Shown here in pieces: positions 1-64,000 of a stretch of 64,000 nucleotides of DNA; position 1 is the stretch's first letter; each line of letters starts with the position of its first letter. Source of the stretch: Devosia lucknowensis (lineage in GTDB: Bacteria > Pseudomonadota > Alphaproteobacteria > Rhizobiales > Devosiaceae); NCBI RefSeq assembly GCF_900177655.1, contig NZ_FXWK01000001.1:1860001-1924000 (forward strand), given 5' to 3'. The position numbers and the translations under genes are program-made. Below the pieces are notes generated by a model. It saw only the letters and a list, made by a program, of their open reading frames with translations, was not told the origin of the DNA and ran no database searches.

Positions 1-252
1 ATGCTCGGCGATCCAAGGGTCTGGGCCATCGATGTGCTCCTGCCCATCTACTTCCTCGGCCTCGTCGTCGGCTTCCGTCGCAAACCCGGATTCTATCCGG
101 TCGTCGCAACGAGCATGCTGTGCTCGGTGGCCGCGTACTACCTCGTTGGCTCTCCCTGGCATGTCAGCATTGGCGCCATCTGCGGCGTCCTGGTGGCAGC
201 CCTCCTCCCCCTGCCGCCCAGGCCTGCGGCCGTCGAGGAGGCCAGCCACTGA
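1..252 (+). CDS. azlC: AzlC-family branched-chain amino acid exporter, C-terminal part
   Basis: This is the end of an AzlC-type inner membrane protein, the large subunit of the AzlCD branched-chain amino acid exporter. The 83 visible residues hold two to three hydrophobic segments and a Pro-rich tail, as in AzlC C-termini. The family is about 230-250 residues, so the gene begins before the window and the ATG at position 1 is probably internal. Its TGA overlaps the ATG of azlD (TGATG), so the two are translationally coupled. The assignment rests on the adjacent azlD and on the hydrophobic pattern. Confidence 0.75.
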   Translation: MLGDPRVWAIDVLLPIYFLGLVVGFRRKPGFYPVVATSMLCSVAAYYLVGSPWHVSIGAICGVLVAALLPLPPRPAAVEEASH

Positions 253-557
253 TGGATGATCTCTCCACGCTCTGGCTGATTCTGGCGGCGGCTTCCGCCA
301 CCTATCTCACCCGCATCGGCGGCTATGTGCTCATCACCCGCATGCGCACCCTGCCCCCAAGGCTCGAACAGGCTCTCAACGCCGTACCCGCCGCCGTGCT
401 CACCACGCTCTGGGCGCCGGCCTTCTTCACCGGTGGCTGGGACGTACGCATCGCGCTGATGGTCGCGGCGCTGGTCAGCCTGCGCTACCCGGGGCTGGTC
501 ATGCTGGCAGCCGGCTGGGCTGCCGCCATGGCGTCGCGGCATCTCATCGGGCTTTAG
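252..557 (+). CDS. azlD: AzlD-family branched-chain amino acid exporter small subunit
   Basis: This 101-residue protein is the small subunit of the AzlCD exporter in the inner membrane. It has the AzlD pattern of three to four transmembrane segments. An early TYLTRIGG motif lies near residues 20-27, and LNAVPAAVLTTLWAP follows in the middle. The length matches the family at about 100 residues. The start codon overlaps the azlC stop by one base. Its own stop overlaps the stop of the convergent metallopeptidase gene by four bases, leaving no room for a separate terminator. Confidence 0.85.
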   Translation: MDDLSTLWLILAAASATYLTRIGGYVLITRMRTLPPRLEQALNAVPAAVLTTLWAPAFFTGGWDVRIALMVAALVSLRYPGLVMLAAGWAAAMASRHLIGL

Positions 558-1486
558 ATGTTTCCGGAGAACGTATCGCAATCACCCGGATCGCCGGAGC
601 GATAGCCGCGTTCGAACCAGCTCTGGCGCTGGGCGGACGTGCCGTGATTGAAGGTCTTGGGCACCGCGAACCCCTGCATGCGCTTTTGCAGCGTATCGTC
701 GCCGATCTGGTTTGCGGCGTTCAGCGCCTCTTCGATATCGCCATTGTCGAGCAGGTTCTGCTGGCCCGCATAATTTGCCCAGACCCCCGCATAGCAATCC
801 GCCTGCAGTTCCACCCGGACCGAATAGGCATTGGCCTCTTCCTGGCTCATCGACTGGCGCCGCTGGTTGAATTCGGACAGCACGCCGGTCAGGTTCTGCA
901 CATGGTGACCCACTTCGTGCGCCAGAACATAGGCTTGGGCGAAATCGCCCGGCGCGCCGAACTGCTGGTGCAACTGGTCGTAGAAGCTGAGGTCTATGTA
1001 GACCTTCTGGTCGCCCGGGCAATAGAAGGGTCCCACTGACGCGTCGGCGGCGCCGCAGGCCGTGTTCACCGCATCGGTGAACAACACCACATTGGGTTCA
1101 GGGTAATCTTCACCGATCGCGGCAAACTGCTCGCTCCAGAGGTCCTCTGTCTCCTTGACGACCACGGCGACGAAATCGGCAAGCTGGTCTTCGCCCTCCG
1201 CCGGAAGCTCCCGCGACGATACGTTGGATGCCGGCGCGGAGCTGCTCGAACCGCTGAGTATGTCGATCGGGTTTATACCGGTGGCGAACCAGATGATACC
1301 CAGCACCACCACGATGCCGATCAGGCTGGAAATGCCGCCTCGGCTTCCACCGCCACCTCCAGTGGGAATGCGGATGCCACCACCCCGGCCCAGCCCGCCG
1401 AGCCCACCCAGGCCGCCAAGCCTGCCTCCGCCTGCTCCGCGCCGATCTTCGATATTCGAGCTGCGCTGCCGACCTTGCCACTTCAT
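554..1486 (-). CDS. Neutral zinc metallopeptidase (YpfJ/PF04228 family)
   Basis: This is a membrane-anchored putative zinc protease of 310 residues. Residues 19-52 are a Gly-rich low-complexity stretch with GGL repeats. A single transmembrane helix follows near residues 54-70, and the catalytic domain lies outside the membrane. The zinc motif HEVGHH is at residues 190-195. Downstream ELQADCYAGVWA supplies the third-ligand region, as in YpfJ-like proteins. The length and N-terminal anchor fit the family. The physiological substrate is unknown. The gene converges on azlD with a four-base overlap of stop codons. Confidence 0.88.
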   Translation of the reverse strand: MKWQGRQRSSNIEDRRGAGGGRLGGLGGLGGLGRGGGIRIPTGGGGGSRGGISSLIGIVVVLGIIWFATGINPIDILSGSSSSAPASNVSSRELPAEGEDQLADFVAVVVKETEDLWSEQFAAIGEDYPEPNVVLFTDAVNTACGAADASVGPFYCPGDQKVYIDLSFYDQLHQQFGAPGDFAQAYVLAHEVGHHVQNLTGVLSEFNQRRQSMSQEEANAYSVRVELQADCYAGVWANYAGQQNLLDNGDIEEALNAANQIGDDTLQKRMQGFAVPKTFNHGTSAQRQSWFERGYRSGDPGDCDTFSGNI

Positions 1487-1574
1487 CTTTGACGCCTTTC
1501 CGAAGTCACGAAGACGTTAGCAGTAAGTGTCGAGGCTGAACACGGGTTCCAATGAGCCTGTGGGCAGCGCGCGT

Positions 1575-3047
1575 TTATCCAGCGACGGCCGCCACCGTCT
1601 CCCGAGCCCCCTTGTCGAACAGACGTTCGAGATGCGCGACGACGGCTGCCCGGAAAGCGGCATTTTCCGGCAGGTCGGTGCCAAAAACCTCAGTCATGCC
1701 CACCAGTCCGTCGAACAACGCGTCCGGATCGTCCCCCGCATCGGCGGCAATCGCATGCATCTTGAGCGCATGCGGATCGCGAACATCGATATCGCTGCCG
1801 TCTTCTGCAACGCCCGTCACATAACGCATCCATGCCGCGACCCCGAGCGCCAGCCGGTCGATGCTCTGTCCGGCCTTGAGCCGGTCGCGGATGGTGCCGA
1901 GCAGTCGCTGCGGCAGCTTCTGGCTGCCATCCATGGCAATCTGCCAGGTGCGGTGCTTGAGCGCCGGATTGCGGAACCGGTCCAGCAGCTGATCGCGGTA
2001 GGCGCCGAGGTCGACGCCGGCCATGTCGAGGGTCGGCATGGCTTCCTCGGTCATCAATCCATGCACGAGCTTCACATAGGCCGGATCACCCATGACCTCG
2101 GCGATATACTCATAGCCGCCGAGATAGCCGCTATATGCCATCGTCGAGTGCGATCCGTTCAGCATGCGCAGTTTCATGTGCTCGAACGGTTCGACATCCT
2201 GAACCAGTTGCGCACCCACGTTCTCGAACGCCGGTCTGCCCGAAGGAAAATGGTCCTCGATCACCCATTGGGTGAAGGGCTCTGTCATGATCGGCCAAGC
2301 ATCCTCTGCCCCGATCAGCTCAGTCACCTCGGCGCGATCGGCATCGGTGGTTGCGGGCACGATCCGGTCTACCATCGTCGAGGGGAAAGCCACCTGCTCT
2401 ACCCACGCGCCCAGCTCGGCATCGCGCAAGGACGCAAACTTGGTGACGATGCGCCGCGCCGTCTCGCCATTGCTGGGAAGGTTGTCGCAGCTCATCACGG
2501 TGAACGGTGCGACCCCCGCCGCCTTGCGGCGCGCCAGCGCCTCCACCAGTATGCCCGGCGCGGATTTCGGCGCGGTGGGATTGGCCAGGTCATGCACGAT
2601 ATCGGCATGGCGCTGGTCCAGTTCCCCCGTCGCGGGCTCGTAGCAGTAACCCTTTTCGGTCACGGTCAGGGATACGATGCGAATGGCCGGATCGGCCATC
2701 AACGCCAGCAAGTCTTCGCGCTCGGTATTGGCGTCAACCACCTTGAGGATCGAGCCGATTACACGCGGATGCGTCCCGGCGGCATCGCGAACGGCAATCG
2801 TATAAAGTCCGTCCTGCGGTTCCAGCGCGTCCTTGGTGTCCGGCCGCCTGAGGCTCGCGCCGACAATGCCCCAGCTCGGATCCTTCGCGAGCAGGTCGTC
2901 GACATAGACGGCCATATGCGCCCGGTGGAAGGCGCCGATGCCCAGATGCACTATCCCCGGCTTCACCAGGCTCCTGTCATAGTCCGGCACGGCCGTGCCC
3001 CTGGCGACATTGGCAAGGCTGTTCTGGCTGAGGCGTACGGGGCTCAA
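1575..3047 (-). CDS. Mannitol dehydrogenase-family oxidoreductase (fructuronate reductase / mannitol 2-dehydrogenase)
   Basis: This is a long-chain NAD(P)-dependent dehydrogenase for polyols or uronates, cytoplasmic, about 490 residues. The Rossmann motif GIGAFHRAH is at residues 36-44. The catalytic motif KLRMLNGSHS (K-x4-N-x2-H) is typical of mannitol 2-dehydrogenase and UxuB. I chose the TTG at 3047 because GGAG lies six bases upstream. An in-frame ATG at 3134 would add 29 residues unlike the family. The gene is divergent to a KDG kinase gene, which favours hexuronate use (fructuronate to mannonate), but mannitol or arabitol oxidation cannot be excluded. Confidence 0.85.
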   Translation of the reverse strand: MSPVRLSQNSLANVARGTAVPDYDRSLVKPGIVHLGIGAFHRAHMAVYVDDLLAKDPSWGIVGASLRRPDTKDALEPQDGLYTIAVRDAAGTHPRVIGSILKVVDANTEREDLLALMADPAIRIVSLTVTEKGYCYEPATGELDQRHADIVHDLANPTAPKSAPGILVEALARRKAAGVAPFTVMSCDNLPSNGETARRIVTKFASLRDAELGAWVEQVAFPSTMVDRIVPATTDADRAEVTELIGAEDAWPIMTEPFTQWVIEDHFPSGRPAFENVGAQLVQDVEPFEHMKLRMLNGSHSTMAYSGYLGGYEYIAEVMGDPAYVKLVHGLMTEEAMPTLDMAGVDLGAYRDQLLDRFRNPALKHRTWQIAMDGSQKLPQRLLGTIRDRLKAGQSIDRLALGVAAWMRYVTGVAEDGSDIDVRDPHALKMHAIAADAGDDPDALFDGLVGMTEVFGTDLPENAAFRAAVVAHLERLFDKGARETVAAVAG

Positions 3048-3180
3048 GACGATCTCCAGTTCTATCGCGGCATCTTGTATGGAAGTTGCGCGCAGGGTAG
3101 GAGCCTGTTTAGTGGCAAGCCCTTGCCGGAGCAAGCCCGGAGCGGCATAAGCCCATAGGGGGCTTCAGGGAGGATTGGTC

Positions 3181-4089
3181 TTGACCAGACGCATCGTTTC
3201 CATCGGGGAATGCATGATCGAGATGAGCGGCGGAGAAGACCGCTCCTATCGCCTCGGCTATGCCGGCGACACGCTCAATTCCGCCTGGTACCTGCGCGCC
3301 CTCCTGGGCAAGGATTGGTCGGTCGATTACGTCACTGCGCTCGGCGAAGACCGGTACTCCGACGACATCCGCGCCTTCCTGAAGGACAACGGCATCGGAA
3401 CCGGCCATATCAAGGCCATCGCCAACCGCCGTCCTGGTCTCTACATGATCCATCAGGAAAAGGGCGATCGCCACTTCACCTATTGGCGCGACACCTCGGC
3501 CGCCAAACTCCTCGCCGACGATAAGAAAGCCTTGTCCGACGCTGTGGAAGGTGCCGAACTTGTCTATTTTTCCGGCATCACCCTGGCCATTCTCGCCCCG
3601 CGCGCCCGCGGCCGCCTTCTCGGCGCCATCGTCAAGGCGCGCGACAACGGCGCAAGGATTGCATTCGACACCAATCTCAGGCCCGCGCTCTGGTCCAGCC
3701 CTCGGGTCATGGCTGGCGTCCTGACGGCCGCCGCAAGCCTTTGCGACATTGTCCTCCCCACCCATTCCGACGAGGCTCCGCTGTTTGGCGACAAGACCGT
3801 CGACGACACGGCCGACCGCTACCTGGAGCTGGGCGTCGAGGAAGTGGTGGTCAAGGACGGCAGCAACGAGGCTCTCATTGCTACCGCTCACGAGCGCGTG
3901 CGTGTTGCTCCGCCGCCAGGCGCCAAGGTCGTTGATGCCACCGGCGCAGGCGACAGCTTCAACGGCGCCTACCTTTCGGCACGTCTCAATGGCAAGTCAC
4001 TTCGCGAAGCGGCAGAAGCCGCCCATCGCACCGCTGGCATCGTCATCGGCCACAAGGGCGCATTGGTCGACCCAAAGCTGGTGCAGTAG
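3181..4089 (+). CDS. kdgK: 2-keto-3-deoxygluconate kinase (PfkB family)
   Basis: This cytoplasmic sugar kinase of 302 residues should phosphorylate 2-keto-3-deoxygluconate to KDPG for the Entner-Doudoroff route. The N-terminal GECMIEMSG and the GYAGDTLNSAWYL segment are typical of KDG kinases. The PfkB signature DATGAGDSFNGAYL holds the anion hole, with the catalytic Asp near residue 258. I chose the TTG at 3181 because AGGGAGGA ends six bases upstream. A TTG at 3175 directly abuts that ribosome site and is unlikely. The gene is divergent to the mannitol dehydrogenase-family gene and probably shares its regulator. Confidence 0.87.
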   Translation: MTRRIVSIGECMIEMSGGEDRSYRLGYAGDTLNSAWYLRALLGKDWSVDYVTALGEDRYSDDIRAFLKDNGIGTGHIKAIANRRPGLYMIHQEKGDRHFTYWRDTSAAKLLADDKKALSDAVEGAELVYFSGITLAILAPRARGRLLGAIVKARDNGARIAFDTNLRPALWSSPRVMAGVLTAAASLCDIVLPTHSDEAPLFGDKTVDDTADRYLELGVEEVVVKDGSNEALIATAHERVRVAPPPGAKVVDATGAGDSFNGAYLSARLNGKSLREAAEAAHRTAGIVIGHKGALVDPKLVQ

Positions 4090-4140
4090 CCGCGGCTCGT
4101 TCTGCCCTCCCCCGCAAGCGGTGGAAGGAGACAGCACGCC

Positions 4141-4169
4141 ATGTCATCGAACTGTCATAAATTGACCGC
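4141..4169 (+). promoter_or_regulatory. Putative Pho box upstream of cpdB
   Basis: Two seven-base half-sites, ATGTCAT (4141-4147) and CTGTCAT (4152-4158), are spaced by four bases. A weaker third half-site, TGACCGC, begins at 4163 in the same 11-base register. The second half-site matches the enterobacterial PhoB consensus exactly and the first differs by one base. It lies about 180 bases before the CpdB-type phosphoesterase gene on the same strand, which fits phosphate-starvation control. Confidence 0.7.
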
Positions 4170-4338
4170 CCGGTAAAAACTCCCTAGCCTCCCATCTCCA
4201 GCCGTCATGCCAGCGTCACCTCTCCGGGGCATGAGCGGCACGCTCCCCTTTTGCGGGGAAGTGTCAAGCACCGGCACCCATGCCGGGCCTCCCGGGAGCG
4301 ACTGCCCCCGTGAGAAGACATTTCACACGGAGACGATC

Positions 4339-6324
4339 ATGAACTTTTTCCCCAATATTTCCCGGCGCAGCTTCCTTGTCGGCTCGGCCAGCGCCGGCGC
4401 CGTGGTTGCCCTGCACCCCTTTGCGGTGCTCGCCCAGTCCAACCAGGCACACCTGCGCATCATCGAAACGACCGACATACACGTCGCCATCCTGCCCTAC
4501 GATTATTATGCCGATGCGCCCAATGACACGATGGGGCTGGCCCGCACCGCCGCCATTATCGAACAGATCCGTGCCGAAGCGGGCAATGCGGTCCTGTTCG
4601 ACAACGGCGACCTGATCCAGGGCAATCCCATGGGCGACTACATGGCCTATGAGAAGGGCCTCAATCAGGGTGACATCCACCCGGCCGTCGCCGCCCTCAA
4701 TACGCTTGGCTATGACGCGGCGACCTTGGGCAACCACGAGTTCAACTATGGCCTCGAATTCCTCGACCGTGCCCTTGAAGGCGCCGAGTTCCCCTTCGTG
4801 TCCGCCAATCTCGTGCGCGGCACCGAGCTCGCCGAGGATCCGACCCAGGACGAGACCTATGTCGAGCCCTACCGCATCTTCGAAAAGGAACTGACGGACG
4901 GCTCGGGTGCCACGCACACGATCAGGATCGGCGTTATCGGCTTCCTGCCGCCCCAGATCCTGACCTGGGATTCGACCCACCTCACCGGCAAGGTCGTGGT
5001 ACGCGACATCGTCGAGGCGGCGCAGGCCTGGGTGCCGAAGATGAAGGAAGAAGGCGCAGACATCATTGTCGCCCTTTCCCATTCGGGCATCGAAGCTGGC
5101 CCGCATGTACAGGGCATGGAAAACGCCTCGCTCCAGCTCGCCGCCGTCGAAGGCATCGACGCGGTACTCACCGGCCACCACCACCGCGTGTTCCCCGGAC
5201 CCGACTATGCCGAAGTCGAGGGCGCCGATAGCGAAGCGGGCACGCTCAACGGCACCCCAGCTGTCATGCCGGGCTTCTGGGCCTCGCATATGGGTCTCAT
5301 CGACCTGCTGCTTGAAGTGGATGCTGACGGCAAGTGGACGGTCGTCTCTCATACGTCCGAAGCGCGCCCGATCGTCGAGCGCATCGATAACAAGAACGTA
5401 CCGACCGTCGAATCCGTGCCTGAGGTCGAGGCGTCGGTTCAGGCCGAACACGAAGAAACCCTCGACTATATCCGCCGCCCGGTCGGCGAAACGGCTGCCC
5501 CCCTGCATTCCTACTTCGCCCTTGTGGCAGACGACCCGTCCGTACAGATCGTGTCGCAGGCACAGTCCTGGTACATCGAGCAGATGATGAAGGGTACCGA
5601 GTGGGAGGCACTGCCGATCCTGTCCGCAGCGGCACCCTTCAAAGCAGGCGGTCGCGGCGGCCCCGACTATTACACCGACGTTCCCGTCGGCCCCGTCGCG
5701 ATCAAGAACGTCGCTGACCTCTACCTTTATCCCAACACCATCCAGGCAGTGAAAATCACTGGTGCGGATGTGAAGGAATGGCTCGAGCGCTCGGCCGGCA
5801 TATTCAACCAGGTTGAAGCTGGCGCCACCGACGCCGAACTCATCAATCCGGAGTTCCCGTCCTACAATTTCGACGTCATCGATGGGGTGACCTATCGGAT
5901 CGATCTGACACAACCGTCGAAATATGCCGCCGATGGTGGTGCACTGGAAAATGCAGATGCCAGCCGCATCGTCGACCTTCAGTACAACGGCGCCCCAATC
6001 GATCCGGCGCAGGAATTCATCGTCGCCACCAACAATTATCGCGCCGGCGGCGGCGGTTCATTCCCGGGCATCGGGCCAGACAAGATCGTCTTCATCGGCC
6101 CCGATACCAATCGCGACATCATCGTTCGCTTCATCATCGAAAACGGGACGATCGATCCCAAGGCCGACAGCAACTGGTCGCTGGCCCCGATCGGCGACAC
6201 CACTGTCTTGTTCGCGACGGGTCCCAAGGCGGCCGATAAAGTGGACGACGTTACCGCCGTCAGCATCGAAGCGACCGGCGATACCGATGCCGAAGGGTTC
6301 GGCATCTATCGCATCACGCTCTGA
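4339..6324 (+). CDS. cpdB: Periplasmic 2',3'-cyclic-nucleotide 2'-phosphodiesterase / 3'-nucleotidase (CpdB-like)
   Basis: This exported phosphoesterase of 661 residues should hydrolyse 2',3'-cyclic nucleotides and 3'-nucleotides to nucleoside and phosphate. A twin-arginine signal peptide is visible (RRSFLVG at residues 9-15, cleavage near AVLAQ). Calcineurin-like metal motifs follow: [23 protein letters not shown] and GHHHRVFPG. The C-terminal nucleotidase domain has the [11 protein letters not shown] and [13 protein letters not shown] elements. The length matches CpdB (about 650). The ATG at 4339 follows CGGAGACG. A longer in-frame start at 4207 would place 44 residues before the Tat signal and is rejected. 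A Pho box precedes the gene and a hairpin terminator follows it. Confidence 0.92.
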
Positions 6325-6330
6325 AACGAA

Positions 6331-6359
6331 GACGGGCGCCTCCTGGGCGCCCGTCTATT
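6331..6359 (+). terminator. Hairpin terminator after cpdB
   Basis: A perfect 10-bp stem, 6331-6340 paired with 6346-6355, closes a five-base loop six bases after the cpdB stop. The T-tract is short (TATTC). It may also serve the opposite-strand gene ending at 6374. Confidence 0.6.
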
Positions 6360-6373
6360 CATCGATCCGGCGG

Positions 6374-6568
6374 TTATTGGCCGTCGGGAACGACATCCAC
6401 GCTCACGGCAGGCACGTCTACATCTACGGTGCCGCCGGTCGGCGCGCCGTTGAAGAAAACGAGGTAGCCGATTGCCAGAATGGCCACTGCCACGATGATG
6501 CCGACGACGATACCCGCGCCGCTGCCACCGCGATCCAAGATGACGGTTTCACGATCAGATTCATGCAT
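6374..6568 (-). CDS. Small single-pass membrane protein, stress-promoter controlled
   Basis: The 64-residue product has a short polar N-terminus (MHESDRETVILDR), a Gly-rich turn and one strong transmembrane helix near residues 19-39. It ends in an acidic Val-rich tail, TVDVDVPAVSVDVVPDG. I chose the ATG at 6568 because GGAGG lies seven bases upstream. An ATG two codons earlier has the ribosome site too close. A paralogue with the same plan lies at 63076-63282. An EcfG-type promoter sits just upstream at 6598-6623, so it is probably a general-stress gene. No function is known to me. Confidence 0.72.
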   Translation of the reverse strand: MHESDRETVILDRGGSGAGIVVGIIVAVAILAIGYLVFFNGAPTGGTVDVDVPAVSVDVVPDGQ

Positions 6569-6597
6569 GTTCATGCCTCCAGAAAATGTGGCAGAAG

Positions 6598-6623
6598 AAC
6601 GACGCCTTCGCCCACCAAGTTCC
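6598..6623 (-). promoter_or_regulatory. EcfG (general stress sigma factor) promoter
   Basis: Read on the minus strand this is GGAAC (6623-6619), 17 bases, then CGTT (6601-6598), an exact match to the alphaproteobacterial EcfG consensus GGAAC-N16/17-CGTT. It points at the small membrane protein gene starting at 6568, about 25-30 bases downstream of the -10. Confidence 0.72.
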
Positions 6624-6660
6624 GCGCCCCTCTTCAACCGAACCTGGAAACGATCGTAAA

Positions 6661-7626
6661 GTGTTGAAGCGGCTGTTGATTATTCTGATGCTTCTGGCGC
6701 CCACTGCTGCGTTGGCCGAAGTCCCACTGTCCGGCACCTTGCGCGCCACACATGCCTGCTCTGCCTATCAGTCCATCAGCCGAGGGACCAATCCCGGCGC
6801 CGTCACGCTCGATACCGGCAGCACCTACCAGGTCGTCGCCGCGAACAAAACGCCGCCCACCCATTTTTCAGTGGTGATACCAGGCGCAAGCCCCTCGCGC
6901 CGATGGGTGGAAATCGACTGCGGGACGACAGACATTGCTGTCGGAACGACCGCGCCGGTCCGTGTCGACCCCGGGGCGGAGTATATACTCGCCGTCAACT
7001 GGCAACCGGCATTTTGCGAAACCGCCCCGCATGTCGCCGAGTGCCGCACCCAACAGCCCGACAGTTTCGGCGCTACCAAGTTCACACTGCACGGTCTGTG
7101 GCCGCAACCGCGCGAGCGTGAATATTGCGGCGTGGCCGAGCGCGATATCTGGGCCAGCCGCGACGGCCGCTGGCGCGAGCTTCCCATGCTCGATCTCACG
7201 ATTGCTCAGCGCCGCGAGCTCGACGAGGTCATGCCCGGCAGCCTGTCCGGCCTTGATCGTCATGAATGGATCAAGCATGGCACCTGTTACGGCGCCAGCC
7301 AGCGCGAATATTTTGCCCACGCACTCGACCTCATGCGGGCGCTGAACGCGTCCGAAGTCGCCGACCTGTTCGCCGGAAATATAGGCAAGCGTGTTACTCT
7401 CGCGGACATCCGCGCCGCTTTTGACCGCGCCTTCGGACAGGGTGCAGGCGATCGCGTTGCCCTGGACTGCGAACAGGACGGCAATCGCACCCTCATTACC
7501 GAATTGCGCATCACCTTGAGTGGCCACATCTCGGATCCCGACGATCTCGGTCCGCTTATGCTCGCCGCCGGACCAGCCGCCGGCGGTTGCCGATCTGGTC
7601 AGGTCGACGGGGTGGGCTTCCGCTGA
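6661..7626 (+). CDS. Secreted ribonuclease T2 family protein
   Basis: This is an exported endoribonuclease of about 321 residues. It starts with a signal peptide (LLIILMLLAPTAALA). Both catalytic segments of RNase T2 are present: CAS1 as FTLHGLWPQ and CAS2 as HEWIKHGTCYG. These supply the catalytic His residues, Glu and Lys. RNase T2 enzymes yield 2',3'-cyclic nucleotides, the substrate of the CpdB-like enzyme encoded upstream. I chose the GTG at 6661, which starts the signal peptide directly. The ATG at 6586 would overlap the divergent EcfG promoter. The gene overlaps the 3' end of ohrR by 28 bases. Confidence 0.85.
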   Translation: MLKRLLIILMLLAPTAALAEVPLSGTLRATHACSAYQSISRGTNPGAVTLDTGSTYQVVAANKTPPTHFSVVIPGASPSRRWVEIDCGTTDIAVGTTAPVRVDPGAEYILAVNWQPAFCETAPHVAECRTQQPDSFGATKFTLHGLWPQPREREYCGVAERDIWASRDGRWRELPMLDLTIAQRRELDEVMPGSLSGLDRHEWIKHGTCYGASQREYFAHALDLMRALNASEVADLFAGNIGKRVTLADIRAAFDRAFGQGAGDRVALDCEQDGNRTLITELRITLSGHISDPDDLGPLMLAAGPAAGGCRSGQVDGVGFR

Positions 7627-8066
7627 TCCACGGCATCGTCGAGACGTCCGCGCAAGGCCAGCAATTCCTGACGCATGGCCTCGGCTGCTGCCAGCGTCAT
7701 GCCTGTGCCCTCGATCACCGCAAGAGGGATTGCCAGTGCCTTGTCCTTCAGCGCCAGTCCTTCCGGCGTCAATCTGATCCGCACCTGCCGCTCGTCGTCT
7801 TCGTCGCGCCTGCGACTCACCAGCCCCCGCGCTTCGAGCCGTTTGAGCAACGGCGTAATCGTGCCGGAGTCGAGGAACAGCTTATCGCCGAGCGCCTTCA
7901 CCGTGATGTCGTCGCGTTCCCATAAAACCAGGAACGCCAGATACTGCGGATACGTTAGATCCAGGGCATCCAATCGCGGCTTGTAGAACCGCGTGAACGC
8001 GTGGCCTGCCGAATACACGGCAAAGCACAACATCTGGTCGATTGTCGCCATGGTTTTCTCCGCCAT
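7599..8066 (-). CDS. ohrR: OhrR-type MarR family organic-peroxide sensor repressor
   Basis: This cytoplasmic dimeric winged-helix repressor of 155 residues senses organic hydroperoxides through an N-terminal Cys (Cys14 in QMLCFAVYS). The flanking LCFAVYSAGHAFTRFY and LDLTYPQYL segments are diagnostic of OhrR. The DNA-binding region follows (DSGTITPLLKRLEARG), then the wing (RRRDEDDERQVRI). The ATG at 8066 follows GGAG at seven bases. A second ATG five codons later also has a good site. The gene is divergent to its expected target ohr, with a palindromic operator between them. Confidence 0.92.
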   Translation of the reverse strand: MAEKTMATIDQMLCFAVYSAGHAFTRFYKPRLDALDLTYPQYLAFLVLWERDDITVKALGDKLFLDSGTITPLLKRLEARGLVSRRRDEDDERQVRIRLTPEGLALKDKALAIPLAVIEGTGMTLAAAEAMRQELLALRGRLDDAVDQRKPTPST

Positions 8067-8117
8067 TTTCGGTCTCCGGATCACGGACCCAATTATACAA
8101 CACAAAATTCTATTGCA

Positions 8118-8132
8118 CGCAATTTAATTGCG
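8118..8132. promoter_or_regulatory. Palindromic OhrR operator between ohrR and ohr
   Basis: The 15-base perfect palindrome CGCAATTTAATTGCG lies in the 103-base gap between divergent ohrR and ohr. AT-rich palindromes at this position bind OhrR in several proteobacteria. A partial second copy, TTGCACGCAA, starts at 8113. Confidence 0.65.
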
Positions 8133-8169
8133 CGATATGTATCTCGAACTCAAGCCAAGGAGCAGTCCA

Positions 8170-8607
8170 ATGAGCATCAAGTCCGCAGTTTACACCGCCC
8201 ACGCTCACACCACCGGTGGTCGCACCGGCACCAGCAAGACCGACGATGGCCGCCTTGAAGTCACGCTCGATACCCCCAAGGCAATGGGCGGCAACGATGG
8301 CCCCGGCACCAATCCCGAACAGCTCTTTGCTGCCGGCTATTCCGCCTGCTTCCTCGGCGCCCTCAAGGCCGTCGCCCGCGGCGAAAAGGTGAAAATCCCC
8401 GACGAAGCCACCATCGACGCTTCCGTCTCCTTCGGCGAGAACGCGAACGAAGGCGCCAAGGGCTTCAACATCGCCGTCGAACTCAAGGTGACCCTGCCCG
8501 GCTTCGACAAGGCGCAGGCTGAAGACCTCGTCCACAAGGCCCACGAAGTCTGCCCCTATTCCAATGCCACGCGCGGCAATGTCGATGTGACCCTGACCGT
8601 CGCGTAA
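8170..8607 (+). CDS. ohr: Organic hydroperoxide resistance protein (Ohr)
   Basis: This thiol peroxidase of 145 residues reduces organic hydroperoxides. Both catalytic cysteines are present, Cys60 in YSACFLGAL and Cys128 in HEVCPYSNATRGN. The conserved Arg18 (GGRTGTS) and Glu50 (NPEQLF) of the active site are also there. The ATG at 8170 follows AAGGAG at seven bases, and the length is typical. Divergent ohrR and the palindrome between them indicate peroxide-inducible expression. Confidence 0.95.
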   Translation: MSIKSAVYTAHAHTTGGRTGTSKTDDGRLEVTLDTPKAMGGNDGPGTNPEQLFAAGYSACFLGALKAVARGEKVKIPDEATIDASVSFGENANEGAKGFNIAVELKVTLPGFDKAQAEDLVHKAHEVCPYSNATRGNVDVTLTVA

Positions 8608-8710
8608 TCTACGTGTCTTTGTCGGTCGTCTGATCACTTCGTTAACGATCGCCATTCACCGGCCTGAAAGGGCGGCAAGGCTAGCGTCTCCATCTCAACT
8701 GGAGCCCGCC

Positions 8711-9463
8711 ATGCCCGCCGCCCTTGCCATATCCGGCCTCGCCAAGGCTTTCGACCGGCCAGTGGTCCGCGGCGTGGATCTCACGATCCGCTCCGGCGAA
8801 TTCTATGCGCTTCTCGGCCCCAATGGCGCCGGCAAGACCACGATCCTGCGCATGGTTGCTGGGCTGTTGAAGCCCGATGCCGGCGCCATATCCATTCTGG
8901 GCATCGATGCTCTCGCCGATCCTGTCGCCGCCAAGCGGCGGATGGCCTGGGTCTCCGACGAACCCATGGTCTACGATCGCCTCACCCCGCTCGAATATCT
9001 CGATTTCGTGGCCGGTCTCTGGCAGGTCGAACCGGCTCGTGCCCGGCAGTCTGCGCAGGAGTTGATCGGCTGGCTTGGCCTGGCGCCGCACGCCAACGAA
9101 CTCTGCGGCGGCTTTTCCAAGGGCATGCTGCAAAAAGTAGCGCTCGCCGGTGCCCTGGTCCACGAACCCGACCTCATCATCCTCGACGAGCCCCTCACCG
9201 GTCTCGATGCGGGCTCGGCCCGCCAGGTCAAGGACGTGCTGCGCCAGCGCACGGCCGCCGGCGTCACCGTCATCATGACCACCCACATCCTCGAAGTGGC
9301 AGAACGCATGGCCGAGCGCATCGGCGTCATCGCCGAGGGCCGCCTGATCGCCGAGGGCACCCTGGCCGAGCTGCGCGCGCGCATCGGCCGTGAAACGACA
9401 CTCGAAGAAATCTTCCTCGACCTGGTCGCCCAGGGCCAGGATGCTGGACAGGACGCCGCGTGA
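8711..9463 (+). CDS. ABC transporter ATP-binding protein
   Basis: The 250-residue protein is the nucleotide-binding subunit of an ABC-2-type exporter. Walker A is GPNGAGKT near residues 37-44. The signature region is GGFSKGMLQKVALAGAL, a variant of LSGGQ. Walker B is LIILDEP, followed by the D-loop and the switch His in MTTHIL. The closest general type is the CcmA/YhaQ-like exporter ATPase. It overlaps the permease gene downstream by four bases, so the two form one unit. The substrate cannot be inferred from sequence. Confidence 0.9.
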   Translation: MPAALAISGLAKAFDRPVVRGVDLTIRSGEFYALLGPNGAGKTTILRMVAGLLKPDAGAISILGIDALADPVAAKRRMAWVSDEPMVYDRLTPLEYLDFVAGLWQVEPARARQSAQELIGWLGLAPHANELCGGFSKGMLQKVALAGALVHEPDLIILDEPLTGLDAGSARQVKDVLRQRTAAGVTVIMTTHILEVAERMAERIGVIAEGRLIAEGTLAELRARIGRETTLEEIFLDLVAQGQDAGQDAA

Positions 9464-10995
9464 GCTTGCCCCCTGCATCCCTGCCCTGGCTCGCCGCCCA
9501 CGAACTTCGGCTGGCCTGGCGGGACACCATGGCCATGATGACTGGCGGTCGCCGGGTCCGGCTGGTCGGCTGGATTGTCGGTGGCGGCCTCATCTACGGC
9601 CTGATGCTGGTTATCGCATGGTTCACCCTGAAGCCCTGGGTCGTCGCGGGCCCTGTCATTGACAAACAGGCGCTGGTGCTGATTTCGGGAACCGGCCTCC
9701 TGTTCTGGGCCGTCACCTTGTCCCAGGCTCTCGAGGCGGTCACACGTGTGTATTACGGCCGTTCGGACCTCGATCTCATTCTCTCCTCGCCCACCTCCAG
9801 CGACCGGCTGTTCGCAGTCCGTGCGGGCACCGTTTTCTTGAGCACCACCGCCCTCGGGGCCCTGCTCATATCCCCCATCGTCCTGTCTCTTGCCATTCAG
9901 GACGGTCCGCACTGGCTTTCTGCCTTCCTGGTGCTTGTCGCGCTGGCCGCACTTTCAGTGGCCATTGCGATGGCGATCACGCGGCTGCTGTTTCGCCTGG
10001 TCGGTCCGCGCAGGACCCGTCTTGCCGCACAGATTGTCGCCGGAATTGTCGGTGCCGGTTTTGTCATCGGTATCCAGGCAGCCGCGATCCTGTCTCACGA
10101 CGGCTTTTCGCGCTTGGCCTATTTCCAGTCCGCCGAGGTCATCGCCTCGGCCCCTGCGGAAAACAGCATGCTCTGGATTCCGGCCAGGGCCGCTCTCGGC
10201 GAACCACTGGCCGCTACGGTACTTGTCGGCGCGTCATTGGCCATTCTGCTGCTTGCGGTCATGCTGATCGCACCCAGCTACGGCCGCCTTGCTGCATCGG
10301 CAGCAGGCGCGACCCATGTCAGGTCACGACGCCGGCTATCCAACCGCACCTTTACGGCAGTGACGCAGCGGCAGGCCTTGCGCCGCAAGGAATGGAAGCT
10401 GCTGCAACGCGATCCATGGCTCCTTTCGCAGACGCTGATGCAACTGCTTTATCTTGTGCCCCCTGCGCTGCTCCTCTGGATCAACTACGGATCAGGCGCC
10501 GGCGATGGCACTTTCATCGTCGTGGTGCCCGTCATCGTCATGGCCTCGGGTCAATTGGCAGGCGGGCTCGCCTGGCTGGCCATTTCAGGTGAGGACGCAC
10601 ACGATCTCGTCGCCACCGCTCCATTGAACTCTTGGACCATCCTGCGCGCAAAGATCGAAGCCGTCCTCGCTGTCATCGTCGCCGTGCTGACGCCGCTGCT
10701 GATCCTGGTCGCCGTCGCGTCCTGGCCGATGGCGCTGATTTGCGCTGCCTGCGCGCTTGCCGCTGCGGCCGCTTCGACAGCAATCCAGCTCTGGTTCCGG
10801 GTAGTCGCCAAGCGATCCATGTTTCGTCGCCGCCAGGTCGCTTCGCGCGCAGCCACCCTCTGCGAGGCCTTTTCCTCGATCCTCTGGGCAGCCACCGGCG
10901 CCTTATGGGCGGCGGGATCGATCCTCGCCATCGGCCCTGCCATGCTGGCTCTGTGCATACTAGGCTCGGCACGACTCATCGCCCCCAGAAACTGA
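9460..10995 (+). CDS. Polytopic membrane protein, permease partner of the ABC ATPase
   Basis: The 511-residue product has about twelve hydrophobic segments arranged in two blocks around a basic central loop (residues 285-310). This suits an ABC-2-type permease working with the overlapping upstream ATPase. The GTG start at 9460 lies inside the end of the ATPase gene. No solute-specific motif is visible. The call depends mainly on the gene pair. Confidence 0.75.
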   Translation: MSLPPASLPWLAAHELRLAWRDTMAMMTGGRRVRLVGWIVGGGLIYGLMLVIAWFTLKPWVVAGPVIDKQALVLISGTGLLFWAVTLSQALEAVTRVYYGRSDLDLILSSPTSSDRLFAVRAGTVFLSTTALGALLISPIVLSLAIQDGPHWLSAFLVLVALAALSVAIAMAITRLLFRLVGPRRTRLAAQIVAGIVGAGFVIGIQAAAILSHDGFSRLAYFQSAEVIASAPAENSMLWIPARAALGEPLAATVLVGASLAILLLAVMLIAPSYGRLAASAAGATHVRSRRRLSNRTFTAVTQRQALRRKEWKLLQRDPWLLSQTLMQLLYLVPPALLLWINYGSGAGDGTFIVVVPVIVMASGQLAGGLAWLAISGEDAHDLVATAPLNSWTILRAKIEAVLAVIVAVLTPLLILVAVASWPMALICAACALAAAAASTAIQLWFRVVAKRSMFRRRQVASRAATLCEAFSSILWAATGALWAAGSILAIGPAMLALCILGSARLIAPRN

Positions 10996-11005
10996 TCGGA
11001 TCGTC

Positions 11006-11473
11006 ATGACTTCGCTGCTTTTCCGAGACGCCACGCCGGCGGACATTCCCGTCATGGTCCAGCTCAGTCACGCCGGTGATGCACGGGGGAGCGAAACGCC
11101 ACCACTAGATGCGGCGACCTTGGCCGATCCGCGCTATCGTGCCGCGTTTGACGCCATTGCCGCAGATCCTGGAGAACGCCTCATCGTCGCGGAAGTCGGC
11201 GGAGAGATCGTCGGCACGCTCCAGATCAGCATCATTCCCGGCCTGCCGCGTTTCGGCACGAGCAGGGCCATGCTCGAGAACGTGCATATTCGCGCCGATC
11301 AGCGCGGCAATGGTCTGGGCTCCGAGATGGTCATGTGGGCCGTCGAGGAAGCGCGGAAGGCTGGTTGCGGCATCGTCCAGCTTACGTCCAACAAGGTGCG
11401 CCTCGATGCCCATCGCTTCTACCAGAAGCTCGGCTTCGAGGCGACGCACGAAGGCTTCAAGCTCTACCTTTAG
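11006..11473 (+). CDS. GNAT family N-acetyltransferase
   Basis: A single-domain acetyltransferase of 155 residues. The acetyl-CoA binding motif A is visible as VHIRADQRGNGLGSEMV, and the late QLTSNKVRLDAHRFYQKLGF segment is typical of the family. The substrate is unknown. The gene follows the ABC permease gene by 10 bases and may be transcribed with it. Its stop overlaps the stop of the convergent DUF1328 gene. Confidence 0.88.
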   Translation: MTSLLFRDATPADIPVMVQLSHAGDARGSETPPLDAATLADPRYRAAFDAIAADPGERLIVAEVGGEIVGTLQISIIPGLPRFGTSRAMLENVHIRADQRGNGLGSEMVMWAVEEARKAGCGIVQLTSNKVRLDAHRFYQKLGFEATHEGFKLYL

Positions 11474-11643
11474 AAGAGGATGGCGAGGCCCATGAACGCG
11501 AGGATCAGGATCAGGACGATGCCGATCAGCATGATCGCAGCGATGATCTTGGCCAGGGTCGCGGCAGCACCGGCCAGGCCGGTAAAGCCCATCGCCCCCG
11601 ATACGACTGCCACGACGATCAGAATGAGAAGAAGCTGCAGCAT
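11470..11643 (-). CDS. DUF1328 small membrane protein
   Basis: This 57-residue protein is almost wholly hydrophobic, with two transmembrane helices separated by a GLAGAAATLAK turn. That is the DUF1328/YtjA pattern. Such proteins are small inner membrane proteins, often stress-induced, without a known activity. The start is the ATG at 11643. The stop overlaps the stop of the opposite GNAT gene by four bases. Confidence 0.85.
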   Translation of the reverse strand: MLQLLLILIVVAVVSGAMGFTGLAGAAATLAKIIAAIMLIGIVLILILAFMGLAILF

Positions 11644-11765
11644 GCTGTGGTGAACCTCCGTTGCCGCTGGGCAACGATCGCCCCTGCTAGGTCGTTCCAC
11701 TCACCTCCTCTTAACGCGATCGATAAGCATGTCTGGCACTGTCTTGGCCAAGACGGAGACCCGAC

Positions 11766-14087
11766 GTGTGGCAACTGACTAGATGGCTTTCGGCCGCGAT
11801 GGCCATGCTCGTGCTATTGGGCCTTGCCTATAGCGGCGCGCTCGCTTCGGTCGATACACGCCTGAGCGACTGGCGCCTCATCGCAAGCTCCGTCCCAGCG
11901 ACCGGATCTGTGGTCCTCGTCGAAATCGATAGTGCCAGCCTGGAGGAAGTTGGCGTCTGGCCGTGGCCGCGATCGCTGCATGCGGATCTCCTGGACCGGC
12001 TGATGGCGGCCGGCGTGGAAGATGTCGCCTTTGACATCGACTTCTCGAGCAGCAGCACGGCGTTCGAGGATGCTCAATTCACGGCCGCACTCGAACGCGC
12101 AGGCGGCTATGCACGCCTTGCCGCCTTTGCCCAGACCGACAACACCGGCGTCGTTCGCTTCTCGCGGCCCCTGCCCGAGTTCGCAGCGCAGGCCGAACCC
12201 GTCCTCGTCAACGTCCTCCTCGATCCCGTCACGGCCCGCACCCGCAGTCTGCCGGTCGCCGCGTCCGACGCGATCGGCACCGTGCCCGCGCTGGCCGTGG
12301 AACTGGCCCGCCCCCAAGGCGAACTCCCGCCGGTTCTCGAGATCGACTTCAGCATCGAACTGGCCGGCATTCCCCGCTACAGCTTCGTCGACGTCCTCTA
12401 CGGCCGCGTCGACCCCGCACGCCTCGCCGGCAGGCAGGTCGTCGTCGGCGCCAGCGCCATCGAATTGCGGGACTTCTTCAATGTGCCGCGCTACGGCGTC
12501 GTTCCCGGGCCGCTCCTGCAGGTACTGGCCGTCGAGACACTGAAGTCCGGTCGCATTCTCACCAACCTCGGCTGGCTCCCCGGTCTCGCATTCACCGGTC
12601 TTGTCGCACTCGTTCTGTTGCTCCACCGGGGTCGATTCAACGTTGCCATCATCGGCCTGGCGCTGCTTTTCTGCTCCGCACTCGCGGAAGCCAGCGCCCT
12701 CCTGGCCTATTCCGGGGCGGGCATATTGGTGCGAACGGCCGTGCTCCATACCGGTTTGCTGATGCTGTTCGGCCTGGCCCTGGCCGACAGCGGCTATGCG
12801 CATCTTGTCGCGCGTCGTGCTGCCCAGCAGCGGCTGAAATTCCTAGCCACGCACGATCCGGCAACAGGGCTCCTGTCCCGCCAGGGACTGGTCGACCTCC
12901 ACGCGCAACAGAGAACGCTCATTCTCATCCTTCTGCAGGTGCAGGCGCTCGACGAGCTGAGGGCAACGCTGGGCCACGACATCGTCGAGCAGCTGCTCGC
13001 ACAAATCGCCGGACGTCTGATGCGGACCGGCTACACCCATATCGCACGAACGGCCCCGGCCAATTTCGCACTTGTTGCGGTGGATTTCGACGACGCTCAT
13101 CGGCTAGCCGCCGCGGCCCGCGACCTCGCGTCGACCTTGACAGATATCTACACGGTCGACAGTCACACCCTGCACGTCGATGTCCTGGCAGGCTTCGCCG
13201 CAGGTTCGGCCGATCCCTCGGAACTCCTGAACCAGGCCGAAATCGCCCTGATCCATGCCCGCTCGGAACGCCTTCCGGCTCGTGGCTTCAGCCGGGCCGA
13301 CCAGTCGGCGCTGGATCGCCATCGCCGCCTCGACAGCGATCTGCGGCAAGCCTTGTCGCGCGACCAGCTGCGACTTCTGTTTCAACCCCAGGTCGATCTC
13401 AGCGACGGACGCATCGTCGGCGTCGAAAGCCTGATGCGTTGGGAACATCCCGAGCTTGGACTTGTCTCACCCGCCGAATTCATTCCGCTGGCCGAAGAAA
13501 CCGGCCTCATCGTTGAACTGGGTCGCTGGATCCTTGACCGCGCTTGTTCGCAAGCAGTCGCTTGGCCGGTGCCCATCTCTGTTGCCGTCAACGTCTCTCC
13601 GGTCCAATTCCTCCGCTCCGACCTGATCGCGAGCGTGGAGGCGGCGCTGTCCCGCAGCGGACTGCCCCCGGAACGGCTGGACCTCGAGATCACCGAGAGC
13701 AGCAGGGTGACCGATCCGTCACGCGTGCATGACGTGATGTGGCATCTCCAGAAACTGGGCGTTCACCTGTCCATCGACGATTTCGGCACGGGCTACTCTG
13801 CCCTCAGCCACTTCCGCGATCTACCCTTCGACATGGTCAAGATCGACCAGGGTTTTGTCCGCGACCGAAAATCCGAAAGCGACCGCGTGCTTCTGGCCGC
13901 GATCGTCGAACTGGCTCGCAAAATGGGCAAGCAGACCTTGGCCGAGGGCGTCGAGGACGCCGAAACCGCCGCCATCCTCCGCGCCATGGGCTGTACCTTC
14001 GCCCAGGGCTACCATTTTGGGCGCCCCCTGCCCGAGGATGCACTCATCGCGCTCTTGCTCGGACAGGTTGAAAAACAGTCGGCCTGA
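11766..14087 (+). CDS. CHASE2 sensor with degenerate GGDEF and EAL domain (c-di-GMP phosphodiesterase)
   Basis: This membrane receptor of 773 residues combines three parts. An N-terminal helix leads to an extracytoplasmic CHASE2 domain (about residues 30-260), closed by three transmembrane helices (about 265-345). A GGDEF-like region follows (about 360-490), in which the GGDEF loop is replaced by APANFALV, so cyclase activity is unlikely. The C-terminal EAL domain looks complete: ESLMRWEHP (the EAL position), NVSPVQF, DLEITES, DDFGTGYS, KIDQGF and EGVED. It probably hydrolyses c-di-GMP. It starts with GTG and converges on a FecR-domain gene. Confidence 0.88.
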   Translation: MWQLTRWLSAAMAMLVLLGLAYSGALASVDTRLSDWRLIASSVPATGSVVLVEIDSASLEEVGVWPWPRSLHADLLDRLMAAGVEDVAFDIDFSSSSTAFEDAQFTAALERAGGYARLAAFAQTDNTGVVRFSRPLPEFAAQAEPVLVNVLLDPVTARTRSLPVAASDAIGTVPALAVELARPQGELPPVLEIDFSIELAGIPRYSFVDVLYGRVDPARLAGRQVVVGASAIELRDFFNVPRYGVVPGPLLQVLAVETLKSGRILTNLGWLPGLAFTGLVALVLLLHRGRFNVAIIGLALLFCSALAEASALLAYSGAGILVRTAVLHTGLLMLFGLALADSGYAHLVARRAAQQRLKFLATHDPATGLLSRQGLVDLHAQQRTLILILLQVQALDELRATLGHDIVEQLLAQIAGRLMRTGYTHIARTAPANFALVAVDFDDAHRLAAAARDLASTLTDIYTVDSHTLHVDVLAGFAAGSADPSELLNQAEIALIHARSERLPARGFSRADQSALDRHRRLDSDLRQALSRDQLRLLFQPQVDLSDGRIVGVESLMRWEHPELGLVSPAEFIPLAEETGLIVELGRWILDRACSQAVAWPVPISVAVNVSPVQFLRSDLIASVEAALSRSGLPPERLDLEITESSRVTDPSRVHDVMWHLQKLGVHLSIDDFGTGYSALSHFRDLPFDMVKIDQGFVRDRKSESDRVLLAAIVELARKMGKQTLAEGVEDAETAAILRAMGCTFAQGYHFGRPLPEDALIALLLGQVEKQSA

Positions 14088-14089
14088 CG

Positions 14090-15238
14090 TCAGAGGCCCA
14101 GGCCAAGCCCAAGGCCGTTGCCGCCGCCGGCATTCACATCCACCGATACGATACCCAGGTCGACACCGACATTGACGCCGCCGCCGTTGCCGTTTCCATT
14201 CCCACTGTTGCCTTTTCCGTTCCCATTCCCACTGTTCCCGTTCCCGTTCCCGTTCCCAGAATTGCCATTCCCATTGCCTGAATTGCCATTGCCTGAATTG
14301 CCGTTGCCTGAATTGCCGTTGCCGGAGTTTCCGGACCGGACATCGACGCTTACGGGACCGGCATCCACGGAAACATTGCCATTGCCGCGGTTGCCATTCC
14401 CGTTATTGCCTGTGTTCCCCTGGCCAACACCATTGCCGTTGTTTCCGGGCGAACTCGCCCGCACCTCGACATTGACTGGTCCGACACCGATCCCTGCCGA
14501 TGCGCTGGCATTGCCCGAGGCGTTCCCGTTACCGTTGGAATTGCGAGGGCCGTTTCCGTTGCCGGGATTGCCGGAGACGCCGCGCCCTTCCACGACCGCC
14601 ACCGCATCCTTCGCGGCGATCTCGCCGCTCACCACGGCGTCACGAGCAGCCGCAGGAACAACCTCGCCCTCGATGAGATAAGTCACACGATCCGATCCCG
14701 GTCCGCTCACGTCCAGCGGTCTCGACTGGCTCGCGGCCGCGGACTGCCCTGGCGTCACATCGACGACCATGCTGTGCGAGCTGTCCTGCACCTGCACGAC
14801 GCCACGTTCGACATCGACGCGGGCCTGTCCGTTACGGTAGGTGACGGTGAACTGTGTCCCTTTGACCACGGCTGCCAGCACCGGCGTCTGCACCGAAAAG
14901 TGCTGCACGTTCCGTCGCTCGGCTTCGATTGTCACACTGCCCAGCGTCTGCACCACAGTGGTCATCTTCTGGCCGGCAGCATCGCGGACGGCGATTTCGG
15001 TATTGGCGGCAAGGGCAATGCGCTCCTGGCCCCGCACCAACTCTACGCGCCCGTCACCCGCTGTGCGGATTTTGCGCCCATCGGGCACCACGTCGCCACG
15101 CTGCAGGGCGACCCAGTCCCCGCCCTGGAACTGCATCACGCTGCCCCGCAGGCGTTCGGCGATCCAGTCATCCGCGAGCACCGCGGAACTGACCGACGCC
15201 ATCATGATCGCCAGGAAAGCGGCTTTGCCAATACGCAT
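14090..15238 (-). CDS. FecR-domain secreted protein with Gly/Asn-rich repeats
   Basis: The 382-residue product has a signal peptide (ending SSAVLA), then a FecR-type beta domain around residues 30-170 (GDVVPDGRKIRTAGDGRVEL, TPVLAAVVKGTQF). The C-terminal 150 residues are low-complexity Gly/Asn/Ser repeats. These are interrupted by three similar short segments: GPVNVEV, GPVSVDV and GIVSVDV. It has no sigma-regulator transmembrane architecture, so it is more likely a periplasmic or surface protein than an anti-sigma factor. The stop lies three bases from the stop of the CHASE2-EAL gene. Confidence 0.82.
   Translation of the reverse strand: MRIGKAAFLAIMMASVSSAVLADDWIAERLRGSVMQFQGGDWVALQRGDVVPDGRKIRTAGDGRVELVRGQERIALAANTEIAVRDAAGQKMTTVVQTLGSVTIEAERRNVQHFSVQTPVLAAVVKGTQFTVTYRNGQARVDVERGVVQVQDSSHSMVVDVTPGQSAAASQSRPLDVSGPGSDRVTYLIEGEVVPAAARDAVVSGEIAAKDAVAVVEGRGVSGNPGNGNGPRNSNGNGNASGNASASAGIGVGPVNVEVRASSPGNNGNGVGQGNTGNNGNGNRGNGNVSVDAGPVSVDVRSGNSGNGNSGNGNSGNGNSGNGNGNSGNGNGNGNSGNGNGKGNSGNGNGNGGGVNVGVDLGIVSVDVNAGGGNGLGLGLGL
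14170..14336 (-). repeat. Tandem repeat encoding GNSGN units in the FecR protein
   Basis: Three near-perfect 15-bp units (TTGCCTGAATTGCCR) occupy 14274-14318, embedded in a longer run of degenerate six- and nine-base Gly-Asn codon repeats. The repeat is in frame with the host gene and likely varies in length between strains. Confidence 0.8.
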
Positions 15239-15394
15239 TTTAATAATCCCCTCTGCGGGCGTTCTGCCTGCATGCTGGGGTCACTACGGCGCGCCACTGC
15301 TTAACCGAGCCTTACGGACCGCCTATGGGCGCATACGCCACTGCTCACATCCGGCCGGAGGGTTAACCCATCGTGCCGGAATGCCGCCAGAGTC

Positions 15395-16315
15395 TTAAGG
15401 TTTGAGCCCCACGGGCACCGGGGGCGGAGAATGGATCACGGTGATCTTCACCCGCTCGTTGGCGGCCATATAGGGGTCGTTGGGGAAGAACGGATCGTCC
15501 GTCGCGCGTCCCGAAATTGCCTTGAAGCGATCGTCGCTCATACCGAATTCCCCGAGGATCGAACGCACCACATTGGCCCGGTCCGCCGAAAGCTCCCACG
15601 GTCCATAGCGAGGATTGTCGTATCGGCCGCCGGCCGCCGTGTGGCCCGAAATGGTCACCTGGGCATTCAGCTGCTGCAGGATCGGCCCGATCGCGGCGAT
15701 GGCGGCGCGCGTCTGCTCCAGGGGATATTTCGATCCCTCCGGGAACATCGGTCGTCCCTGCTGGTCGACGATCTGGATATCGAGACCCTCGTTGGTCTCC
15801 TCGATGAGCAGGTTATCCATGAACGGCGTGACTTCCGGCAGAGACTGCCATGCCTGCTTGATGCTGGCCGCGGCACTGTGGAAGGCTTCGTTGTCGAGCG
15901 ATTTGAGGTTGAACTCGCTGTCGCTGCTGGCTTGCATCTCGCTGCCCTGCTGCCGTGCCGGTCCGCCGATATGTGTATCGGTGGTGCCCTGGTCCGAGCT
16001 TTGCGGCGATGCCGGTTTGTCTTCGACGATATCGGCGGACGAGCCCGACATCTGGCTGCCCGAATTGTCCATCGCATTGCCGCCCATGACGCCGCCCGCG
16101 CCGCTGGTGGTCATGCTTAGCGAAGCGGGTGCGAAATAGTTTGCCAGGCCTTCCTTCTGCTCCGGCGTCGTCATGCTGATCAGCCACATCAGCAGGAAGA
16201 ACGCCATCATGGCGGTCACGAAGTCGGCATAGGCGATCTTCCAGGCGCCACCATGATGGCCATGGGCGGCCTTCTTGACCTTCTTGATGATGATCGGCTG
16301 ATCGTAGTTCGCCAT
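15395..16315 (-). CDS. motB: Flagellar motor stator protein MotB
   Basis: This stator subunit has 306 residues. An N-terminal cytoplasmic basic segment (IIIKKVKKAAHGHHGG) leads to one transmembrane helix with the proton-carrying Asp in WKIAYADFVTAMMAFFLLMW. The OmpA/MotB peptidoglycan-binding domain follows at the C-terminus (GHTAAGG, ELSADRANVVRSIL). The start is the ATG at 16315, which begins directly before the conserved N-terminus. It lies 28 bases downstream of motA in the same direction, so the two form a stator operon. Confidence 0.93.
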   Translation of the reverse strand: MANYDQPIIIKKVKKAAHGHHGGAWKIAYADFVTAMMAFFLLMWLISMTTPEQKEGLANYFAPASLSMTTSGAGGVMGGNAMDNSGSQMSGSSADIVEDKPASPQSSDQGTTDTHIGGPARQQGSEMQASSDSEFNLKSLDNEAFHSAAASIKQAWQSLPEVTPFMDNLLIEETNEGLDIQIVDQQGRPMFPEGSKYPLEQTRAAIAAIGPILQQLNAQVTISGHTAAGGRYDNPRYGPWELSADRANVVRSILGEFGMSDDRFKAISGRATDDPFFPNDPYMAANERVKITVIHSPPPVPVGLKP

Positions 16316-16343
16316 TCTGGCTGATCCGGAGGCTGGGAAGAAA

Positions 16344-17207
16344 TCAGGTTGTCGCAGGCAGCGCGGCGGTTGCCGCTTCCACTTCGGCAAAGGTCGGGCG
16401 CACTTCGCTCATCAGCGCCTTGCGGGCGAATTCGATGGCCATCACGGGCGGCTGCCCGCCGATATGGGCCAGCAGGCCCACCTTGAGCGACAGGAAATAT
16501 TTGGATTCGGATTCGAACGTGCTCTTGAGCGACTGCGCCATCGGGCCGAAGAAACCATAGGCCACGAACACGCCAAAGAATGTACCCACGAGTGCGCCGC
16601 CGATCAGGTGGCCGAGCACTTCCGGCGGTTCGGAGATCGCGCCCATGGTCTTGATCACGCCGAGCACCGCGGCCACGATGCCCAGGGCTGGCGTGCCGTC
16701 GGCAATCGCCTGCATGGCCGAAACCAGCCGCTCCTGCTCCTGATGGTGGGTCTCGAGCTCCTCGTCCATCAGCGCATCCATCTCATGCACATTGTTGGAG
16801 CCCATTGTCACCATGCGCATGTAGTCGCACACGAATTCCACCGCGTGGTGGTTCTTGGCGAAGGTCGGGAAGGCGTTGAACAGGGTGGAGTTATGCGGGT
16901 CCTCGATATGCGGCTCGATCCCGAGGATGCCCTTCTGCTGGATCAGCTTGTACATGGAGAACTGCACGCCCAGCAGTTCGAGATAAGCCTTCTTGTTGTA
17001 TTTGGGCCCCTTGAACAGGGTGCCGAACATGGTCGGCACGCCCTTGAGCACCGGGGCGCCATTGGCGATGATGAAGGCGCCGATCGCCGCGCCGAGAATG
17101 ATCACGAATTCGAATGGCTGCCAGAGCACCTCGACGTGCCCGCCCATCGCCGAATAGCCGCCGAACACGCAGGCGAAGACGACCAGAATACCGACAATCA
17201 GACGCAT
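16344..17207 (-). CDS. motA: Flagellar motor stator protein MotA
   Basis: This inner membrane stator subunit of 287 residues has four transmembrane helices. The GGYSAMGGHVEVLWQPFEF segment after TM1 is the MotA signature. The cytoplasmic loop holds the charged residues that contact FliG. The C-terminal helices contain PALGIVAAVLGVIKTMG. The start is the ATG at 17207, which gives the usual N-terminus RLIVGILVVF. It is the first gene of the motA-motB unit. The phosphodiesterase gene nearby could adjust motor output through c-di-GMP, which is inference only. Confidence 0.93.
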   Translation of the reverse strand: MRLIVGILVVFACVFGGYSAMGGHVEVLWQPFEFVIILGAAIGAFIIANGAPVLKGVPTMFGTLFKGPKYNKKAYLELLGVQFSMYKLIQQKGILGIEPHIEDPHNSTLFNAFPTFAKNHHAVEFVCDYMRMVTMGSNNVHEMDALMDEELETHHQEQERLVSAMQAIADGTPALGIVAAVLGVIKTMGAISEPPEVLGHLIGGALVGTFFGVFVAYGFFGPMAQSLKSTFESESKYFLSLKVGLLAHIGGQPPVMAIEFARKALMSEVRPTFAEVEAATAALPATT

Positions 17208-17385
17208 TGGGCTTACTCGAACTCGGGCACAAAAGAGCGAGCGGGGCCATGGAACGCGGCGCCGCGAACCGGATATTGGTCTGATTAGGCTTAACAGGCC
17301 GTGTATTTGGCTCCGCAACCATGCGGATGACACGATTGATTGCCCTGATATGCTCCAGCATCACTCCGCTTCGAGGAACACCCCA

Positions 17386-17835
17386 ATGATCACGCGTCTC
17401 GCCGCTTCGGCACTCGCCATCCTGGCGCTTGCGTCCACGTCCATGCCGGCGACGGCTCAGTCCGAAGAGGAAGTCTATGACAGCATCGAATCCATCCACG
17501 GCAATGCGGATGGATTTTTCGAAGTCCTCTCGCTGCTCCAGGATGCGGTGATGTTTGGCGATCCGGTGACCTTTGGCCAATACGCCTTCTTTCCGCTGGC
17601 CGTGAACGTTGGTGGCGAGAGCTACGAAGTGCTGCAGCCTGACGACCTGACCGCTGATTTCGACAATATCTTCACGCCTGAAGTGCAGCAGGCCGTCCTC
17701 GAGCAGGACCCGGCCGACCTCGTCGTCACCAGCGAAGGGGTTGGGGTCGGTAATGGCGCCGTCTGGATCACCAACGTTTGCCTTGACGACGCCTGCGAGG
17801 AAACGCAGTGGGGTATCATCTCGGTCTATCCCTGA
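17386..17835 (+). CDS. Secreted protein of unknown function
   Basis: The 149-residue product has a clear signal peptide (LAASALAILALAS, cleavage after ATAQ). The mature acidic domain contains two Cys (NVCLDDACEET) that could form a disulfide. I do not recognise the family. The ATG at 17386 follows AGGA at nine bases. The 3' end overlaps the convergent 688-residue gene by 20 bases. It is divergent to motA. Confidence 0.7.
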   Translation: MITRLAASALAILALASTSMPATAQSEEEVYDSIESIHGNADGFFEVLSLLQDAVMFGDPVTFGQYAFFPLAVNVGGESYEVLQPDDLTADFDNIFTPEVQQAVLEQDPADLVVTSEGVGVGNGAVWITNVCLDDACEETQWGIISVYP

Positions 17836-19882
17836 CTAAGTCTTCGCCCTTCGGCGACGCCGCCGACAAGGCTGCGCGCAGCGTGACGAAACTGTCCGGC
17901 ACCATGCCATGAAGGTTTCCGGCCCAGGTAAGCCTCTCGTCGAGCTTGGCGAGATGCTCCGGTCGCGCGATCACGCCAAGCGTCACCAGCTGCGCGGCCT
18001 GATAGGCCGCAAGGCGCGCAACATCCGAGGGTGAGTCCCGGAGCGCCTCGCAAAAGAGATCGACGAGCTCTGCGAGCTCGGCCGCATCGGCCTCCCCTAG
18101 CGCAGCGAAATGATTTGCGCGCATGCTCTCGAAGTGAAGCAGCGCCTCTCGCCATGCCGGCGCCGCGGCCCGCTCGCGCATGTACTTCTGCACGGGCCAG
18201 AGCAAGGCCGGCTCATCGGGTAGCACCATGCGGTAAAGGTCCAGAGCGAGCTGCAGGGCTCCGTCGTCATCTCCGCTATCGCGCTCGAGCCTGGCAGCGA
18301 CCATCTCGGTCAGCAGCACGACGTGGCGCGCCTCCGCCCAATCCAGGAAGTCCCTTGCGGCCCTGTCGAGGCCCCTGCCCGCTGCCGAAACCCTCCCGGT
18401 CGCGCGCAGCAGGTCACGCACCCCGTCTTCCGTCCGCAACCAGGGATCGAGGCGCTCTGATCGTTCGTCCAGTTCGGCAGTAATCGACAGGACCAGATCG
18501 GCAGAGCCTGCTTTCAGCGGCCAGTGAAGGCAAAGCTGCGCCATTCGCCCATCTTCGCCGTCCTCCAGTGCTTCGATGGAAAGGCCCGCAAGCGCGACCA
18601 GTAGCACCTCGTCACGGCTGTCTTTCCATCGGGCGATCAACGCGACGCGCAGGATGTCTATCGGTGCATCAGGCAAGATTGCACGAAGCTCGGCGCGCGC
18701 GACCAGCGGGTCGGTTGTCGCGGTTGTGTCGATAAACCGCTCAATGCCCGCACGGATCTGCCCGTATCGTTCGGCATCGAGCGTGACGTCTTCACCGGCG
18801 TCGGTCGGATCGAGAGACTGCGCTAGCCACTCATGGCTGGGCGTCAGTTCGTGGGTCCTGCCGGCCCATGTCAGTGCAGTCTTAAGCGTTGCGAAATGCC
18901 GTGGATTCTCGATGAAATAGTCGCCGATCAGATCGGCTGCCGTTTCGGCCGCAAATCGTGAAGTCTCTGCATCGGGGGACATCAGCGCCTTGGCCAGCCG
19001 TTCCACCACGGCACCGATATCGAACCCCTTGAGTGCATCTTCGACGTCGCAATAGCGCTGCAGCACTGCCTTGTCGTACCAGAGCTGGGCGCGCTCCCAT
19101 TCCGGTCCGTTCCTCTTGTCCAGTGCCTCGTGCACCTCTGCCATCAGCTCTGGTAGCCGGGGCCAGGAATATTGCGCCAGATCCTCCGCCATGCCACGCG
19201 GATCAACCGGGCGCTCATCGTCCCACTCGTCTATCCTGATCCGCAGGACTGCGAGCATCTGCCTCCGCGTGCGCGGCCACATACGCTCCATGGTTGCCTC
19301 CAGCACGGTGGCAACTTCGGGGGCCTGGAGGCGGATCCGCTCTGCCGCTCGTTCCATCGTCACCACGATGCCTCCGGCGTCGGCAAGCGCCCCGAGCGCG
19401 TCGAACCTGGCATCGATGGCCTCTGCAATCTGCCCGAGCAATGCAGGCTCGCCATCGCGCAGCGCACGCACAAGCGTGCCGTTGAGCATGGCGAAGCTCT
19501 TGTCCGGGTTTGCCAGTGGCAGGCCTGCGAGCGCCGCAAGCGCCTGCGGACGCCTCTGCACCTCCCACGCCTGCAGCATCAGGACCTGACGGTCATGCAT
19601 GGACCAGTCCGGCGTCGCCGCGCGCAGCGCTGCCTCGGCCTCCATCGGCCCGACGTCTTCAGGCAGGGTTGTGACCGCCAGAAGGGCATTGTTTTCCTTT
19701 GAGATCACCTCGGCGAGCCTGCTGTTTGCGGCCTCGAACCGATCCGAAAGGGTGGCAGACACTCCAGCCGGAGCAACAGCTGGCCTGGCTCTGCGGCCCA
19801 GAAAGCCGAGGAGTGCCACGACAAAAGCGGTGGCCAGGATGGCGAAGGCGATCAACAGCAAGGCATTGGGTGCAGCGCTCAT
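17816..19882 (-). CDS. Large membrane-anchored helical protein of unknown function
   Basis: The 688-residue product begins with one transmembrane helix (residues 7-28, ALLLIAFAILATAFVVALL). The long soluble remainder is rich in Ala, Leu, Glu and Arg and looks like an all-helical repeat array, possibly HEAT- or TPR-like. No catalytic motif is visible. The gene lies 44 bases downstream of a YCII gene in the same direction. Codon use and GC look native. It may be a scaffold on the membrane, which is a guess from architecture only. Confidence 0.7.
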   Translation of the reverse strand: MSAAPNALLLIAFAILATAFVVALLGFLGRRARPAVAPAGVSATLSDRFEAANSRLAEVISKENNALLAVTTLPEDVGPMEAEAALRAATPDWSMHDRQVLMLQAWEVQRRPQALAALAGLPLANPDKSFAMLNGTLVRALRDGEPALLGQIAEAIDARFDALGALADAGGIVVTMERAAERIRLQAPEVATVLEATMERMWPRTRRQMLAVLRIRIDEWDDERPVDPRGMAEDLAQYSWPRLPELMAEVHEALDKRNGPEWERAQLWYDKAVLQRYCDVEDALKGFDIGAVVERLAKALMSPDAETSRFAAETAADLIGDYFIENPRHFATLKTALTWAGRTHELTPSHEWLAQSLDPTDAGEDVTLDAERYGQIRAGIERFIDTTATTDPLVARAELRAILPDAPIDILRVALIARWKDSRDEVLLVALAGLSIEALEDGEDGRMAQLCLHWPLKAGSADLVLSITAELDERSERLDPWLRTEDGVRDLLRATGRVSAAGRGLDRAARDFLDWAEARHVVLLTEMVAARLERDSGDDDGALQLALDLYRMVLPDEPALLWPVQKYMRERAAAPAWREALLHFESMRANHFAALGEADAAELAELVDLFCEALRDSPSDVARLAAYQAAQLVTLGVIARPEHLAKLDERLTWAGNLHGMVPDSFVTLRAALSAASPKGEDLVRDRPR

Positions 19883-19926
19883 GCCAGGACATTATCCCGC
19901 CTGCCGCCGCGCACCAGCCTATTCTG

Positions 19927-20316
19927 TTACTGCAAGAATTCGGGCCGTCCCTGTCCGGTTTCGCTATGGGTGTGTTCCACCAGAGGCCGGATTTCCATTC
20001 GCGCATACCGGAGAATAGGGTCGTCGGCGAAGAGCGGCGTCAGGAGCTCGATGCTCTCGGCTTCGAGCAGGAGGAAACCGCCCACCACCTCTTTGCTTTC
20101 CGCATAGGGTCCGTCGGTCGTGATCAGCTTGCCATCGACTGTCCGCAGCGAACGTGCCGCCTCCAGCCCCGCCAGCGGCGAGGCGAAGATCAGGTGTCCG
20201 CTTTCGCGCAACATGTGGTCGTGCTCGATGGTGGCATCGTCCAATTGCTTGAAATCCGCTGCCGTGAGGTGATCCATCGATCCCGGTTCGAAATAGACCA
20301 GCGCCATGAAACGCAT
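19927..20316 (-). CDS. YCII-related (DGPF-type) protein
   Basis: The 129-residue protein has the DGPF/YCII fold seen in alphaproteobacterial proteins that are often encoded beside ECF sigma factors. It begins MRFMALVYFEPG and carries ITTDGPYAESKEVVGGFLLLEA, which includes the DGPF-like core, and a late MEIRPL. Activity is not established for the family. No sigma factor gene adjoins it here. The gene lies just upstream of the 688-residue gene. Confidence 0.85.
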   Translation of the reverse strand: MRFMALVYFEPGSMDHLTAADFKQLDDATIEHDHMLRESGHLIFASPLAGLEAARSLRTVDGKLITTDGPYAESKEVVGGFLLLEAESIELLTPLFADDPILRYARMEIRPLVEHTHSETGQGRPEFLQ

Positions 20317-20406
20317 CGCATCCTCCGCTCATGCCTTGCCGGAACGACGAGCCGCCTGCCCCCAATTCGACGATGGCACCCAGAAATCTGCAGCGCCGGA
20401 AAAGAA

Positions 20407-20430
20407 AATCCCCGCTTTCGCGGGGATTTG
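20407..20430 (-). terminator. Intrinsic terminator after the GST gene
   Basis: A 10-bp perfect stem (20407-20416 with 20421-20430) closes a GAAA loop on the minus strand and is followed by a TTTTCTTTT tract. It ends the minus-strand gene at 20437. Confidence 0.8.
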
Positions 20431-20436
20431 CCAGGG

Positions 20437-21300
20437 TCAGACCGTGCCGCGCTCCTTGCGCAATGCAACCACCTTGTCCACGTCGGCTGCCGAGTGGCGC
20501 TCATAGAGGTGCTCGTCCTCGGGGCCGGTGGCTGCGTTGACGCTTCGTCCGCGCTTGACCGGTTCGCGCGCATCCAGTTGCCTGGCCCAGCGCAGCACAT
20601 TCTTGTAGTCTTCGACCTGCAGGAATTCGGCCGCATTGTAGGCACGGCCCAGCACCATGCCGCCATACCAGGGGAAGATGGCCATATCGGCGATGGTATA
20701 GTCGCTGCCCGCCACATATTCGTGCTCGGCCAGCTGCCTGTCCAGCACGTCAAGCTGGCGCTTGGTCTCCATCGCATAACGATCGATCGCGTATTCGATC
20801 TTGATCGGAGCATAGGCATAGAAATGCCCGAACCCGCCGCCCATGAACGGAGCGCTACCCATCTGCCAGAACAGCCAGTTCATGGCCTCGGCGCGCTTGG
20901 CCACATCCTTGGGCAGAAACGCGTCGAACTTGTCGGCGAGGTACACCAGGATAGAGCCGCTCTCGAACAGGCGGATCGGCTCGGACGGACCATAGTCGAT
21001 CATCGCTGGGATCTTGGAATTGGGGTTGATCTCGACAAAGCCCGAGCCGAACTGGTCGCCCTTGCCGATATTGATGAGATAGGCGTCGTATTCCGCGTCG
21101 TGCCCGGCAGCCAGCAGCTCTTCGAGCATGATGGTGACCTTTTGGCCGTTCGGTGTCGCCAGCGAGTGCAGCTGCAGTGTGTGTTCACCCCGCGGCAGCA
21201 CCTTGTCATGCGTCGGACCCGCGATCGGACGGTTGGTCGAGAACCCCGCAGCCTTGTTTTGATCCCAGGTCCAGACTTTGGGCGGCACGTATTCGGTCAT
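20437..21300 (-). CDS. yghU: Glutathione S-transferase, YghU type (disulfide-bond reductase)
   Basis: This cytoplasmic Nu-class GST has 287 residues. YghU enzymes use glutathione to reduce disulfides and organic peroxides. The N-terminal extension (VPPKVWTWDQNKAAGFSTNRP) and the thioredoxin fold with NPNSKIPAMID and LFESGSILVYLA are diagnostic. The C-terminal helical domain contains GGFGHFYAYAP. I chose the ATG at 21300, as in YghU. Upstream in-frame starts would add unrelated residues. The gene is divergent to the THUMP methyltransferase. Confidence 0.9.
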   Translation of the reverse strand: MTEYVPPKVWTWDQNKAAGFSTNRPIAGPTHDKVLPRGEHTLQLHSLATPNGQKVTIMLEELLAAGHDAEYDAYLINIGKGDQFGSGFVEINPNSKIPAMIDYGPSEPIRLFESGSILVYLADKFDAFLPKDVAKRAEAMNWLFWQMGSAPFMGGGFGHFYAYAPIKIEYAIDRYAMETKRQLDVLDRQLAEHEYVAGSDYTIADMAIFPWYGGMVLGRAYNAAEFLQVEDYKNVLRWARQLDAREPVKRGRSVNAATGPEDEHLYERHSAADVDKVVALRKERGTV

Positions 21301-21443
21301 CGCGAAGCTCTCATGATGTGGATTTTGTCGGCGCAGTTCCATCGCCTTTTGCCGATATAAGCACAGTTCAGACGGACCGTAACCCACCCGGCCCAAATTC
21401 TTCGCCATTGCGGTCAGGTCGGCCCCCGCGCTAAGCCTCCGCC

Positions 21444-22553
21444 ATGAACAGCCCTGCCCCATTCGACATCTTCCTCGTCGCCACGCCCGGCCTCGAGGCA
21501 CCGCTCGCAGACGAAGCCCGTGCCGCCGGCTTTGGCGAGGCGAAGATCATCGAGGGCGGCGTCACGTTCCCGGGCATCTGGCCAGATGTCTGGCGCGCCA
21601 ATCTCGTTCTCCGTGGTGCGACGCGCATCCTGGCCCGCGTGGCATCCTTCCGCGCCATGCATCTGGCGCAGCTTGACAAGCGTGCCCGCAAGGTGCCGTG
21701 GGCTGAGCTGCTCCGTGCCGACGTTCCGGTCCATGTCGAGGCCAGCTGCAAGCGCTCTCGAATCTATCATGCCGGTGCCGCCGCCCAGCGCGTCGCAACG
21801 GCCATCGCCCAAACCATCGGCGCTCCGATCTCCGAGGACGCGACCCTGCGTGTCATGGTCCGCATCAAGGATGACCTCGTCACCATCAGCATCGATACGA
21901 CGGGCGAGTCGCTTCACAAGCGCGGCTTCAAGGAGGGCGTCGCCAAGGCCCCCATGCGGGAGACGATGGCGGCATTGTTCCTCCGCCAGTGTGGCTATTC
22001 CGGCGCCCAGCCGGTACTCGACCCCATGTGCGGTTCGGGCACGTTTGTCATCGAAGCTGCCGAGATAGCCCTCGGCCTTCGTCCCGGCCGTGAGCGCAGC
22101 TTCGCCTTCGAACAGGTCCCAGGCTTTGACGAGCGTTCATGGTCCACGCTCCGGGCCAATTCGGAGAGCCGGACCGTCGACCAGCGCTTCTTCGGTTACG
22201 ACCGCGATGCTGGCGCCATCCGCATGGCTGAGGAGAATGCCACCCGCGCGGGCGTTGCCGGTCTTACCCGCTTCACCCGTCAAACCATCGAGGATCTGAC
22301 CCCGCCGCCCGGCCCGGCAGGTCTCGTCATCGTCAATCCGCCCTATGGTACCCGCATCGGCGCCAAAGGTCCGCTGATCGGTGTCCATCGCACCCTCGGA
22401 AATGTCCTCAAGGCTCGCTTTGCCGGATGGCGGGTCGGCATCATTACTGCGGACAAGCAACTCGCCCAAGCCACTGGCCTCGCCTTCGAGCCGCCCCTGC
22501 CACCCGTGCTCCACGGCGGCATTCGCGTCGCGCTCTACCGCGCCCATCTCTAG
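21444..22553 (+). CDS. THUMP-domain class I RNA methyltransferase (RlmL-like)
   Basis: This cytoplasmic methyltransferase of 369 residues resembles the N-terminal half of RlmKL and related 23S rRNA guanine-N2 methyltransferases. A THUMP RNA-binding region occupies about residues 50-160. The Rossmann methyltransferase domain has motif I DPMCGSGTFVIEAA and the catalytic NPPYGTRIG motif. The length fits stand-alone members without the RlmK domain. It converges with a four-base overlap on the HD-GYP gene. Confidence 0.88.
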   Translation: MNSPAPFDIFLVATPGLEAPLADEARAAGFGEAKIIEGGVTFPGIWPDVWRANLVLRGATRILARVASFRAMHLAQLDKRARKVPWAELLRADVPVHVEASCKRSRIYHAGAAAQRVATAIAQTIGAPISEDATLRVMVRIKDDLVTISIDTTGESLHKRGFKEGVAKAPMRETMAALFLRQCGYSGAQPVLDPMCGSGTFVIEAAEIALGLRPGRERSFAFEQVPGFDERSWSTLRANSESRTVDQRFFGYDRDAGAIRMAEENATRAGVAGLTRFTRQTIEDLTPPPGPAGLVIVNPPYGTRIGAKGPLIGVHRTLGNVLKARFAGWRVGIITADKQLAQATGLAFEPPLPPVLHGGIRVALYRAHL

Positions 22554-23923
22554 GCGGCGCGATCGGCTTCCGCTTCCGCAACATCTTCGAGCAGCTGGAA
22601 GCCGCGCTGCAAGGCCGCGAACACCTGGGCATCGATTGCCGTGCCAACCTCGCGTGCCATGATTTCGAAGGCCGTGTGCACCGGCATGGCCTTGCGATAG
22701 GGCCGGTCGGCCGTCAGCGCATCGAAAATGTCGGCCACCGTTACGATCCTCGTATCCAGATCGATTTCCTCCCCGCGCAGGCCCATCGGATAGCCGCTCC
22801 CATCGAGCTTCTCATGATGGTCCCCGGCAATGCGCGCCAGATCGCCAAAGGCATCGATCTTGCCCAGGATCATCCGTCCCAGTTCCGGATGCCGACGGAT
22901 TTCGGCCCATTCGCTGTCATCCGGCTTGCCATTCTTGTCGAGCACGCTGTTGGGCACGCCGAGCTTGCCGATATCGTGCAGCAGCGCCGCACGCTTGAGC
23001 CAGCGCCGGCGATCGGCGGAATAGCCCAATTCGCCCGCGATGAGGTCGGAGAACAGGGCCACCCGGTCGCTGTGGCCAGCGGTGAACGGGCTTTTCGCAT
23101 CGACCACCTGCGCAAAGCCCGCTGCGATGTCATCGAGATAGTCCTCGTCAACTTCTCTCGCCAGCGCCTTGGGCTCGAGCGTCATCACGCGATCCGGCAG
23201 GTCGTTGGCGAGCAGGCCGTCCCAGAATGCGGCATCGTCCCGAAGCCGCGCCACTTCCGCGACAAGTGCTGGGTCGAACCAGCGGCCTGCCCGCTCCTCC
23301 ACCTCGCGCAGGGCCGCATCTATGCCGCCACGCATGAAGAAGACGTCCACCACCTGCGCCAGCAGCGCGATTTGACCGAACTTCGAAATACCCTCGCCGA
23401 TCAGCCCCACGGGTTGGCCGCTGCCGTCCCAATGCTCGTCGAGATCGAGGATGCCCTGTGCGACCGCTTCGGAAAACCGCATGCTCCGCGCGATGTCCGC
23501 CCCGCGCTGGCATCGCGTTTCTATCAGCTCCTTGGAGATTTCCCCTCCGTTGCGCGCGATATGCACAAGGGTCTGCAGCCGTTCGACAAAGCCTGACTGC
23601 CGCGCCGTATTCGCGATCAGGAACCGCAGGATTTCCGGCAGCTTGTTGTCCACCACCTTGTAGGCGCCTTTGAATTTGAGGTCATCGGCAAGGTAGAGCT
23701 GGCAGATGCGCGCCGCGTTCGAGCTGCAGCCGATATCCTTGAGCAGCAGCGTATAGTAGAGGTCCGAAAGCGCGGTTTCGTCGACGCCGAGCCGGGCGCC
23801 GATATGCATGCCGATCCAGCAGCAGCGCAGGCTGTGTCCCACCGGCTGGCCCTCGGTGATGTCGAGCGCAAGGCTGAGCGCACCCACGACTTGGGAAAGC
23901 TGGATGACTGCGTTTCTATGCAT
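22550..23923 (-). CDS. HD-GYP domain c-di-GMP phosphodiesterase
   Basis: The 457-residue cytoplasmic protein has two HD regions. The N-terminal one is degenerate (HSLRCCWIGMHIG, LLLKDIGCSS). The C-terminal one is complete, with HSDRVALFSDLI, LLHDIGKLGVPN, HHEKLDGSGYP (the GYP motif) and DIFDALTADRPYRK. It should hydrolyse c-di-GMP to pGpG or GMP. No sensory or receiver domain is attached. A single-domain receiver gene lies divergently about 200 bases upstream and could partner with it. Confidence 0.9.
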   Translation of the reverse strand: MHRNAVIQLSQVVGALSLALDITEGQPVGHSLRCCWIGMHIGARLGVDETALSDLYYTLLLKDIGCSSNAARICQLYLADDLKFKGAYKVVDNKLPEILRFLIANTARQSGFVERLQTLVHIARNGGEISKELIETRCQRGADIARSMRFSEAVAQGILDLDEHWDGSGQPVGLIGEGISKFGQIALLAQVVDVFFMRGGIDAALREVEERAGRWFDPALVAEVARLRDDAAFWDGLLANDLPDRVMTLEPKALAREVDEDYLDDIAAGFAQVVDAKSPFTAGHSDRVALFSDLIAGELGYSADRRRWLKRAALLHDIGKLGVPNSVLDKNGKPDDSEWAEIRRHPELGRMILGKIDAFGDLARIAGDHHEKLDGSGYPMGLRGEEIDLDTRIVTVADIFDALTADRPYRKAMPVHTAFEIMAREVGTAIDAQVFAALQRGFQLLEDVAEAEADRAA

Positions 23924-24127
23924 GAAGGGCCCCCGCCTGACGACGCCCAGGCTAAGGGAAAATGCTTAAACGACTCTCTTCCCACGCTTCAGGCGCTGGC
24001 CTTCGGGGGGCGACACGTAAAATTTGAACCAAATGGTAACCATACTGGCAGCCATGCACATGCAACATGCAACTGTCGGGCCGCGGATGTCTTCATTCCA
24101 CACGTGAAGCCAACTAGGGGGTGTACC

Positions 24128-24493
24128 ATGACCGACCTGTCTCGCGTTCTCGTGGTGGAAGACGAGATCATCCTTTTGCTCTCGCTGATCGATGACCTCG
24201 AGGATCTGGGCCTCGATGCCGTGCCGGTGACCAGCGCCCGCGGCGCCATGAGCCTGCTCGATCAGGTCGACGCCCTGGTGACCGATGTCGAATTGCCCGG
24301 CAATTACACGGGCCTGCAGTTGGCACGGTTCGCGGCCACCGCCCGCCCGGGCATGCCCATCGTCGTAGTATCCGGCGGGGTCACGCCAAAGGCCGATGAC
24401 CTGCCCGTGGGCGCCGTCTTCATTCCCAAGCCATACAGCACCGCAACGATCGTCGCGGCACTCGAGCGGCAGGTCGTCGCCCGCGCCGCCTGA
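24128..24493 (+). CDS. Single-domain response regulator (CheY-like receiver)
   Basis: The 121-residue protein is a stand-alone receiver. Acidic residues VEDE near the N-terminus, the phosphoacceptor Asp in LVTDVELPG and the conserved Lys in FIPKPYS are all present. It lacks an output domain, so it probably acts by protein contact. The ATG at 24128 follows an AGGGGG site. A strong terminator follows. The neighbouring kinase is not in the window. The 204-base gap upstream contains three direct ATGCA units at 24053-24073. Confidence 0.88.
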   Translation: MTDLSRVLVVEDEIILLLSLIDDLEDLGLDAVPVTSARGAMSLLDQVDALVTDVELPGNYTGLQLARFAATARPGMPIVVVSGGVTPKADDLPVGAVFIPKPYSTATIVAALERQVVARAA

Positions 24494-24503
24494 AAAAAGA
24501 AAA

Positions 24504-24530
24504 CCCGGCATCGCTGCCGGGCTCTTTTTT
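24504..24530. terminator. Bidirectional intrinsic terminator
   Basis: A seven-base stem CCCGGCA/TGCCGGG (24504-24510 with 24515-24521) has a T-run on both strands: CTCTTTTTT on plus and TTTTCTTTTTTC on minus. It separates the receiver gene from the convergent sugar dehydrogenase gene. Confidence 0.85.
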
Positions 24531-24534
24531 CGCC

Positions 24535-25755
24535 TTACGATCCGCTGCTGATCCGCACGATCGTGGAGGTTCCGGCATCCCGGTTCTCGGTCACCGCATA
24601 GACCGCTCCATCGGGTCCGACACGCACATCGCGCACGCGCGCTCCGACATCCACGCGTTCTTCGCTTGCCACGCGATCACCATCCATCTTCAGGACGACC
24701 ACGCCCTGCGACACGAGGCCACCCACGAGGAAGGCGCCGTCCCAATCAGGGAATTCCTCGCCTTCGTAATAGGCCATGCCAGAGGGAGCGATCACCGGAT
24801 CCCAATAATAGACCGGCTGCTCGGTATCTTCGTTTTGGGTAATGCCTTCGCCGATCGCCGCCCCGCTATAGGCGACGCCATAGGTCACCTCGGGCCAGCC
24901 GTAGTTGAGGCCCGCTTCGGGCTTGTTGAGCTCGTCGCCACCCTTGGCGCCATGCTCGACCGTCCACAACCGTCCCTCGCCGTCGAGCGTTGCCGACTGC
25001 ACGTTGCGGTGCCCCAGGCTCCAGATCTCGGGCAGCGCATCCGCCGTATCGGCGAACGGATTGCCCTCGACCGGCGCGCCTTCGGGCGTGATGCGGAAGA
25101 TTTTCCCCAGGCCGCTGGCCAGCTCCTGCGCCTGGTCGCGGATCGGCTCGTCCGAGCGTTCACCAACGGTCAGGAACAGGTTGCCATCCTCGGTCGGCAC
25201 GATGCGCGATCCGAAATGCAGCTCGCCATCATAGGTCGGCTCCTGGCGGAAAATGGTCTCGACATCGCTGATGGTCGCGCCGCCTGCTTCATCGAGAGTC
25301 AGGGTCGCAGCGGCCAGCGCCGTGCCATTGCCGTCGTCGCGCGGCTCCGCGAAGGATAGGTAGATGCGGCCGCTGCTGTCGAAATCTGGCGCCAGCGCCA
25401 CGTCGAGCAGTCCGCCCTGCCCCCCGAAGGCCACTGCGGGCATTTCGCCTTCCACTTCCGTCGCCTCGCCTTCCGCCGTCACGATGTGCAGCTTGCCCTC
25501 CTTGGCGGTGACCAGCATGCGCCCATCGGGCAGGAACTCCATGGCCCACAGGTGCGGCAGGCCCTCGGCGATGACCTCGGTCTCCACGGCAGTCGCCGTT
25601 TCAGGCAGCGGCGCCCGTGTCTGGCCTTCGAAGGCCGGGGTCTGGTCGGGGGCATTGGGCGGCGCCGGATTGGCGGTTTCGCCTTGCGCCATCGCCGGCA
25701 TGGCAACGAGCGTGGTCAGCATGGTGCCGACAAGCAATCTGGCAGTCAGAGTCAT
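24535..25755 (-). CDS. PQQ-dependent aldose sugar dehydrogenase (Asd/YliI type)
   Basis: This periplasmic beta-propeller oxidoreductase of 406 residues would oxidise aldoses with PQQ. It carries a signal peptide (LLVGTMLTTLVAMPAMAQ). Glucose/sorbosone dehydrogenase motifs include LPHLWAMEFLPDGRMLVT, GQGGLLDVALAPDF, GHRNVQSATLD, WTVEHGAKGGDELN and NYGWPEVTYG. The ATG at 25755 follows AAGGAG at seven bases. No PQQ synthesis genes are in view. The substrate is not fixed by sequence. Confidence 0.88.
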   Translation of the reverse strand: MTLTARLLVGTMLTTLVAMPAMAQGETANPAPPNAPDQTPAFEGQTRAPLPETATAVETEVIAEGLPHLWAMEFLPDGRMLVTAKEGKLHIVTAEGEATEVEGEMPAVAFGGQGGLLDVALAPDFDSSGRIYLSFAEPRDDGNGTALAAATLTLDEAGGATISDVETIFRQEPTYDGELHFGSRIVPTEDGNLFLTVGERSDEPIRDQAQELASGLGKIFRITPEGAPVEGNPFADTADALPEIWSLGHRNVQSATLDGEGRLWTVEHGAKGGDELNKPEAGLNYGWPEVTYGVAYSGAAIGEGITQNEDTEQPVYYWDPVIAPSGMAYYEGEEFPDWDGAFLVGGLVSQGVVVLKMDGDRVASEERVDVGARVRDVRVGPDGAVYAVTENRDAGTSTIVRISSGS

Positions 25756-25889
25756 CGATGGGCTCCTTGAGAAGTGTGGCGCCTTGCGGCGGCTCCTGTC
25801 GGAAAGCCACGGCGGCGGAATGGTTGCCCGCCCCCGTGTCACATAAACGTTGGCGCCCGAACCCAACTTTTGCCCTTTTCGGCAGGGTC

Positions 25890-26279
25890 CTATTTCATCT
25901 GCACGATTTGGATGAGGTTTCCGCAGGTGTCGTCGAACACCGCCATCCGCACGGTGCCGGCATCCATGGGTTCGACGGTAAACCTCACGCCCAGGCCCTT
26001 CAGACGCTCGACTTCTGCGGCCATGTCGTCGACCATGAACGACGTATAGGGAATGCCGTCGGCCACCAGCGCGTCCTTGAACGGCTTGGTCGCCGGATGC
26101 CCGCTCGGCTCCAGCAGCAACTCGGTCCCCTCGGGATTGTCGGGCGACGTCAGCGTCAGCCAGCGATTGCCCCCGCCCATGTCGATATCGTGCTTCACCA
26201 CGAAGCCCAGCTTGTCCCGGTAGAAGTCCAGCGCCTTCCGCTGGTCGTTGACAGGCACGCTGGTCACATAGATTTTCAT
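25890..26279 (-). CDS. VOC family (glyoxalase-like) protein
   Basis: The 129-residue protein has the vicinal oxygen chelate fold in one domain. Two beta-alpha-beta-beta-beta units are visible, opening with MKIYVTSVPVNDQ and closing with VRMAVFDDTCGNLIQIVQ. Members are lyases, dioxygenases or resistance proteins, and metal ligands cannot be assigned with confidence here. The start is the ATG at 26279. It lies 77 bases downstream of an ArsR regulator in the same direction and is probably co-transcribed. Confidence 0.88.
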   Translation of the reverse strand: MKIYVTSVPVNDQRKALDFYRDKLGFVVKHDIDMGGGNRWLTLTSPDNPEGTELLLEPSGHPATKPFKDALVADGIPYTSFMVDDMAAEVERLKGLGVRFTVEPMDAGTVRMAVFDDTCGNLIQIVQMK

Positions 26280-26356
26280 TTTTGGTCCCTTTTCAGTCAA
26301 ATCCGCAGTTCCACCCGAGGGCCACCCTCACCAAGGCCCTAAGCGTCCATCGCCCC

Positions 26357-26647
26357 TCACAAATACCGCCCCAGCCAGGCCGCCTGCGCCGCCCTGAGCG
26401 GCCCCAGTTCCAGCGCATGCAGCTTGGTCCGCCCCGACCATTCCACCCGCACCAGCCCCGCCCGCTCCAGCATATCCAGATGCTGGCTCACGGCCTGCCG
26501 CGACAAGGCCGGCTGGCCCTCTGCCATCGCTCCCGCACAGAGCTCGAACAGCGACTGGTTCGGCCGCGTCGCCAGCCGATCCAAGATCCGCCGCCGCGTC
26601 GGGTCCGCCAGCGCCTTGAAGATCGCGTCGAGTTGGTCCTGGGTCAT
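26357..26647 (-). CDS. ArsR family helix-turn-helix regulator
   Basis: This dimeric winged-helix repressor has 96 residues. It opens with the family hallmark IFKALADPTRRRILDRLA, has the recognition helix in LSRQAVSQHLDMLERAG, and continues with the wing VRVEWSGRTKLHAL. No metal-binding CXC motif is present, so it resembles the ArsR group coupled to VOC or SRPBCC proteins rather than metal sensors. Overlapping inverted repeats lie just upstream of the start at 26647. Confidence 0.9.
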   Translation of the reverse strand: MTQDQLDAIFKALADPTRRRILDRLATRPNQSLFELCAGAMAEGQPALSRQAVSQHLDMLERAGLVRVEWSGRTKLHALELGPLRAAQAAWLGRYL

Positions 26648-26670
26648 GGCTCCGATAGGCAAGTGTTTTA

Positions 26671-26702
26671 TTGCATGTTTATATGCAAGCAAATGCTTGC
26701 AT
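26671..26702. promoter_or_regulatory. Overlapping inverted repeats, likely ArsR operator
   Basis: ATGCAAGC (26683-26690) and GCTTGCAT (26695-26702) form a perfect dyad with a four-base spacer. A second dyad TTGCAT/ATGCAA (26671-26676, 26683-26688) shares its right arm. They begin 24 bases before the arsR start codon, where autoregulatory operators usually lie. Confidence 0.65.
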
Positions 26703-26827
26703 GTCAAGTCGTGCGACAGATCGGACTTGCCTCGATCTATCCGAACACCCAAATCTGCCCCTCCCCCTGTCAGGGGGAGGCCGGGTGGGGGTATCCTTGG
26801 CCCAATCTCACAATCAGGACCATTGCA

Positions 26828-27310
26828 GTGAGCGTAGCCTTTACCAAGGAAGACAGTGCCGAGACGGCGGCCGAAACCATGCTGCCGGAAAAGCCGGTCC
26901 CATCAGGCCCGAACCTCGTGACCGCAAATGGCCTCGCCATGCTTGAACGGCAACTGGCCGAAGCCACCGCCGCCTACGAAACCGCCCTCAGAATCGAAGA
27001 CATCAACGAACGCCGTCGCCATTCCGCCAACCCCTGGCGCGAGCTCCGCTACCTCACCGAACGCCTCCGCACTGCCCAGGTGGTCCCGCCGCCCGAAACC
27101 ACCGACACCGTCGCCTTCAGCTCCCGCATCACCATCGAACGCGACGACGGCCGCACCCAGACATTTACGATTGTCGGGGAGGACGAGGCTGATCCCAAGG
27201 CAGGCACGATCTCGTTTGCGTCACCCCTGGCGCGGGCGCTGATGGGCAAGGGTGTGGGGGATGTGGCGGCGTTGGGAGATGCAGAGGTGGAGATTGTGGA
27301 CATCGGTTAG
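26828..27310 (+). CDS. GreA/GreB-family factor lacking the canonical catalytic tip
   Basis: The 160-residue protein has the Gre C-terminal FKBP-like domain: RITIERDDGRTQTFTIVGEDEADP with GTISFASPLARALMGK. Its N-terminal region (residues 30-82) could form a shortened coiled coil, but the GDLSENAEY tip of true GreA is absent and replaced by RIEDINERRRHSANPW. It may bind the RNA polymerase secondary channel without promoting cleavage. The GTG start at 26828 follows AGGA. The canonical greA is a separate gene at 39289. Confidence 0.8.
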   Translation: MSVAFTKEDSAETAAETMLPEKPVPSGPNLVTANGLAMLERQLAEATAAYETALRIEDINERRRHSANPWRELRYLTERLRTAQVVPPPETTDTVAFSSRITIERDDGRTQTFTIVGEDEADPKAGTISFASPLARALMGKGVGDVAALGDAEVEIVDIG

Positions 27311-27423
27311 ACGTCGCAACTGTCACTGTGATGGGATCTCGAATAATAAAAAGTGTTGCGCAAGGGAGACTTATGACGATCAATATGAAGAGATGAAACG
27401 CTCGTTATTTGCTCCGGTGAACT

Positions 27424-28311
27424 ATGAGAAAGCCCTTCAGAGGCAGTATCGACACAGACGCGAAACTCAAACGCCTTCGCGATTATCTGCAACACTATTC
27501 GATAGCACTCAAAGATCAGGGCTTCGCAAGGATTTACATCGATGCGTTCGCAGGCACGGGTAGCAAAACAGAAACGCGCGCGTCGCTCCCGCTGTTTGAT
27601 GGCGATCAGGCTCAGTCACAGGAGGTAGATACCCCGGGCTCGGCACGGATAGCACTGTCCATAGACCCACCGTTTCATACTTTGGCGCTGATTGAGCAAG
27701 ATGCCGGCCGCTTCGCCGAGTTACAAAAGCTTAAAGAAGAGTTTCCCGACCGCAAGATTGCTATCAAGCACGGTGATGCAAACGAGAGCGTCAAAAAGAT
27801 CTGCGCAGGCGTTCAATGGCATAAGGCCAACGGCCCAATTCGAGGCATGCGCGGCGTGGTCTTTTTGGACCCGTTTGGAATGGAAGTAGAGTGGGCCACG
27901 GTGGAGGCCATTGCTAACACCCAAGCCCTAGACTGCTGGTATTTTTTCCCGTTGTCCGGTCTTTACCGCAACGCCCCCCACGACCCCACGAAGTTGGATG
28001 CAGGAAAACAGCAAAGCCTGGACCGGGTGTTGGGCACACGGGACTGGCGAGAAAAGTGGTATCAACACGACTTTGAAAAACGTACGCTGTTTGAAGATGA
28101 GCAGCAGGCCATACGGCGCTCGGACGTGGACGCGATAGAAGCTTACGTTAAGTCGAGGCTGCAATCCGTTTTCAAAGGCCTTGTGATGGACCCCGTCAGA
28201 TTGCGTCACAACAATGGAGCACCGATGGCATCGTTGTTCTTCGCGGTGTCCAACCCTAAGCCAGCGGCCGTGGCTCTGGCAAAGAGAATTGCGAGTTACA
28301 TACTCAAGTGA
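27424..28311 (+). CDS. tcmP: Three-Cys-motif partner protein TcmP
   Basis: The 295-residue protein matches the TcmP family, named for its pairing with three-Cys-motif proteins. It looks like a Rossmann methyltransferase. DAFAGTG (residues 40-46) resembles SAM motif I, ALIEQD supplies the acidic residue after strand 2, and FLDPFG (147-152) sits where catalytic motif IV lies. The substrate is unknown. The gene and its flanks have lower GC than the neighbours, suggesting acquisition. Its 3' end overlaps the convergent three-Cys partner gene by 16 bases. Confidence 0.85.
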   Translation: MRKPFRGSIDTDAKLKRLRDYLQHYSIALKDQGFARIYIDAFAGTGSKTETRASLPLFDGDQAQSQEVDTPGSARIALSIDPPFHTLALIEQDAGRFAELQKLKEEFPDRKIAIKHGDANESVKKICAGVQWHKANGPIRGMRGVVFLDPFGMEVEWATVEAIANTQALDCWYFFPLSGLYRNAPHDPTKLDAGKQQSLDRVLGTRDWREKWYQHDFEKRTLFEDEQQAIRRSDVDAIEAYVKSRLQSVFKGLVMDPVRLRHNNGAPMASLFFAVSNPKPAAVALAKRIASYILK

Positions 28312-29048
28312 GGAAGCTCATCCCAAGTGCGCCTGCGGTAGACTCTTCCAGTGGCTTTCTTGTTTGTGCCGCCCCATTGCTTAAAGAAGAAGGCTGTTCG
28401 CGACATGATGCACAGCTCATGTATTTCATCGACCCATTCCGACTCCATAGGTCTTGCTTGTGGTCCAGACTCCCCTCCAACGATGGCCCAGTGTATCCCC
28501 GATAGTTGAGCAGCGGCCACCGAACCGATAAGCGGCTCAAAGGAGACAAATCTCACGACCGCAGGTACTGAGCGCAGTTTATCTAGACGGTTCACTACCC
28601 CCCCATCCTCAACGCTTGTGCCTAGCCAGACGTTTTTTAGGACAGGTAAGCCAATCCGCTCGAAGACTGCTGACATCCGCTCTGGACGCTTAGTGAGAAT
28701 TTGGAAGGTGTGTTGTGGCGTTTCTGCCATAACTTTCCAGACAGCCAAGATGAAGCTGTCCGGAACATCTTCATGGAACAGATCAGACATGGAATTTACA
28801 AAAATGCGGCGCGGTTTACGCCACTTTCGAGGAGCATCCAGGCTGAGATAATCAAGTGAAATTCGGCCAGTCCATTTCGCTCGCCCACCAGATTGCCGCG
28901 TTAGACCAGAGTATTTCTCTAGGCCCATTGCCTCCAGGCGGGCCGCCATCCGCATCGCATAGCAATTGGTACATCCCGGCGAGATTATGGTGCATCCGGC
29001 TACTGGGTTCCATGTAGCGTCTGTCCACTCAATCGATGTGTCTGCCAT
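28296..29048 (-). CDS. Three-Cys-motif Gp37/Gp68-type protein (DUF5131)
   Basis: The 250-residue protein carries the motif that names this pair, Cys19-x6-Cys26-x2-Cys29 in GCTIISPGCTNCYA. A radical-SAM-like iron-sulfur role has been proposed for such proteins. Other family landmarks are IEWTDATWNPVAGC, RIFVNSMSDLFHE, TKRPERM, WLGTSVED, FEPLIG and GGESG. The family was first noted in phage as Gp37/Gp68. The start follows GGAGG. It converges on tcmP, so the two have separate promoters. Their joint biochemical role is not established as far as I know. Confidence 0.88.
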   Translation of the reverse strand: MADTSIEWTDATWNPVAGCTIISPGCTNCYAMRMAARLEAMGLEKYSGLTRQSGGRAKWTGRISLDYLSLDAPRKWRKPRRIFVNSMSDLFHEDVPDSFILAVWKVMAETPQHTFQILTKRPERMSAVFERIGLPVLKNVWLGTSVEDGGVVNRLDKLRSVPAVVRFVSFEPLIGSVAAAQLSGIHWAIVGGESGPQARPMESEWVDEIHELCIMSRTAFFFKQWGGTNKKATGRVYRRRTWDELPHLSM

Positions 29049-29311
29049 TCAAGCCTCCAAACAAGACTCTGGACAATTCGGGTAAACAAACTCTAGCATA
29101 GAACAGAATAGGAACGCATTTTATTGGCGGTTTTGTGGCTTCCTCTCCCTTCCCTTCCGCCGACTCTTCGGTTACACCGCCCGCTTAACCACCATGTTCG
29201 GTCTCTTCCCCTGCGCTGCAGTGCTCAACTGTCACGCGGGTTTCGCGCGGACAGGTGCGTCCGGGCGATTCTCCTCGCCCGCCTACAGGTCCAGTTAGCC
29301 GAGCGAGCGCC

Positions 29312-32623
<3,312 letters not shown>

Positions 32624-32741
32624 TCAGGCGCGTGAAAATCTGGGGCTGGCGGCTCGATCGCGTCCGCCAGCCCCTTTCGCTCATCTCCGGTTCATGCTGC
32701 TCTCGATACCAGGGACCATCAGCTTTCACCGGAGCATCCAA

Positions 32742-33662
32742 GTGATCCGCATCGTCGCCACCCTCGCCGTCCTCCTTGGCGGCACCACGCTCGCAACGGC
32801 ACAGGATATCCAGGCCGAAATCGAGGCCTTCACAGAGGCTGACGGCTTCGAGCGGCTGGACCTCGATCTCATCGAAAAGGTTCTGCTCGACCAGTTCTTC
32901 GATGTTGGCGAAATCGCTCCAGGCGGCTCGATCGGCCCGATCGAAAAGGCGCTGATCGTCGCGACCGCCGAAATCCCGTCGGTGCGCACCCGCACGGCCC
33001 TCTCCTATGGCGAGATCGTCACCGAGGAGGACGGTGCCGTCAGTTTCATTGAGGTGCGGCACTACAATCTCGGTCCGGCGATCCGGGCGGATTTGATTGA
33101 GGCCTATGGCGAAGGCGACGTGGCCGACGAAGAAGCCTTTGGCATGGGCGACCACATGGCCTGGCGTTTCGTGTTCCAGCCGTTGATGGGCAACAGCGCG
33201 GCACTCATCGATGTGAGCAACAAGGTCATTCCCGAGAAATCGGCAGCCAAGCACGATTGCGATGGCCGTCCCTGCCTCGACTACGGCCCGAGCCTCGACG
33301 AAATGGCCGATTGGGAGCCTATGACCGATATCGCCCTGCCCGATTGGGAGCCCCTCTATCCCCAAAGCGAAGGCGGCTTGGCCACCCCGGCCTTTGCCGT
33401 TTCCCAGCTTGCTGTCGTCGGTTTCTGGGCCAATGCGGAAGGCGGCGACTACCAATGGACCGGAAGCGAACCTTCGGAGGCAGAAGCAGACGCCGCGCCT
33501 TTCCGGTTTATCTCGATTGATCGCAATCTTGGAAACGAGGACGCCATCGACACCGTCTGGCGCGAGGTCGCACCCATCGGCTACGAAGGGGGCGAGGTGC
33601 TGTTCCGGCGCGCCGAGGTCGGAGGCCAGGTGTCGTGGATGCAAGCCTGGGACACGCCTTAG
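32742..33662 (+). CDS. Secreted protein of unknown function
   Basis: The 306-residue product has a signal peptide (IVATLAVLLGGTTLATAQ) and an acidic mature region. Two Cys close together (KHDCDGRPCLDYG) may be disulfide-bonded. I do not recognise a family. The GTG at 32742 follows GGAG at seven bases and starts the signal peptide directly. It lies about 120 bases after carB, perhaps with its own promoter. Its stop overlaps the stop of the convergent flippase gene by four bases. Confidence 0.72.
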   Translation: MIRIVATLAVLLGGTTLATAQDIQAEIEAFTEADGFERLDLDLIEKVLLDQFFDVGEIAPGGSIGPIEKALIVATAEIPSVRTRTALSYGEIVTEEDGAVSFIEVRHYNLGPAIRADLIEAYGEGDVADEEAFGMGDHMAWRFVFQPLMGNSAALIDVSNKVIPEKSAAKHDCDGRPCLDYGPSLDEMADWEPMTDIALPDWEPLYPQSEGGLATPAFAVSQLAVVGFWANAEGGDYQWTGSEPSEAEADAAPFRFISIDRNLGNEDAIDTVWREVAPIGYEGGEVLFRRAEVGGQVSWMQAWDTP

Positions 33663-34957
33663 GCGGAAGCCAGTGATGGCAGGCGCAGGCTGAACACCCG
33701 CAGCCGGTCGGTGCGCCAGAGCACCATGACAAGGGCCAGCGTGCGCCCGGCCATCGCCGCCGCGCTGGCCAGGGCAGCACCGAGAATACCGAACCCGGGC
33801 ACGAGAATTGCGGCGAGCGAAGCCGTGAGACCAAGCACTGCGCAGCCGACCAGCAGGCCCTCGCGCTGTCGCCCGAGCACGATCAGCGCCTCGCCCGCCT
33901 GACCCGACATGGCGCGCAGCACCATGCCGGCGCCCAGGATCAGCATCACGGGGTAGCCTGCTTCATATGCGTCGCCGAAAGCACCCAGCAGCCAGGGCCC
34001 GGCCATCAATGTCAGGGCCACCGCAGCCACCGTGGCCCAAAGCGTCAGTCGCGTCGATTGCAAGACGCTGGCCTGCAGCACCTGTCGGTCTGATGACGCC
34101 AGGTCGACGGCGAACCGCCGCCCGGCCACCAGTGTCATGGCGTAGGCTACGAAGCCGGCCAGGGCCAATGCCCGCGCTGCGGCGAAATACATTCCCACAA
34201 GCTCAGGCGGGACCATGAGGCTCAGGACCAGCACGTCGGCATAGCTTGTCAGGTCATCGAGGCCCGAAAGCACCAGCAAAGGCAGCGAGGCGGCAAGCCA
34301 CAACCGCTTCTGCTTGGCCGAGGCGGGCATGCGCGTTGCATCCAGACGTCGCAATCTGTGGCTTAGCTGCCAGGCCATCACGGCCACCACCAGCCCCATG
34401 CTGCCGATCAGCACTGCGCCCACGATCGGCAGGCTGAGCTCCACGCCCAGCGCATGAAGTAAGACGCATGTCCCGCCGATCAGCACCGGGCGAATGACAT
34501 AGACCGGCAGAGCCGCCAGCCGGAACCACCCGAAACTGCGCGCGACGCCCTCGAAATAGTATTCGAGACCCAGCACCGGCAGTCCCAGACCGATCAGCAG
34601 GATGGTCATGCCCGGCCCGTCGAGACCCATACCTGTGGCGACAAGGCCGCCCAGCAGCACGAGGCCCAGGCCCGCGCCCACGACCGTCCGGAGGCCGAAA
34701 CGCCAGTAACCGCGCAGAATGGTGTGCCTGCCGCGGAGCTGATAGCGGGGCAGGAAACGCAGGCTGGATTCTGCGAACCCAAGGGCGGCAAAACTGCCCA
34801 GCGCCAGCATCCAGGTCCAGAGCGTCACGAAGCCGCCATAGCCTTCTTCCGGCAGCAGCCGCGCGAGCAGCACCTGCAGCCCGAACACCAGCCCTGCACC
34901 GAGAATGCGGATGGCGAGGGCAATGACCGCGTCGAGCGTCCCTGCCCTCTCAGACAT
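33659..34957 (-). CDS. Polysaccharide flippase-like membrane protein (Wzx/MATE-like)
   Basis: The 432-residue protein has about 12-14 transmembrane segments and the pattern of O-antigen or exopolysaccharide flippases, with RILGAGLVFGLQVLLARLL near the start. It probably moves lipid-linked sugars or oligosaccharides across the inner membrane. It overlaps by eight bases the upstream CelD-like acetyltransferase, so the two form an operon. No glycosyltransferase genes adjoin, so the polymer is unknown. Confidence 0.83.
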   Translation of the reverse strand: MSERAGTLDAVIALAIRILGAGLVFGLQVLLARLLPEEGYGGFVTLWTWMLALGSFAALGFAESSLRFLPRYQLRGRHTILRGYWRFGLRTVVGAGLGLVLLGGLVATGMGLDGPGMTILLIGLGLPVLGLEYYFEGVARSFGWFRLAALPVYVIRPVLIGGTCVLLHALGVELSLPIVGAVLIGSMGLVVAVMAWQLSHRLRRLDATRMPASAKQKRLWLAASLPLLVLSGLDDLTSYADVLVLSLMVPPELVGMYFAAARALALAGFVAYAMTLVAGRRFAVDLASSDRQVLQASVLQSTRLTLWATVAAVALTLMAGPWLLGAFGDAYEAGYPVMLILGAGMVLRAMSGQAGEALIVLGRQREGLLVGCAVLGLTASLAAILVPGFGILGAALASAAAMAGRTLALVMVLWRTDRLRVFSLRLPSLASA

Positions 34958-36119
34958 ACAGCAACAGGCAGGCCGCGGGCCGCAACAGCGAAACGGTGCG
35001 GTCGATCAGCGCCGGAATGCGACCGTGGAACTGTTTCAGCGCCGGCCGCAGGCTCGGCAGCCACGTCGAAGCGTAGAAACGCCCACGCCAGGTCAGCGCC
35101 TCGGCGCGGCTCGACACGGCGACCGTGCTATTGGTCCAGCTGGCCTTGTATTCGGCTGGATTGATCAGGAGATCATAGCGCTGCGCACCATGCTCGATCA
35201 GCCAGGCAACGGTGGAATCCATCTGCACCTTGCCCGGCGACAGGTGGCGCAGGTCCCAGTCGAAGCCGCCCACATAGGCGTAATAATGACCCAGGTGCAG
35301 GAAACCGAGTTCCAGCGCTACCACGCGGTCGCCGCTCCGCAACACCGAAAGACAGGCGCCATTCATGCCATCGCGGCGTCCGGGCAGCGCGGCAAGAAAA
35401 TCGTCGTAGCTGCGCATGGCGAAACCGGCACTGAGCCGGCCGGTTTCGGTCAGCCAGCGGCGCTTCATCTGGACGCAGCGCTCCACCAGCCGGTCAAAAT
35501 TCTTGTCACCGGGCCACACCACCTCGAACGACAGCGCACCGAGCCGGGCCAGGTGGTTGCGCCGCCGGTTGCGATTGCGCTTCTGCAGCTTGCCGAGCTG
35601 CTCGACGTAATCCTCGGCGTGCTCGAAGTCCGAAAGATCGAGCATGGATGCAACATTGGCCGATCCCTTGATCACCGGCTTGTCGCCCAGCACCGCTTCG
35701 AGCGTACTGCCCGCAAGAACCGCGCGAGACAGAATGACGTCGCAGCCCGACTGCCGCAGCGCTGCGCGCAGCACGCGCACCAGATCGCCGTGGTTGAAAG
35801 GGCCGGGTCGAACCAGAATGCTGCAATATTGTGTGTGGGGCACGCCCAGTGTTTCGAGGCGCCGGATGCCGGCGGCCTGCACCACCATGCGCGGCCAGAG
35901 TGCCACGAGCAGGTCGCCGTCCCAAACGGTCACGATATAGGGCGCGTGCACGCCGTCGTCGCCGAAGGTGGCAACCCAGTTCCGGCACCAGTCATAGGTC
36001 TGGAAATAGCCGTAGGGATCGGCACAGTCGGCTTCGAGCGCGCGCCATGCATCGGCGATCGCGTCGATCTCCTCGAGCGTGGCGAGCACGCGACTGTTCA
36101 GATTGCCTTTCCCCGGCAT
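34950..36119 (-). CDS. CelD/BcsL-type GNAT acetyltransferase for polysaccharide
   Basis: The 389-residue protein belongs to the large GNAT-like group (CelD/FemAB-like) found in exopolysaccharide clusters. The N-terminal half has WRALEADCADPYGYFQTYDW and the C-terminal half YYAYVGGFDWDLRHLSPG and YDLLINPAEYKASW. It may modify sugars in the polymer handled by the adjacent flippase. I chose the ATG at 36119. Upstream in-frame codons reach 36197 and cannot be excluded. Confidence 0.78.
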   Translation of the reverse strand: MPGKGNLNSRVLATLEEIDAIADAWRALEADCADPYGYFQTYDWCRNWVATFGDDGVHAPYIVTVWDGDLLVALWPRMVVQAAGIRRLETLGVPHTQYCSILVRPGPFNHGDLVRVLRAALRQSGCDVILSRAVLAGSTLEAVLGDKPVIKGSANVASMLDLSDFEHAEDYVEQLGKLQKRNRNRRRNHLARLGALSFEVVWPGDKNFDRLVERCVQMKRRWLTETGRLSAGFAMRSYDDFLAALPGRRDGMNGACLSVLRSGDRVVALELGFLHLGHYYAYVGGFDWDLRHLSPGKVQMDSTVAWLIEHGAQRYDLLINPAEYKASWTNSTVAVSSRAEALTWRGRFYASTWLPSLRPALKQFHGRIPALIDRTVSLLRPAACLLLYV

Positions 36120-36226
36120 CAGCGCCGTTCCCCCCTTATGTCCGGATGGACTAAAGCATCGGCGTCTGAACATGCCGTTGCGCGACACGGCAAACAAAGG
36201 GTTTCCGGCTCAATGGTAAAGAGCGG

Positions 36227-37249
36227 TCAGGCCTTGTCGAAGAACCGGTCGACCAGCGCCAGCGCACCGGCCACATCGTCATCGCCCACATCCAGATGCG
36301 TCACCCAGCGCTGCTGGCCATAGCGCCCGGTCACGGCGATGCCATTGGCCTCGAGATAGGCGTCGAACCGGTCGGCGATATCGGCCGCCGCATTGACCCA
36401 GAGGATGTTGGTATCGGGCATACTGACCGAGAGCGCTTCGTGGCGTGAAAGCCCTTCGGCTAGCTGCCGCGCGCGGCGATGATCATCGGCAAGCCGGTGC
36501 ACATTGTGCTCGATGGCATAGAGTCCGGCCGCCGCCAGAATACCCGATTGCCGGAGACCCCCGCCCAGCATCTTGCGATGCCGTCGGGCCGTGGCGATCA
36601 GGTCATGCCGGCCGATCAGCACCGAACCCACCGGCGCCCCCAATCCCTTCGAAAGGCAGATGGAAACAGTGTCGAAGGGAGCCGTGAAATCGCGGATATC
36701 CATGCCGAGCGCAAGGGAGGCGTTGAACGCTCGCGCGCCATCGAGGTGCAGGCCCAAAGCATGCCGGTCCGCAATGGCCGACACCGCCGCCATGTAGTCC
36801 ACGGGGATAACCCGGCCGCCGAATGTGTTCTCGAGGCAGATCACGCGCGTTCGCGCATAGTGATTGTCATCAGGCTTGATCGCGGCTTCGATCTCGGCGA
36901 GCGCCATTGTGCCGTCCGCCTGGTGCGCGATCGGTTGGGGCTGGATCGAGCCGAGCACCGCCGCGCCACCGGCCTCGTTGACGTAAAGATGCGCCTTCTG
37001 CCCGGCGATGAACTCGTCGCCGCGCCCGCAATGGCTCATCAGCGCCAGAAGATTGGACATCGTCCCCGATGGCACGAAGAGCGCGGCATCCTTGCCCAGC
37101 ATGCCGGCCATCCGCTGCTCGAGCAGATTCACCGTCGGATCGTCGCCGAACACGTCGTCACCCACTTCGGCTTTCGCCATGGCGGCGCGCATGCCTGCAC
37201 TCGGCTGGGTGACCGTGTCCGAGCGGAAATCGTGGCGAATGGCGTTCAT
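36227..37249 (-). CDS. ltaE: Low-specificity L-threonine aldolase
   Basis: This PLP enzyme of 340 residues cleaves L-threonine or allo-threonine to glycine and acetaldehyde. Family landmarks are RSDTVTQPS, VGDDVFGDDPTVNLLE, LFVPSGTMSN, LENTFGGRV, HLDGARAFN and the PLP-binding Lys in CLSKGLGAPVGS. The ATG at 37249 follows GGAGAA at eight bases and gives the usual N-terminus. The length is typical. It stands alone on the minus strand between the CelD-like and methyltransferase genes. Confidence 0.93.
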   Translation of the reverse strand: MNAIRHDFRSDTVTQPSAGMRAAMAKAEVGDDVFGDDPTVNLLEQRMAGMLGKDAALFVPSGTMSNLLALMSHCGRGDEFIAGQKAHLYVNEAGGAAVLGSIQPQPIAHQADGTMALAEIEAAIKPDDNHYARTRVICLENTFGGRVIPVDYMAAVSAIADRHALGLHLDGARAFNASLALGMDIRDFTAPFDTVSICLSKGLGAPVGSVLIGRHDLIATARRHRKMLGGGLRQSGILAAAGLYAIEHNVHRLADDHRRARQLAEGLSRHEALSVSMPDTNILWVNAAADIADRFDAYLEANGIAVTGRYGQQRWVTHLDVGDDDVAGALALVDRFFDKA

Positions 37250-37311
37250 GGCGGTTCTCCGTTTGAACGCTCTTTTTGCAGGCATGCGACGCGCTGGCTA
37301 GAGCCCCGGCG

Positions 37312-38310
37312 TCAGGCCGCGACGTCGCCTCCTTCCACTGCGTCATTGGCGGCGGTCAGTTCGACCGGCGGCCGGCGCGCCACGACGAGAATTCCGGTGA
37401 TAGGGGCACCGCGGTCAAAGCGCAGCACGGCGGTTTCGAACCGCAGGATCTCGAGCCCGGCCAGCAGCAGCGCTTTGCGGGCCGCCTCGACGCCATGGGC
37501 GTAGCGCAGGCTGGGGCGCAAGAACAGCTCCTCGTCCCCGTCATGCGCTTCGAGAGAAAACGCCACCAGCCCACCCGGGCGCATGGCCGGCAGGAGCGCA
37601 GCGAGGATGGGCTGCAGCGCGCCGCAATAGATCAGCACGTCGGCTGCGGTCACCAGGTCGGCGTCGGCCCGGCGGCTATTGAGCGTGGCCACCAGCTCGG
37701 CCTTCTGCAGGCTGTCATAAATGCCCTTGCGGGCGGTCTCGGCTATCATCGCGGCGGAAATGTCCACGCCTTCAAGATGCCCGACCTTGGCGCGCAGCTT
37801 CTCGCCCATCAGCCCGGTGCCACAGCCCAGGTCCAGCGCGCGCTCGAAGCCCGCAATGCCCAGCCGCTGCATTTCCGCGCCCACCAGATCGTCGAGCAGA
37901 TCGGGCACGCGATAACCGAGCTTGCCGACAAGGGCGTCCTCGAACTTGGCCGCATATTGGTCGAACAGCGCCTCGACATAGCCCACGGCGGTGCCTTCGC
38001 CCGCCGGCCCGGCATTGTGCGCAGCCAGCTTCAGCCGCGCGCCGAAGACGCCGTCGTCGTCCAGCGCCTCGAGCCGCCGCCAGGCGGCGATCGCAGCGGC
38101 GATGTTGCCGGCCTTTTGGTGATAGCCGCCGGCGAGGTCCCAGCCCGCAGCCCAGTCGGGCGCAATCTCCAGCGCCTGTTCCATCAGCTCGGACGCTGCC
38201 TGGTGATCACCCTGGTCGGCCAGCATGCGGGCATAGTCCGCGCGCCGGTCAGCGATCACATCGCCGGAGGAATAAAACGCCTTGGTCAAGACGAGAACTT
38301 TCGAGAACAC
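37312..38310 (-). CDS. TPR-containing class I SAM methyltransferase
   Basis: The protein of about 332 residues has tetratricopeptide-like repeats at the N-terminus (ADYARMLADQGDHQAASELMEQALE, paired helices to about residue 80). A Rossmann methyltransferase domain follows with motif I ALDLGCGTGLMGEKL and GVDISAAMIA. This arrangement occurs in COG4976-type predicted methyltransferases. The start is uncertain. GTG at 38310 is my choice, but a TTG at about 38289 or the ATG at 38367 are alternatives. The substrate is unknown. Confidence 0.78.
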   Translation of the reverse strand: MFSKVLVLTKAFYSSGDVIADRRADYARMLADQGDHQAASELMEQALEIAPDWAAGWDLAGGYHQKAGNIAAAIAAWRRLEALDDDGVFGARLKLAAHNAGPAGEGTAVGYVEALFDQYAAKFEDALVGKLGYRVPDLLDDLVGAEMQRLGIAGFERALDLGCGTGLMGEKLRAKVGHLEGVDISAAMIAETARKGIYDSLQKAELVATLNSRRADADLVTAADVLIYCGALQPILAALLPAMRPGGLVAFSLEAHDGDEELFLRPSLRYAHGVEAARKALLLAGLEILRFETAVLRFDRGAPITGILVVARRPPVELTAANDAVEGGDVAA

Positions 38311-38597
38311 CGGCCCTCTTGGCGCGGCGCGCGGGATGTGCCGCAAAGCAGTCGCGAACGCAAGCAAAATGCGCGCGATCGACTATGACCAATTGTTCAC
38401 TTTCCAATCCTGCTTCATGCGCTATTGTGCACCAGGCCATCGTCGAATTGGGTGATACCCCGCGAACATGGCCGAGGCACTCTCCCGTGCCCCCACTTTC
38501 GGGCCCCGCCGGCTCCGGACTGTAGTGAGACTAACCCCTTGGCTCATCAGCGGAATAATAGTTCCGACTGCGTGATGCTGCGCGCCCATGCACCATA

Positions 38598-38626
38598 TTG
38601 ATGCCTGCATCGTTTCAGGCTACGCT
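38598..38626 (+). promoter_or_regulatory. Candidate promoter for csp
   Basis: TTGATG (38598-38603), 17 bases, then TACGCT (38621-38626) could form a sigma-70-type promoter. It would give a leader of about 150 bases before csp, typical of cold-shock genes. The rest of the 471-base gap 38311-38781 shows no gene. Confidence 0.35.
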
Positions 38627-38781
38627 TCGCGCCATCGAATATTGCGGCCGACTGATCTGAAGACGCGAATTCCATTCGCAACTGCTGACGTCATCTTCCG
38701 ATATTTCGATATCAACAAGGTTCCTGGTCAGGTGCATGACCGGGGCCGATCCAGCAGCGACTGCACGAGGGAACGCGCATC

Positions 38782-38991
38782 ATGGCAACTGGTACCGTTA
38801 AGTGGTTCAACGGCCAAAAAGGCTATGGCTTTATTCAGCCGGACGAGGGTGGGGCCGATGTGTTCGTCCACATCTCCGCCGTCCAGCGTTCGGGCCTCAA
38901 TGGCCTGGATGAAGGCCAGAAGGTCAACTACGAGATCGTCAAGGACAAGCGGACCGGCAAATCTGCCGCCGACAACCTGACGGCCTCCTGA
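38782..38991 (+). CDS. cspA: Cold-shock protein, CspA family
   Basis: The 69-residue protein is a single cold-shock domain that binds RNA and single-stranded DNA. Both ribonucleoprotein motifs are intact, KGYGFIQ (RNP1) and VFVHIS (RNP2). The N-terminus [10 protein letters not shown] is typical. The long untranslated leader upstream fits post-transcriptional cold regulation. A strong terminator follows 24 bases after the stop, so it is a single-gene transcript. Confidence 0.95.
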
Positions 38992-39015
38992 ACCGACGGT
39001 TCATTCCGGATAAGA

Positions 39016-39049
39016 GGCGCGGTCCAGGGGGACCGCGCCTTTTTGTTTG
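39016..39049 (+). terminator. Intrinsic terminator after csp
   Basis: An 11-bp perfect stem (39016-39026 with 39031-39041) closes an AGGG loop and is followed by TTTTTGTTT. This is the strongest terminator in the region. Confidence 0.9.
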
Positions 39050-39288
39050 ACCCGGCACCAGGCTCACCGCCTGCAACCGCTTGACCGAAAGCGTCCCGCC
39101 GGGCAAGCTGTCGCATCTCCTGCAAAAACCAGCGCCAAGCGGTCGCCGGACCCGGTTCGGCAGGGAGAGGTCATGCCGGAGACAGCACGTCGTCGTCCGG
39201 CCCAGTATCAATCGAGACCTGTCGCGGTCCGGTCACCCGGCCCTGCGGCGGTATTTTTTATGCCAAGCCCATTGGAGGCGACACGATT

Positions 39289-39762
39289 ATGGACAAGGTT
39301 CCGATGACAGTTCAGGGCCACAAGGCCCTTGCCGCCGAGTTCGAACATCGCACCAGCACCGAGCGCCGTCGCATCATCGACGCCATCGCCGAAGCGCGCG
39401 CCCACGGTGACCTGTCCGAAAATGCCGAATACTCCGCCGCCAAGGAACAGCAGAGCCTCAACGAAGGCCGCATCAAGGAACTCGAGACCATGCTGGCGCT
39501 GGCCGACATCATCGATGTCTCCAAGCTCAGCGGCGACACCGTCAAGTTTGGCGCCACCGTCACCTTCATCGACGAGGATACCGAGGAAGAAAAGACCTAT
39601 CAGGTCGTCGGCGATCCGGAAGCGGATGCCTCTGCCGGCCGGATCTCCATTTCCTCGCCCATCTCCCGCGCCATGATCGGCAAGGAAGAAGGCGACACCT
39701 TCGAGGTCGCCGCTCCCGGTGGCGCCCGCAGCTATGAAATCGTCAAGATCCGGTTCGTCTGA
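39289..39762 (+). CDS. greA: Transcription elongation factor GreA
   Basis: The 157-residue protein rescues backtracked RNA polymerase by stimulating transcript cleavage. The coiled-coil tip [10 protein letters not shown] is intact, with Asp41 and Glu44. The C-terminal domain has [20 protein letters not shown]. The ATG at 39289 follows GGAGG. The order carB, greA, trxB, LysR recalls that of rhizobia. A GC-rich hairpin (39771-39780 with 39789-39798) without a T-run follows the gene. Confidence 0.96.
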
Positions 39763-39908
39763 GAATCAGCACGGGGCCGGCGCATCGTCCGGCCCCGTCC
39801 CTGCGCTTGCGCGGCGGCGTCATTGCCTCCCGGCGCGGCATTTCCCGATTTTCCTGTGTCTTTCATGTGCACTCCCCCGGGCATAAGCTCGCAGGGTGTG
39901 AGTTTGCC

Positions 39909-39937
39909 TTGAAACATTCCCCCTTGCCCCCTTAACT
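39909..39937 (+). promoter_or_regulatory. Candidate promoter for trxB
   Basis: TTGAAA (39909-39914), 17 bases, then TTAACT (39932-39937) fit a sigma-70 promoter. The transcript would begin near 39944 and include GGGAGGAG (39942-39949), the exact complement of the CTCCTCCC motif in the small RNAs further downstream. Confidence 0.42.
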
Positions 39938-39978
39938 AGGCGGGAGGAGCATTCCTGGAATTCTGGAGAAACGTCGCG

Positions 39979-40929
39979 ATGCACGCGAAGGTCATCATCA
40001 TTGGCTCAGGCCCGGCCGGCTATACCGCTGCCATCTATGCGGCGCGCGCCATGCTCGAACCGGTCATGATTCAGGGCCTCCAGCCGGGCGGCCAGCTCAC
40101 CATCACCACCGATGTCGAGAACTATCCCGGCTTCGCCGATGTGATCCAGGGTCCCTGGCTCATGGATCAAATGAAGGCCCAGGCCGAGCATGTCGGCACG
40201 CGGATCGTCAACGACATCATCACCCATGTCGATTTTGATCGCCGGCCCTTTGTGCTGACCGGCGATAGCGGCGACACCTACACCGCCGACAGCCTCATCA
40301 TCGCCACCGGCGCACAGGCCAAGTGGCTCGGCCTGCCGTCCGAGCAGAAGTTCCAGGGTTTTGGCGTTTCGGCCTGTGCCACCTGTGACGGCTTTTTCTA
40401 TCGCGGCAAGCAGGTGCTGGTCGTGGGCGGCGGCAACACTGCCGTCGAGGAAGCCCTGTTCCTCACCAATTTCGCCGAAAAGGTCATCGTCGTGCATCGC
40501 CGCGACGAATTCCGCGCCGAGCGCATCCTGCAGGACCGACTGTTCAAGAACCCCAAGATCGAGGTGCGCTGGAACACCGAGGTGGTCGAGGTCGGCGGCG
40601 CGCCCATGCCGCCATCGGTCAATACCGTCACCCTCAAGGATCGTGTCTCGGGCAGGACTTACGAGCAGCCCATCGACGGCGTTTTTGTCGCCATCGGCCA
40701 CGCCCCCGCCACTGCCGTCTTCGCCGGCAAGCTGGACATGAAGCCGGGCGGCTACCTGCAGGTAAAGCCGGGGTCCACCGAAACCAATATTGCGGGCGTC
40801 TTCGCCGCAGGCGACGTCACCGACGATGTTTATCGGCAGGCCGTAACCGCCGCTGGCATGGGCTGCATGGCCGCGCTGGATGCGGAACGCTTCCTGGCGG
40901 AACACGAACTGGCGGAAGCTGCGGAATAA
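39979..40929 (+). CDS. trxB: Thioredoxin-disulfide reductase
   Basis: This cytoplasmic flavoenzyme of 316 residues reduces thioredoxin with NADPH. The FAD motif GSGPAGYTAAIYAAR lies at residues 10-24, the redox centre CATC at 133-136, the NADPH motif GGGNTAVEEA after it, and the C-terminal FAD motif GVFAAGDVTD. The start follows GGAG. The gene is 111 bases upstream of the LysR regulator in the same direction. That pairing is conserved in rhizobia, and the regulator there is linked to redox state. Confidence 0.96.
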   Translation: MHAKVIIIGSGPAGYTAAIYAARAMLEPVMIQGLQPGGQLTITTDVENYPGFADVIQGPWLMDQMKAQAEHVGTRIVNDIITHVDFDRRPFVLTGDSGDTYTADSLIIATGAQAKWLGLPSEQKFQGFGVSACATCDGFFYRGKQVLVVGGGNTAVEEALFLTNFAEKVIVVHRRDEFRAERILQDRLFKNPKIEVRWNTEVVEVGGAPMPPSVNTVTLKDRVSGRTYEQPIDGVFVAIGHAPATAVFAGKLDMKPGGYLQVKPGSTETNIAGVFAAGDVTDDVYRQAVTAAGMGCMAALDAERFLAEHELAEAAE

Positions 40930-40962
40930 GCCGAGAATGTCCGTAGCAAGTCACGCTCGTGT

Positions 40963-40975
40963 CACAATTATTGTG
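40963..40975. promoter_or_regulatory. Perfect palindrome between trxB and the LysR gene
   Basis: CACAATTATTGTG is a 13-base perfect dyad in the 111-base gap before the LysR gene. It could be an operator for autoregulation, but its fit to the LysR T-N11-A rule is poor. Confidence 0.45.
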
Positions 40976-41040
40976 CCTCCGTCGCCGCCGGCGGGGGCCA
41001 GCGTCCGACCTGGCTGAACAACAACGAAAGCGTCAACGAA

Positions 41041-41934
41041 ATGCTCGACTGGGACAAGCTTCGGATTTTCCACACCGCCGCCGAGTCGGGCTCTTTCACC
41101 CATGCCGCCGAAAAGCTCGGCATGAGCCAGTCGGCCGTCAGCCGGCAGATTTCGGCGCTTGAAGACGACCTGGGCCTCAAGCTTTTCATTCGACACGCGC
41201 GCGGCTTGGTGCTGACCGAAGTGGGCGAGCAATTGTTCCGCACCGCCCATCGCATGCACTGGGAGCTTCAGCAGGTCGAGACCCAGATGTCGGAAAGTCA
41301 GGACGTGCCGACCGGCCCCCTGATCGTTACGACCACCGTGGGTATCGGGTCGACCTGGCTCTCGTCGCGCCTCGACGAATTCCTCAAGCTCTATCCGCTG
41401 ATCCAGCTCGAAATTCGCCTCAACGATGCCGAGCTCGATCTGGCCATGCGCGAGGCCGACGTGGCCATCCGCCTGCACCGGCCCAACCAGTCGGAAATGA
41501 TCCAGCGCAAGCTGTTCACCGTGCACAACTACTTCTATGCGTCCAATACCTATGTCGACGAGCATGGCATGCCCGCCACGCCCGAGGATCTCGACAATCA
41601 TCGCATCATCAGCTTCGGCGAGCCGGTGCCATCCTACCTCGGCGACATCAACTATCTCGAGCGCATGGGGCGCAGCGACTCCAGTCCGCGCCGTGCCGCG
41701 CTGCGCGTCAATGCCATCTATGGCATGATGCAGGCCTGTCGCGCCGGCATCGGCATCGCCATGTTGCCCGCCTATGTCACCGAGAAGGAAGACGGGCTCG
41801 TGCAGGTCCTGCCCGAAATCGAGTTGCCGTCCTACGAAGCCTACTTCGTCTACCCCCCTGCCCTCAAGAATTCCAAGCGCGTCGGCGTCTTCCGAGACTT
41901 CCTGGTGTCGAAGGCCAGGGAGTGGAGCTTCTAG
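41041..41934 (+). CDS. lsrB: LysR family regulator, LsrB/VtlR type
   Basis: The 297-residue protein has the LysR winged helix at its N-terminus (FTHAAEKLGMSQSAVSRQIS) and a periplasmic-binding-like effector domain. Position next to trxB and the N-terminus MLDWDKLRIFHTAAESGSFT agree with LsrB of Sinorhizobium and VtlR of Brucella, from memory. Those regulators control small RNAs, envelope sugar and redox functions. A small RNA cluster with a shared promoter element begins 1.6 kb downstream. The gene symbol is by context, and orthology was not tested. Confidence 0.78.
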   Translation: MLDWDKLRIFHTAAESGSFTHAAEKLGMSQSAVSRQISALEDDLGLKLFIRHARGLVLTEVGEQLFRTAHRMHWELQQVETQMSESQDVPTGPLIVTTTVGIGSTWLSSRLDEFLKLYPLIQLEIRLNDAELDLAMREADVAIRLHRPNQSEMIQRKLFTVHNYFYASNTYVDEHGMPATPEDLDNHRIISFGEPVPSYLGDINYLERMGRSDSSPRRAALRVNAIYGMMQACRAGIGIAMLPAYVTEKEDGLVQVLPEIELPSYEAYFVYPPALKNSKRVGVFRDFLVSKAREWSF

Positions 41935-41963
41935 ACAGGCACTTTCTCGTTCCATGACTGTCC

Positions 41964-42108
41964 CCCCGGCGAAAGCCGGGGCCCATCCTGAGATCCCTTG
42001 GTGGATCGCTCTGACAGCCTCGCCCACCGTGCCGCCCTCGGACTTGATCCTAGGGCCACTCGCCAGATCAGCGGTGCGGATGTTGGCCCTCGGGTCGAGC
42101 CCGAGGGC
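41964..42108. repeat. Palindromic intergenic repeat cluster
   Basis: Two hairpins lie between the LysR and HAD genes. CCCCGGC-GAAA-GCCGGGG is at 41964-41981 and GCCCTCGGG-TCGAG-CCCGAGGGC at 42086-42108. The sequence between contains a CCTAGGGCCA segment also present at 51173-51183. These resemble the short interspersed palindromes common in alphaproteobacterial genomes. Confidence 0.65.
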
Positions 42109-42151
42109 GATTCGGTAAGTAAATGAGTGAGTGCAAACCGGGAATCGCAAA

Positions 42152-42859
42152 ATGCCCCGCATCTCGACAATCGCCTTCGATGCCGATGACACGCTCTGGC
42201 AGAATGAACAGTTTTTCCGGCTGACGGCACAGCGTTTCGCCGATCTGCTGCGGGACTACACCGATAGCCCCGATCTTGCCGATCGCCTTGTCGCCGCTAC
42301 GGCGCGCAATCTCCGCTTCTACGGTTTCGGCGCCAAGGGCTTTTCCCTGTCCATGGTGGAAACCGCGCTCGAGGTCACCGACCATCGTGTTCCTGGCACG
42401 GTCATTGCCGAAATTCTCGCCGCGGGCCGGGAACTGCTCGATTTCCCGCTCGAGACGCTCCCTCACGTCGACGCCGCGCTCAACAGGCTGCAGCACACCC
42501 ACCGCCTGATCCTCATCACCAAGGGCGATCTTTTCGATCAGGAGCGCAAGCTCGCCGCCTCCGGCCTTGCCGACTACTTTGCCGCCGTCGAGGTCGTGTC
42601 CGACAAGACCGAACCCGTCTATCGTCGACTATTCGATCGCCACACCGAAGGACCAGCCCGGACCATCATGGTCGGCAATTCTTTGAAGTCCGATATTCTT
42701 CCGGCGCTCGCGGCGGGCGCATTCGCCGCCTATGTCCCCCATGACCTCACCTGGTCCTATGAGCATGCCGACGAACCCGTTGGGCATGCGCGCTACACAA
42801 GAATCGAACACCTCGGACAATTGCAGTCCGCCATCGACGGCTTTGATGCGCAAGCGTAG
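42152..42859 (+). CDS. HAD family hydrolase
   Basis: The 235-residue cytoplasmic phosphatase-like protein has HAD motif I AFDADDTLW, motif II LILITKGD, the Lys of motif III near VVSDKTEPVY and motif IV MVGNSLKSDI. The cap region between motifs I and II is helical. The substrate is unknown. I chose the ATG at 42152, with GGGA eight bases upstream, over the GTG at 42131, because MPRISTIAFD is the normal N-terminus. Confidence 0.9.
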   Translation: MPRISTIAFDADDTLWQNEQFFRLTAQRFADLLRDYTDSPDLADRLVAATARNLRFYGFGAKGFSLSMVETALEVTDHRVPGTVIAEILAAGRELLDFPLETLPHVDAALNRLQHTHRLILITKGDLFDQERKLAASGLADYFAAVEVVSDKTEPVYRRLFDRHTEGPARTIMVGNSLKSDILPALAAGAFAAYVPHDLTWSYEHADEPVGHARYTRIEHLGQLQSAIDGFDAQA

Positions 42860-42888
42860 TCTCGGGACGCTTCTCCGGGAGATCGACC

Positions 42889-43404
42889 ATGCGCCCTGCC
42901 CTCGCAATCGCCATACTTCCGATCAGCGCCGCCCTTGCAGGCTCGGCGCAGGCACAGATGGCAACCATCGAGCCCGCGCAGGTTGGACAAATCTTCTGCA
43001 TCGGCAGTCTCGGCAACGACATGACGCCTGTAGCGGCCATGCTCACGGCCGACCTGCGCACCGTCATCGAAATGGCGATCGAGGCGAACACAGCCTTTGA
43101 ACTGGCCCATCCCGGCGATAAACCGCCGCTCGGCGACGGCCTGCCCTGGCGCAGCTTCCCGGACTATGCCGACGGTTGTTCGGTCGGCGCGGTGAGCGAG
43201 GATGTTTCGACGGCGACAGTCGAGATCCACTATACCTTTTCCGATGCGACCGACGCTAGCTACAGCGACACACTGTTGCTCCTGTCGGAAAATTTCGAGC
43301 CCGACATGCCGCACGTCTGGCGTGTCGACGACGTCCAAATGGTGGGCGGCAACAGCATGCGAGCGCTCCTCGATGCGGCTTTTGCAGCCGACGCGGCGCA
43401 ATAA
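42889..43404 (+). CDS. Secreted protein of unknown function
   Basis: The 171-residue product has a signal peptide (ALAIAILPISAALAGSAQAQ). The mature acidic domain contains two Cys (IFCIGSLG and YADGCSVG). I do not recognise the family. It follows the HAD gene by 29 bases and may share its transcript. A short GC-rich hairpin (43453-43467) lies after the stop. Confidence 0.7.
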   Translation: MRPALAIAILPISAALAGSAQAQMATIEPAQVGQIFCIGSLGNDMTPVAAMLTADLRTVIEMAIEANTAFELAHPGDKPPLGDGLPWRSFPDYADGCSVGAVSEDVSTATVEIHYTFSDATDASYSDTLLLLSENFEPDMPHVWRVDDVQMVGGNSMRALLDAAFAADAAQ

Positions 43405-43523
43405 TAGGCAGCATGTCGCCCGCTTTATGCGCAGTTTTGGCGCGCAAACCCCGCGACCGCCGGTCGCAGTTCAGCACTCAGTCGTTGATTTCATTGATGT
43501 TTTTATCGCCATATGCGTCATGC

Positions 43524-43578
43524 GCATGGCTGACATGATCCAGGTTAGGTTGGCGATCTCGCCGACCGGGCCTATATG
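43524..43578 (+). promoter_or_regulatory. Promoter 1 of the small RNA cluster with upstream element
   Basis: The upstream element GCATGGCTGACATG is at 43524-43537, the -35 TTGGCG at 43550-43555, then 17 bases, then the -10 TATATG at 43573-43578. The element begins 26 bases before the -35 and 49 bases before the -10, as in the other three promoters. Confidence 0.75.
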
Positions 43579-43584
43579 CACGGT

Positions 43585-43699
43585 CATCACAGCGGGTGTT
43601 TCTCCTCCCTCCCTTGCGCCCGCTGCGTTCCCTCCTGACCTGACCTTTGGTCGGTCACCCTTGGGCTCCGCTCTCCCCTCGAGCGGGGCCTTTCTTTTT
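43585..43699 (+). ncRNA. Small RNA 1, CUCCUCCC family
   Basis: The predicted transcript is about 115 bases. CTCCTCCC (43602-43609) lies in the loop of a hairpin closed by AGCGGG/CCCGCT (43591-43596, 43619-43624). A second hairpin follows (TGACCTGACC/GGTCGGTCA region). The intrinsic terminator is at 43664-43673 paired with 43681-43690, then TTTCTTTTT. The motif is complementary to Shine-Dalgarno sequences. This matches small RNAs known in Rhodobacter (CcsR) and rhizobia. The 5' end is estimated from the promoter. Confidence 0.75.
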
Positions 43700-43724
43700 G
43701 CCCTGACGTCACCCATGCAAAAAC

Positions 43725-43779
43725 GCATGGCTGACATGTCAGTTTCTGGATTGTCTATCAAACCAGTAGAGTTCATATA
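43725..43779 (+). promoter_or_regulatory. Promoter 2 of the small RNA cluster with upstream element
   Basis: GCATGGCTGACATG at 43725-43738 is identical to the first copy, with an extra shared C before it. The -35 TTGTCT is at 43751-43756, and the -10 CATATA at 43774-43779 follows 17 bases later. Spacings equal those of promoter 1 exactly. Confidence 0.75.
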
Positions 43780-43785
43780 GGCCTT

Positions 43786-43975
43786 GTTGCTGAGGCGCGC
43801 TCCGATCTCCTCCTCCCTTCGGACCCCGCATCGCAACAGCGGACTAAGGATCATCTCCTCCTCCCTTGATCCGAGGTCTATGGCAGAGCGGCATATCCTC
43901 CTCCCTTGCTCTCTGCCCCACTTTCGCCGGCTCAGCCGGTCGGGCTCCATCTCCGGATGGAGCCCTTTTTCTTTT
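43786..43975 (+). ncRNA. Small RNA 2, three CUCCUCCC hairpins
   Basis: The predicted transcript of about 190 bases has three hairpins that each display CTCCTCCC in the loop. They are 43801-43805 with 43819-43823 (motif 43810-43817), 43848-43853 with 43867-43872 (motif 43858-43865), and 43882-43888 with 43911-43917 (motif 43898-43905). A CCGGC/GCCGG hairpin and a terminator (43942-43950 with 43957-43965, then TTTTTCTTTT) close it. The three stems differ in sequence while the loops are alike, so the loop is what is conserved. Confidence 0.82.
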
Positions 43976-44043
43976 CGGCCATGCAACCTGTCACCACCCT
44001 GTCGAGTTGCCTACTTATTGGACAGATTGTCGCTGTGCCTAAT

Positions 44044-44098
44044 GCATAGCTGTCATGACGAGCCATGCATTGCTGACCAAACGGTCAAAACCTATATT
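44044..44098 (+). promoter_or_regulatory. Promoter 3 of the small RNA cluster with upstream element
   Basis: GCATAGCTGTCATG (44044-44057) matches the first copy at 12 of 14 positions. The -35 TTGCTG is at 44070-44075 and the -10 TATATT at 44093-44098, with a 17-base spacer. The register is the same as in the other promoters. Confidence 0.75.
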
Positions 44099-44104
44099 GC
44101 CTGT

Positions 44105-44299
44105 GTCGCTGGTGAAGCCGCTCCGTATCCTCCTCCCTCGGACCCGCTTCTTGCGACACCGGACCGACGCTGAATCCTCCTCCCTCAGCAACGGTCCACC
44201 GGTCTGGCGCATATCCTCCTCCCATGCGCAGGGCCAAAACTTGCGATTTGGCTTCGGCCCTATCATCAGGCTCCAACTTCGGTTGGAGCCTCTTTTTTT
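44105..44299 (+). ncRNA. Small RNA 3, three CUCCUCCC hairpins
   Basis: The predicted transcript of about 195 bases repeats the plan of small RNA 2. Hairpin loops with CTCCTCCC are at 44130-44137 (stem TCCG/CGGA), 44177-44184 (stem GCTGA/TCAGC, 44169-44173 with 44185-44189) and 44216-44223 (stem GCGCAT/ATGCGC, 44207-44212 with 44224-44229). The terminator is GGCTCCAAC-TTCG-GTTGGAGCC (44269-44290) followed by TCTTTTTTT, with a stable TTCG loop. Confidence 0.82.
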
Positions 44300-44320
44300 G
44301 CGCCGGCCTCAGCAGAATCT

Positions 44321-44375
44321 GCATGGCAGCACTTCCAATTGCGCGTTTGTGAAATCCTGCGCCGGGACCGATAGT
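44321..44375 (+). promoter_or_regulatory. Promoter 4 of the small RNA cluster with degenerate upstream element
   Basis: GCATGGCAGCACTT (44321-44334) keeps the first seven bases of the element. The -35 TTGTGA is at 44347-44352 and the -10 GATAGT at 44370-44375, again with 17 bases between. Offsets of 26 and 49 bases from the element start are the same as in promoters 1-3. Confidence 0.6.
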
Positions 44376-44381
44376 CACCTC

Positions 44382-44479
44382 AACGGCGGCGTTCGTGGTG
44401 ACCCGCCCCTCCAAGGTCAGAGGCTTCGGCCGAAGGCCCAATGGCTCCGCCCATCCCCTCGGGCGGAGCCTCTTTTTTT
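44382..44479 (+). ncRNA. Small RNA 4, divergent member without CUCCUCCC
   Basis: The predicted transcript of about 100 bases ends in a strong terminator, GGCTCCGCCC/GGGCGGAGCC (44443-44452 with 44461-44470), then TCTTTTTTT. It has CGCCCCTCC (44404-44412) instead of CTCCTCCC, and a TTCGGCCGAA self-complementary segment. It is supported by the promoter register and the terminator, not by loop motifs, so confidence is lower. Confidence 0.55.
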
Positions 44480-44609
44480 CCCCACATGGCAGGATCGACC
44501 CGGCACAAACTGCCTCGCGCCCGGCTTCGCAGCGCTTTCATCATTGATTTGACAGCGCTTTATTTCGGCACACCGCTTGCAACACATCCGGCAAAGCCGG
44601 AGCATCGCC

Positions 44610-45734
44610 ATGGTCGCCGTCAATTCCACATCCGCCTATGCCGCCTATCAGAGCTACGGTACGGCCTACACGTCCGCCGCCGCGACCCGGGCCAGCACTA
44701 CCGCCTCAACCAGTCAGGAAGCGGCACCATCGGCCGCCGAGGTCGTGCTGTCCGACGAAGCGAAGGCTGCACTGTCCGAGCGCAGCTTCGCATCCGTCAT
44801 CACCGACGCCCGGAGCAAGCTCGAAACCCTGCTCAAGGATGCGAGCCGCACCTCGCCGCTGCAGAAGGGCAAGCTGGCGCTCGACATGTCCAGCCTCGAT
44901 CATCGCGAACTCTACGCGATGTCGAGCGATGCCAGCTTTTCGGCCGAGGAACGCGACGCGGCGGGGCTTGAAATGCAGCGCCGCTTCGAGGCTGCGCTCT
45001 CCGGGCCCGCCGCCATCGCCGAGGTCACGGGCAACTACACCAATCTCTACAAGGCCGCCGCTGCCTATCTCGACGGCCTCGGCGCCGAGGAACGGGCCAG
45101 CACCGACTGGAAGTCCGGCCGCGATGCCGTCGCCGAAGGGCTGAAGCAGTTGCAGACCAAGCCGGGCACCCTGCCCGATGCCGGTGACAGCGACCCGGTC
45201 GCGCTCTATCTCGCGCTGACGGCCGTGGGCAAGGGGGCCGAGCCGGTATCCATGACCGACCTTGCCGGCAACACCCGATCGGCACTCGACCAGATTTATG
45301 CTCAGGCCAAGGCCAACGGCAAACTCGCCACCTTCAACCGCAATACCACGACCGGCACCTATGTCGACCTGGGCAAGCTTTCGAGCCGCGCCCTGTCCTC
45401 GATCGTCCTCGACAGGGAGGGCACGTTCACCCCGACCGAAGTCAACGCCGCCCGCTTCGCCCTGCAATCAAAGAGCGGCGCCACGCTGCTCGCGGGTTTC
45501 CAGTCGGCCAGCAAGTCCGGCGACCCCACCGCCTTCAGCCAGAACATCATCGCTGCCTTCAACTCAATGAGCAGCGAGGAACGCCAGGCCGTCGGCTGGT
45601 CCGACCAGCTCTACAAGGCCGCCATGCAATCCTATGCCAGCACCTCCAAGCTCATGGAGTTGTTTGGTCAGGCCACCGGCGGCGGATCGACGCCCGCCGG
45701 CCCCGGCAGCCTCGCGTCGCTGCTGGGCGGCTAA
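44610..45734 (+). CDS. Protein of unknown function, Ala/Ser-rich N-terminus
   Basis: The 374-residue product starts with an Ala/Ser/Thr/Tyr-rich unstructured region of about 50 residues. A mostly helical body follows, and the end is Gly/Pro-rich (GGGSTPAGPGS). There is no signal peptide or transmembrane helix. The low-complexity start recalls secreted flagellar or surface proteins of alphaproteobacteria, but I cannot assign a family. The ATG at 44610 follows GGAG at eight bases. It lies immediately after the small RNA cluster, 130 bases past the last terminator. Confidence 0.7.
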   Translation: MVAVNSTSAYAAYQSYGTAYTSAAATRASTTASTSQEAAPSAAEVVLSDEAKAALSERSFASVITDARSKLETLLKDASRTSPLQKGKLALDMSSLDHRELYAMSSDASFSAEERDAAGLEMQRRFEAALSGPAAIAEVTGNYTNLYKAAAAYLDGLGAEERASTDWKSGRDAVAEGLKQLQTKPGTLPDAGDSDPVALYLALTAVGKGAEPVSMTDLAGNTRSALDQIYAQAKANGKLATFNRNTTTGTYVDLGKLSSRALSSIVLDREGTFTPTEVNAARFALQSKSGATLLAGFQSASKSGDPTAFSQNIIAAFNSMSSEERQAVGWSDQLYKAAMQSYASTSKLMELFGQATGGGSTPAGPGSLASLLGG

Positions 45735-45835
45735 AGCTTTTCGGACCTCACTGGCACTGCATGCGCGGGTTCACCCGCACGGCTCCACATCCGCCGCACC
45801 GCCGAAGCCAGACGGTGGAAGCGTAGAACGTCGAC

Positions 45836-47107
<1,272 letters not shown>

Positions 47108-47154
47108 TTAGTGCATCACCCCCGGTGATGCGAAGCGCAAACTTCAGACCAGTC

Positions 47155-47574
47155 CTAGATTCCGATGCCCGCCGTGCCGCGCAGGATCACCCCCTGCACG
47201 CGCCAGCCCTCATTCGGCTCCTCGGCCATCTGGTAGATCGCCTCCCAGACCTTGCCGTCGACACCGATGAATTCGACCTCTTGCACCACCATGCCGGTCA
47301 CGAGCGTCCGCGACGAGCCGAAGCTGTGGCTGCGCGAGGCGGCAATCGGCGCATACCCGGCCCCTTTGATGTCGGCGATGAACCGCTCGGGGTCAGTATA
47401 ACTGGCGCGGAACGCAGCGCCTGCCATCGCAAGGGCAGCCTCCCCGTCATCCGCGCGAAGGGCTTCGATCTGCGCGCTGACACTGTCCTGCCATGCCGGC
47501 CGGCCTGCATCCTCCTGCGCCAGGGGTGCGACAAGCGCAAACGCGCTCAAGATAAGAGCAAGGATCGATCGCAT
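47155..47574 (-). CDS. DUF4864 secreted protein
   Basis: The 139-residue product has a signal peptide (SILALILSAFALVAPLA). The mature domain follows the DUF4864 pattern with WQDSVSAQIEALRADDGEAAL and a C-terminal WRVQGVILRG. The fold is likely NTF2-like. No function is established. The ATG at 47574 follows GGAGG at six bases. It is divergent to a small membrane protein gene. Confidence 0.85.
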   Translation of the reverse strand: MRSILALILSAFALVAPLAQEDAGRPAWQDSVSAQIEALRADDGEAALAMAGAAFRASYTDPERFIADIKGAGYAPIAASRSHSFGSSRTLVTGMVVQEVEFIGVDGKVWEAIYQMAEEPNEGWRVQGVILRGTAGIGI

Positions 47575-47718
47575 GAAAATCCTCCCGAGGCGCGGACAGC
47601 CGCGCCGCCACAGTTCTGCCTTCAAATGGTCGCGCGCCCTCCGCCTTCGCCTCACAGTGGAACCGCTTTTGCGTGGTTCTCTGGACAGCATCGAAACGAG
47701 GAAGCAGACGTCGATCCC

Positions 47719-48018
47719 ATGCAAATATCTACGTCCCCCAAGCGCAAAAGTTTCAGGCTCCTGGCGCTTGTCGGCACTCTTGGCGTCGTGACGGTTTCGG
47801 CCGGCGCGCTCTTGGCCAGTGTCTCCCCCGCCCAAGCCGCAAACTTTGCCAGCCAGCCCGATACCCAGGTTGCGGTCTTTATGGTGCCCCTGACCCTCCT
47901 CGTCCTTGTCCTCCTGTTTGAAGTGGGCCGGTTCGTCTGGCGCGGCACCCTGCCCGCCCAGGTTCCTTCCCGCGCATCGCGCCCCCCGAGCCTTTCCGGC
48001 AAGCCCCCGGCGGCCTGA
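47719..48018 (+). CDS. Small two-helix membrane protein
   Basis: The 99-residue product has a basic N-terminus, a first hydrophobic segment (LLALVGTLGVVTVSAGALLAS) that ends in an Ala-rich cleavage-like site, and a second (VAVFMVPLTLLVLVLLFEVG) near residues 52-73. A basic Pro-rich tail follows. I recognise no family. The ribosome site is weak, but the terminator at 48043 supports a plus-strand gene here. Confidence 0.6.
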   Translation: MQISTSPKRKSFRLLALVGTLGVVTVSAGALLASVSPAQAANFASQPDTQVAVFMVPLTLLVLVLLFEVGRFVWRGTLPAQVPSRASRPPSLSGKPPAA

Positions 48019-48042
48019 CGAGACAGCCTTCCGAGACTATTC

Positions 48043-48073
48043 ATGGCCGGCCGGTGCGCCGGCCATTTTCTTT
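48043..48073 (+). terminator. Intrinsic terminator after the small membrane protein gene
   Basis: ATGGCCGG (48043-48050) pairs with CCGGCCAT (48059-48066) and is followed by TTTCTTT. It separates the small membrane protein gene from the CBS gene. Confidence 0.7.
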
Positions 48074-48144
48074 GTGACGATTCTGCTGTTGCCCGCCACC
48101 GCCGTCGGGCGCACACTTGCGCATCTTACCAGGAGGACTGTCCG

Positions 48145-48528
48145 ATGCATGTCGATACCATCCTGCAGACCAAGGGTGCCGCGGTGCACACCCTCAGCCA
48201 CGACGGCACGCTGGCCGACGCCGTAGCCTTGCTCAACACGCACAATATCGGCGCCGTGGTTATAACCGAAGGGGCCGGCACGATCGTGGGTATCCTGTCC
48301 GAGCGCGATATCGTCCGCCAGCTCGGGCGCAACCCCACGGGTGCCCTTGCGCTCACCATAGGCGAGTGCATGACCCGCAATGTGGTCACCGCCGATCGCA
48401 CAACCTCGATTGACGAGGTCATGGAGCGCATGACCAGGCGACGCATTCGCCACATGCCGATCGCCGAGGACGGCAAGCTCGCCGGGATCATTTCCGATCG
48501 GCGACGTGGTCAAGCTCAAGATCGCTGA
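48145..48528 (+). CDS. CBS-domain pair protein, frameshifted near the 3' end
   Basis: The open frame encodes 127 residues with two CBS domains (MHVDTILQTKG, ILSERDIVRQLG and VMERMTRRRIRHMPIAEDGKLAGIIS). Such stand-alone CBS pairs bind adenine nucleotides and are about 142-145 residues. After GIIS the frame turns to a run of Arg/Gln residues and stops. Removing one G near 48496 would restore IGDVVKLKIAEVEHEAEAL and give the normal length of 142. The RBS is AGGAGGA at eight bases. A sequencing error or a real mutation cannot be told apart. Confidence 0.85.
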   Translation: MHVDTILQTKGAAVHTLSHDGTLADAVALLNTHNIGAVVITEGAGTIVGILSERDIVRQLGRNPTGALALTIGECMTRNVVTADRTTSIDEVMERMTRRRIRHMPIAEDGKLAGIISDRRRGQAQDR

Positions 48529-48574
48529 AGTCGAGCACGAAGCCGAAGCGCTGCGCGAATACATCGCCAGCTGA
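48496..48574 (+). other. Out-of-frame C-terminal tail of the CBS protein
   Basis: In the frame beginning at 48497 the sequence reads IGDVVKLKIAEVEHEAEAL and continues to a TGA at 48572-48574. It completes the second CBS domain and the usual C-terminal helix. The preceding G at 48496 is the probable extra base. Confidence 0.8.
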
Positions 48575-48581
48575 GGCCCGC

Positions 48582-48980
48582 TCAGCCCACCAGCGACATC
48601 AGTCCCGCTTCGGTGGGACGGAAACCGCACGCCCGGTAGAATGGTGCCAGATGCGGCTCGAAATCGACGTGCAGCCAGTGCGCGCCGCCGAGCCGGGCGA
48701 TGTCCGCCGCCCGCCGAACCAGGTCGGTGGCGATCCCCCGGCGCCTGAAATCGGGATCGACGCCGGTATCGAGAATGAAGGCATGCACGCCTCCGTCCCA
48801 CGCGACATTGACGAAGCCGATGAGCCTCTTGCCGTCGAATGCTCCGAGATGTCCGAGGCTCCGCGACAGCACCTGCCCATAGCGCTCGGGCGGCGCGCTG
48901 CCCCAGGCGCGGCGCCAGAAAGCGTCGAGCTCGGCCGCGTCCGGGTGGGGATCGACCCGATAAGTGATCACTGGCTCCAC
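48582..48980 (-). CDS. GNAT family N-acetyltransferase
   Basis: A single-domain acetyltransferase of 132 residues. Motif A is DTGVDPDFRRRGIATDLVRRA, and the C-terminal FYRACGFRPTEAG is typical. The pattern near HWLHVDFEPHLAPFYR is shared with a group of small GNATs of unknown substrate. It converges on the CBS gene. The start is the ATG at 48980. Confidence 0.87.
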   Translation of the reverse strand: MEPVITYRVDPHPDAAELDAFWRRAWGSAPPERYGQVLSRSLGHLGAFDGKRLIGFVNVAWDGGVHAFILDTGVDPDFRRRGIATDLVRRAADIARLGGAHWLHVDFEPHLAPFYRACGFRPTEAGLMSLVG

Positions 48981-49092
48981 CCGTACATTACCAATCTCTC
49001 CAACTCTTCATCCTCTCGCAAGGTCACGACCACGTCGGCTTGCCTATGGTCATCGCAGTGCCGGTTACCGGCCAATCCCATGCAAAGGATGA

Positions 49093-49746
49093 ATGACCTT
49101 GAAGACGATTTCCACCACCGCCATCGTGGCTCTGATGACCGCCTCCATCGGCCTTGGCGCCGTCGCGCCAGTCCTGGCTCAGGACAATCTCGCTCCACCG
49201 GCGGCCGAACAACCCGCTGCTCCCGACAACACGATGCCCGCCCCGGGCGCTGATCGCAACTTGCGCAATGGTCCTGGCCCGCGCCATGGCGGCATGGGCG
49301 GACCGGCTGGCCTCTTCGATGTCGACCGTGGCGCCGAGGCCATCGAAGTCGCTATCGTGCGCCTCAGCCATGCCATCGATCTGTCCGACGACCAGACGAC
49401 GCTGTTCGACACGCTCAAGACCGATGCGCTTGCCGCCGCAGCCGAGTTTGAAACGGCCACTAAAGGCCTCCGCCCGACGCCGCCCGCCGAGGGTGAAGCT
49501 GCCGTCGCACCCGACATTTCCGAGCGCTTCAACAATCGGATCGCGCTCGACAAGGCGCGCCTTGCCGCGCATGAAGCCGTCCAGCCGGCCTTCACAGCCT
49601 TCTTCGATAGCCTTACCGACGAGCAGAAGGCTGAACTGATGCCGGCGCGCGGCGAGCGGCACGCAGGTGCTGAACGGCATCAGGGCGGTTTCCGTCCCGG
49701 GCATGGCGGCGATGCCCAGCGTCCAATGGGTCCGGGCAACCGCTAA
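49093..49746 (+). CDS. Spy/LTXXQ-type periplasmic protein
   Basis: The 217-residue product has a signal peptide (IVALMTASIGLGAVAPVLAQ), a Pro/Gly-rich linker and a helical domain. The domain ends in FFDSLTDEQKAELMPARGER, an LTxEQ motif as in Spy/CpxP-like proteins. Family members are periplasmic chaperones or metal-stress proteins. The His/Gly-rich tail (RHAGAERHQGGFRPGHGG) could bind metal. The ATG at 49093 follows AAAGGA closely, and a TTG two codons on is possible. A hairpin (49764-49771 with 49782-49789) follows the stop. Confidence 0.78.
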   Translation: MTLKTISTTAIVALMTASIGLGAVAPVLAQDNLAPPAAEQPAAPDNTMPAPGADRNLRNGPGPRHGGMGGPAGLFDVDRGAEAIEVAIVRLSHAIDLSDDQTTLFDTLKTDALAAAAEFETATKGLRPTPPAEGEAAVAPDISERFNNRIALDKARLAAHEAVQPAFTAFFDSLTDEQKAELMPARGERHAGAERHQGGFRPGHGGDAQRPMGPGNR

Positions 49747-49825
49747 CCCGGTCCCACTTGCGTGATCCGCCGGCCTCATCGGGCGGATCGATGCGGCCCT
49801 TCCTGCCCCGGAAGGTGTGCCGCCG

Positions 49826-49857
49826 GCCCCGGTCCTCAACGGCCGGGGCTTGCTTTT
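49826..49857 (+). terminator. Hairpin terminator before the class V aminotransferase gene
   Basis: GCCCCGG (49826-49832) pairs with CCGGGGC (49843-49849) and is followed by TTGCTTTT. It lies between the Spy-like gene and the next gene on the same strand. Confidence 0.6.
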
Positions 49858-49904
49858 GCTGGCGTCTCGACTACCAGTGGAACGGTTGTTTGTTCAGGCA
49901 TGTC

Positions 49905-51137
49905 ATGACCGTTCTCCCGCTCGATCCCCAGCGCATTCGCGCCTTGTTTCCGGCCTTTTCCGAGCCGAGCCTTTCCGGCCAGGCCTTTTTCGAAAACGCC
50001 GGTGGCTCCTACACGGCCCAAGCGACACTGGACATTCTTGACCGCTATTACCGGGCGACCAAGGTCCAGCCCTACGGCGTCTATGCGGCATCCGAAGAAG
50101 CCGGTCGCCTCATGGATCACGCCTACGAGCGTCTGGCGCGCCCGCTCAATGTCTCCAGCGACTGGATCCATATCGGTCCGTCGAGCTCGGCAAACACCTA
50201 TGTCTTGGGCAATGCCTTCGGCGCGTGGCTCAAGCCCGGCGACGCCATCGTCGTCACCAACCAGGACCATGAAGCCAATACCGGCAACTGGCGTCGACTC
50301 GCCCATCGCGGCATTGAAGTGCGCGAGTGGAAGGTCGATACCGAGACCGCCCGCCTGTCATTGCCGGCGCTGGATGCGCTGCTCGACAACAAGGTCAAGC
50401 TCGTGGCCGTGCCGCACTGCTCCAATATCGTGGGCGACATCAATCCCGTCGCCGATGTAGCTGAGCGGGCGCACGCCGTTGGCGCGGTGCTGGCAGTGGA
50501 TGGCGTCAGCTATGCCCCGCATGGTCTGCCTGACCTCCGGGGACTGGGCGCCGACATCTATTTCTTCTCTGCCTACAAGACCTATGGCCCTCACCAGGGC
50601 ATCATGGCCATTCGCCCCGAACTGGCGCGCGCCCTGCCCAATCAGGGCCATTACTTCAATGACACCAAGCTGCGCTATCGCCTGACGCCGGCGGGTCCGG
50701 ACCATGCGCAGATCGCAGCCACGGCAGGCATCGTCGACTATCTCGAACGCGTCGCCGATCTTGCGCCTGCGACCCTGGACGGCAGCGACCCGTTCCGCCG
50801 CGCCCATACTGCCATGCGCGCCCAGGAAATCGCGCTCGCGCGTCCCTTGCTCGACTATCTGCGCACCCGCAACGATATCCGTCTTATCGGCCCTTCGGAT
50901 CCCGAGCTCCGCGCGCCCACCATTTCGATCCTCGCGGGCGAACCGGGCATCGACATCGCGCCGCGCCTGGCCCACCACGGGGTCATGGCCTCCGGCGGCA
51001 ATTTTTACGCCGTGCGTCTCTTGGAGTCGCTTGGCATCGACCCAGTCAACCACGGCGTGCTCCGCCTCTCCTTCGTGCACTACACTAGCCCCGAAGAAAT
51101 CCAGCAGCTCATCCGGGCGCTCGACGCGGAACTCTGA
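49905..51137 (+). CDS. Cysteine desulfurase-like class V aminotransferase
   Basis: The 410-residue PLP protein belongs to the class V group annotated as cysteine desulfurase-like. It carries FFENAGGSYT, SSANTYVLGNA, NQDHEAN and the PLP Lys in FFSAYKTYGPHQG. The conserved catalytic Cys loop of IscS is not evident. It therefore may be an isopenicillin epimerase-like or selenocysteine lyase-like enzyme. The start is the ATG at 49905, with a weak ribosome site. No Fe-S assembly genes adjoin. Confidence 0.82.
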   Translation: MTVLPLDPQRIRALFPAFSEPSLSGQAFFENAGGSYTAQATLDILDRYYRATKVQPYGVYAASEEAGRLMDHAYERLARPLNVSSDWIHIGPSSSANTYVLGNAFGAWLKPGDAIVVTNQDHEANTGNWRRLAHRGIEVREWKVDTETARLSLPALDALLDNKVKLVAVPHCSNIVGDINPVADVAERAHAVGAVLAVDGVSYAPHGLPDLRGLGADIYFFSAYKTYGPHQGIMAIRPELARALPNQGHYFNDTKLRYRLTPAGPDHAQIAATAGIVDYLERVADLAPATLDGSDPFRRAHTAMRAQEIALARPLLDYLRTRNDIRLIGPSDPELRAPTISILAGEPGIDIAPRLAHHGVMASGGNFYAVRLLESLGIDPVNHGVLRLSFVHYTSPEEIQQLIRALDAEL

Positions 51138-51165
51138 ACGCCATTTAACCCACCGTGCCCCCTCG

Positions 51166-51244
51166 GGCCTGACCCTAGGGCCAACATCAACGGACACCGA
51201 CGCTTAGGCGCTTGCCGCCAGAAGTCCTCGGGTCAAGCCGAGGA
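51166..51244. repeat. Palindromic intergenic repeat, related to the copy at 42 kb
   Basis: The segment contains CCTAGGGCCA (51174-51183) and the hairpin TCCTCGG-GTCAAG-CCGAGGA (51225-51231 with 51238-51244). Both elements resemble those at 41964-42108. They lie between two plus-strand genes. Confidence 0.55.
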
Positions 51245-51290
51245 CGGCCCGCAATAGGCTCGTAGATCGGCTCCACGGAACGCCATCCCC

Positions 51291-52196
51291 ATGTCCCGCC
51301 TCGTCGCCTCGCTGCTGCTTTTGATCTGCACCATGTTCTGGGGCTTTGCCTTCATCGCGCAGAAATCGGCCATGGATGCGATGGAGCCGCTCACCTTCAC
51401 CGGCGTGCGCTTTCTTATCGGCGGTCTTCTTGTCCTGCCGCTGGCGCTGAACGAGCTTCGGCGCAAGGGTGTCAGGCTCACGGCCCACCACTGGACGCTC
51501 ATACTGGCGATGAGCGGCGCCTTCTTCCTCGGTTCGTGGCTGCAGCAGGCAGGTCTTGCCACCACCACCGCCACCAATGCCGGCTTCCTCACCGGCCTTT
51601 ACGTATTTTTCGTCCCGCTCCTGGGCTTCTTGATCTTCCGCAGCCGCCCCCACCCGATCATCTTCGTGGGCGTACCGCTGGCCCTGGTCGGCATCTATTT
51701 CCTCAATGGCGGCGGCCTCGCAAGCTTCAACGGCGGCGACTGGCTCGTCGTTTGCAGCGCGCTCTTCTGGGGCATGCATGTTGTCCTGCTCGGTCACATC
51801 GCCCGGCTCACCGGCCTGCCGATTTTCGTGTCGGCCATCAGCTTCCTGGTCGCCGGCGTTCTCGCCAGCACCCTCGCGCTCACTACCGAAACGCCGACCA
51901 TCGCCGCGATATCGGCCGGCTGGCTCGAGATTGCCTATGCCGCGGTGTTGTCCACCGCCGTTGCCTTCACGCTGCAGGCCATCGGTCAGCAGCACGTGCC
52001 ACCGGCCAATGCCGCCATCATTCTATCCGCGGAAAGCCTTTTCGCGGCCATTGGCGGTGCCCTGCTGCTCGGCGAGCGCCTGCCTCTGGTCGGCTATGCC
52101 GGCGCCACGCTGATCTTCTGCGCCATCGTGCTCGTCGAGGCCGTCCCGGCGCTACTGGCCCGGCGCAAGATGCACGAGCCGCGCATCGCTAACTGA
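51291..52196 (+). CDS. DMT superfamily transporter (EamA domains)
   Basis: This inner membrane exporter-type carrier of 301 residues has ten predicted transmembrane helices. Two EamA repeats are visible: WGFAFIAQKSAMDAMEPLTF at the start and LSAESLFAAIGGALLLGERL near the end. Members export amino acids or other metabolites, but the substrate is not clear. The ATG at 51291 begins directly after the intergenic repeat. It converges on a DUF2147 gene. Confidence 0.9.
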   Translation: MSRLVASLLLLICTMFWGFAFIAQKSAMDAMEPLTFTGVRFLIGGLLVLPLALNELRRKGVRLTAHHWTLILAMSGAFFLGSWLQQAGLATTTATNAGFLTGLYVFFVPLLGFLIFRSRPHPIIFVGVPLALVGIYFLNGGGLASFNGGDWLVVCSALFWGMHVVLLGHIARLTGLPIFVSAISFLVAGVLASTLALTTETPTIAAISAGWLEIAYAAVLSTAVAFTLQAIGQQHVPPANAAIILSAESLFAAIGGALLLGERLPLVGYAGATLIFCAIVLVEAVPALLARRKMHEPRIAN

Positions 52197-52209
52197 CGGC
52201 GCAGCCCGT

Positions 52210-52599
52210 CTACTGGTTGTAGCGATACATCTGGTAGGTCTTGCAGATGACGAGCGCCACGCAGCCCTTGAGGGTAATCTGGTCGGCGCTGACCTGGGTG
52301 ATCGTGCCCGCAGCCTTCTGGCCATAGATATGCAGCTCGCCCTTCCACTGGTTGGGGCGGGTCTGCCGCGCATGGTCGATCAGCAGCGTGTTCATGTAGG
52401 GCAGGTTCTCGGCATTGTCTGCGCCATTGCCCAGCCACACCAGTTCCGCACAAAGCTGCGTTCCGTCCCCGCAAAGCTGCACGTCATAGCGGGAGTCCCG
52501 CATCTCGATTTCCCACATACCCACTGGCGAAGCGAATGCCGGCGCGATGGATGCGGCAGCGAAGGCGGCAATGGCGAAAACGCGACGAAAGGCGGGCAT
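52210..52599 (-). CDS. DUF2147 secreted protein
   Basis: The 129-residue product has a signal peptide (FAIAAFAAASIAPAFASP) and a small beta domain. It starts VGMWEIEMRDSRYDVQLCGDG and holds Cys residues likely bridged. DUF2147 proteins are periplasmic and of unknown role. The start at 52599 follows AGAGG at six bases. It is convergent with the transporter gene. Confidence 0.82.
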   Translation of the reverse strand: MPAFRRVFAIAAFAAASIAPAFASPVGMWEIEMRDSRYDVQLCGDGTQLCAELVWLGNGADNAENLPYMNTLLIDHARQTRPNQWKGELHIYGQKAAGTITQVSADQITLKGCVALVICKTYQMYRYNQ

Positions 52600-52877
52600 C
52601 TGAAACCTCTGCGATAGTGTGGCACGACAGTGCGATCTGACACCTGAACCCAAGCTGAACATCGCTCATACGCCATCCGCGCTGCCATTGGTAAGACCGT
52701 CACGCCGTCGTCATCCTGGCCGGTTACGGTCTGGCGATCCCGGCCTCCCCCAGGGCCCGGATATGTCGGCCCCGCGTCCCCAACGCCGCGCCGTCAGCGG
52801 ACGGCCCGGTTTCGCCAAGCCCGGTCGTCCAAACCGATCCAAGTCGGTCTTGGCCGCCTCCGGGCGGCCTTTTTTTG
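52600..52877 (+). other. Gene-free stretch ending in a strong orphan terminator
   Basis: No coding frame is supported in this interval. It ends in GGCCGCC-TCCG-GGCGGCC (52852-52858 with 52863-52869) followed by seven T. No plus-strand gene precedes it within 400 bases, since the nearest one, the transporter, ends at 52196. It could terminate a small RNA or the transporter transcript. A candidate promoter is weak, TTGGTA at 52688. Confidence 0.4.
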
Positions 52878-52951
52878 TGGAGTGCGCCCGATAGCCCCTC
52901 GCGCCCCGGCCGACCCTGCGCCAAAACAGGAGCGATCCCTCAGGCGCGACC

Positions 52952-53545
52952 ATGGCAAAGCTCTATTTTTCCTATGCGGCGATGAATGCCGGCAAATCCA
53001 CCTTGCTGCTGCAGGCCGCCTACAACTATCGAGAGCGCGGCATGCGTCCGCTGCTCTACACCTCCGCGCTCTATGCCGAAGGCGGGGTCGGCCTCATCAC
53101 CTCGCGCATCGGCATCGCCGAACAAGCCGAACTCTACGCCGCGGGCGATGATCTTTATCAGTCCATCCGCGACAATCACGAGGAATCCAAGGTCGACTGC
53201 GTCTTCGTCGACGAGGCGCAATTCCTCACGCGCGACCAGGTCTGGCAACTCGCCCGCGTGGCCGACCGGCTCGGCATCCCGATCATGTGCTATGGCCTGC
53301 GCACCGATTTCCAGGGCAAGCTTTTTCCCGGCTCCATGGAGCTGCTCGCCGTGGCCGATGCCCTGCGCGAAATCCGCACCATCTGCACCTGCGGCGCCAA
53401 GGCCATCATGGTCGTGCGCCAGGACATGTCCGGGCGCGTCCTGACCGATGGCGACCAGGTCTCGATCGAGAAATCCGTCTACCTGTCCCTCTGCCGCAAG
53501 CATTGGGAAGAAGCCGTTGGCCGCTGGCCGGTAAAGGGACCCTGA
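52952..53545 (+). CDS. tdk: Thymidine kinase
   Basis: This cytoplasmic salvage enzyme of 197 residues phosphorylates thymidine with ATP. It has the type II (TK1-like) P-loop SYAAMNAGKST, the DEAQFL Walker B segment, and zinc-binding Cys residues in CTCGAKA and CRKHW. The length is typical of bacterial TdK. The start codon is the ATG at 52952. It is followed by a thioesterase gene after four bases, so they are probably transcribed together. Confidence 0.95.
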   Translation: MAKLYFSYAAMNAGKSTLLLQAAYNYRERGMRPLLYTSALYAEGGVGLITSRIGIAEQAELYAAGDDLYQSIRDNHEESKVDCVFVDEAQFLTRDQVWQLARVADRLGIPIMCYGLRTDFQGKLFPGSMELLAVADALREIRTICTCGAKAIMVVRQDMSGRVLTDGDQVSIEKSVYLSLCRKHWEEAVGRWPVKGP

Positions 53546-53549
53546 CACC

Positions 53550-53939
53550 ATGCACACCGACACCACCGAGCCCACGGGCGCCCTCACCATCCGCACCCTC
53601 GCCATGCCGGCAGACACCAATCCGGCCGGCGACATTTTCGGCGGCTGGGTGATGAGCCAGATGGACATTGCCGGCGCCATTGCCGCGGTCGAGCGGGCCA
53701 AGGGCCGCGTCGTCACGGTCGCCGTGGAAGGCATGACCTTCATCGCCCCGGTCAAGGTCGGCGACGTGCTGTGCGTCTATGCCAGCGTCGAGCGGGTCGG
53801 CACCACCTCGATCACTATCGGCCTGGAAGCCTGGGTACGCCGCAACCGGCTCGACGATCGCACCAAGGTCACCGAGGCCCGCTTCGTCTACGTCTCTCTC
53901 GACGACAGCGGCCAGAAGCGCGCCATTCCCCAAAGCTGA
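53550..53939 (+). CDS. Acyl-CoA thioesterase (YciA-like hotdog)
   Basis: The 129-residue hotdog-fold enzyme hydrolyses acyl-CoA esters. It has the family motif NPAGDIFGGWVMSQMDIAGA with the conserved Asp in the active-site helix, then VEGMTFIAPVKVGDVL. It is short and lacks extra domains. It lies immediately after tdk and probably shares its transcript. The physiological acyl chain is unknown. Confidence 0.9.
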   Translation: MHTDTTEPTGALTIRTLAMPADTNPAGDIFGGWVMSQMDIAGAIAAVERAKGRVVTVAVEGMTFIAPVKVGDVLCVYASVERVGTTSITIGLEAWVRRNRLDDRTKVTEARFVYVSLDDSGQKRAIPQS

Positions 53940-53946
53940 CAATCCC

Positions 53947-53963
53947 GTTCAGACTGCGTTCAG
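53947..53963 (+). promoter_or_regulatory. Tandem TTCAG half-sites upstream of an SH3b gene
   Basis: GTTCAG occurs at 53947-53952 and 53958-53963, 11 bases apart, in the upstream region of the SH3b gene at 54150. The same arrangement is present at 55536-55552 before its paralogue. Eleven-base spacing is typical of OmpR-type regulator sites. Confidence 0.4.
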
Positions 53964-54034
53964 CCAGCCCCTGCTTAATCGCAAGCAACCGGCCGGTCGC
54001 TTGCAGGAACTTTGGGGACTGCCAAGTAGAAGCC

Positions 54035-54060
54035 GGAACTCTTTTCAACAAGACTCCGTT
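54035..54060 (+). promoter_or_regulatory. EcfG (general stress sigma factor) promoter
   Basis: GGAAC (54035-54039), 17 bases, then CGTT (54057-54060), an exact match to GGAAC-N16/17-CGTT. It is about 90 bases before the SH3b/crystallin-like gene starting at 54150. Confidence 0.75.
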
Positions 54061-54149
54061 TCTGGAGTAAGAAACTAACCGGCGCGGCTACCGCACAGCG
54101 TTGTCCCGGATGTCCGGGACCGGATCGGCCAAGCCTGAGGGAGCATGTC

Positions 54150-54815
54150 ATGCATCGTCAGACCCGCAAAAATCTTTTGAACATGGCCACCGGCGTCGCC
54201 GTTGCAGCAGCGGCCGTGGTTGTTTTCCTGCCCGCCGCCTATGCTGCGCCGGGCACCGTGACCAGCAATGTCAACGTTCGCTCCGGTCCGGGTACCAATT
54301 ATGCCGTCGTCGACGTGGCCCGTTCGGGTCAGCAGGTAGACGTGCAGCAGTGCCAGGGTTCGTGGTGCTACATTTCCAAGCCCGGTCCCGATGGCTGGGT
54401 GTCGTCCACCTACCTCACCGCTGGCGGTCGTCCGGTCAATCCGTCCAACCCTGGCCTCAGCTTCGGCTTCACGGTCGGCGGCCCGAACGGCCCGCAGATC
54501 AGCATCGGTGTCGGCAACCAGCCGCAGCCCCAGCCGCCGCGTCCTGGCCCGCGCCCGCCCGTCGTGCAGCCGGTTGACGAAATCTGCTTCTACGATCGCG
54601 CCCGCTTCCGCGGCGACAGCTTCTGCATGACCCCGGGTGAATCGACCCGCGACCTGCGCAGCTGGACCGACCGTATTTCCTCTATCGACAACCCGGGCGG
54701 CTACGAAGTCCAGGTCTGCTCGGAGCCCAACTATCGCTCCTGCCGCACCTACACCACCAGCGCCTCCTCGCTGGGTGACTTCGACGACTACATCGCCTCC
54801 ATCCGCACCCGCTGA
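54150..54815 (+). CDS. Secreted SH3b plus beta/gamma-crystallin-like protein 1
   Basis: The 221-residue product has a signal peptide (VAAAAVVVFLPAAYA), then an SH3b domain (SNVNVRSGPGTNYAVVD, CQGSWCYI, WVSSTYL). A Pro-rich linker follows (PQPQPPRPGPRPP), then a C-terminal region of two crystallin-like Greek keys (ICFYDRARFRGDSFCM, TDRISSI; DDYIASI). It probably binds wall or surface polymer in the periplasm. The ATG at 54150 follows GAGGGAG. An EcfG promoter precedes it. It is the first of three paralogues. Confidence 0.85.
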   Translation: MHRQTRKNLLNMATGVAVAAAAVVVFLPAAYAAPGTVTSNVNVRSGPGTNYAVVDVARSGQQVDVQQCQGSWCYISKPGPDGWVSSTYLTAGGRPVNPSNPGLSFGFTVGGPNGPQISIGVGNQPQPQPPRPGPRPPVVQPVDEICFYDRARFRGDSFCMTPGESTRDLRSWTDRISSIDNPGGYEVQVCSEPNYRSCRTYTTSASSLGDFDDYIASIRTR

Positions 54816-54837
54816 TGCACTTTCAGCGCTGAACATG

Positions 54838-54871
54838 GCGCCGCCCTCCCAAGGGGCGGCGCTTTGCTTTG
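54838..54871 (+). terminator. Intrinsic terminator after SH3b gene 1
   Basis: GCGCCGCCC (54838-54846) pairs with GGGCGGCGC (54854-54862), followed by TTTGCTTTG. Confidence 0.75.
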
Positions 54872-54924
54872 CGCGGCGTCATTTCCGCGCTAACCTCACC
54901 GATGTTCAAATCCGGGATCTCCTC

Positions 54925-55497
54925 ATGCGCTCACTCGCTGCACTTGGCCTTGCCCTTGCCCTCACGCTGCTGCCTGCGGCCTCCGCATCTGCCGGATCGG
55001 AAGCCGGAAGCCACGGCTGGAGCCGCGAAACGCTGGTGCTGCGCAGTGGACCCGGCGCCCAATACGCGGTCACCGGCGAAATCCCCGGCGAGGTGGCCAT
55101 CAAGATCCTCCGCTGCCAGAAGCACTGGTGCATGGTCGATGGCCCCGGCGGCCGGGGCTGGACCGGCAATGGCGCGCTCGACTTCGGCAAGGATCCGCAT
55201 TGGCCGTTGTTCGACGGTGATAACACCTGGCCCGATCTGGCCGGCGGCAGCATGTGCTTTTATGAGGGCGCAAACTATTCCGGCCGCTCCTTCTGCGCCG
55301 GCACGGGTGAAGTCTTCACCGATCTGGCCACCTGGGGATGGGACAATCGCATCCGCTCCATCGAGGTGATTGTCCCCACCAGCGCCGCCATCTGCCGCGA
55401 CCGGGGCTTCCAGTCCTATTGCGAGCGGATCGTGTCCAGCGAACCTGTCCTTGACCCGTTGCTGTCGCGCAACCTGTCGTCGATCCGCGTCTACTGA
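54925..55497 (+). CDS. Secreted SH3b plus beta/gamma-crystallin-like protein 2
   Basis: The 190-residue product has a signal peptide (LGLALALTLLPAASASA), an SH3b-like region (ETLVLRSGPGAQYAVTG, WCMVDGPGGRGW) and a C-terminal crystallin-like region (MCFYEGANYSGRSFC, WDNRIRSI). It is the shortest and most diverged of the three neighbours and has lost the clear calcium motif. Start is the ATG at 54925, with GGGA seven bases upstream. Sequence between it and the next paralogue carries TTCAG repeats. Confidence 0.82.
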   Translation: MRSLAALGLALALTLLPAASASAGSEAGSHGWSRETLVLRSGPGAQYAVTGEIPGEVAIKILRCQKHWCMVDGPGGRGWTGNGALDFGKDPHWPLFDGDNTWPDLAGGSMCFYEGANYSGRSFCAGTGEVFTDLATWGWDNRIRSIEVIVPTSAAICRDRGFQSYCERIVSSEPVLDPLLSRNLSSIRVY

Positions 55498-55535
55498 CAA
55501 CCGTCGCCCACGCCTATCCGCCACCTAAACGCCAC

Positions 55536-55552
55536 ATTCAGCGCCGGTTCAG
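55536..55552 (+). promoter_or_regulatory. Tandem TTCAG half-sites upstream of SH3b gene 3
   Basis: ATTCAG (55536-55541) and GTTCAG (55547-55552) are 11 bases apart, the same geometry as the pair at 53947-53963. Confidence 0.4.
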
Positions 55553-55625
55553 CGGCATGGGTGCTTCTTGTCCCTCAGAAACGGAACGCCCGAGGGCGCC
55601 GTAAACAGTCACTGAGGGAATCAGA

Positions 55626-56258
55626 ATGTCCAAGTCTTGCATCGTCTTCGGCGCCGCTATCGCCGCCATTTCGCTTGTGCCCACCATCGCGGTCCTGGCC
55701 GCGCCCGGCTACGCCACCAGCAGCGTCAATGTCCGCACTGGTCCTGGCACCGGTTACGCCAAGGTGGGTAGTCTGTCAGCCGGCGAAGTCGTCGACGTCA
55801 AGCAGTGCCAGGGTTCATGGTGCTTTGTTGATCGCGCCTCCGGCACCGACGGCTGGGCTTCGAAAAACTATCTCGCCCCTTACCAGGGCAATGGTGGCGG
55901 CCAGTCCAAGCCCGACATTCCGTTCAACTTCGGCATGACGGTCGGCTCCGGCGGACCGAGCTTCTCGTTCGGCATCGGCGATGCACCGCCGCCAGCGCCC
56001 GTCCCCGTGCCCGCCAAGGTCTGCTTCTTCAAGGGCAACAACTTCAGCGGCGCCCAGTTCTGCGTCAATGCCGGCACCGACGACCCCAATCTGCTCGGCG
56101 GATGGAACGACTCCATTTCCTCCATCAAGCTTCAGGGCGGCGCCCAGGTCACCGTCTGCTTGGACAATTTCTACAGCGGCGCCTGCACCACGATCGCCTC
56201 CGACAAGCCATTGCTTGGGGGCTACAACAACGCGATCTCGAGCTTCCAGGCCTTCTGA
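55626..56258 (+). CDS. Secreted SH3b plus beta/gamma-crystallin-like protein 3
   Basis: The 210-residue product has a signal peptide (IVFGAAIAAISLVPTIAVLA), an SH3b domain (SSVNVRTGPGTGYAKVG, CQGSWCFVD, WASKNYL) and a crystallin-like C-terminus. The latter holds two complete motifs of the N/D-N/D-x-x-S-S calcium type, NDSISS and NNAISS. It is the best candidate of the trio for calcium binding. A hairpin terminator follows its stop. Confidence 0.86.
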   Translation: MSKSCIVFGAAIAAISLVPTIAVLAAPGYATSSVNVRTGPGTGYAKVGSLSAGEVVDVKQCQGSWCFVDRASGTDGWASKNYLAPYQGNGGGQSKPDIPFNFGMTVGSGGPSFSFGIGDAPPPAPVPVPAKVCFFKGNNFSGAQFCVNAGTDDPNLLGGWNDSISSIKLQGGAQVTVCLDNFYSGACTTIASDKPLLGGYNNAISSFQAF

Positions 56259-56278
56259 CCCCGCTTGATTGAAATCAA

Positions 56279-56305
56279 GGCGCCGCCCATTGGGCGGCGC
56301 CTTTC
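56279..56305 (+). terminator. Intrinsic terminator after SH3b gene 3
   Basis: GGCGCCGCCC (56279-56288) pairs with GGGCGGCGCC (56292-56301) with a three-base loop and a short TTTC tail. Confidence 0.65.
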
Positions 56306-56376
56306 GCATGCCCGGTCGCCGGGCGGTAAAAGGGAGGAAAAACACCGCGGCGACCGGATGCGTGACCGTTATCGGT

Positions 56377-56895
56377 TCACTGTGCGTCGCCGCTCCCGAA
56401 CAGCACTCGCAGCCGGCCTTCCAGCGGACGAACCACCTCCGCATGCGCCGCCCCGATGGCGCGCACCGAAGCGGCCTCGGCCTTGAGCGCGTCGACTTGG
56501 CTGCGCATCTCGGCCTTCTGGTCCTCCGGAAGGCGCGAGGCTTCGAGCCTGGCCAGCGGTCCGGTGAAGATCGCATCGAACTCCGCCTGCGAAAGCATGG
56601 CGAGATATCCGGCCGCCACCGCATCATAGGCGGCGATCCACCCTGCCCTGTCGAACCCTGCATCGGGGATCAGAGCGCCGCTATAGGCGTCATAGTCGTA
56701 GAAGATCCCTGCTGCATCGGTGACCATGGGTTCGCCCATGTCCTCGGTCAGCACGTCCATGACCGCGACCACTGCCTCCGCCTCCCGGATCTCCAGGGCG
56801 CTGGCGGGCACCGGCAGGGCCATGGCGACAAGGGTTGCGCTCAAGGCGCCCACGGCAAGCGAGAGGCAGGTTGCTGTGAGACAGAGGAAGTTCAT
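56377..56895 (-). CDS. Secreted protein of unknown function coupled to the autotransporter gene
   Basis: The 172-residue product has a signal peptide (LSLAVGALSATLVAMALPVPASA). The helical mature region is rich in Ala and Glu and ends GRLRVLFGSGD. I recognise no family. Its ATG at 56895 overlaps the TGA of the autotransporter gene (TGATG), so translation is coupled. This suggests a role with the autotransporter, perhaps as a periplasmic partner, which is inference. Confidence 0.72.
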   Translation of the reverse strand: MNFLCLTATCLSLAVGALSATLVAMALPVPASALEIREAEAVVAVMDVLTEDMGEPMVTDAAGIFYDYDAYSGALIPDAGFDRAGWIAAYDAVAAGYLAMLSQAEFDAIFTGPLARLEASRLPEDQKAEMRSQVDALKAEAASVRAIGAAHAEVVRPLEGRLRVLFGSGDAQ

Positions 56896-59003
56896 CACAA
56901 CGCTCCCTTGAGGCCGACCGAAGCGGCGACGGACGGATCGCGACCATTGCTCGCAAGGTGAACCGATGCGGAAAGCGACATGCTGTCGGTGATTTCGTGG
57001 TCGAGCTCGGCGCCGGCGCGAAGCCAGGTCTGCGATGTGCTGCCGCCGCCCAGCGAGAAATCGAAAAGCCCCTGGACCGTACCGGCAGCGCGCGACGCGT
57101 CACCCGTCCGATGGGCCACTTCCAATGTGGTCGATAGCGTCGTCTGGCTCGAGAGCTCGGTCACCGCAGTCACGCCTAGCCGCAGGTCTGCATGTCCTAT
57201 GGTCTGTGCGTCGAACACGGCCGGGAAAGGTCCGACGCTTTCCGTATAGCCGCTGACATGCAGCCCGCCCAAGCCCAGGGAGGCGTATGGGCTGATGCTG
57301 GTCTTGCCGATGGTTGCGGCATCCAGCCAGTCGGCGCGCAGCCGCACGACGCCGCCGACCGCATTGGTGTCCCCGCTCGACAGGGTTGTCGCCGCGCCGT
57401 TCGAGTAGGCGCGATCTATATGCGCCTGGTAACCACCGAGCATGCCGGTCAGCGAAAGTAAGAGGGGCGTGCCATCAGGCTGCCAGTCGATTTCGCTCAG
57501 CACATACTGCCCCTGCATCCGCGCCGAGCCGCCAAGGGCCAGCTGCTGCCACGAGCCTGACGTGCCCACGGCCCCACCGATCCGCACCGAACCACCGGCA
57601 AGGTCGGTACAGGCGCCGGCCTCGGCCAGCGCCAGTCCCGTGGATGAAGGACCGTGATAGGCGAAATCGCCGGTCGCCCAGGCACACATGTCGCCCGCGA
57701 GATCGGGGCTGAGCATCAGCGGCCGATGGTGAGCGCCATTCATCGGCAGCCACGTCAAAAACTCTCCCATGCTGGCTATTCCGGCAGCCGAATACAGGGA
57801 GCGTTGATACTCCGCGATGTTCATCAGCCCCGCGCCATGCGCCTCGCTCTCGCCGCGTGCGAGATAGCCGAACCAGTCGCCTTCATCGTCATACATCTCG
57901 CCAACCACAACCGAGCCGTCGTCGGAAATGTCGCTGGCGTAATTCAATGTATAGCCGGTCGTCGAAATGCCCTGCCGTTCGAGCCAGCCTGAAATAGACT
58001 CGATGCCATCGGCCTCCGACCAGCGAAACGCCTGTGCGTCGCCCTGGGCATCTTCGCTGTCCCCGACCACCCAGCGTCCGTCGCGCGATACCGCGTTCGC
58101 GTTGGCATTCTGGCCGCCGAGGTCGCCCAGGTCGCGCATCTGGAGATTGTCGGCCACGCCATCCGTCGCGCCTTCCCGCCAGCGAAAGGCCCGGTACCGT
58201 CCGTCGGCATCGACCGACGATCCAACGACAACAGATCCGTCACCCGAAACGGCCCTCGCATAGGAATTTCCGGTCATGCCGGTGATGGAGCCCAGGCTTT
58301 CGGCAGTCGCCGCGCCGCCGCCGGGGATACCGCTCAGATCCCAGCGGGTCGCGATTTCAATGATCCCGGCGCCGTCGCTCCAGCCGACGGCATAGCGTCC
58401 GTCGCCCGAGATCGCCCGCGCGGAACTTCGGTTATAGCCGCCCGAAAGGCCATCCAGTGCGTACATCTGCTCATTGCCGACGACACCACCCGTGGCTCCG
58501 TCGATCCAGACGAACCCGCGCATGATCCCCTGCCACGCCGAGTAGCCGACCACTCGGGAGCCGTCGTCGGATACGCCGAAGCCAATGCTCGAGGCGGTGT
58601 TGATCGTCGGCACGAGCGTGCCCAGATCCGTCGTGGTGACGGCACTGACATCGCCGGTGGCGCGAAAGGCGCGGTTGCGACCGTCTGCATTGCTGCCGTA
58701 GCCCACGACGACGTTACCGCCGAGGTTGATATCCATCGCAGTCATGGATGTGCCGCCGAGACCCGGCAATTGCCTGAAATTGCCGTCCAGGTCCCCGATA
58801 TAGGCCAGATTATTGCGGTTACCGGCAAACAGCGTGCCGCGGCCATTGATGGCGACAACAAGGAAATCGGACGCCGTCAGCCCCAACTCCTTTGCTTCTG
58901 CTTTCGGGGTCATGGCAAGCGCCGTCGTCCCCATCAGCATGCAGGCCAGCAGCCACTTCCCCTCGTTCCGCCGTTTCCGGATGCCAAAAGAATGCGCAGT
59001 CAT
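56895..59003 (-). CDS. HAF-repeat autotransporter
   Basis: The 702-residue product has a long signal region (WLLACMLMGTTALA), then six to seven HAF-type repeats (GDGSVVVGSSVDADGRYRAF, SDDGSRVVGYSAWQ, SRDGRWVVGDSED), probably a beta-propeller. The C-terminal 280 residues have the alternating pattern of an autotransporter beta-barrel and end in GLKGAL. It should be surface-displayed or secreted by type V secretion. Start ATG at 59003 follows GGGGAG at seven bases. Confidence 0.82.
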   Translation of the reverse strand: MTAHSFGIRKRRNEGKWLLACMLMGTTALAMTPKAEAKELGLTASDFLVVAINGRGTLFAGNRNNLAYIGDLDGNFRQLPGLGGTSMTAMDINLGGNVVVGYGSNADGRNRAFRATGDVSAVTTTDLGTLVPTINTASSIGFGVSDDGSRVVGYSAWQGIMRGFVWIDGATGGVVGNEQMYALDGLSGGYNRSSARAISGDGRYAVGWSDGAGIIEIATRWDLSGIPGGGAATAESLGSITGMTGNSYARAVSGDGSVVVGSSVDADGRYRAFRWREGATDGVADNLQMRDLGDLGGQNANANAVSRDGRWVVGDSEDAQGDAQAFRWSEADGIESISGWLERQGISTTGYTLNYASDISDDGSVVVGEMYDDEGDWFGYLARGESEAHGAGLMNIAEYQRSLYSAAGIASMGEFLTWLPMNGAHHRPLMLSPDLAGDMCAWATGDFAYHGPSSTGLALAEAGACTDLAGGSVRIGGAVGTSGSWQQLALGGSARMQGQYVLSEIDWQPDGTPLLLSLTGMLGGYQAHIDRAYSNGAATTLSSGDTNAVGGVVRLRADWLDAATIGKTSISPYASLGLGGLHVSGYTESVGPFPAVFDAQTIGHADLRLGVTAVTELSSQTTLSTTLEVAHRTGDASRAAGTVQGLFDFSLGGGSTSQTWLRAGAELDHEITDSMSLSASVHLASNGRDPSVAASVGLKGAL

Positions 59004-59015
59004 GAAAGTCTCCCC

Positions 59016-59048
59016 GAAAGCAAAAGCCGGCCCCGAAGGACCGGCTTT
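59016..59048 (-). terminator. Terminator after the AraC gene
   Basis: On the minus strand a perfect stem (59041-59048 with 59023-59030) is followed by TTTTGCTTT. It ends the AraC-type gene and precedes the autotransporter gene on the same strand. Confidence 0.7.
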
Positions 59049-59101
59049 GCGAACTAGGAGAGCGTGGGATATCGCTCAACGCTGCGTCGGATCAGTCATA
59101 A

Positions 59102-60070
59102 TCATTTCCGGGTCGCATAATGCCCGTCGCGCAGACCGCCCGGCGTCACGCCGAACTTGCGGCGGAAGGCGGTCACGAAATTGCTGACCTGGCCATATCC
59201 GAGGTCCCACGCCAGTTGCTTGAGCGGCAGGGGTGATCCGCTTTCCAGCGCCGCCCGGGCCGCATCGAGCCGCGCGTCGTGCAGATAGGAAAAGACAGTG
59301 GTGCCATAGAGATCCCGAAACCCGCGATTGAGCTTCTTGGACGAGAGCCTGACCGATGCCGCGAGGCTTTCGAGATCGGGCGGCTCGCGCAGATTGGCGA
59401 GGATCAGATCACGCGCCATCCGCACTTTCTTCTGCTCAGGCGACGACAGGGTCTGCGGGTCGGGACAAGACCCCAGATGCGCAAACTGATGGGCCAGCAA
59501 CTCCAGCACCTTGGCCTGCATGAACAGCCGCCCCATGCCACCTTCGAACGGCTGGCGCAGCAGCGCCTGGCTCAGCCGGCCGACCGAACCGGGCAAGGCG
59601 CCCATGTCCGCCACGTCGTCCCGCCGCTGATCGAGCACATCGCTTACCGTCGTGGGCAGTTTCGTATCGGCGCCCAGCATGTCCATGGCTTCGCGCTCCA
59701 CCCGTACCGCCACCGACCGCCATCCGCGCTCGGCATCGATTTCATAATGGCAACGCCGATCGGTGGGCGAGATCGCATAGAACCGCCCCTCGTCGCGCCA
59801 CGGCAATTCCTCGCAGCCATCCATGGTCACGAGGCCCCGGCTTGAAAGCACGCTGCCCAGGACGATCCTGCCTTCGCGCTGTTGATCGCCGACATCCATC
59901 TGGAAACGGCAATTGGCCGACGCCTCGCCCCGATAGAGCCAGATGCCGGGCAGAACCTGGGTTTCCTCGACATAGGCACGCACTGCGCCATGCCGGAAGC
60001 GCAGCCGGTCCGATTGTGCGAAACGGTGCGACCACGAGCAGCCCCCGCTTGAAAACAACCATTCCGCCAT
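59102..60070 (-). CDS. AraC family transcriptional regulator
   Basis: The 322-residue regulator has a C-terminal AraC/XylS DNA-binding domain with two helix-turn-helix units: LESLAASVRLSSKKLNRGFRDLYG and LKQLAWDLGYGQVSNFVTAFRRKFG. The N-terminal domain is not of the arabinose type and lacks a clear ligand motif. The general arrangement recalls PchR-like regulators. It lies upstream of the autotransporter operon on the same strand, and may control it. The start is the ATG at 60070. Confidence 0.88.
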   Translation of the reverse strand: MAEWLFSSGGCSWSHRFAQSDRLRFRHGAVRAYVEETQVLPGIWLYRGEASANCRFQMDVGDQQREGRIVLGSVLSSRGLVTMDGCEELPWRDEGRFYAISPTDRRCHYEIDAERGWRSVAVRVEREAMDMLGADTKLPTTVSDVLDQRRDDVADMGALPGSVGRLSQALLRQPFEGGMGRLFMQAKVLELLAHQFAHLGSCPDPQTLSSPEQKKVRMARDLILANLREPPDLESLAASVRLSSKKLNRGFRDLYGTTVFSYLHDARLDAARAALESGSPLPLKQLAWDLGYGQVSNFVTAFRRKFGVTPGGLRDGHYATRK

Positions 60071-60251
60071 GCAATTGCCCGATCTGAAAGCGGTCTAGGC
60101 TAGGCCAAATCCTAAACCTGTCAATACTTTGTCGTTATGCCATCCGGGCCGCAAAACGGCGCACGCTACACAATAACGGCGGCATGATATCTTGTGCCCG
60201 GCGCCAAGAGTCGCCATCCCGGCGCTCGCCACGTCCTGGGGGACTTCCATC

Positions 60252-60626
60252 ATGCCAAGCCTGGCACATGTTTATTTCCGCACGGCCATCCTGTTCCTGA
60301 TCGCCGGCATCTGCATCGGCATCTACATGTCGATGAGCGAAAACCACGCCGTCGTCGGCGCCCATGCCCATATCAACCTGCTCGGCTGGGTCACCAGCGC
60401 CTTGTTCGGCACCTATCTCGCGCTCAATCCGGGCAAGGCCTCGGGTCTGCTGCCCCGCCTGCAATACTTCATCTACGTCGTAGGCGTCACCGTCATGGGC
60501 GCCTCGCTCTACCTCATGCTCGATGGCAATACGGCGCTCGTGCCCGTCGTCGCCGGCGCCTCGATCGTCACCTTCGTCGGCGTGCTGTTGTTTGCGGTCA
60601 TCATCTTCATGCCCGATCGCCTCTGA
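60252..60626 (+). CDS. Small four-helix membrane protein with AHAHINLLGW motif
   Basis: The 124-residue protein has four transmembrane helices. The AHAHINLLGWV motif between helices 1 and 2 is seen in proteins related to heme-copper oxidase subunit I and NnrS-like membrane proteins, where His residues can bind haem. It is too short to be an oxidase. The ATG at 60252 follows GGGGGA. Function is unknown. Confidence 0.75.
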   Translation: MPSLAHVYFRTAILFLIAGICIGIYMSMSENHAVVGAHAHINLLGWVTSALFGTYLALNPGKASGLLPRLQYFIYVVGVTVMGASLYLMLDGNTALVPVVAGASIVTFVGVLLFAVIIFMPDRL

Positions 60627-60647
60627 ACCGGCCGGCGCGCTGGAAAA

Positions 60648-61145
60648 TCAGCGCGCCGCCTCGGCAGGCATTGCGCGAGCCACGATCCGGTCGGTCAGCG
60701 TCTTGAGATTTTTGAGCAGCGGCCGGAACGGCTCGATATCGTTACCCCGGCACATGTCCTGCTGCGCGAAGACCAGCGCATCGGCATAGACCTTCGCCTC
60801 GTCCTGCCGCATATCCACGCCGTCGATCATGACGGCGTCGAGGCAGTCAAAGGCATGCATCGCCACTTCGGTGAGCAGATGCCGGCCTGCAAGTCCGGCG
60901 AGGTCGCGCGTCGAAGCCGCCCAGCCGCAGCCTTTGGCCGCCTGCGCCGGCACCCAGTCCTGCAGCAGCGTCACAAGGGGCACGATCGCGGCCTCGATCT
61001 GCGTTTCCACGTCCGCTTTCATCGCCTTGACCGATCGGTCCGAAGCCGCATTCGCACCACTGCGATTGATGCCGCCCGGCCGCAGCGCTTCGCGCTGGAA
61101 CTTGGTGCTGACGGTCACCAGCCGGCCTGTCACTGCATCAGACAT
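60648..61145 (-). CDS. Helical protein of unknown function, coupled to a receiver gene
   Basis: The 165-residue protein is soluble and mostly helical (MKADVETQIEAAIVPLVTLL, FRPLLKNLKTLTDRIV). I recognise no motif or family. The ATG at 61145 lies inside the end of the receiver gene, eight bases from its stop, and GGAGG is six bases upstream. The overlap implies joint translation, so it may be an output partner of the receiver, for example a phosphotransfer-like protein. No histidine site is evident. Confidence 0.7.
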   Translation of the reverse strand: MSDAVTGRLVTVSTKFQREALRPGGINRSGANAASDRSVKAMKADVETQIEAAIVPLVTLLQDWVPAQAAKGCGWAASTRDLAGLAGRHLLTEVAMHAFDCLDAVMIDGVDMRQDEAKVYADALVFAQQDMCRGNDIEPFRPLLKNLKTLTDRIVARAMPAEAAR

Positions 61146-61710
61146 CGGCATCCTCCAGCGTCGCGTCGGCCCCGGCGTCACCCTGACGCCGCTTCGGCAC
61201 GCCCTCGTGTTCGTCTTCCCGGAACCGGCGGTCCGGTCCGTAATAGGTGGGACTTTCCCAGAATGGCCGTGGCCGACGGGCGATCCAGTTGATGCGGTCG
61301 TAGAGCACCACCGGCGCCACCGGTTTGGACAGCACGAAATTGGCGCCGCAATCGCGCGCCTCGTGCACGCTGATGCGCCGGGCCGTACCCATGGTGATCA
61401 CCATGGGGATCGAACGCCGGATATGCCTGGTATCGAGCCGGATCGCTCGCACGAATTCGATGCCATTGGCTTGCTGCCGCTCGCGCCCCGGCGCCGGCAG
61501 GTCGGCGGCAACGATCAGGAAATCCACGTCCCGGTCGGTCAGCAACCGGGCCGCGGTCTGGGCCTCGCTCGCTTCATGCACCGCCTTGGCGCCGAAGCCG
61601 AACAGGAGGCGGCGGAATAACTCGCGATAAAGATCGCTCGGATCGGCTACCAGAAAGCCGATCTCCGACAGATTGACCGAGTCTTCCACAAACTTCAGTG
61701 CCATGCTCAT
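61138..61710 (-). CDS. Response regulator receiver protein
   Basis: The 190-residue protein has a receiver domain with the acidic FLVADPSD pocket, a likely phosphoacceptor Asp in LIVAADLPAPG and the conserved Lys in FVLSKPVAP. A short basic tail of about 45 residues (WESPTYYGPDRRFREDEHEG) replaces a known output domain. It overlaps the helical gene downstream by eight bases. A similar FGPDRRxR segment is seen in other alphaproteobacterial receivers. Confidence 0.82.
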   Translation of the reverse strand: MSMALKFVEDSVNLSEIGFLVADPSDLYRELFRRLLFGFGAKAVHEASEAQTAARLLTDRDVDFLIVAADLPAPGRERQQANGIEFVRAIRLDTRHIRRSIPMVITMGTARRISVHEARDCGANFVLSKPVAPVVLYDRINWIARRPRPFWESPTYYGPDRRFREDEHEGVPKRRQGDAGADATLEDADV

Positions 61711-61778
61711 GTTCGATAGAACAAAACTGCTGACACTCCCTTAAACCGCTGCGGCGATTTGAGATCGTCTGCGCGTGA

Positions 61779-62153
61779 TTAGCGGGCGACGAACGGAAAG
61801 ACTTGCCGCACCTTCTCCTCGCGCAGCCACAGCGCCACCCAGACCGCGATCCCCAGATAGATCGAAAACAGCGTGTGGCTGAACAGCGGATTGTCCACCC
61901 GCAGGTTCGCCGCCAGCGATCCACCCAGCAGACCCGTCGTCAGCACTGCGCCGAGCAGCGCCGTGCGCGGGATCAGGAACAGCACCATCACGCCGATTTC
62001 GATGGCCGCGATCAGCAGCATGTACTTGGTCGGCCAGCCCACCACCTGCATGGGCTCGATGGCCGCCTCCATCCCGAGGATTTTCGGCGTCGCCGAGGCT
62101 CCTGCCAGGAACAGCGCGATCAACACACTCAGAATCCAACCAGCAATTTTCAT
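61779..62153 (-). CDS. DoxX-like membrane protein
   Basis: The 124-residue protein has four transmembrane helices in the DoxX-like arrangement. It opens with MKIAGWILSVLIALFLAGAS followed by PKILG, then MLLIAAIEIGVMVLFLIPRT. Members are small membrane proteins of mostly unknown role. The ATG at 62153 lies downstream of a GGGGGAT sequence. It is divergent to the spermidine synthase-like gene. Confidence 0.8.
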   Translation of the reverse strand: MKIAGWILSVLIALFLAGASATPKILGMEAAIEPMQVVGWPTKYMLLIAAIEIGVMVLFLIPRTALLGAVLTTGLLGGSLAANLRVDNPLFSHTLFSIYLGIAVWVALWLREEKVRQVFPFVAR

Positions 62154-62293
62154 TCTCGTATCCCCCGGGCGCACCATGCAGCCCTTTGCCCAAGCGACGG
62201 AGACCGCACCGCCGTTTCGACAATTCTGCCAACAAAAAGCTGCAAAACGGTTCGCGATGGGATACCCCCATTGTCCCAACGAGGAGAATTCCC

Positions 62294-62962
62294 ATGCTGC
62301 CCTGGCAAAAGCTCGGCGAGACCACCATGCCCGGCGGCGGCCCGATGACGCTGATGCAGCGGGGCAGCGAATTCTCCGTCATGTCGGGCGTCGTCACCCT
62401 GATGAACAGCCGCATGAGCAATTCCGAGGAACAGCTCGCCAAAATGTCTGCCGCCCGCCTCGGCGCGCGGCCGGCCCCACGCATCCTCATCGGCGGCCTC
62501 GGCCTCGGCTTCACCCTGCGAGAAGCTCTCAAGTGCTTTGCCGCGGACAGCGCCATAGTCGTCGCCGAACTTGTTCCCGAAATCGTCGAATGGGCCCGCG
62601 GCCCGCTCCGGCCGCTGCACGGCGACAGCCTCGACGATCCGCGCGTCAGCATCCATCTGGGCGATGTCGCCACGGCCATCGGCGGCGGCAAGCCCTTCGA
62701 CGCCATCCTCCTTGATGTCGACAACGGACCCGACGGGCTCTTTCGACCCGCCAACGACCGCCTCTACGGCGCCGCGGGCCTGGCAGCGGCGCGCGCTGCC
62801 CTCACGCCCGGCGGGCATCTCGCGGTGTGGTCATCCCACCCCGATGCGCGCTTTACCAAACGCCTCAGGCAGACCGGCATGCAGGTGGACGAAATCACCG
62901 TCCGGGCGCGCAACAACGGCAAGGGCGATCGCCACACCTTGTGGTTCGCCACGCGCAGCTGA
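62294..62962 (+). CDS. Spermidine synthase-like SAM-binding protein
   Basis: The 222-residue protein has the class I methyltransferase fold of SpeE-like proteins. The motif ILIGGLGLGFTLREAL is the nucleotide-binding loop, with VVAELVPEIVEWARG and DAILLDVDNGPDG after it. Active-site residues for polyamine transfer are not clear, so it may be a methyltransferase. The ATG at 62294 follows GAGGAG at seven bases. Confidence 0.82.
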   Translation: MLPWQKLGETTMPGGGPMTLMQRGSEFSVMSGVVTLMNSRMSNSEEQLAKMSAARLGARPAPRILIGGLGLGFTLREALKCFAADSAIVVAELVPEIVEWARGPLRPLHGDSLDDPRVSIHLGDVATAIGGGKPFDAILLDVDNGPDGLFRPANDRLYGAAGLAAARAALTPGGHLAVWSSHPDARFTKRLRQTGMQVDEITVRARNNGKGDRHTLWFATRS

Positions 62963-62986
62963 CAACACGCTGACATCCGTATACAT

Positions 62987-63007
62987 TGAAATATAATATA
63001 TATTTCA
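62987..63007. promoter_or_regulatory. AT-rich inverted repeat
   Basis: TGAAATATA (62987-62995) and TATATTTCA (62999-63007) form a perfect dyad with a three-base spacer, in a GC-rich context. It lies 70 bases before the small membrane protein gene at 63076 and is a candidate operator. Confidence 0.5.
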
Positions 63008-63017
63008 GTCACTTAGC

Positions 63018-63042
63018 GAAACCAGACCGACATGCGCGCGTT
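63018..63042 (+). promoter_or_regulatory. Imperfect EcfG-like promoter
   Basis: GAAAC (63018-63022), 16 bases, then CGTT (63039-63042). It differs from the EcfG consensus by one base in the -35. It sits before the paralogue of the gene that carries a perfect EcfG promoter at 6598-6623, which adds some support. Confidence 0.4.
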
Positions 63043-63075
63043 GTTTCCGCATCACAGATGTATCGGAGACAATCC

Positions 63076-63282
63076 ATGTCCATCGAACGCGAAACCATCA
63101 TCGAACAGCCTGTGCACCGCGAAACCGTGGTGACCGGCGGCGGCAGCCCGGCCGGCCTCATCGGCGGCATCATCGCCGCCGTCGTCGCGGTGCTGCTCAT
63201 CCTCTGGCTCGTCAATGGCGGCATCACCAGCGATGGCGACGCCGTCAACGTCGATCTGCCCAATGTGACGGTCACCGAATAA
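63076..63282 (+). CDS. Small single-pass membrane protein, paralogue of 6374-6568
   Basis: The 68-residue product has a polar N-terminus (IERETIIEQPVHRETVV), a Gly-rich turn, one transmembrane helix (LIGGIIAAVVAVLLILWLV) and a tail with VNVDLPNVTVTE. The plan and the RET and V-x-V-D-x-P motifs are shared with the protein at 6374-6568. Start is the ATG at 63076, with GGAG seven bases upstream. It lies 56 bases before the SH3b gene and may be transcribed with it. Function is unknown. Confidence 0.78.
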   Translation: MSIERETIIEQPVHRETVVTGGGSPAGLIGGIIAAVVAVLLILWLVNGGITSDGDAVNVDLPNVTVTE

Positions 63283-63338
63283 CGCCGCCACGCATCGAAG
63301 ACCCGGCGGCTTCGTCCGTCGCAAGGAGGAATTTTCCA

Positions 63339-64000
63339 TGAACCGCATTTTCAAGGTCGCCGCAGGCGCCATCATCGCCACCACCGCCCTTACCGGCATG
63401 GCTTTCGCGCAGTCGGCTTCGGCCACCGCGACCGCCGAACTCAACATCCGCTCCGGCCCGGGGCCGCAATACGCATCCGTCGGCTTCATCGCCTCGGGTG
63501 ACACCACCGTCGTCGATGGCTGCCTCCAGGGCAGCAAGTGGTGCCGCGTCAACTACAACGGCGTCGAAGGCTGGGCCTATTCCGACTACCTCACGGCCGA
63601 TCTGTCCGGCGACGTGGTGGTGCTCACCGACCGCTATGCCGATGTCGGCCTCAGCACCGTCACCTATACCGATGACGGCTCGGCAGCCGGCGGCGCCGCA
63701 GTTGGCGCAGCCAGCGGCGCGGTCATCGGCGCTCTCGTCGGCGGCCCCATCGGCGCCGCCGTGGGTGGCACCATCGGCGCGGCCAGTGGCGGCACGGCCG
63801 GTGCCATCATCGACCCACCGGAAACCGCACGCACCTATGTCGCGTCCAATCCCATCGACCCGGTCTATCTCGACGGTGAAGTGGTGATCGGCGCCGGCGT
63901 GCCGGACAATGTCACCCTGCAGACCATCCCCGACTACAACTACCGCTACGTCTATATCAACGGACAGGCAGTTTTGGTGGATCCAGGCACCCGCCAGATC
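63339..64000 (+). CDS. SH3b-domain protein with glycine-zipper region (5' part)
   Basis: The visible 220 residues begin with a signal peptide (VAAGAIIATTALTGMAFAQ), then an SH3b domain (ELNIRSGPGPQYASVG, KWCRVNYNGVEGWAY). A Gly/Ala-rich glycine-zipper segment follows (GAAVGAASGAVIGALVGGPI), then a DUF1236-like region (TYVASNPIDPVYLDGEVV). The gene runs past the window end. Start is the ATG at 63339, with AAGGAGG eight bases upstream. It is a fourth relative of the SH3b trio at 54-56 kb, without the crystallin part. Confidence 0.85.

Follow-up and report, generated by a model that had tools for sequence, protein, structure and literature searches.

Close to the gene of an LsrB/VtlR-type regulator, Devosia carries an array of promoter-hairpins-terminator units, all on the + strand (43524-44479 of the window, the whole 64-kb stretch of DNA analysed), in which an AbcR1-like candidate RNA (unit 1) is followed by two three-loop candidate RNAs resembling NfeR1 and the cuckoo RNAs (units 2 and 3) and by a less certain fourth unit. 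Such a combination of AbcR-like and NfeR1-like RNAs in one LsrB-boxed array at lsrB looks new. The DNA is that of a soil bacterium, and its genus is an environmental one that does not belong to the well-studied symbionts and pathogens; DNA of the locus was matched in 35 of 36 other genomes of the genus. Features of the array and of the lsrB region are listed in Table 1.

Table 1. Predicted features of the RNA array and of the upstream trxB-lsrB region (positions within the window).
Feature	Position	Strand	Basis or remark
trxB-like gene (thioredoxin reductase), upstream of lsrB	39979..40929	+	Pyr_redox_2, E 1.2e-54
LysR-type regulator, LsrB/VtlR ortholog	41041..41934	+	HTH_1, LysR_substrate; directly after trxB
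Unit 1 LsrB box GCATGGCTGACATG	43524..43537	+	exact match to GCAT-N3-TG-N3-T
Unit 1 promoter TTGGCG-N16-CTATAT	43550..43577	+	read in sequence, conserved
Unit 1, AbcR1-like RNA, about 116 nt	43584..43699	+	inferred start; fold z -7.20; A1 n=33
CTCCTCCC in unit 1 hairpin loop	43602..43609	+	loop TCTCCTCCCTCCC from 43601
TGCGTTCCCTCC, unit 1	43624..43635	+	33 aligned sequences: invariant except one letter at least 90%
Unit 1 terminator hairpin, then T-run	43663..43691	+	A1 helix 3 paired 99.2%
Unit 2 LsrB box GCATGGCTGACATG	43725..43738	+	exact match
Unit 2 promoter TTGTCT-N17-CATATA	43751..43779	+	read in sequence, conserved
Unit 2, three-loop cuckoo/NfeR1-like RNA, about 189 nt	43786..43974	+	inferred start; fold, A2 covariation
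CCTCCTCCC, unit 2 loop 1	43809..43817	+	fold
CCTCCTCCC, unit 2 loop 2	43857..43865	+	fold
CCTCCTCCC, unit 2 loop 3	43897..43905	+	fold
Unit 2 terminator hairpin	43942..43965	+	A2 helix 8: 7 of 10 pairs changed on both sides
Unit 3 LsrB box GCATAGCTGTCATG	44044..44057	+	exact match
Unit 3 promoter TTGCTG-N16-CTATAT	44070..44097	+	read in sequence, conserved
Unit 3, three-loop cuckoo/NfeR1-like RNA, about 196 nt	44104..44299	+	inferred start; fold, A3 covariation
CCTCCTCCC, unit 3 loop 1	44129..44137	+	fold
CCTCCTCCC, unit 3 loop 2	44176..44184	+	fold
CCTCCTCCC, unit 3 loop 3	44215..44223	+	fold
Unit 3 terminator hairpin	44268..44291	+	A3 helix 6: 98.8% paired, 6 of 10 pairs changed on both sides
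Unit 4 LsrB-box-like site GCATGGCAGCACTT	44321..44334	+	one mismatch: TG to AG
Unit 4, candidate RNA, about 97 nt	44382..44478	+	terminator 44443-44470; without CTCCTCCC

The four units lie between the end of an ORF at 43404 and the start of the next one at 44577, and none of the eight ORFs of at least 70 aa tested in or across 43202-44968 gave a Pfam match. The motif CTCCTCCC occurs nine times in the window (both strands), compared with 3.1 +/- 1.58 expected, and none of 100 shuffles reached nine. Seven of these copies are situated on the + strand within 43602-44223 and are split 1+3+3 over units 1-3, which agrees with the preliminary description of this DNA, where the loop motif had been assigned to three units in one, three and three copies. 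Terminator-like sites close all four units, each hairpin being followed by a T-run, and five such sites are present between 43000 and 45000 as against 1.7 +/- 1.4 in shuffles. Rfam returned nothing for the whole window at curated cut-offs, and for this reason a permissive search of the array region was run.

Units 1, 2 and 3 fold with z-scores of -7.20, -5.85 and -6.93. Their alignments (A1, A2 and A3, respectively) were drawn from 54 loci, namely the window and 53 of the best 80 of 132 lsrB relatives; 13 loci without two three-motif clusters were left out, and 41 remain, 35 of them with unit 1. After removal of two, two and one sequences by length, the alignments contain 33, 39 and 40 sequences, window included. 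In the minimum-energy folds of all these 112 sequences, CTCCTCCC is unpaired in 270 of 270 cases. When its flanks were shuffled (20 times for every fourth sequence), the motif stayed unpaired in only 114 of 180 cases for unit 1 (63%), 251 of 600 for unit 2 (42%) and 263 of 600 for unit 3 (44%). The number of pairs changed on both sides is 31 in A2 and 30 in A3, compared with 13.2 and 16.9 in shuffles, with 0 of 500 shuffles as high in either alignment; indeed, each of the five covariation measures is higher in units 2 and 3 than in any of the 500 shuffles. For unit 1 this is true of three measures, the other two being reached by 34 and 108 of the 500 shuffles, and its middle helix is paired in only 45% of cells. 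Stems thus change in pairs while loops are fixed, pointing to selection on the loop motif. The same conclusion had been drawn before from differing stems and agreeing loops, and covariation together with the constantly unpaired motif now backs it.

An LsrB/VtlR consensus, GCAT-N3-TG-N3-T, is described at -61 to -49 of abcR1 (PMC8844928). In the array, exact boxes begin at 43524, 43725 and 44044, about 60 nt upstream of the starts deduced from -10 elements. The 36 genus loci contain 72 three-motif clusters, of which 50 are preceded by an exact box 84-87 nt before the first motif, the remaining ones having one mismatch (19) or two (3); at random positions, 0.16% are exact. The unit 1 box is exact in 19 of 30 cases within the genus, at 77-84 nt, and has one mismatch in ten and four in one (background 0.38% exact). 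In its own genome, the pattern GCATRGCTGWCATG occurs four times, three of them in the array, and the reversed pattern is absent; for the fourth exact box (G000:C1:2519495) and five like sites in other genomes, comparison by eye revealed no shared gene or RNA. The composite of box, spacing and motif was found three times in its own genome and never in the 384 further genomes searched from the class; since no more than four of these come from the same order, this search gauges chance and not kin. A scan for E. coli-type promoters found none in the array, while alphaproteobacterial-type elements are readable in each unit, their letters being largely conserved across the aligned loci. Judged by position and conservation, the boxes are probably binding sites of LsrB, which would activate the array.

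Conserved promoters and terminators, together with a small membrane-protein ORF that separates units 2 and 3 in 6 of the 11 loci of the genus that were examined (L045, L047, L050-L052, L060), argue that the units are separate transcripts. The preliminary description had proposed several separate small RNA genes read in one direction, and the conserved promoters and terminators bear this out as far as sequence can. A different arrangement is known from Rhodobacter sphaeroides, where CcsR1-4 (RF02791), four small RNAs of the same motif type in one cluster, are cut from the ccaF1 transcript, a single RpoH-driven RNA that includes a DUF1127 gene and is processed by RNase E (PMC10253847). Because of CcsR1-4, a cluster of four is not in itself undescribed, although the earlier reading had thought that it might be. 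If the Devosia units were likewise cut by RNase E from one long transcript, with the inner terminators only pausing or trimming, the clustering of several similar hairpin RNAs would resemble that of CcsR1-4, and the array region does match the CcsR1 model with 20.8 and 16.4 bits. These scores are, however, far under the cut-off of 65.3, a scan of four flanking genes (41041, 42131, 42889, 44577) found no DUF1127 domain, the membrane-protein ORF interrupts the array in the loci named above, and each of units 1-3 has its own conserved box, promoter and covarying terminator, whereas CcsR1-4 share one transcript. We therefore consider a common precursor unlikely and retain separate predicted promoters and terminators as the preferred reading.

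The LsrB/VtlR ortholog displays 84-97% identity to records titled Devosia, and 55% identity to the protein of a genome from another family (G058) in which lsrB is followed by two ar15/AbcR RNAs. It is located 1.6 kb upstream of the array, two protein genes standing between it and unit 1. In Agrobacterium the gene order is trxB-vtlR-abcR1-abcR2 (PMC7486931), and in Sinorhizobium abcR1/2 are found beside lsrB (PMC8844928). Neither the trxB-lsrB neighbourhood nor the LsrB boxes had been part of the earlier sequence-only reading.

Of the best 80 of 132 lsrB relatives, 76 have at least 1.8 kb of downstream sequence. Among these, 59 loci contain at least two clusters of at least two motifs and 12 contain one; five have no cluster, two being motif-free (L201, L210) and three having single motifs (L237, L239, L240). 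Motif clusters on the opposite strand were seen in none of the 76. Within the best 80, the titles of records with the array name Devosia, Arsenicitalea, Pelagibacterium, Maritalea and Cucumibacter. In several loci (e.g. L185, L193, L197, L221, L222, L232, L234-L237, L239), the first motif follows lsrB by 108-306 nt, leaving no room for an intervening gene, as is the case with abcR1.

The comparison was widened to 20 lsrB loci from other families of the order. In six of them (L111, L112, L117, L122, L123, L126) an exact box is present at most 400 nt after lsrB, and in L125 at +2130; C-rich stretches and T-runs follow each of these boxes. Exact boxes 1.3-3.8 kb from lsrB (L113, L119, L120, L124) are probably due to chance. 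Downstream of lsrB in G058 come an exact box and then two ar15/AbcR RNAs, which score 127 and 119 bits and the second of which is also preceded by a box with the TG to AG change. The same genome contains six over-threshold ar14 copies elsewhere, four of them with exact GCAT-N3-TG-N3-T upstream. At the level of sequence, RNA structure, loop constancy, synteny and the conservation of boxes, promoters and terminators are established.

By place, box and layout, unit 1 appears to be built like AbcR1, and it sits at AbcR1's place. With AbcR1 and AbcR2 (alpha-r15, RF02345, in tandem after lsrB/vtlR) it shares, judged by sequence, the position downstream of trxB-lsrB and the LsrB box, and also the layout of a first hairpin with a C-rich loop, a UUCCC stretch and a terminator. 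It differs in the two protein genes that separate it from lsrB and in its loop, CUCCUCCCUCCC; the place of AbcR2 is here taken by three-loop RNAs. Unit 1 had earlier been regarded as the same kind of RNA as units 2 and 3, a view we correct, as its single loop is CUCCUCCCUCCC and not CCUCCUCCC and it has no CCTCCTCCC in this genome. The conserved TGCGTTCCCTCC is mostly unpaired, and its UUCCCUCC part, unpaired in the fold, is a possible second anti-Shine-Dalgarno seed.

We do not class unit 1 as ar15; under stricter filters, the Rfam model (RF02345, cut-off 40) gave no match at E 0.01 in any of 37 genomes of the genus, this one among them. Model R1, built from the 33 unit 1 sequences, scores unit 1 itself at 113.6 bits. 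Applied to the 20 lsrB loci of other families, R1 ranks the two AbcR RNAs of G058 first (23.7 and 20.1 bits, E 1.6e-5 and 1.9e-4). Five of seven weaker matches also lie just after lsrB at a box or C-rich motif (L111 at 3794, L112, L118, L119, L123), and the other two are off-pattern or ambiguous (L111 at 840, L113). Genome-wide, R1 gives unrelated matches of 20-29 bits in other families, none of them in G058; since such scores are background at genome scale, the kinship of unit 1 and AbcR indicated by R1 is only suggestive.

Units 2 and 3 together contain six copies of CCTCCTCCC, each in a hairpin loop, and thus three CCUCCUCCC loops per unit. NfeR1 of Sinorhizobium meliloti (alpha-r14, RF02344) has the same build of three hairpins with unpaired CCUCCUCCC and hypervariable stems, and an LsrB site and a sigma-70 promoter upstream (PMC10746234); adjacent CCUCCUCCC-loop hairpins, stems that vary with pairing kept, and a predicted LsrB box plus sigma-70-type promoter are all found in units 2 and 3. 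NfeR1 is 123 nt long, compared with a predicted 189-196 nt here, where an extra hairpin and terminator are present. Moreover, units 2 and 3 are two tandem copies downstream of lsrB, a location that the available text on nfeR1 does not describe for that gene. The permissive Rfam search matched ar14 to unit 2 (33.9 bits, E 2.6e-4) and unit 3 (33.4 bits, E 3.6e-4), both under the cut-off of 58.8, and we therefore do not class them as members of ar14, NfeR1-like as they appear in build. The kinship with NfeR1 and CcsR suggested in the preliminary description gains support from these ar14 matches; the Rfam comparison that it recommended yielded ar14 for units 2 and 3 and weak CcsR1 matches, but everything stayed below cut-off. 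Its supposition that three-loop members might be undescribed does not hold, as the cuckoo RNAs SmelA075, with three loops, and SmelA099, with four, likewise consist of adjacent hairpins with identical CCUCCUCCC loops and variable stems (PMC3927594). They differ from the Devosia units in that the available part of that source describes for them neither linkage to lsrB nor an AbcR-like partner (PMC3927594).

When 80 sequences of units 2 and 3 were placed in one tree, they sorted mostly by position, with four label changes as against 27 in shuffles. The exceptions are unit 3 of L169, placed among units 2, and units 2 of L195, L196 and L204, placed among units 3; the tree leaves L198 and L200 unsettled. 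It follows that the duplication is old and that, in some cases, the neighbouring copy probably took the place of a unit later.

Unit 4 is the weakest part of the array. The preliminary description counted four units, of which units 1-3 stand, whereas for unit 4 the fold z-score is only -2.20, the box has a mismatch and the loop motif of the other units is missing. By the rule used, its stretch was obtained from only 29 of 41 loci, and CTCCTCCC occurs in none of these 29 aligned stretches. All this fits a reading in which only units 1-3 are genes and unit 4 is a decayed copy that retained its terminator alone. Against decay, the box-like site keeps GCATG-N-C-(A or T)-G in 28 of 29 loci (TG, and with it the exact consensus, in ten; AG in the window and others), and its promoter elements, TTGTGA-N17-GATAGT in the window, keep TTG of -35 in 28 and ATA of -10 in 27. 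Model R1 also scores 44376-44479 at 32.1 bits (E 2.8e-8), partly via the similar terminator, compared with 29.8 and 26.8 bits for the 3' parts of units 3 and 2, and by eye it matches at the corresponding array end in other genomes of the genus. We regard decay as a serious alternative, though less likely than not, and keep unit 4 as a candidate fourth RNA. In this strain it may be outside LsrB control, because its TG to AG change is the one seen before the second AbcR of G058, and the abcR2 promoter of S. meliloti is not LsrB-dependent (PMC8844928).

We consider it likely that LsrB switches on several short RNAs, each transcribed on its own, and that these silence mRNAs through pairing of their loops with Shine-Dalgarno sites; we infer here that the units are transcribed, that LsrB binds and activates their promoters, and what their targets are. 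LsrB/VtlR would bind the box about 60 nt upstream of each start and activate sigma-70-type promoters, each of which would drive a single short transcript with a terminator of its own. The RNAs of units 2 and 3 would fold into three hairpins and display three CCUCCUCCC loops each, the AbcR1-like RNA of unit 1 would present one CUCCUCCCUCCC loop and the unpaired UUCCCUCC, and unit 4 would, with less certainty, supply a fourth RNA. The C-rich loops would then pair with Shine-Dalgarno sites and block translation, by precedent that of many mRNAs for solute transport. In S. meliloti, LsrB activates AbcR1 and NfeR1 (PMC8844928, PMC10746234), and the loops of NfeR1 act redundantly in blocking the ribosome sites of ntrB mRNA and of transport mRNAs (PMC10746234). 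For RNAs of the alpha-r14/cuckoo type, such silencing through the loops is Hfq-independent. Masking of ribosome sites by the array RNAs is thus plausible by analogy.

A target search with GGGAGGAG-N3..12-ATG gave 19 rows, three of them antisense within the array, compared with two for the reversed pattern. Nine candidates are real ORFs, four of them for transport (three solute-binding proteins and one permease). The control Shine-Dalgarno sequence AGGAGGAA gave 23 rows versus five for the reversed pattern; of 13 ORFs reaching 100 aa, 10 were scanned, and four of these encode solute-binding proteins. As the control is equally rich, the enrichment is nonspecific and we do not claim it. Feedback on trxB-lsrB through a GGGAGGAG located 29 nt before trxB was also considered and rejected for want of conservation, GGGAGGA or GGAGGAG being present in the 60 nt before trxB in 0 of 75 related loci.

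RNAs of the CsrB type carry many identical loops and work in the manner of a sponge. The repeated loops of the array might in the same way titrate a protein that binds C-rich RNA, or another RNA, instead of pairing with mRNAs. Seven like motifs in separate loops, with fixed loops and free stems, fit dosage of a single motif, and the target search, which produced no specific target set, is compatible with titration. CCUCC is, however, the complement of Shine-Dalgarno sites, and when the relative NfeR1 is mutated in all three loops, repression of an ntrB reporter is lost (PMC10746234). Titration is in our opinion very improbable, a little more so than the common precursor, and pairing with mRNAs remains the preferred function of the loops.

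Taken separately, the components are all known already: RNAs with three or four loops, four RNAs in a cluster, control by LsrB, and AbcR genes in tandem beside lsrB. Among the matches listed in a search of open-access literature, none joined AbcR-like and three-loop RNAs in an LsrB-boxed array and none described such small RNAs in Devosia. AbcR and NfeR1/cuckoo RNAs are currently treated as separate families. We tentatively propose, as a conjecture that we hold somewhat less likely than not, that both descend from a single RNA family under LsrB control, which tandem duplication next to lsrB would have produced; Devosia and its relatives would keep the joined state, with AbcR-like and three-loop units in the same array, and the rhizobial three-loop members would have moved away and kept their LsrB boxes. 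If the reading of the array is true, a single locus of 1 kb unites one AbcR-like with two NfeR1-like RNAs, which have a common activator box and a common anti-Shine-Dalgarno motif, near the gene of their likely activator. The family relationship of AbcR and NfeR1 would then become testable, as would the question why a cell maintains, under one activator, RNAs that carry one, three and three loops of like sequence.

At one Devosia locus (L177), unit 1, the AbcR1-like RNA, is followed by three three-loop (cuckoo/NfeR1-like) clusters, one of them an extra copy. One genus genome carries an additional unit 3-like three-loop copy on a separate contig and not at lsrB (G006:C1:108581-108801, L156). 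The spacer between units 2 and 3 holds a small membrane protein ORF in six of the 11 genus loci examined (L045, L047, L050, L051, L052 and L060). Its product spans about 53 amino acids from the common start and ends C-terminally in LKYLAVF; this ORF is absent from the window. Only one genus genome, G033, is without the array, and a match to lsrB is likewise absent from it, which may reflect joint loss or an assembly gap across the shared locus.

The covariance model built from unit 1 gave three weak matches elsewhere in the window, which are perhaps merely C-rich hairpins.

Weak matches of the unit 1 model within the window (E-values of the three range from 0.0012 to 0.032)
Feature	Window position	Strand
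Weak unit 1 model match	54786-54872	+
Weak unit 1 model match	56207-56310	+
Weak unit 1 model match	56270-56354	-

Elsewhere in the genome that holds the window, an MmgR/suhB-like match (G000:C1:695047-695122, L152) scores 37.5 bits, slightly below the Rfam cut-off of 41, and matches with similar scores occur in other genomes of the genus. Two further families of the order have sub-threshold matches to SorX (RF02784), which may be related to AbcR-type RNAs; these lie downstream of lsrB, at L112 3446-3518 (-) and L126 2401-2470 (-).

The Devosia LsrB protein itself (window 41041-41934), likely activator of the array, possesses one cysteine only, at position 233, whereas the activity of S. meliloti LsrB is said (PMC8844928) to require oxidation of two cysteines.
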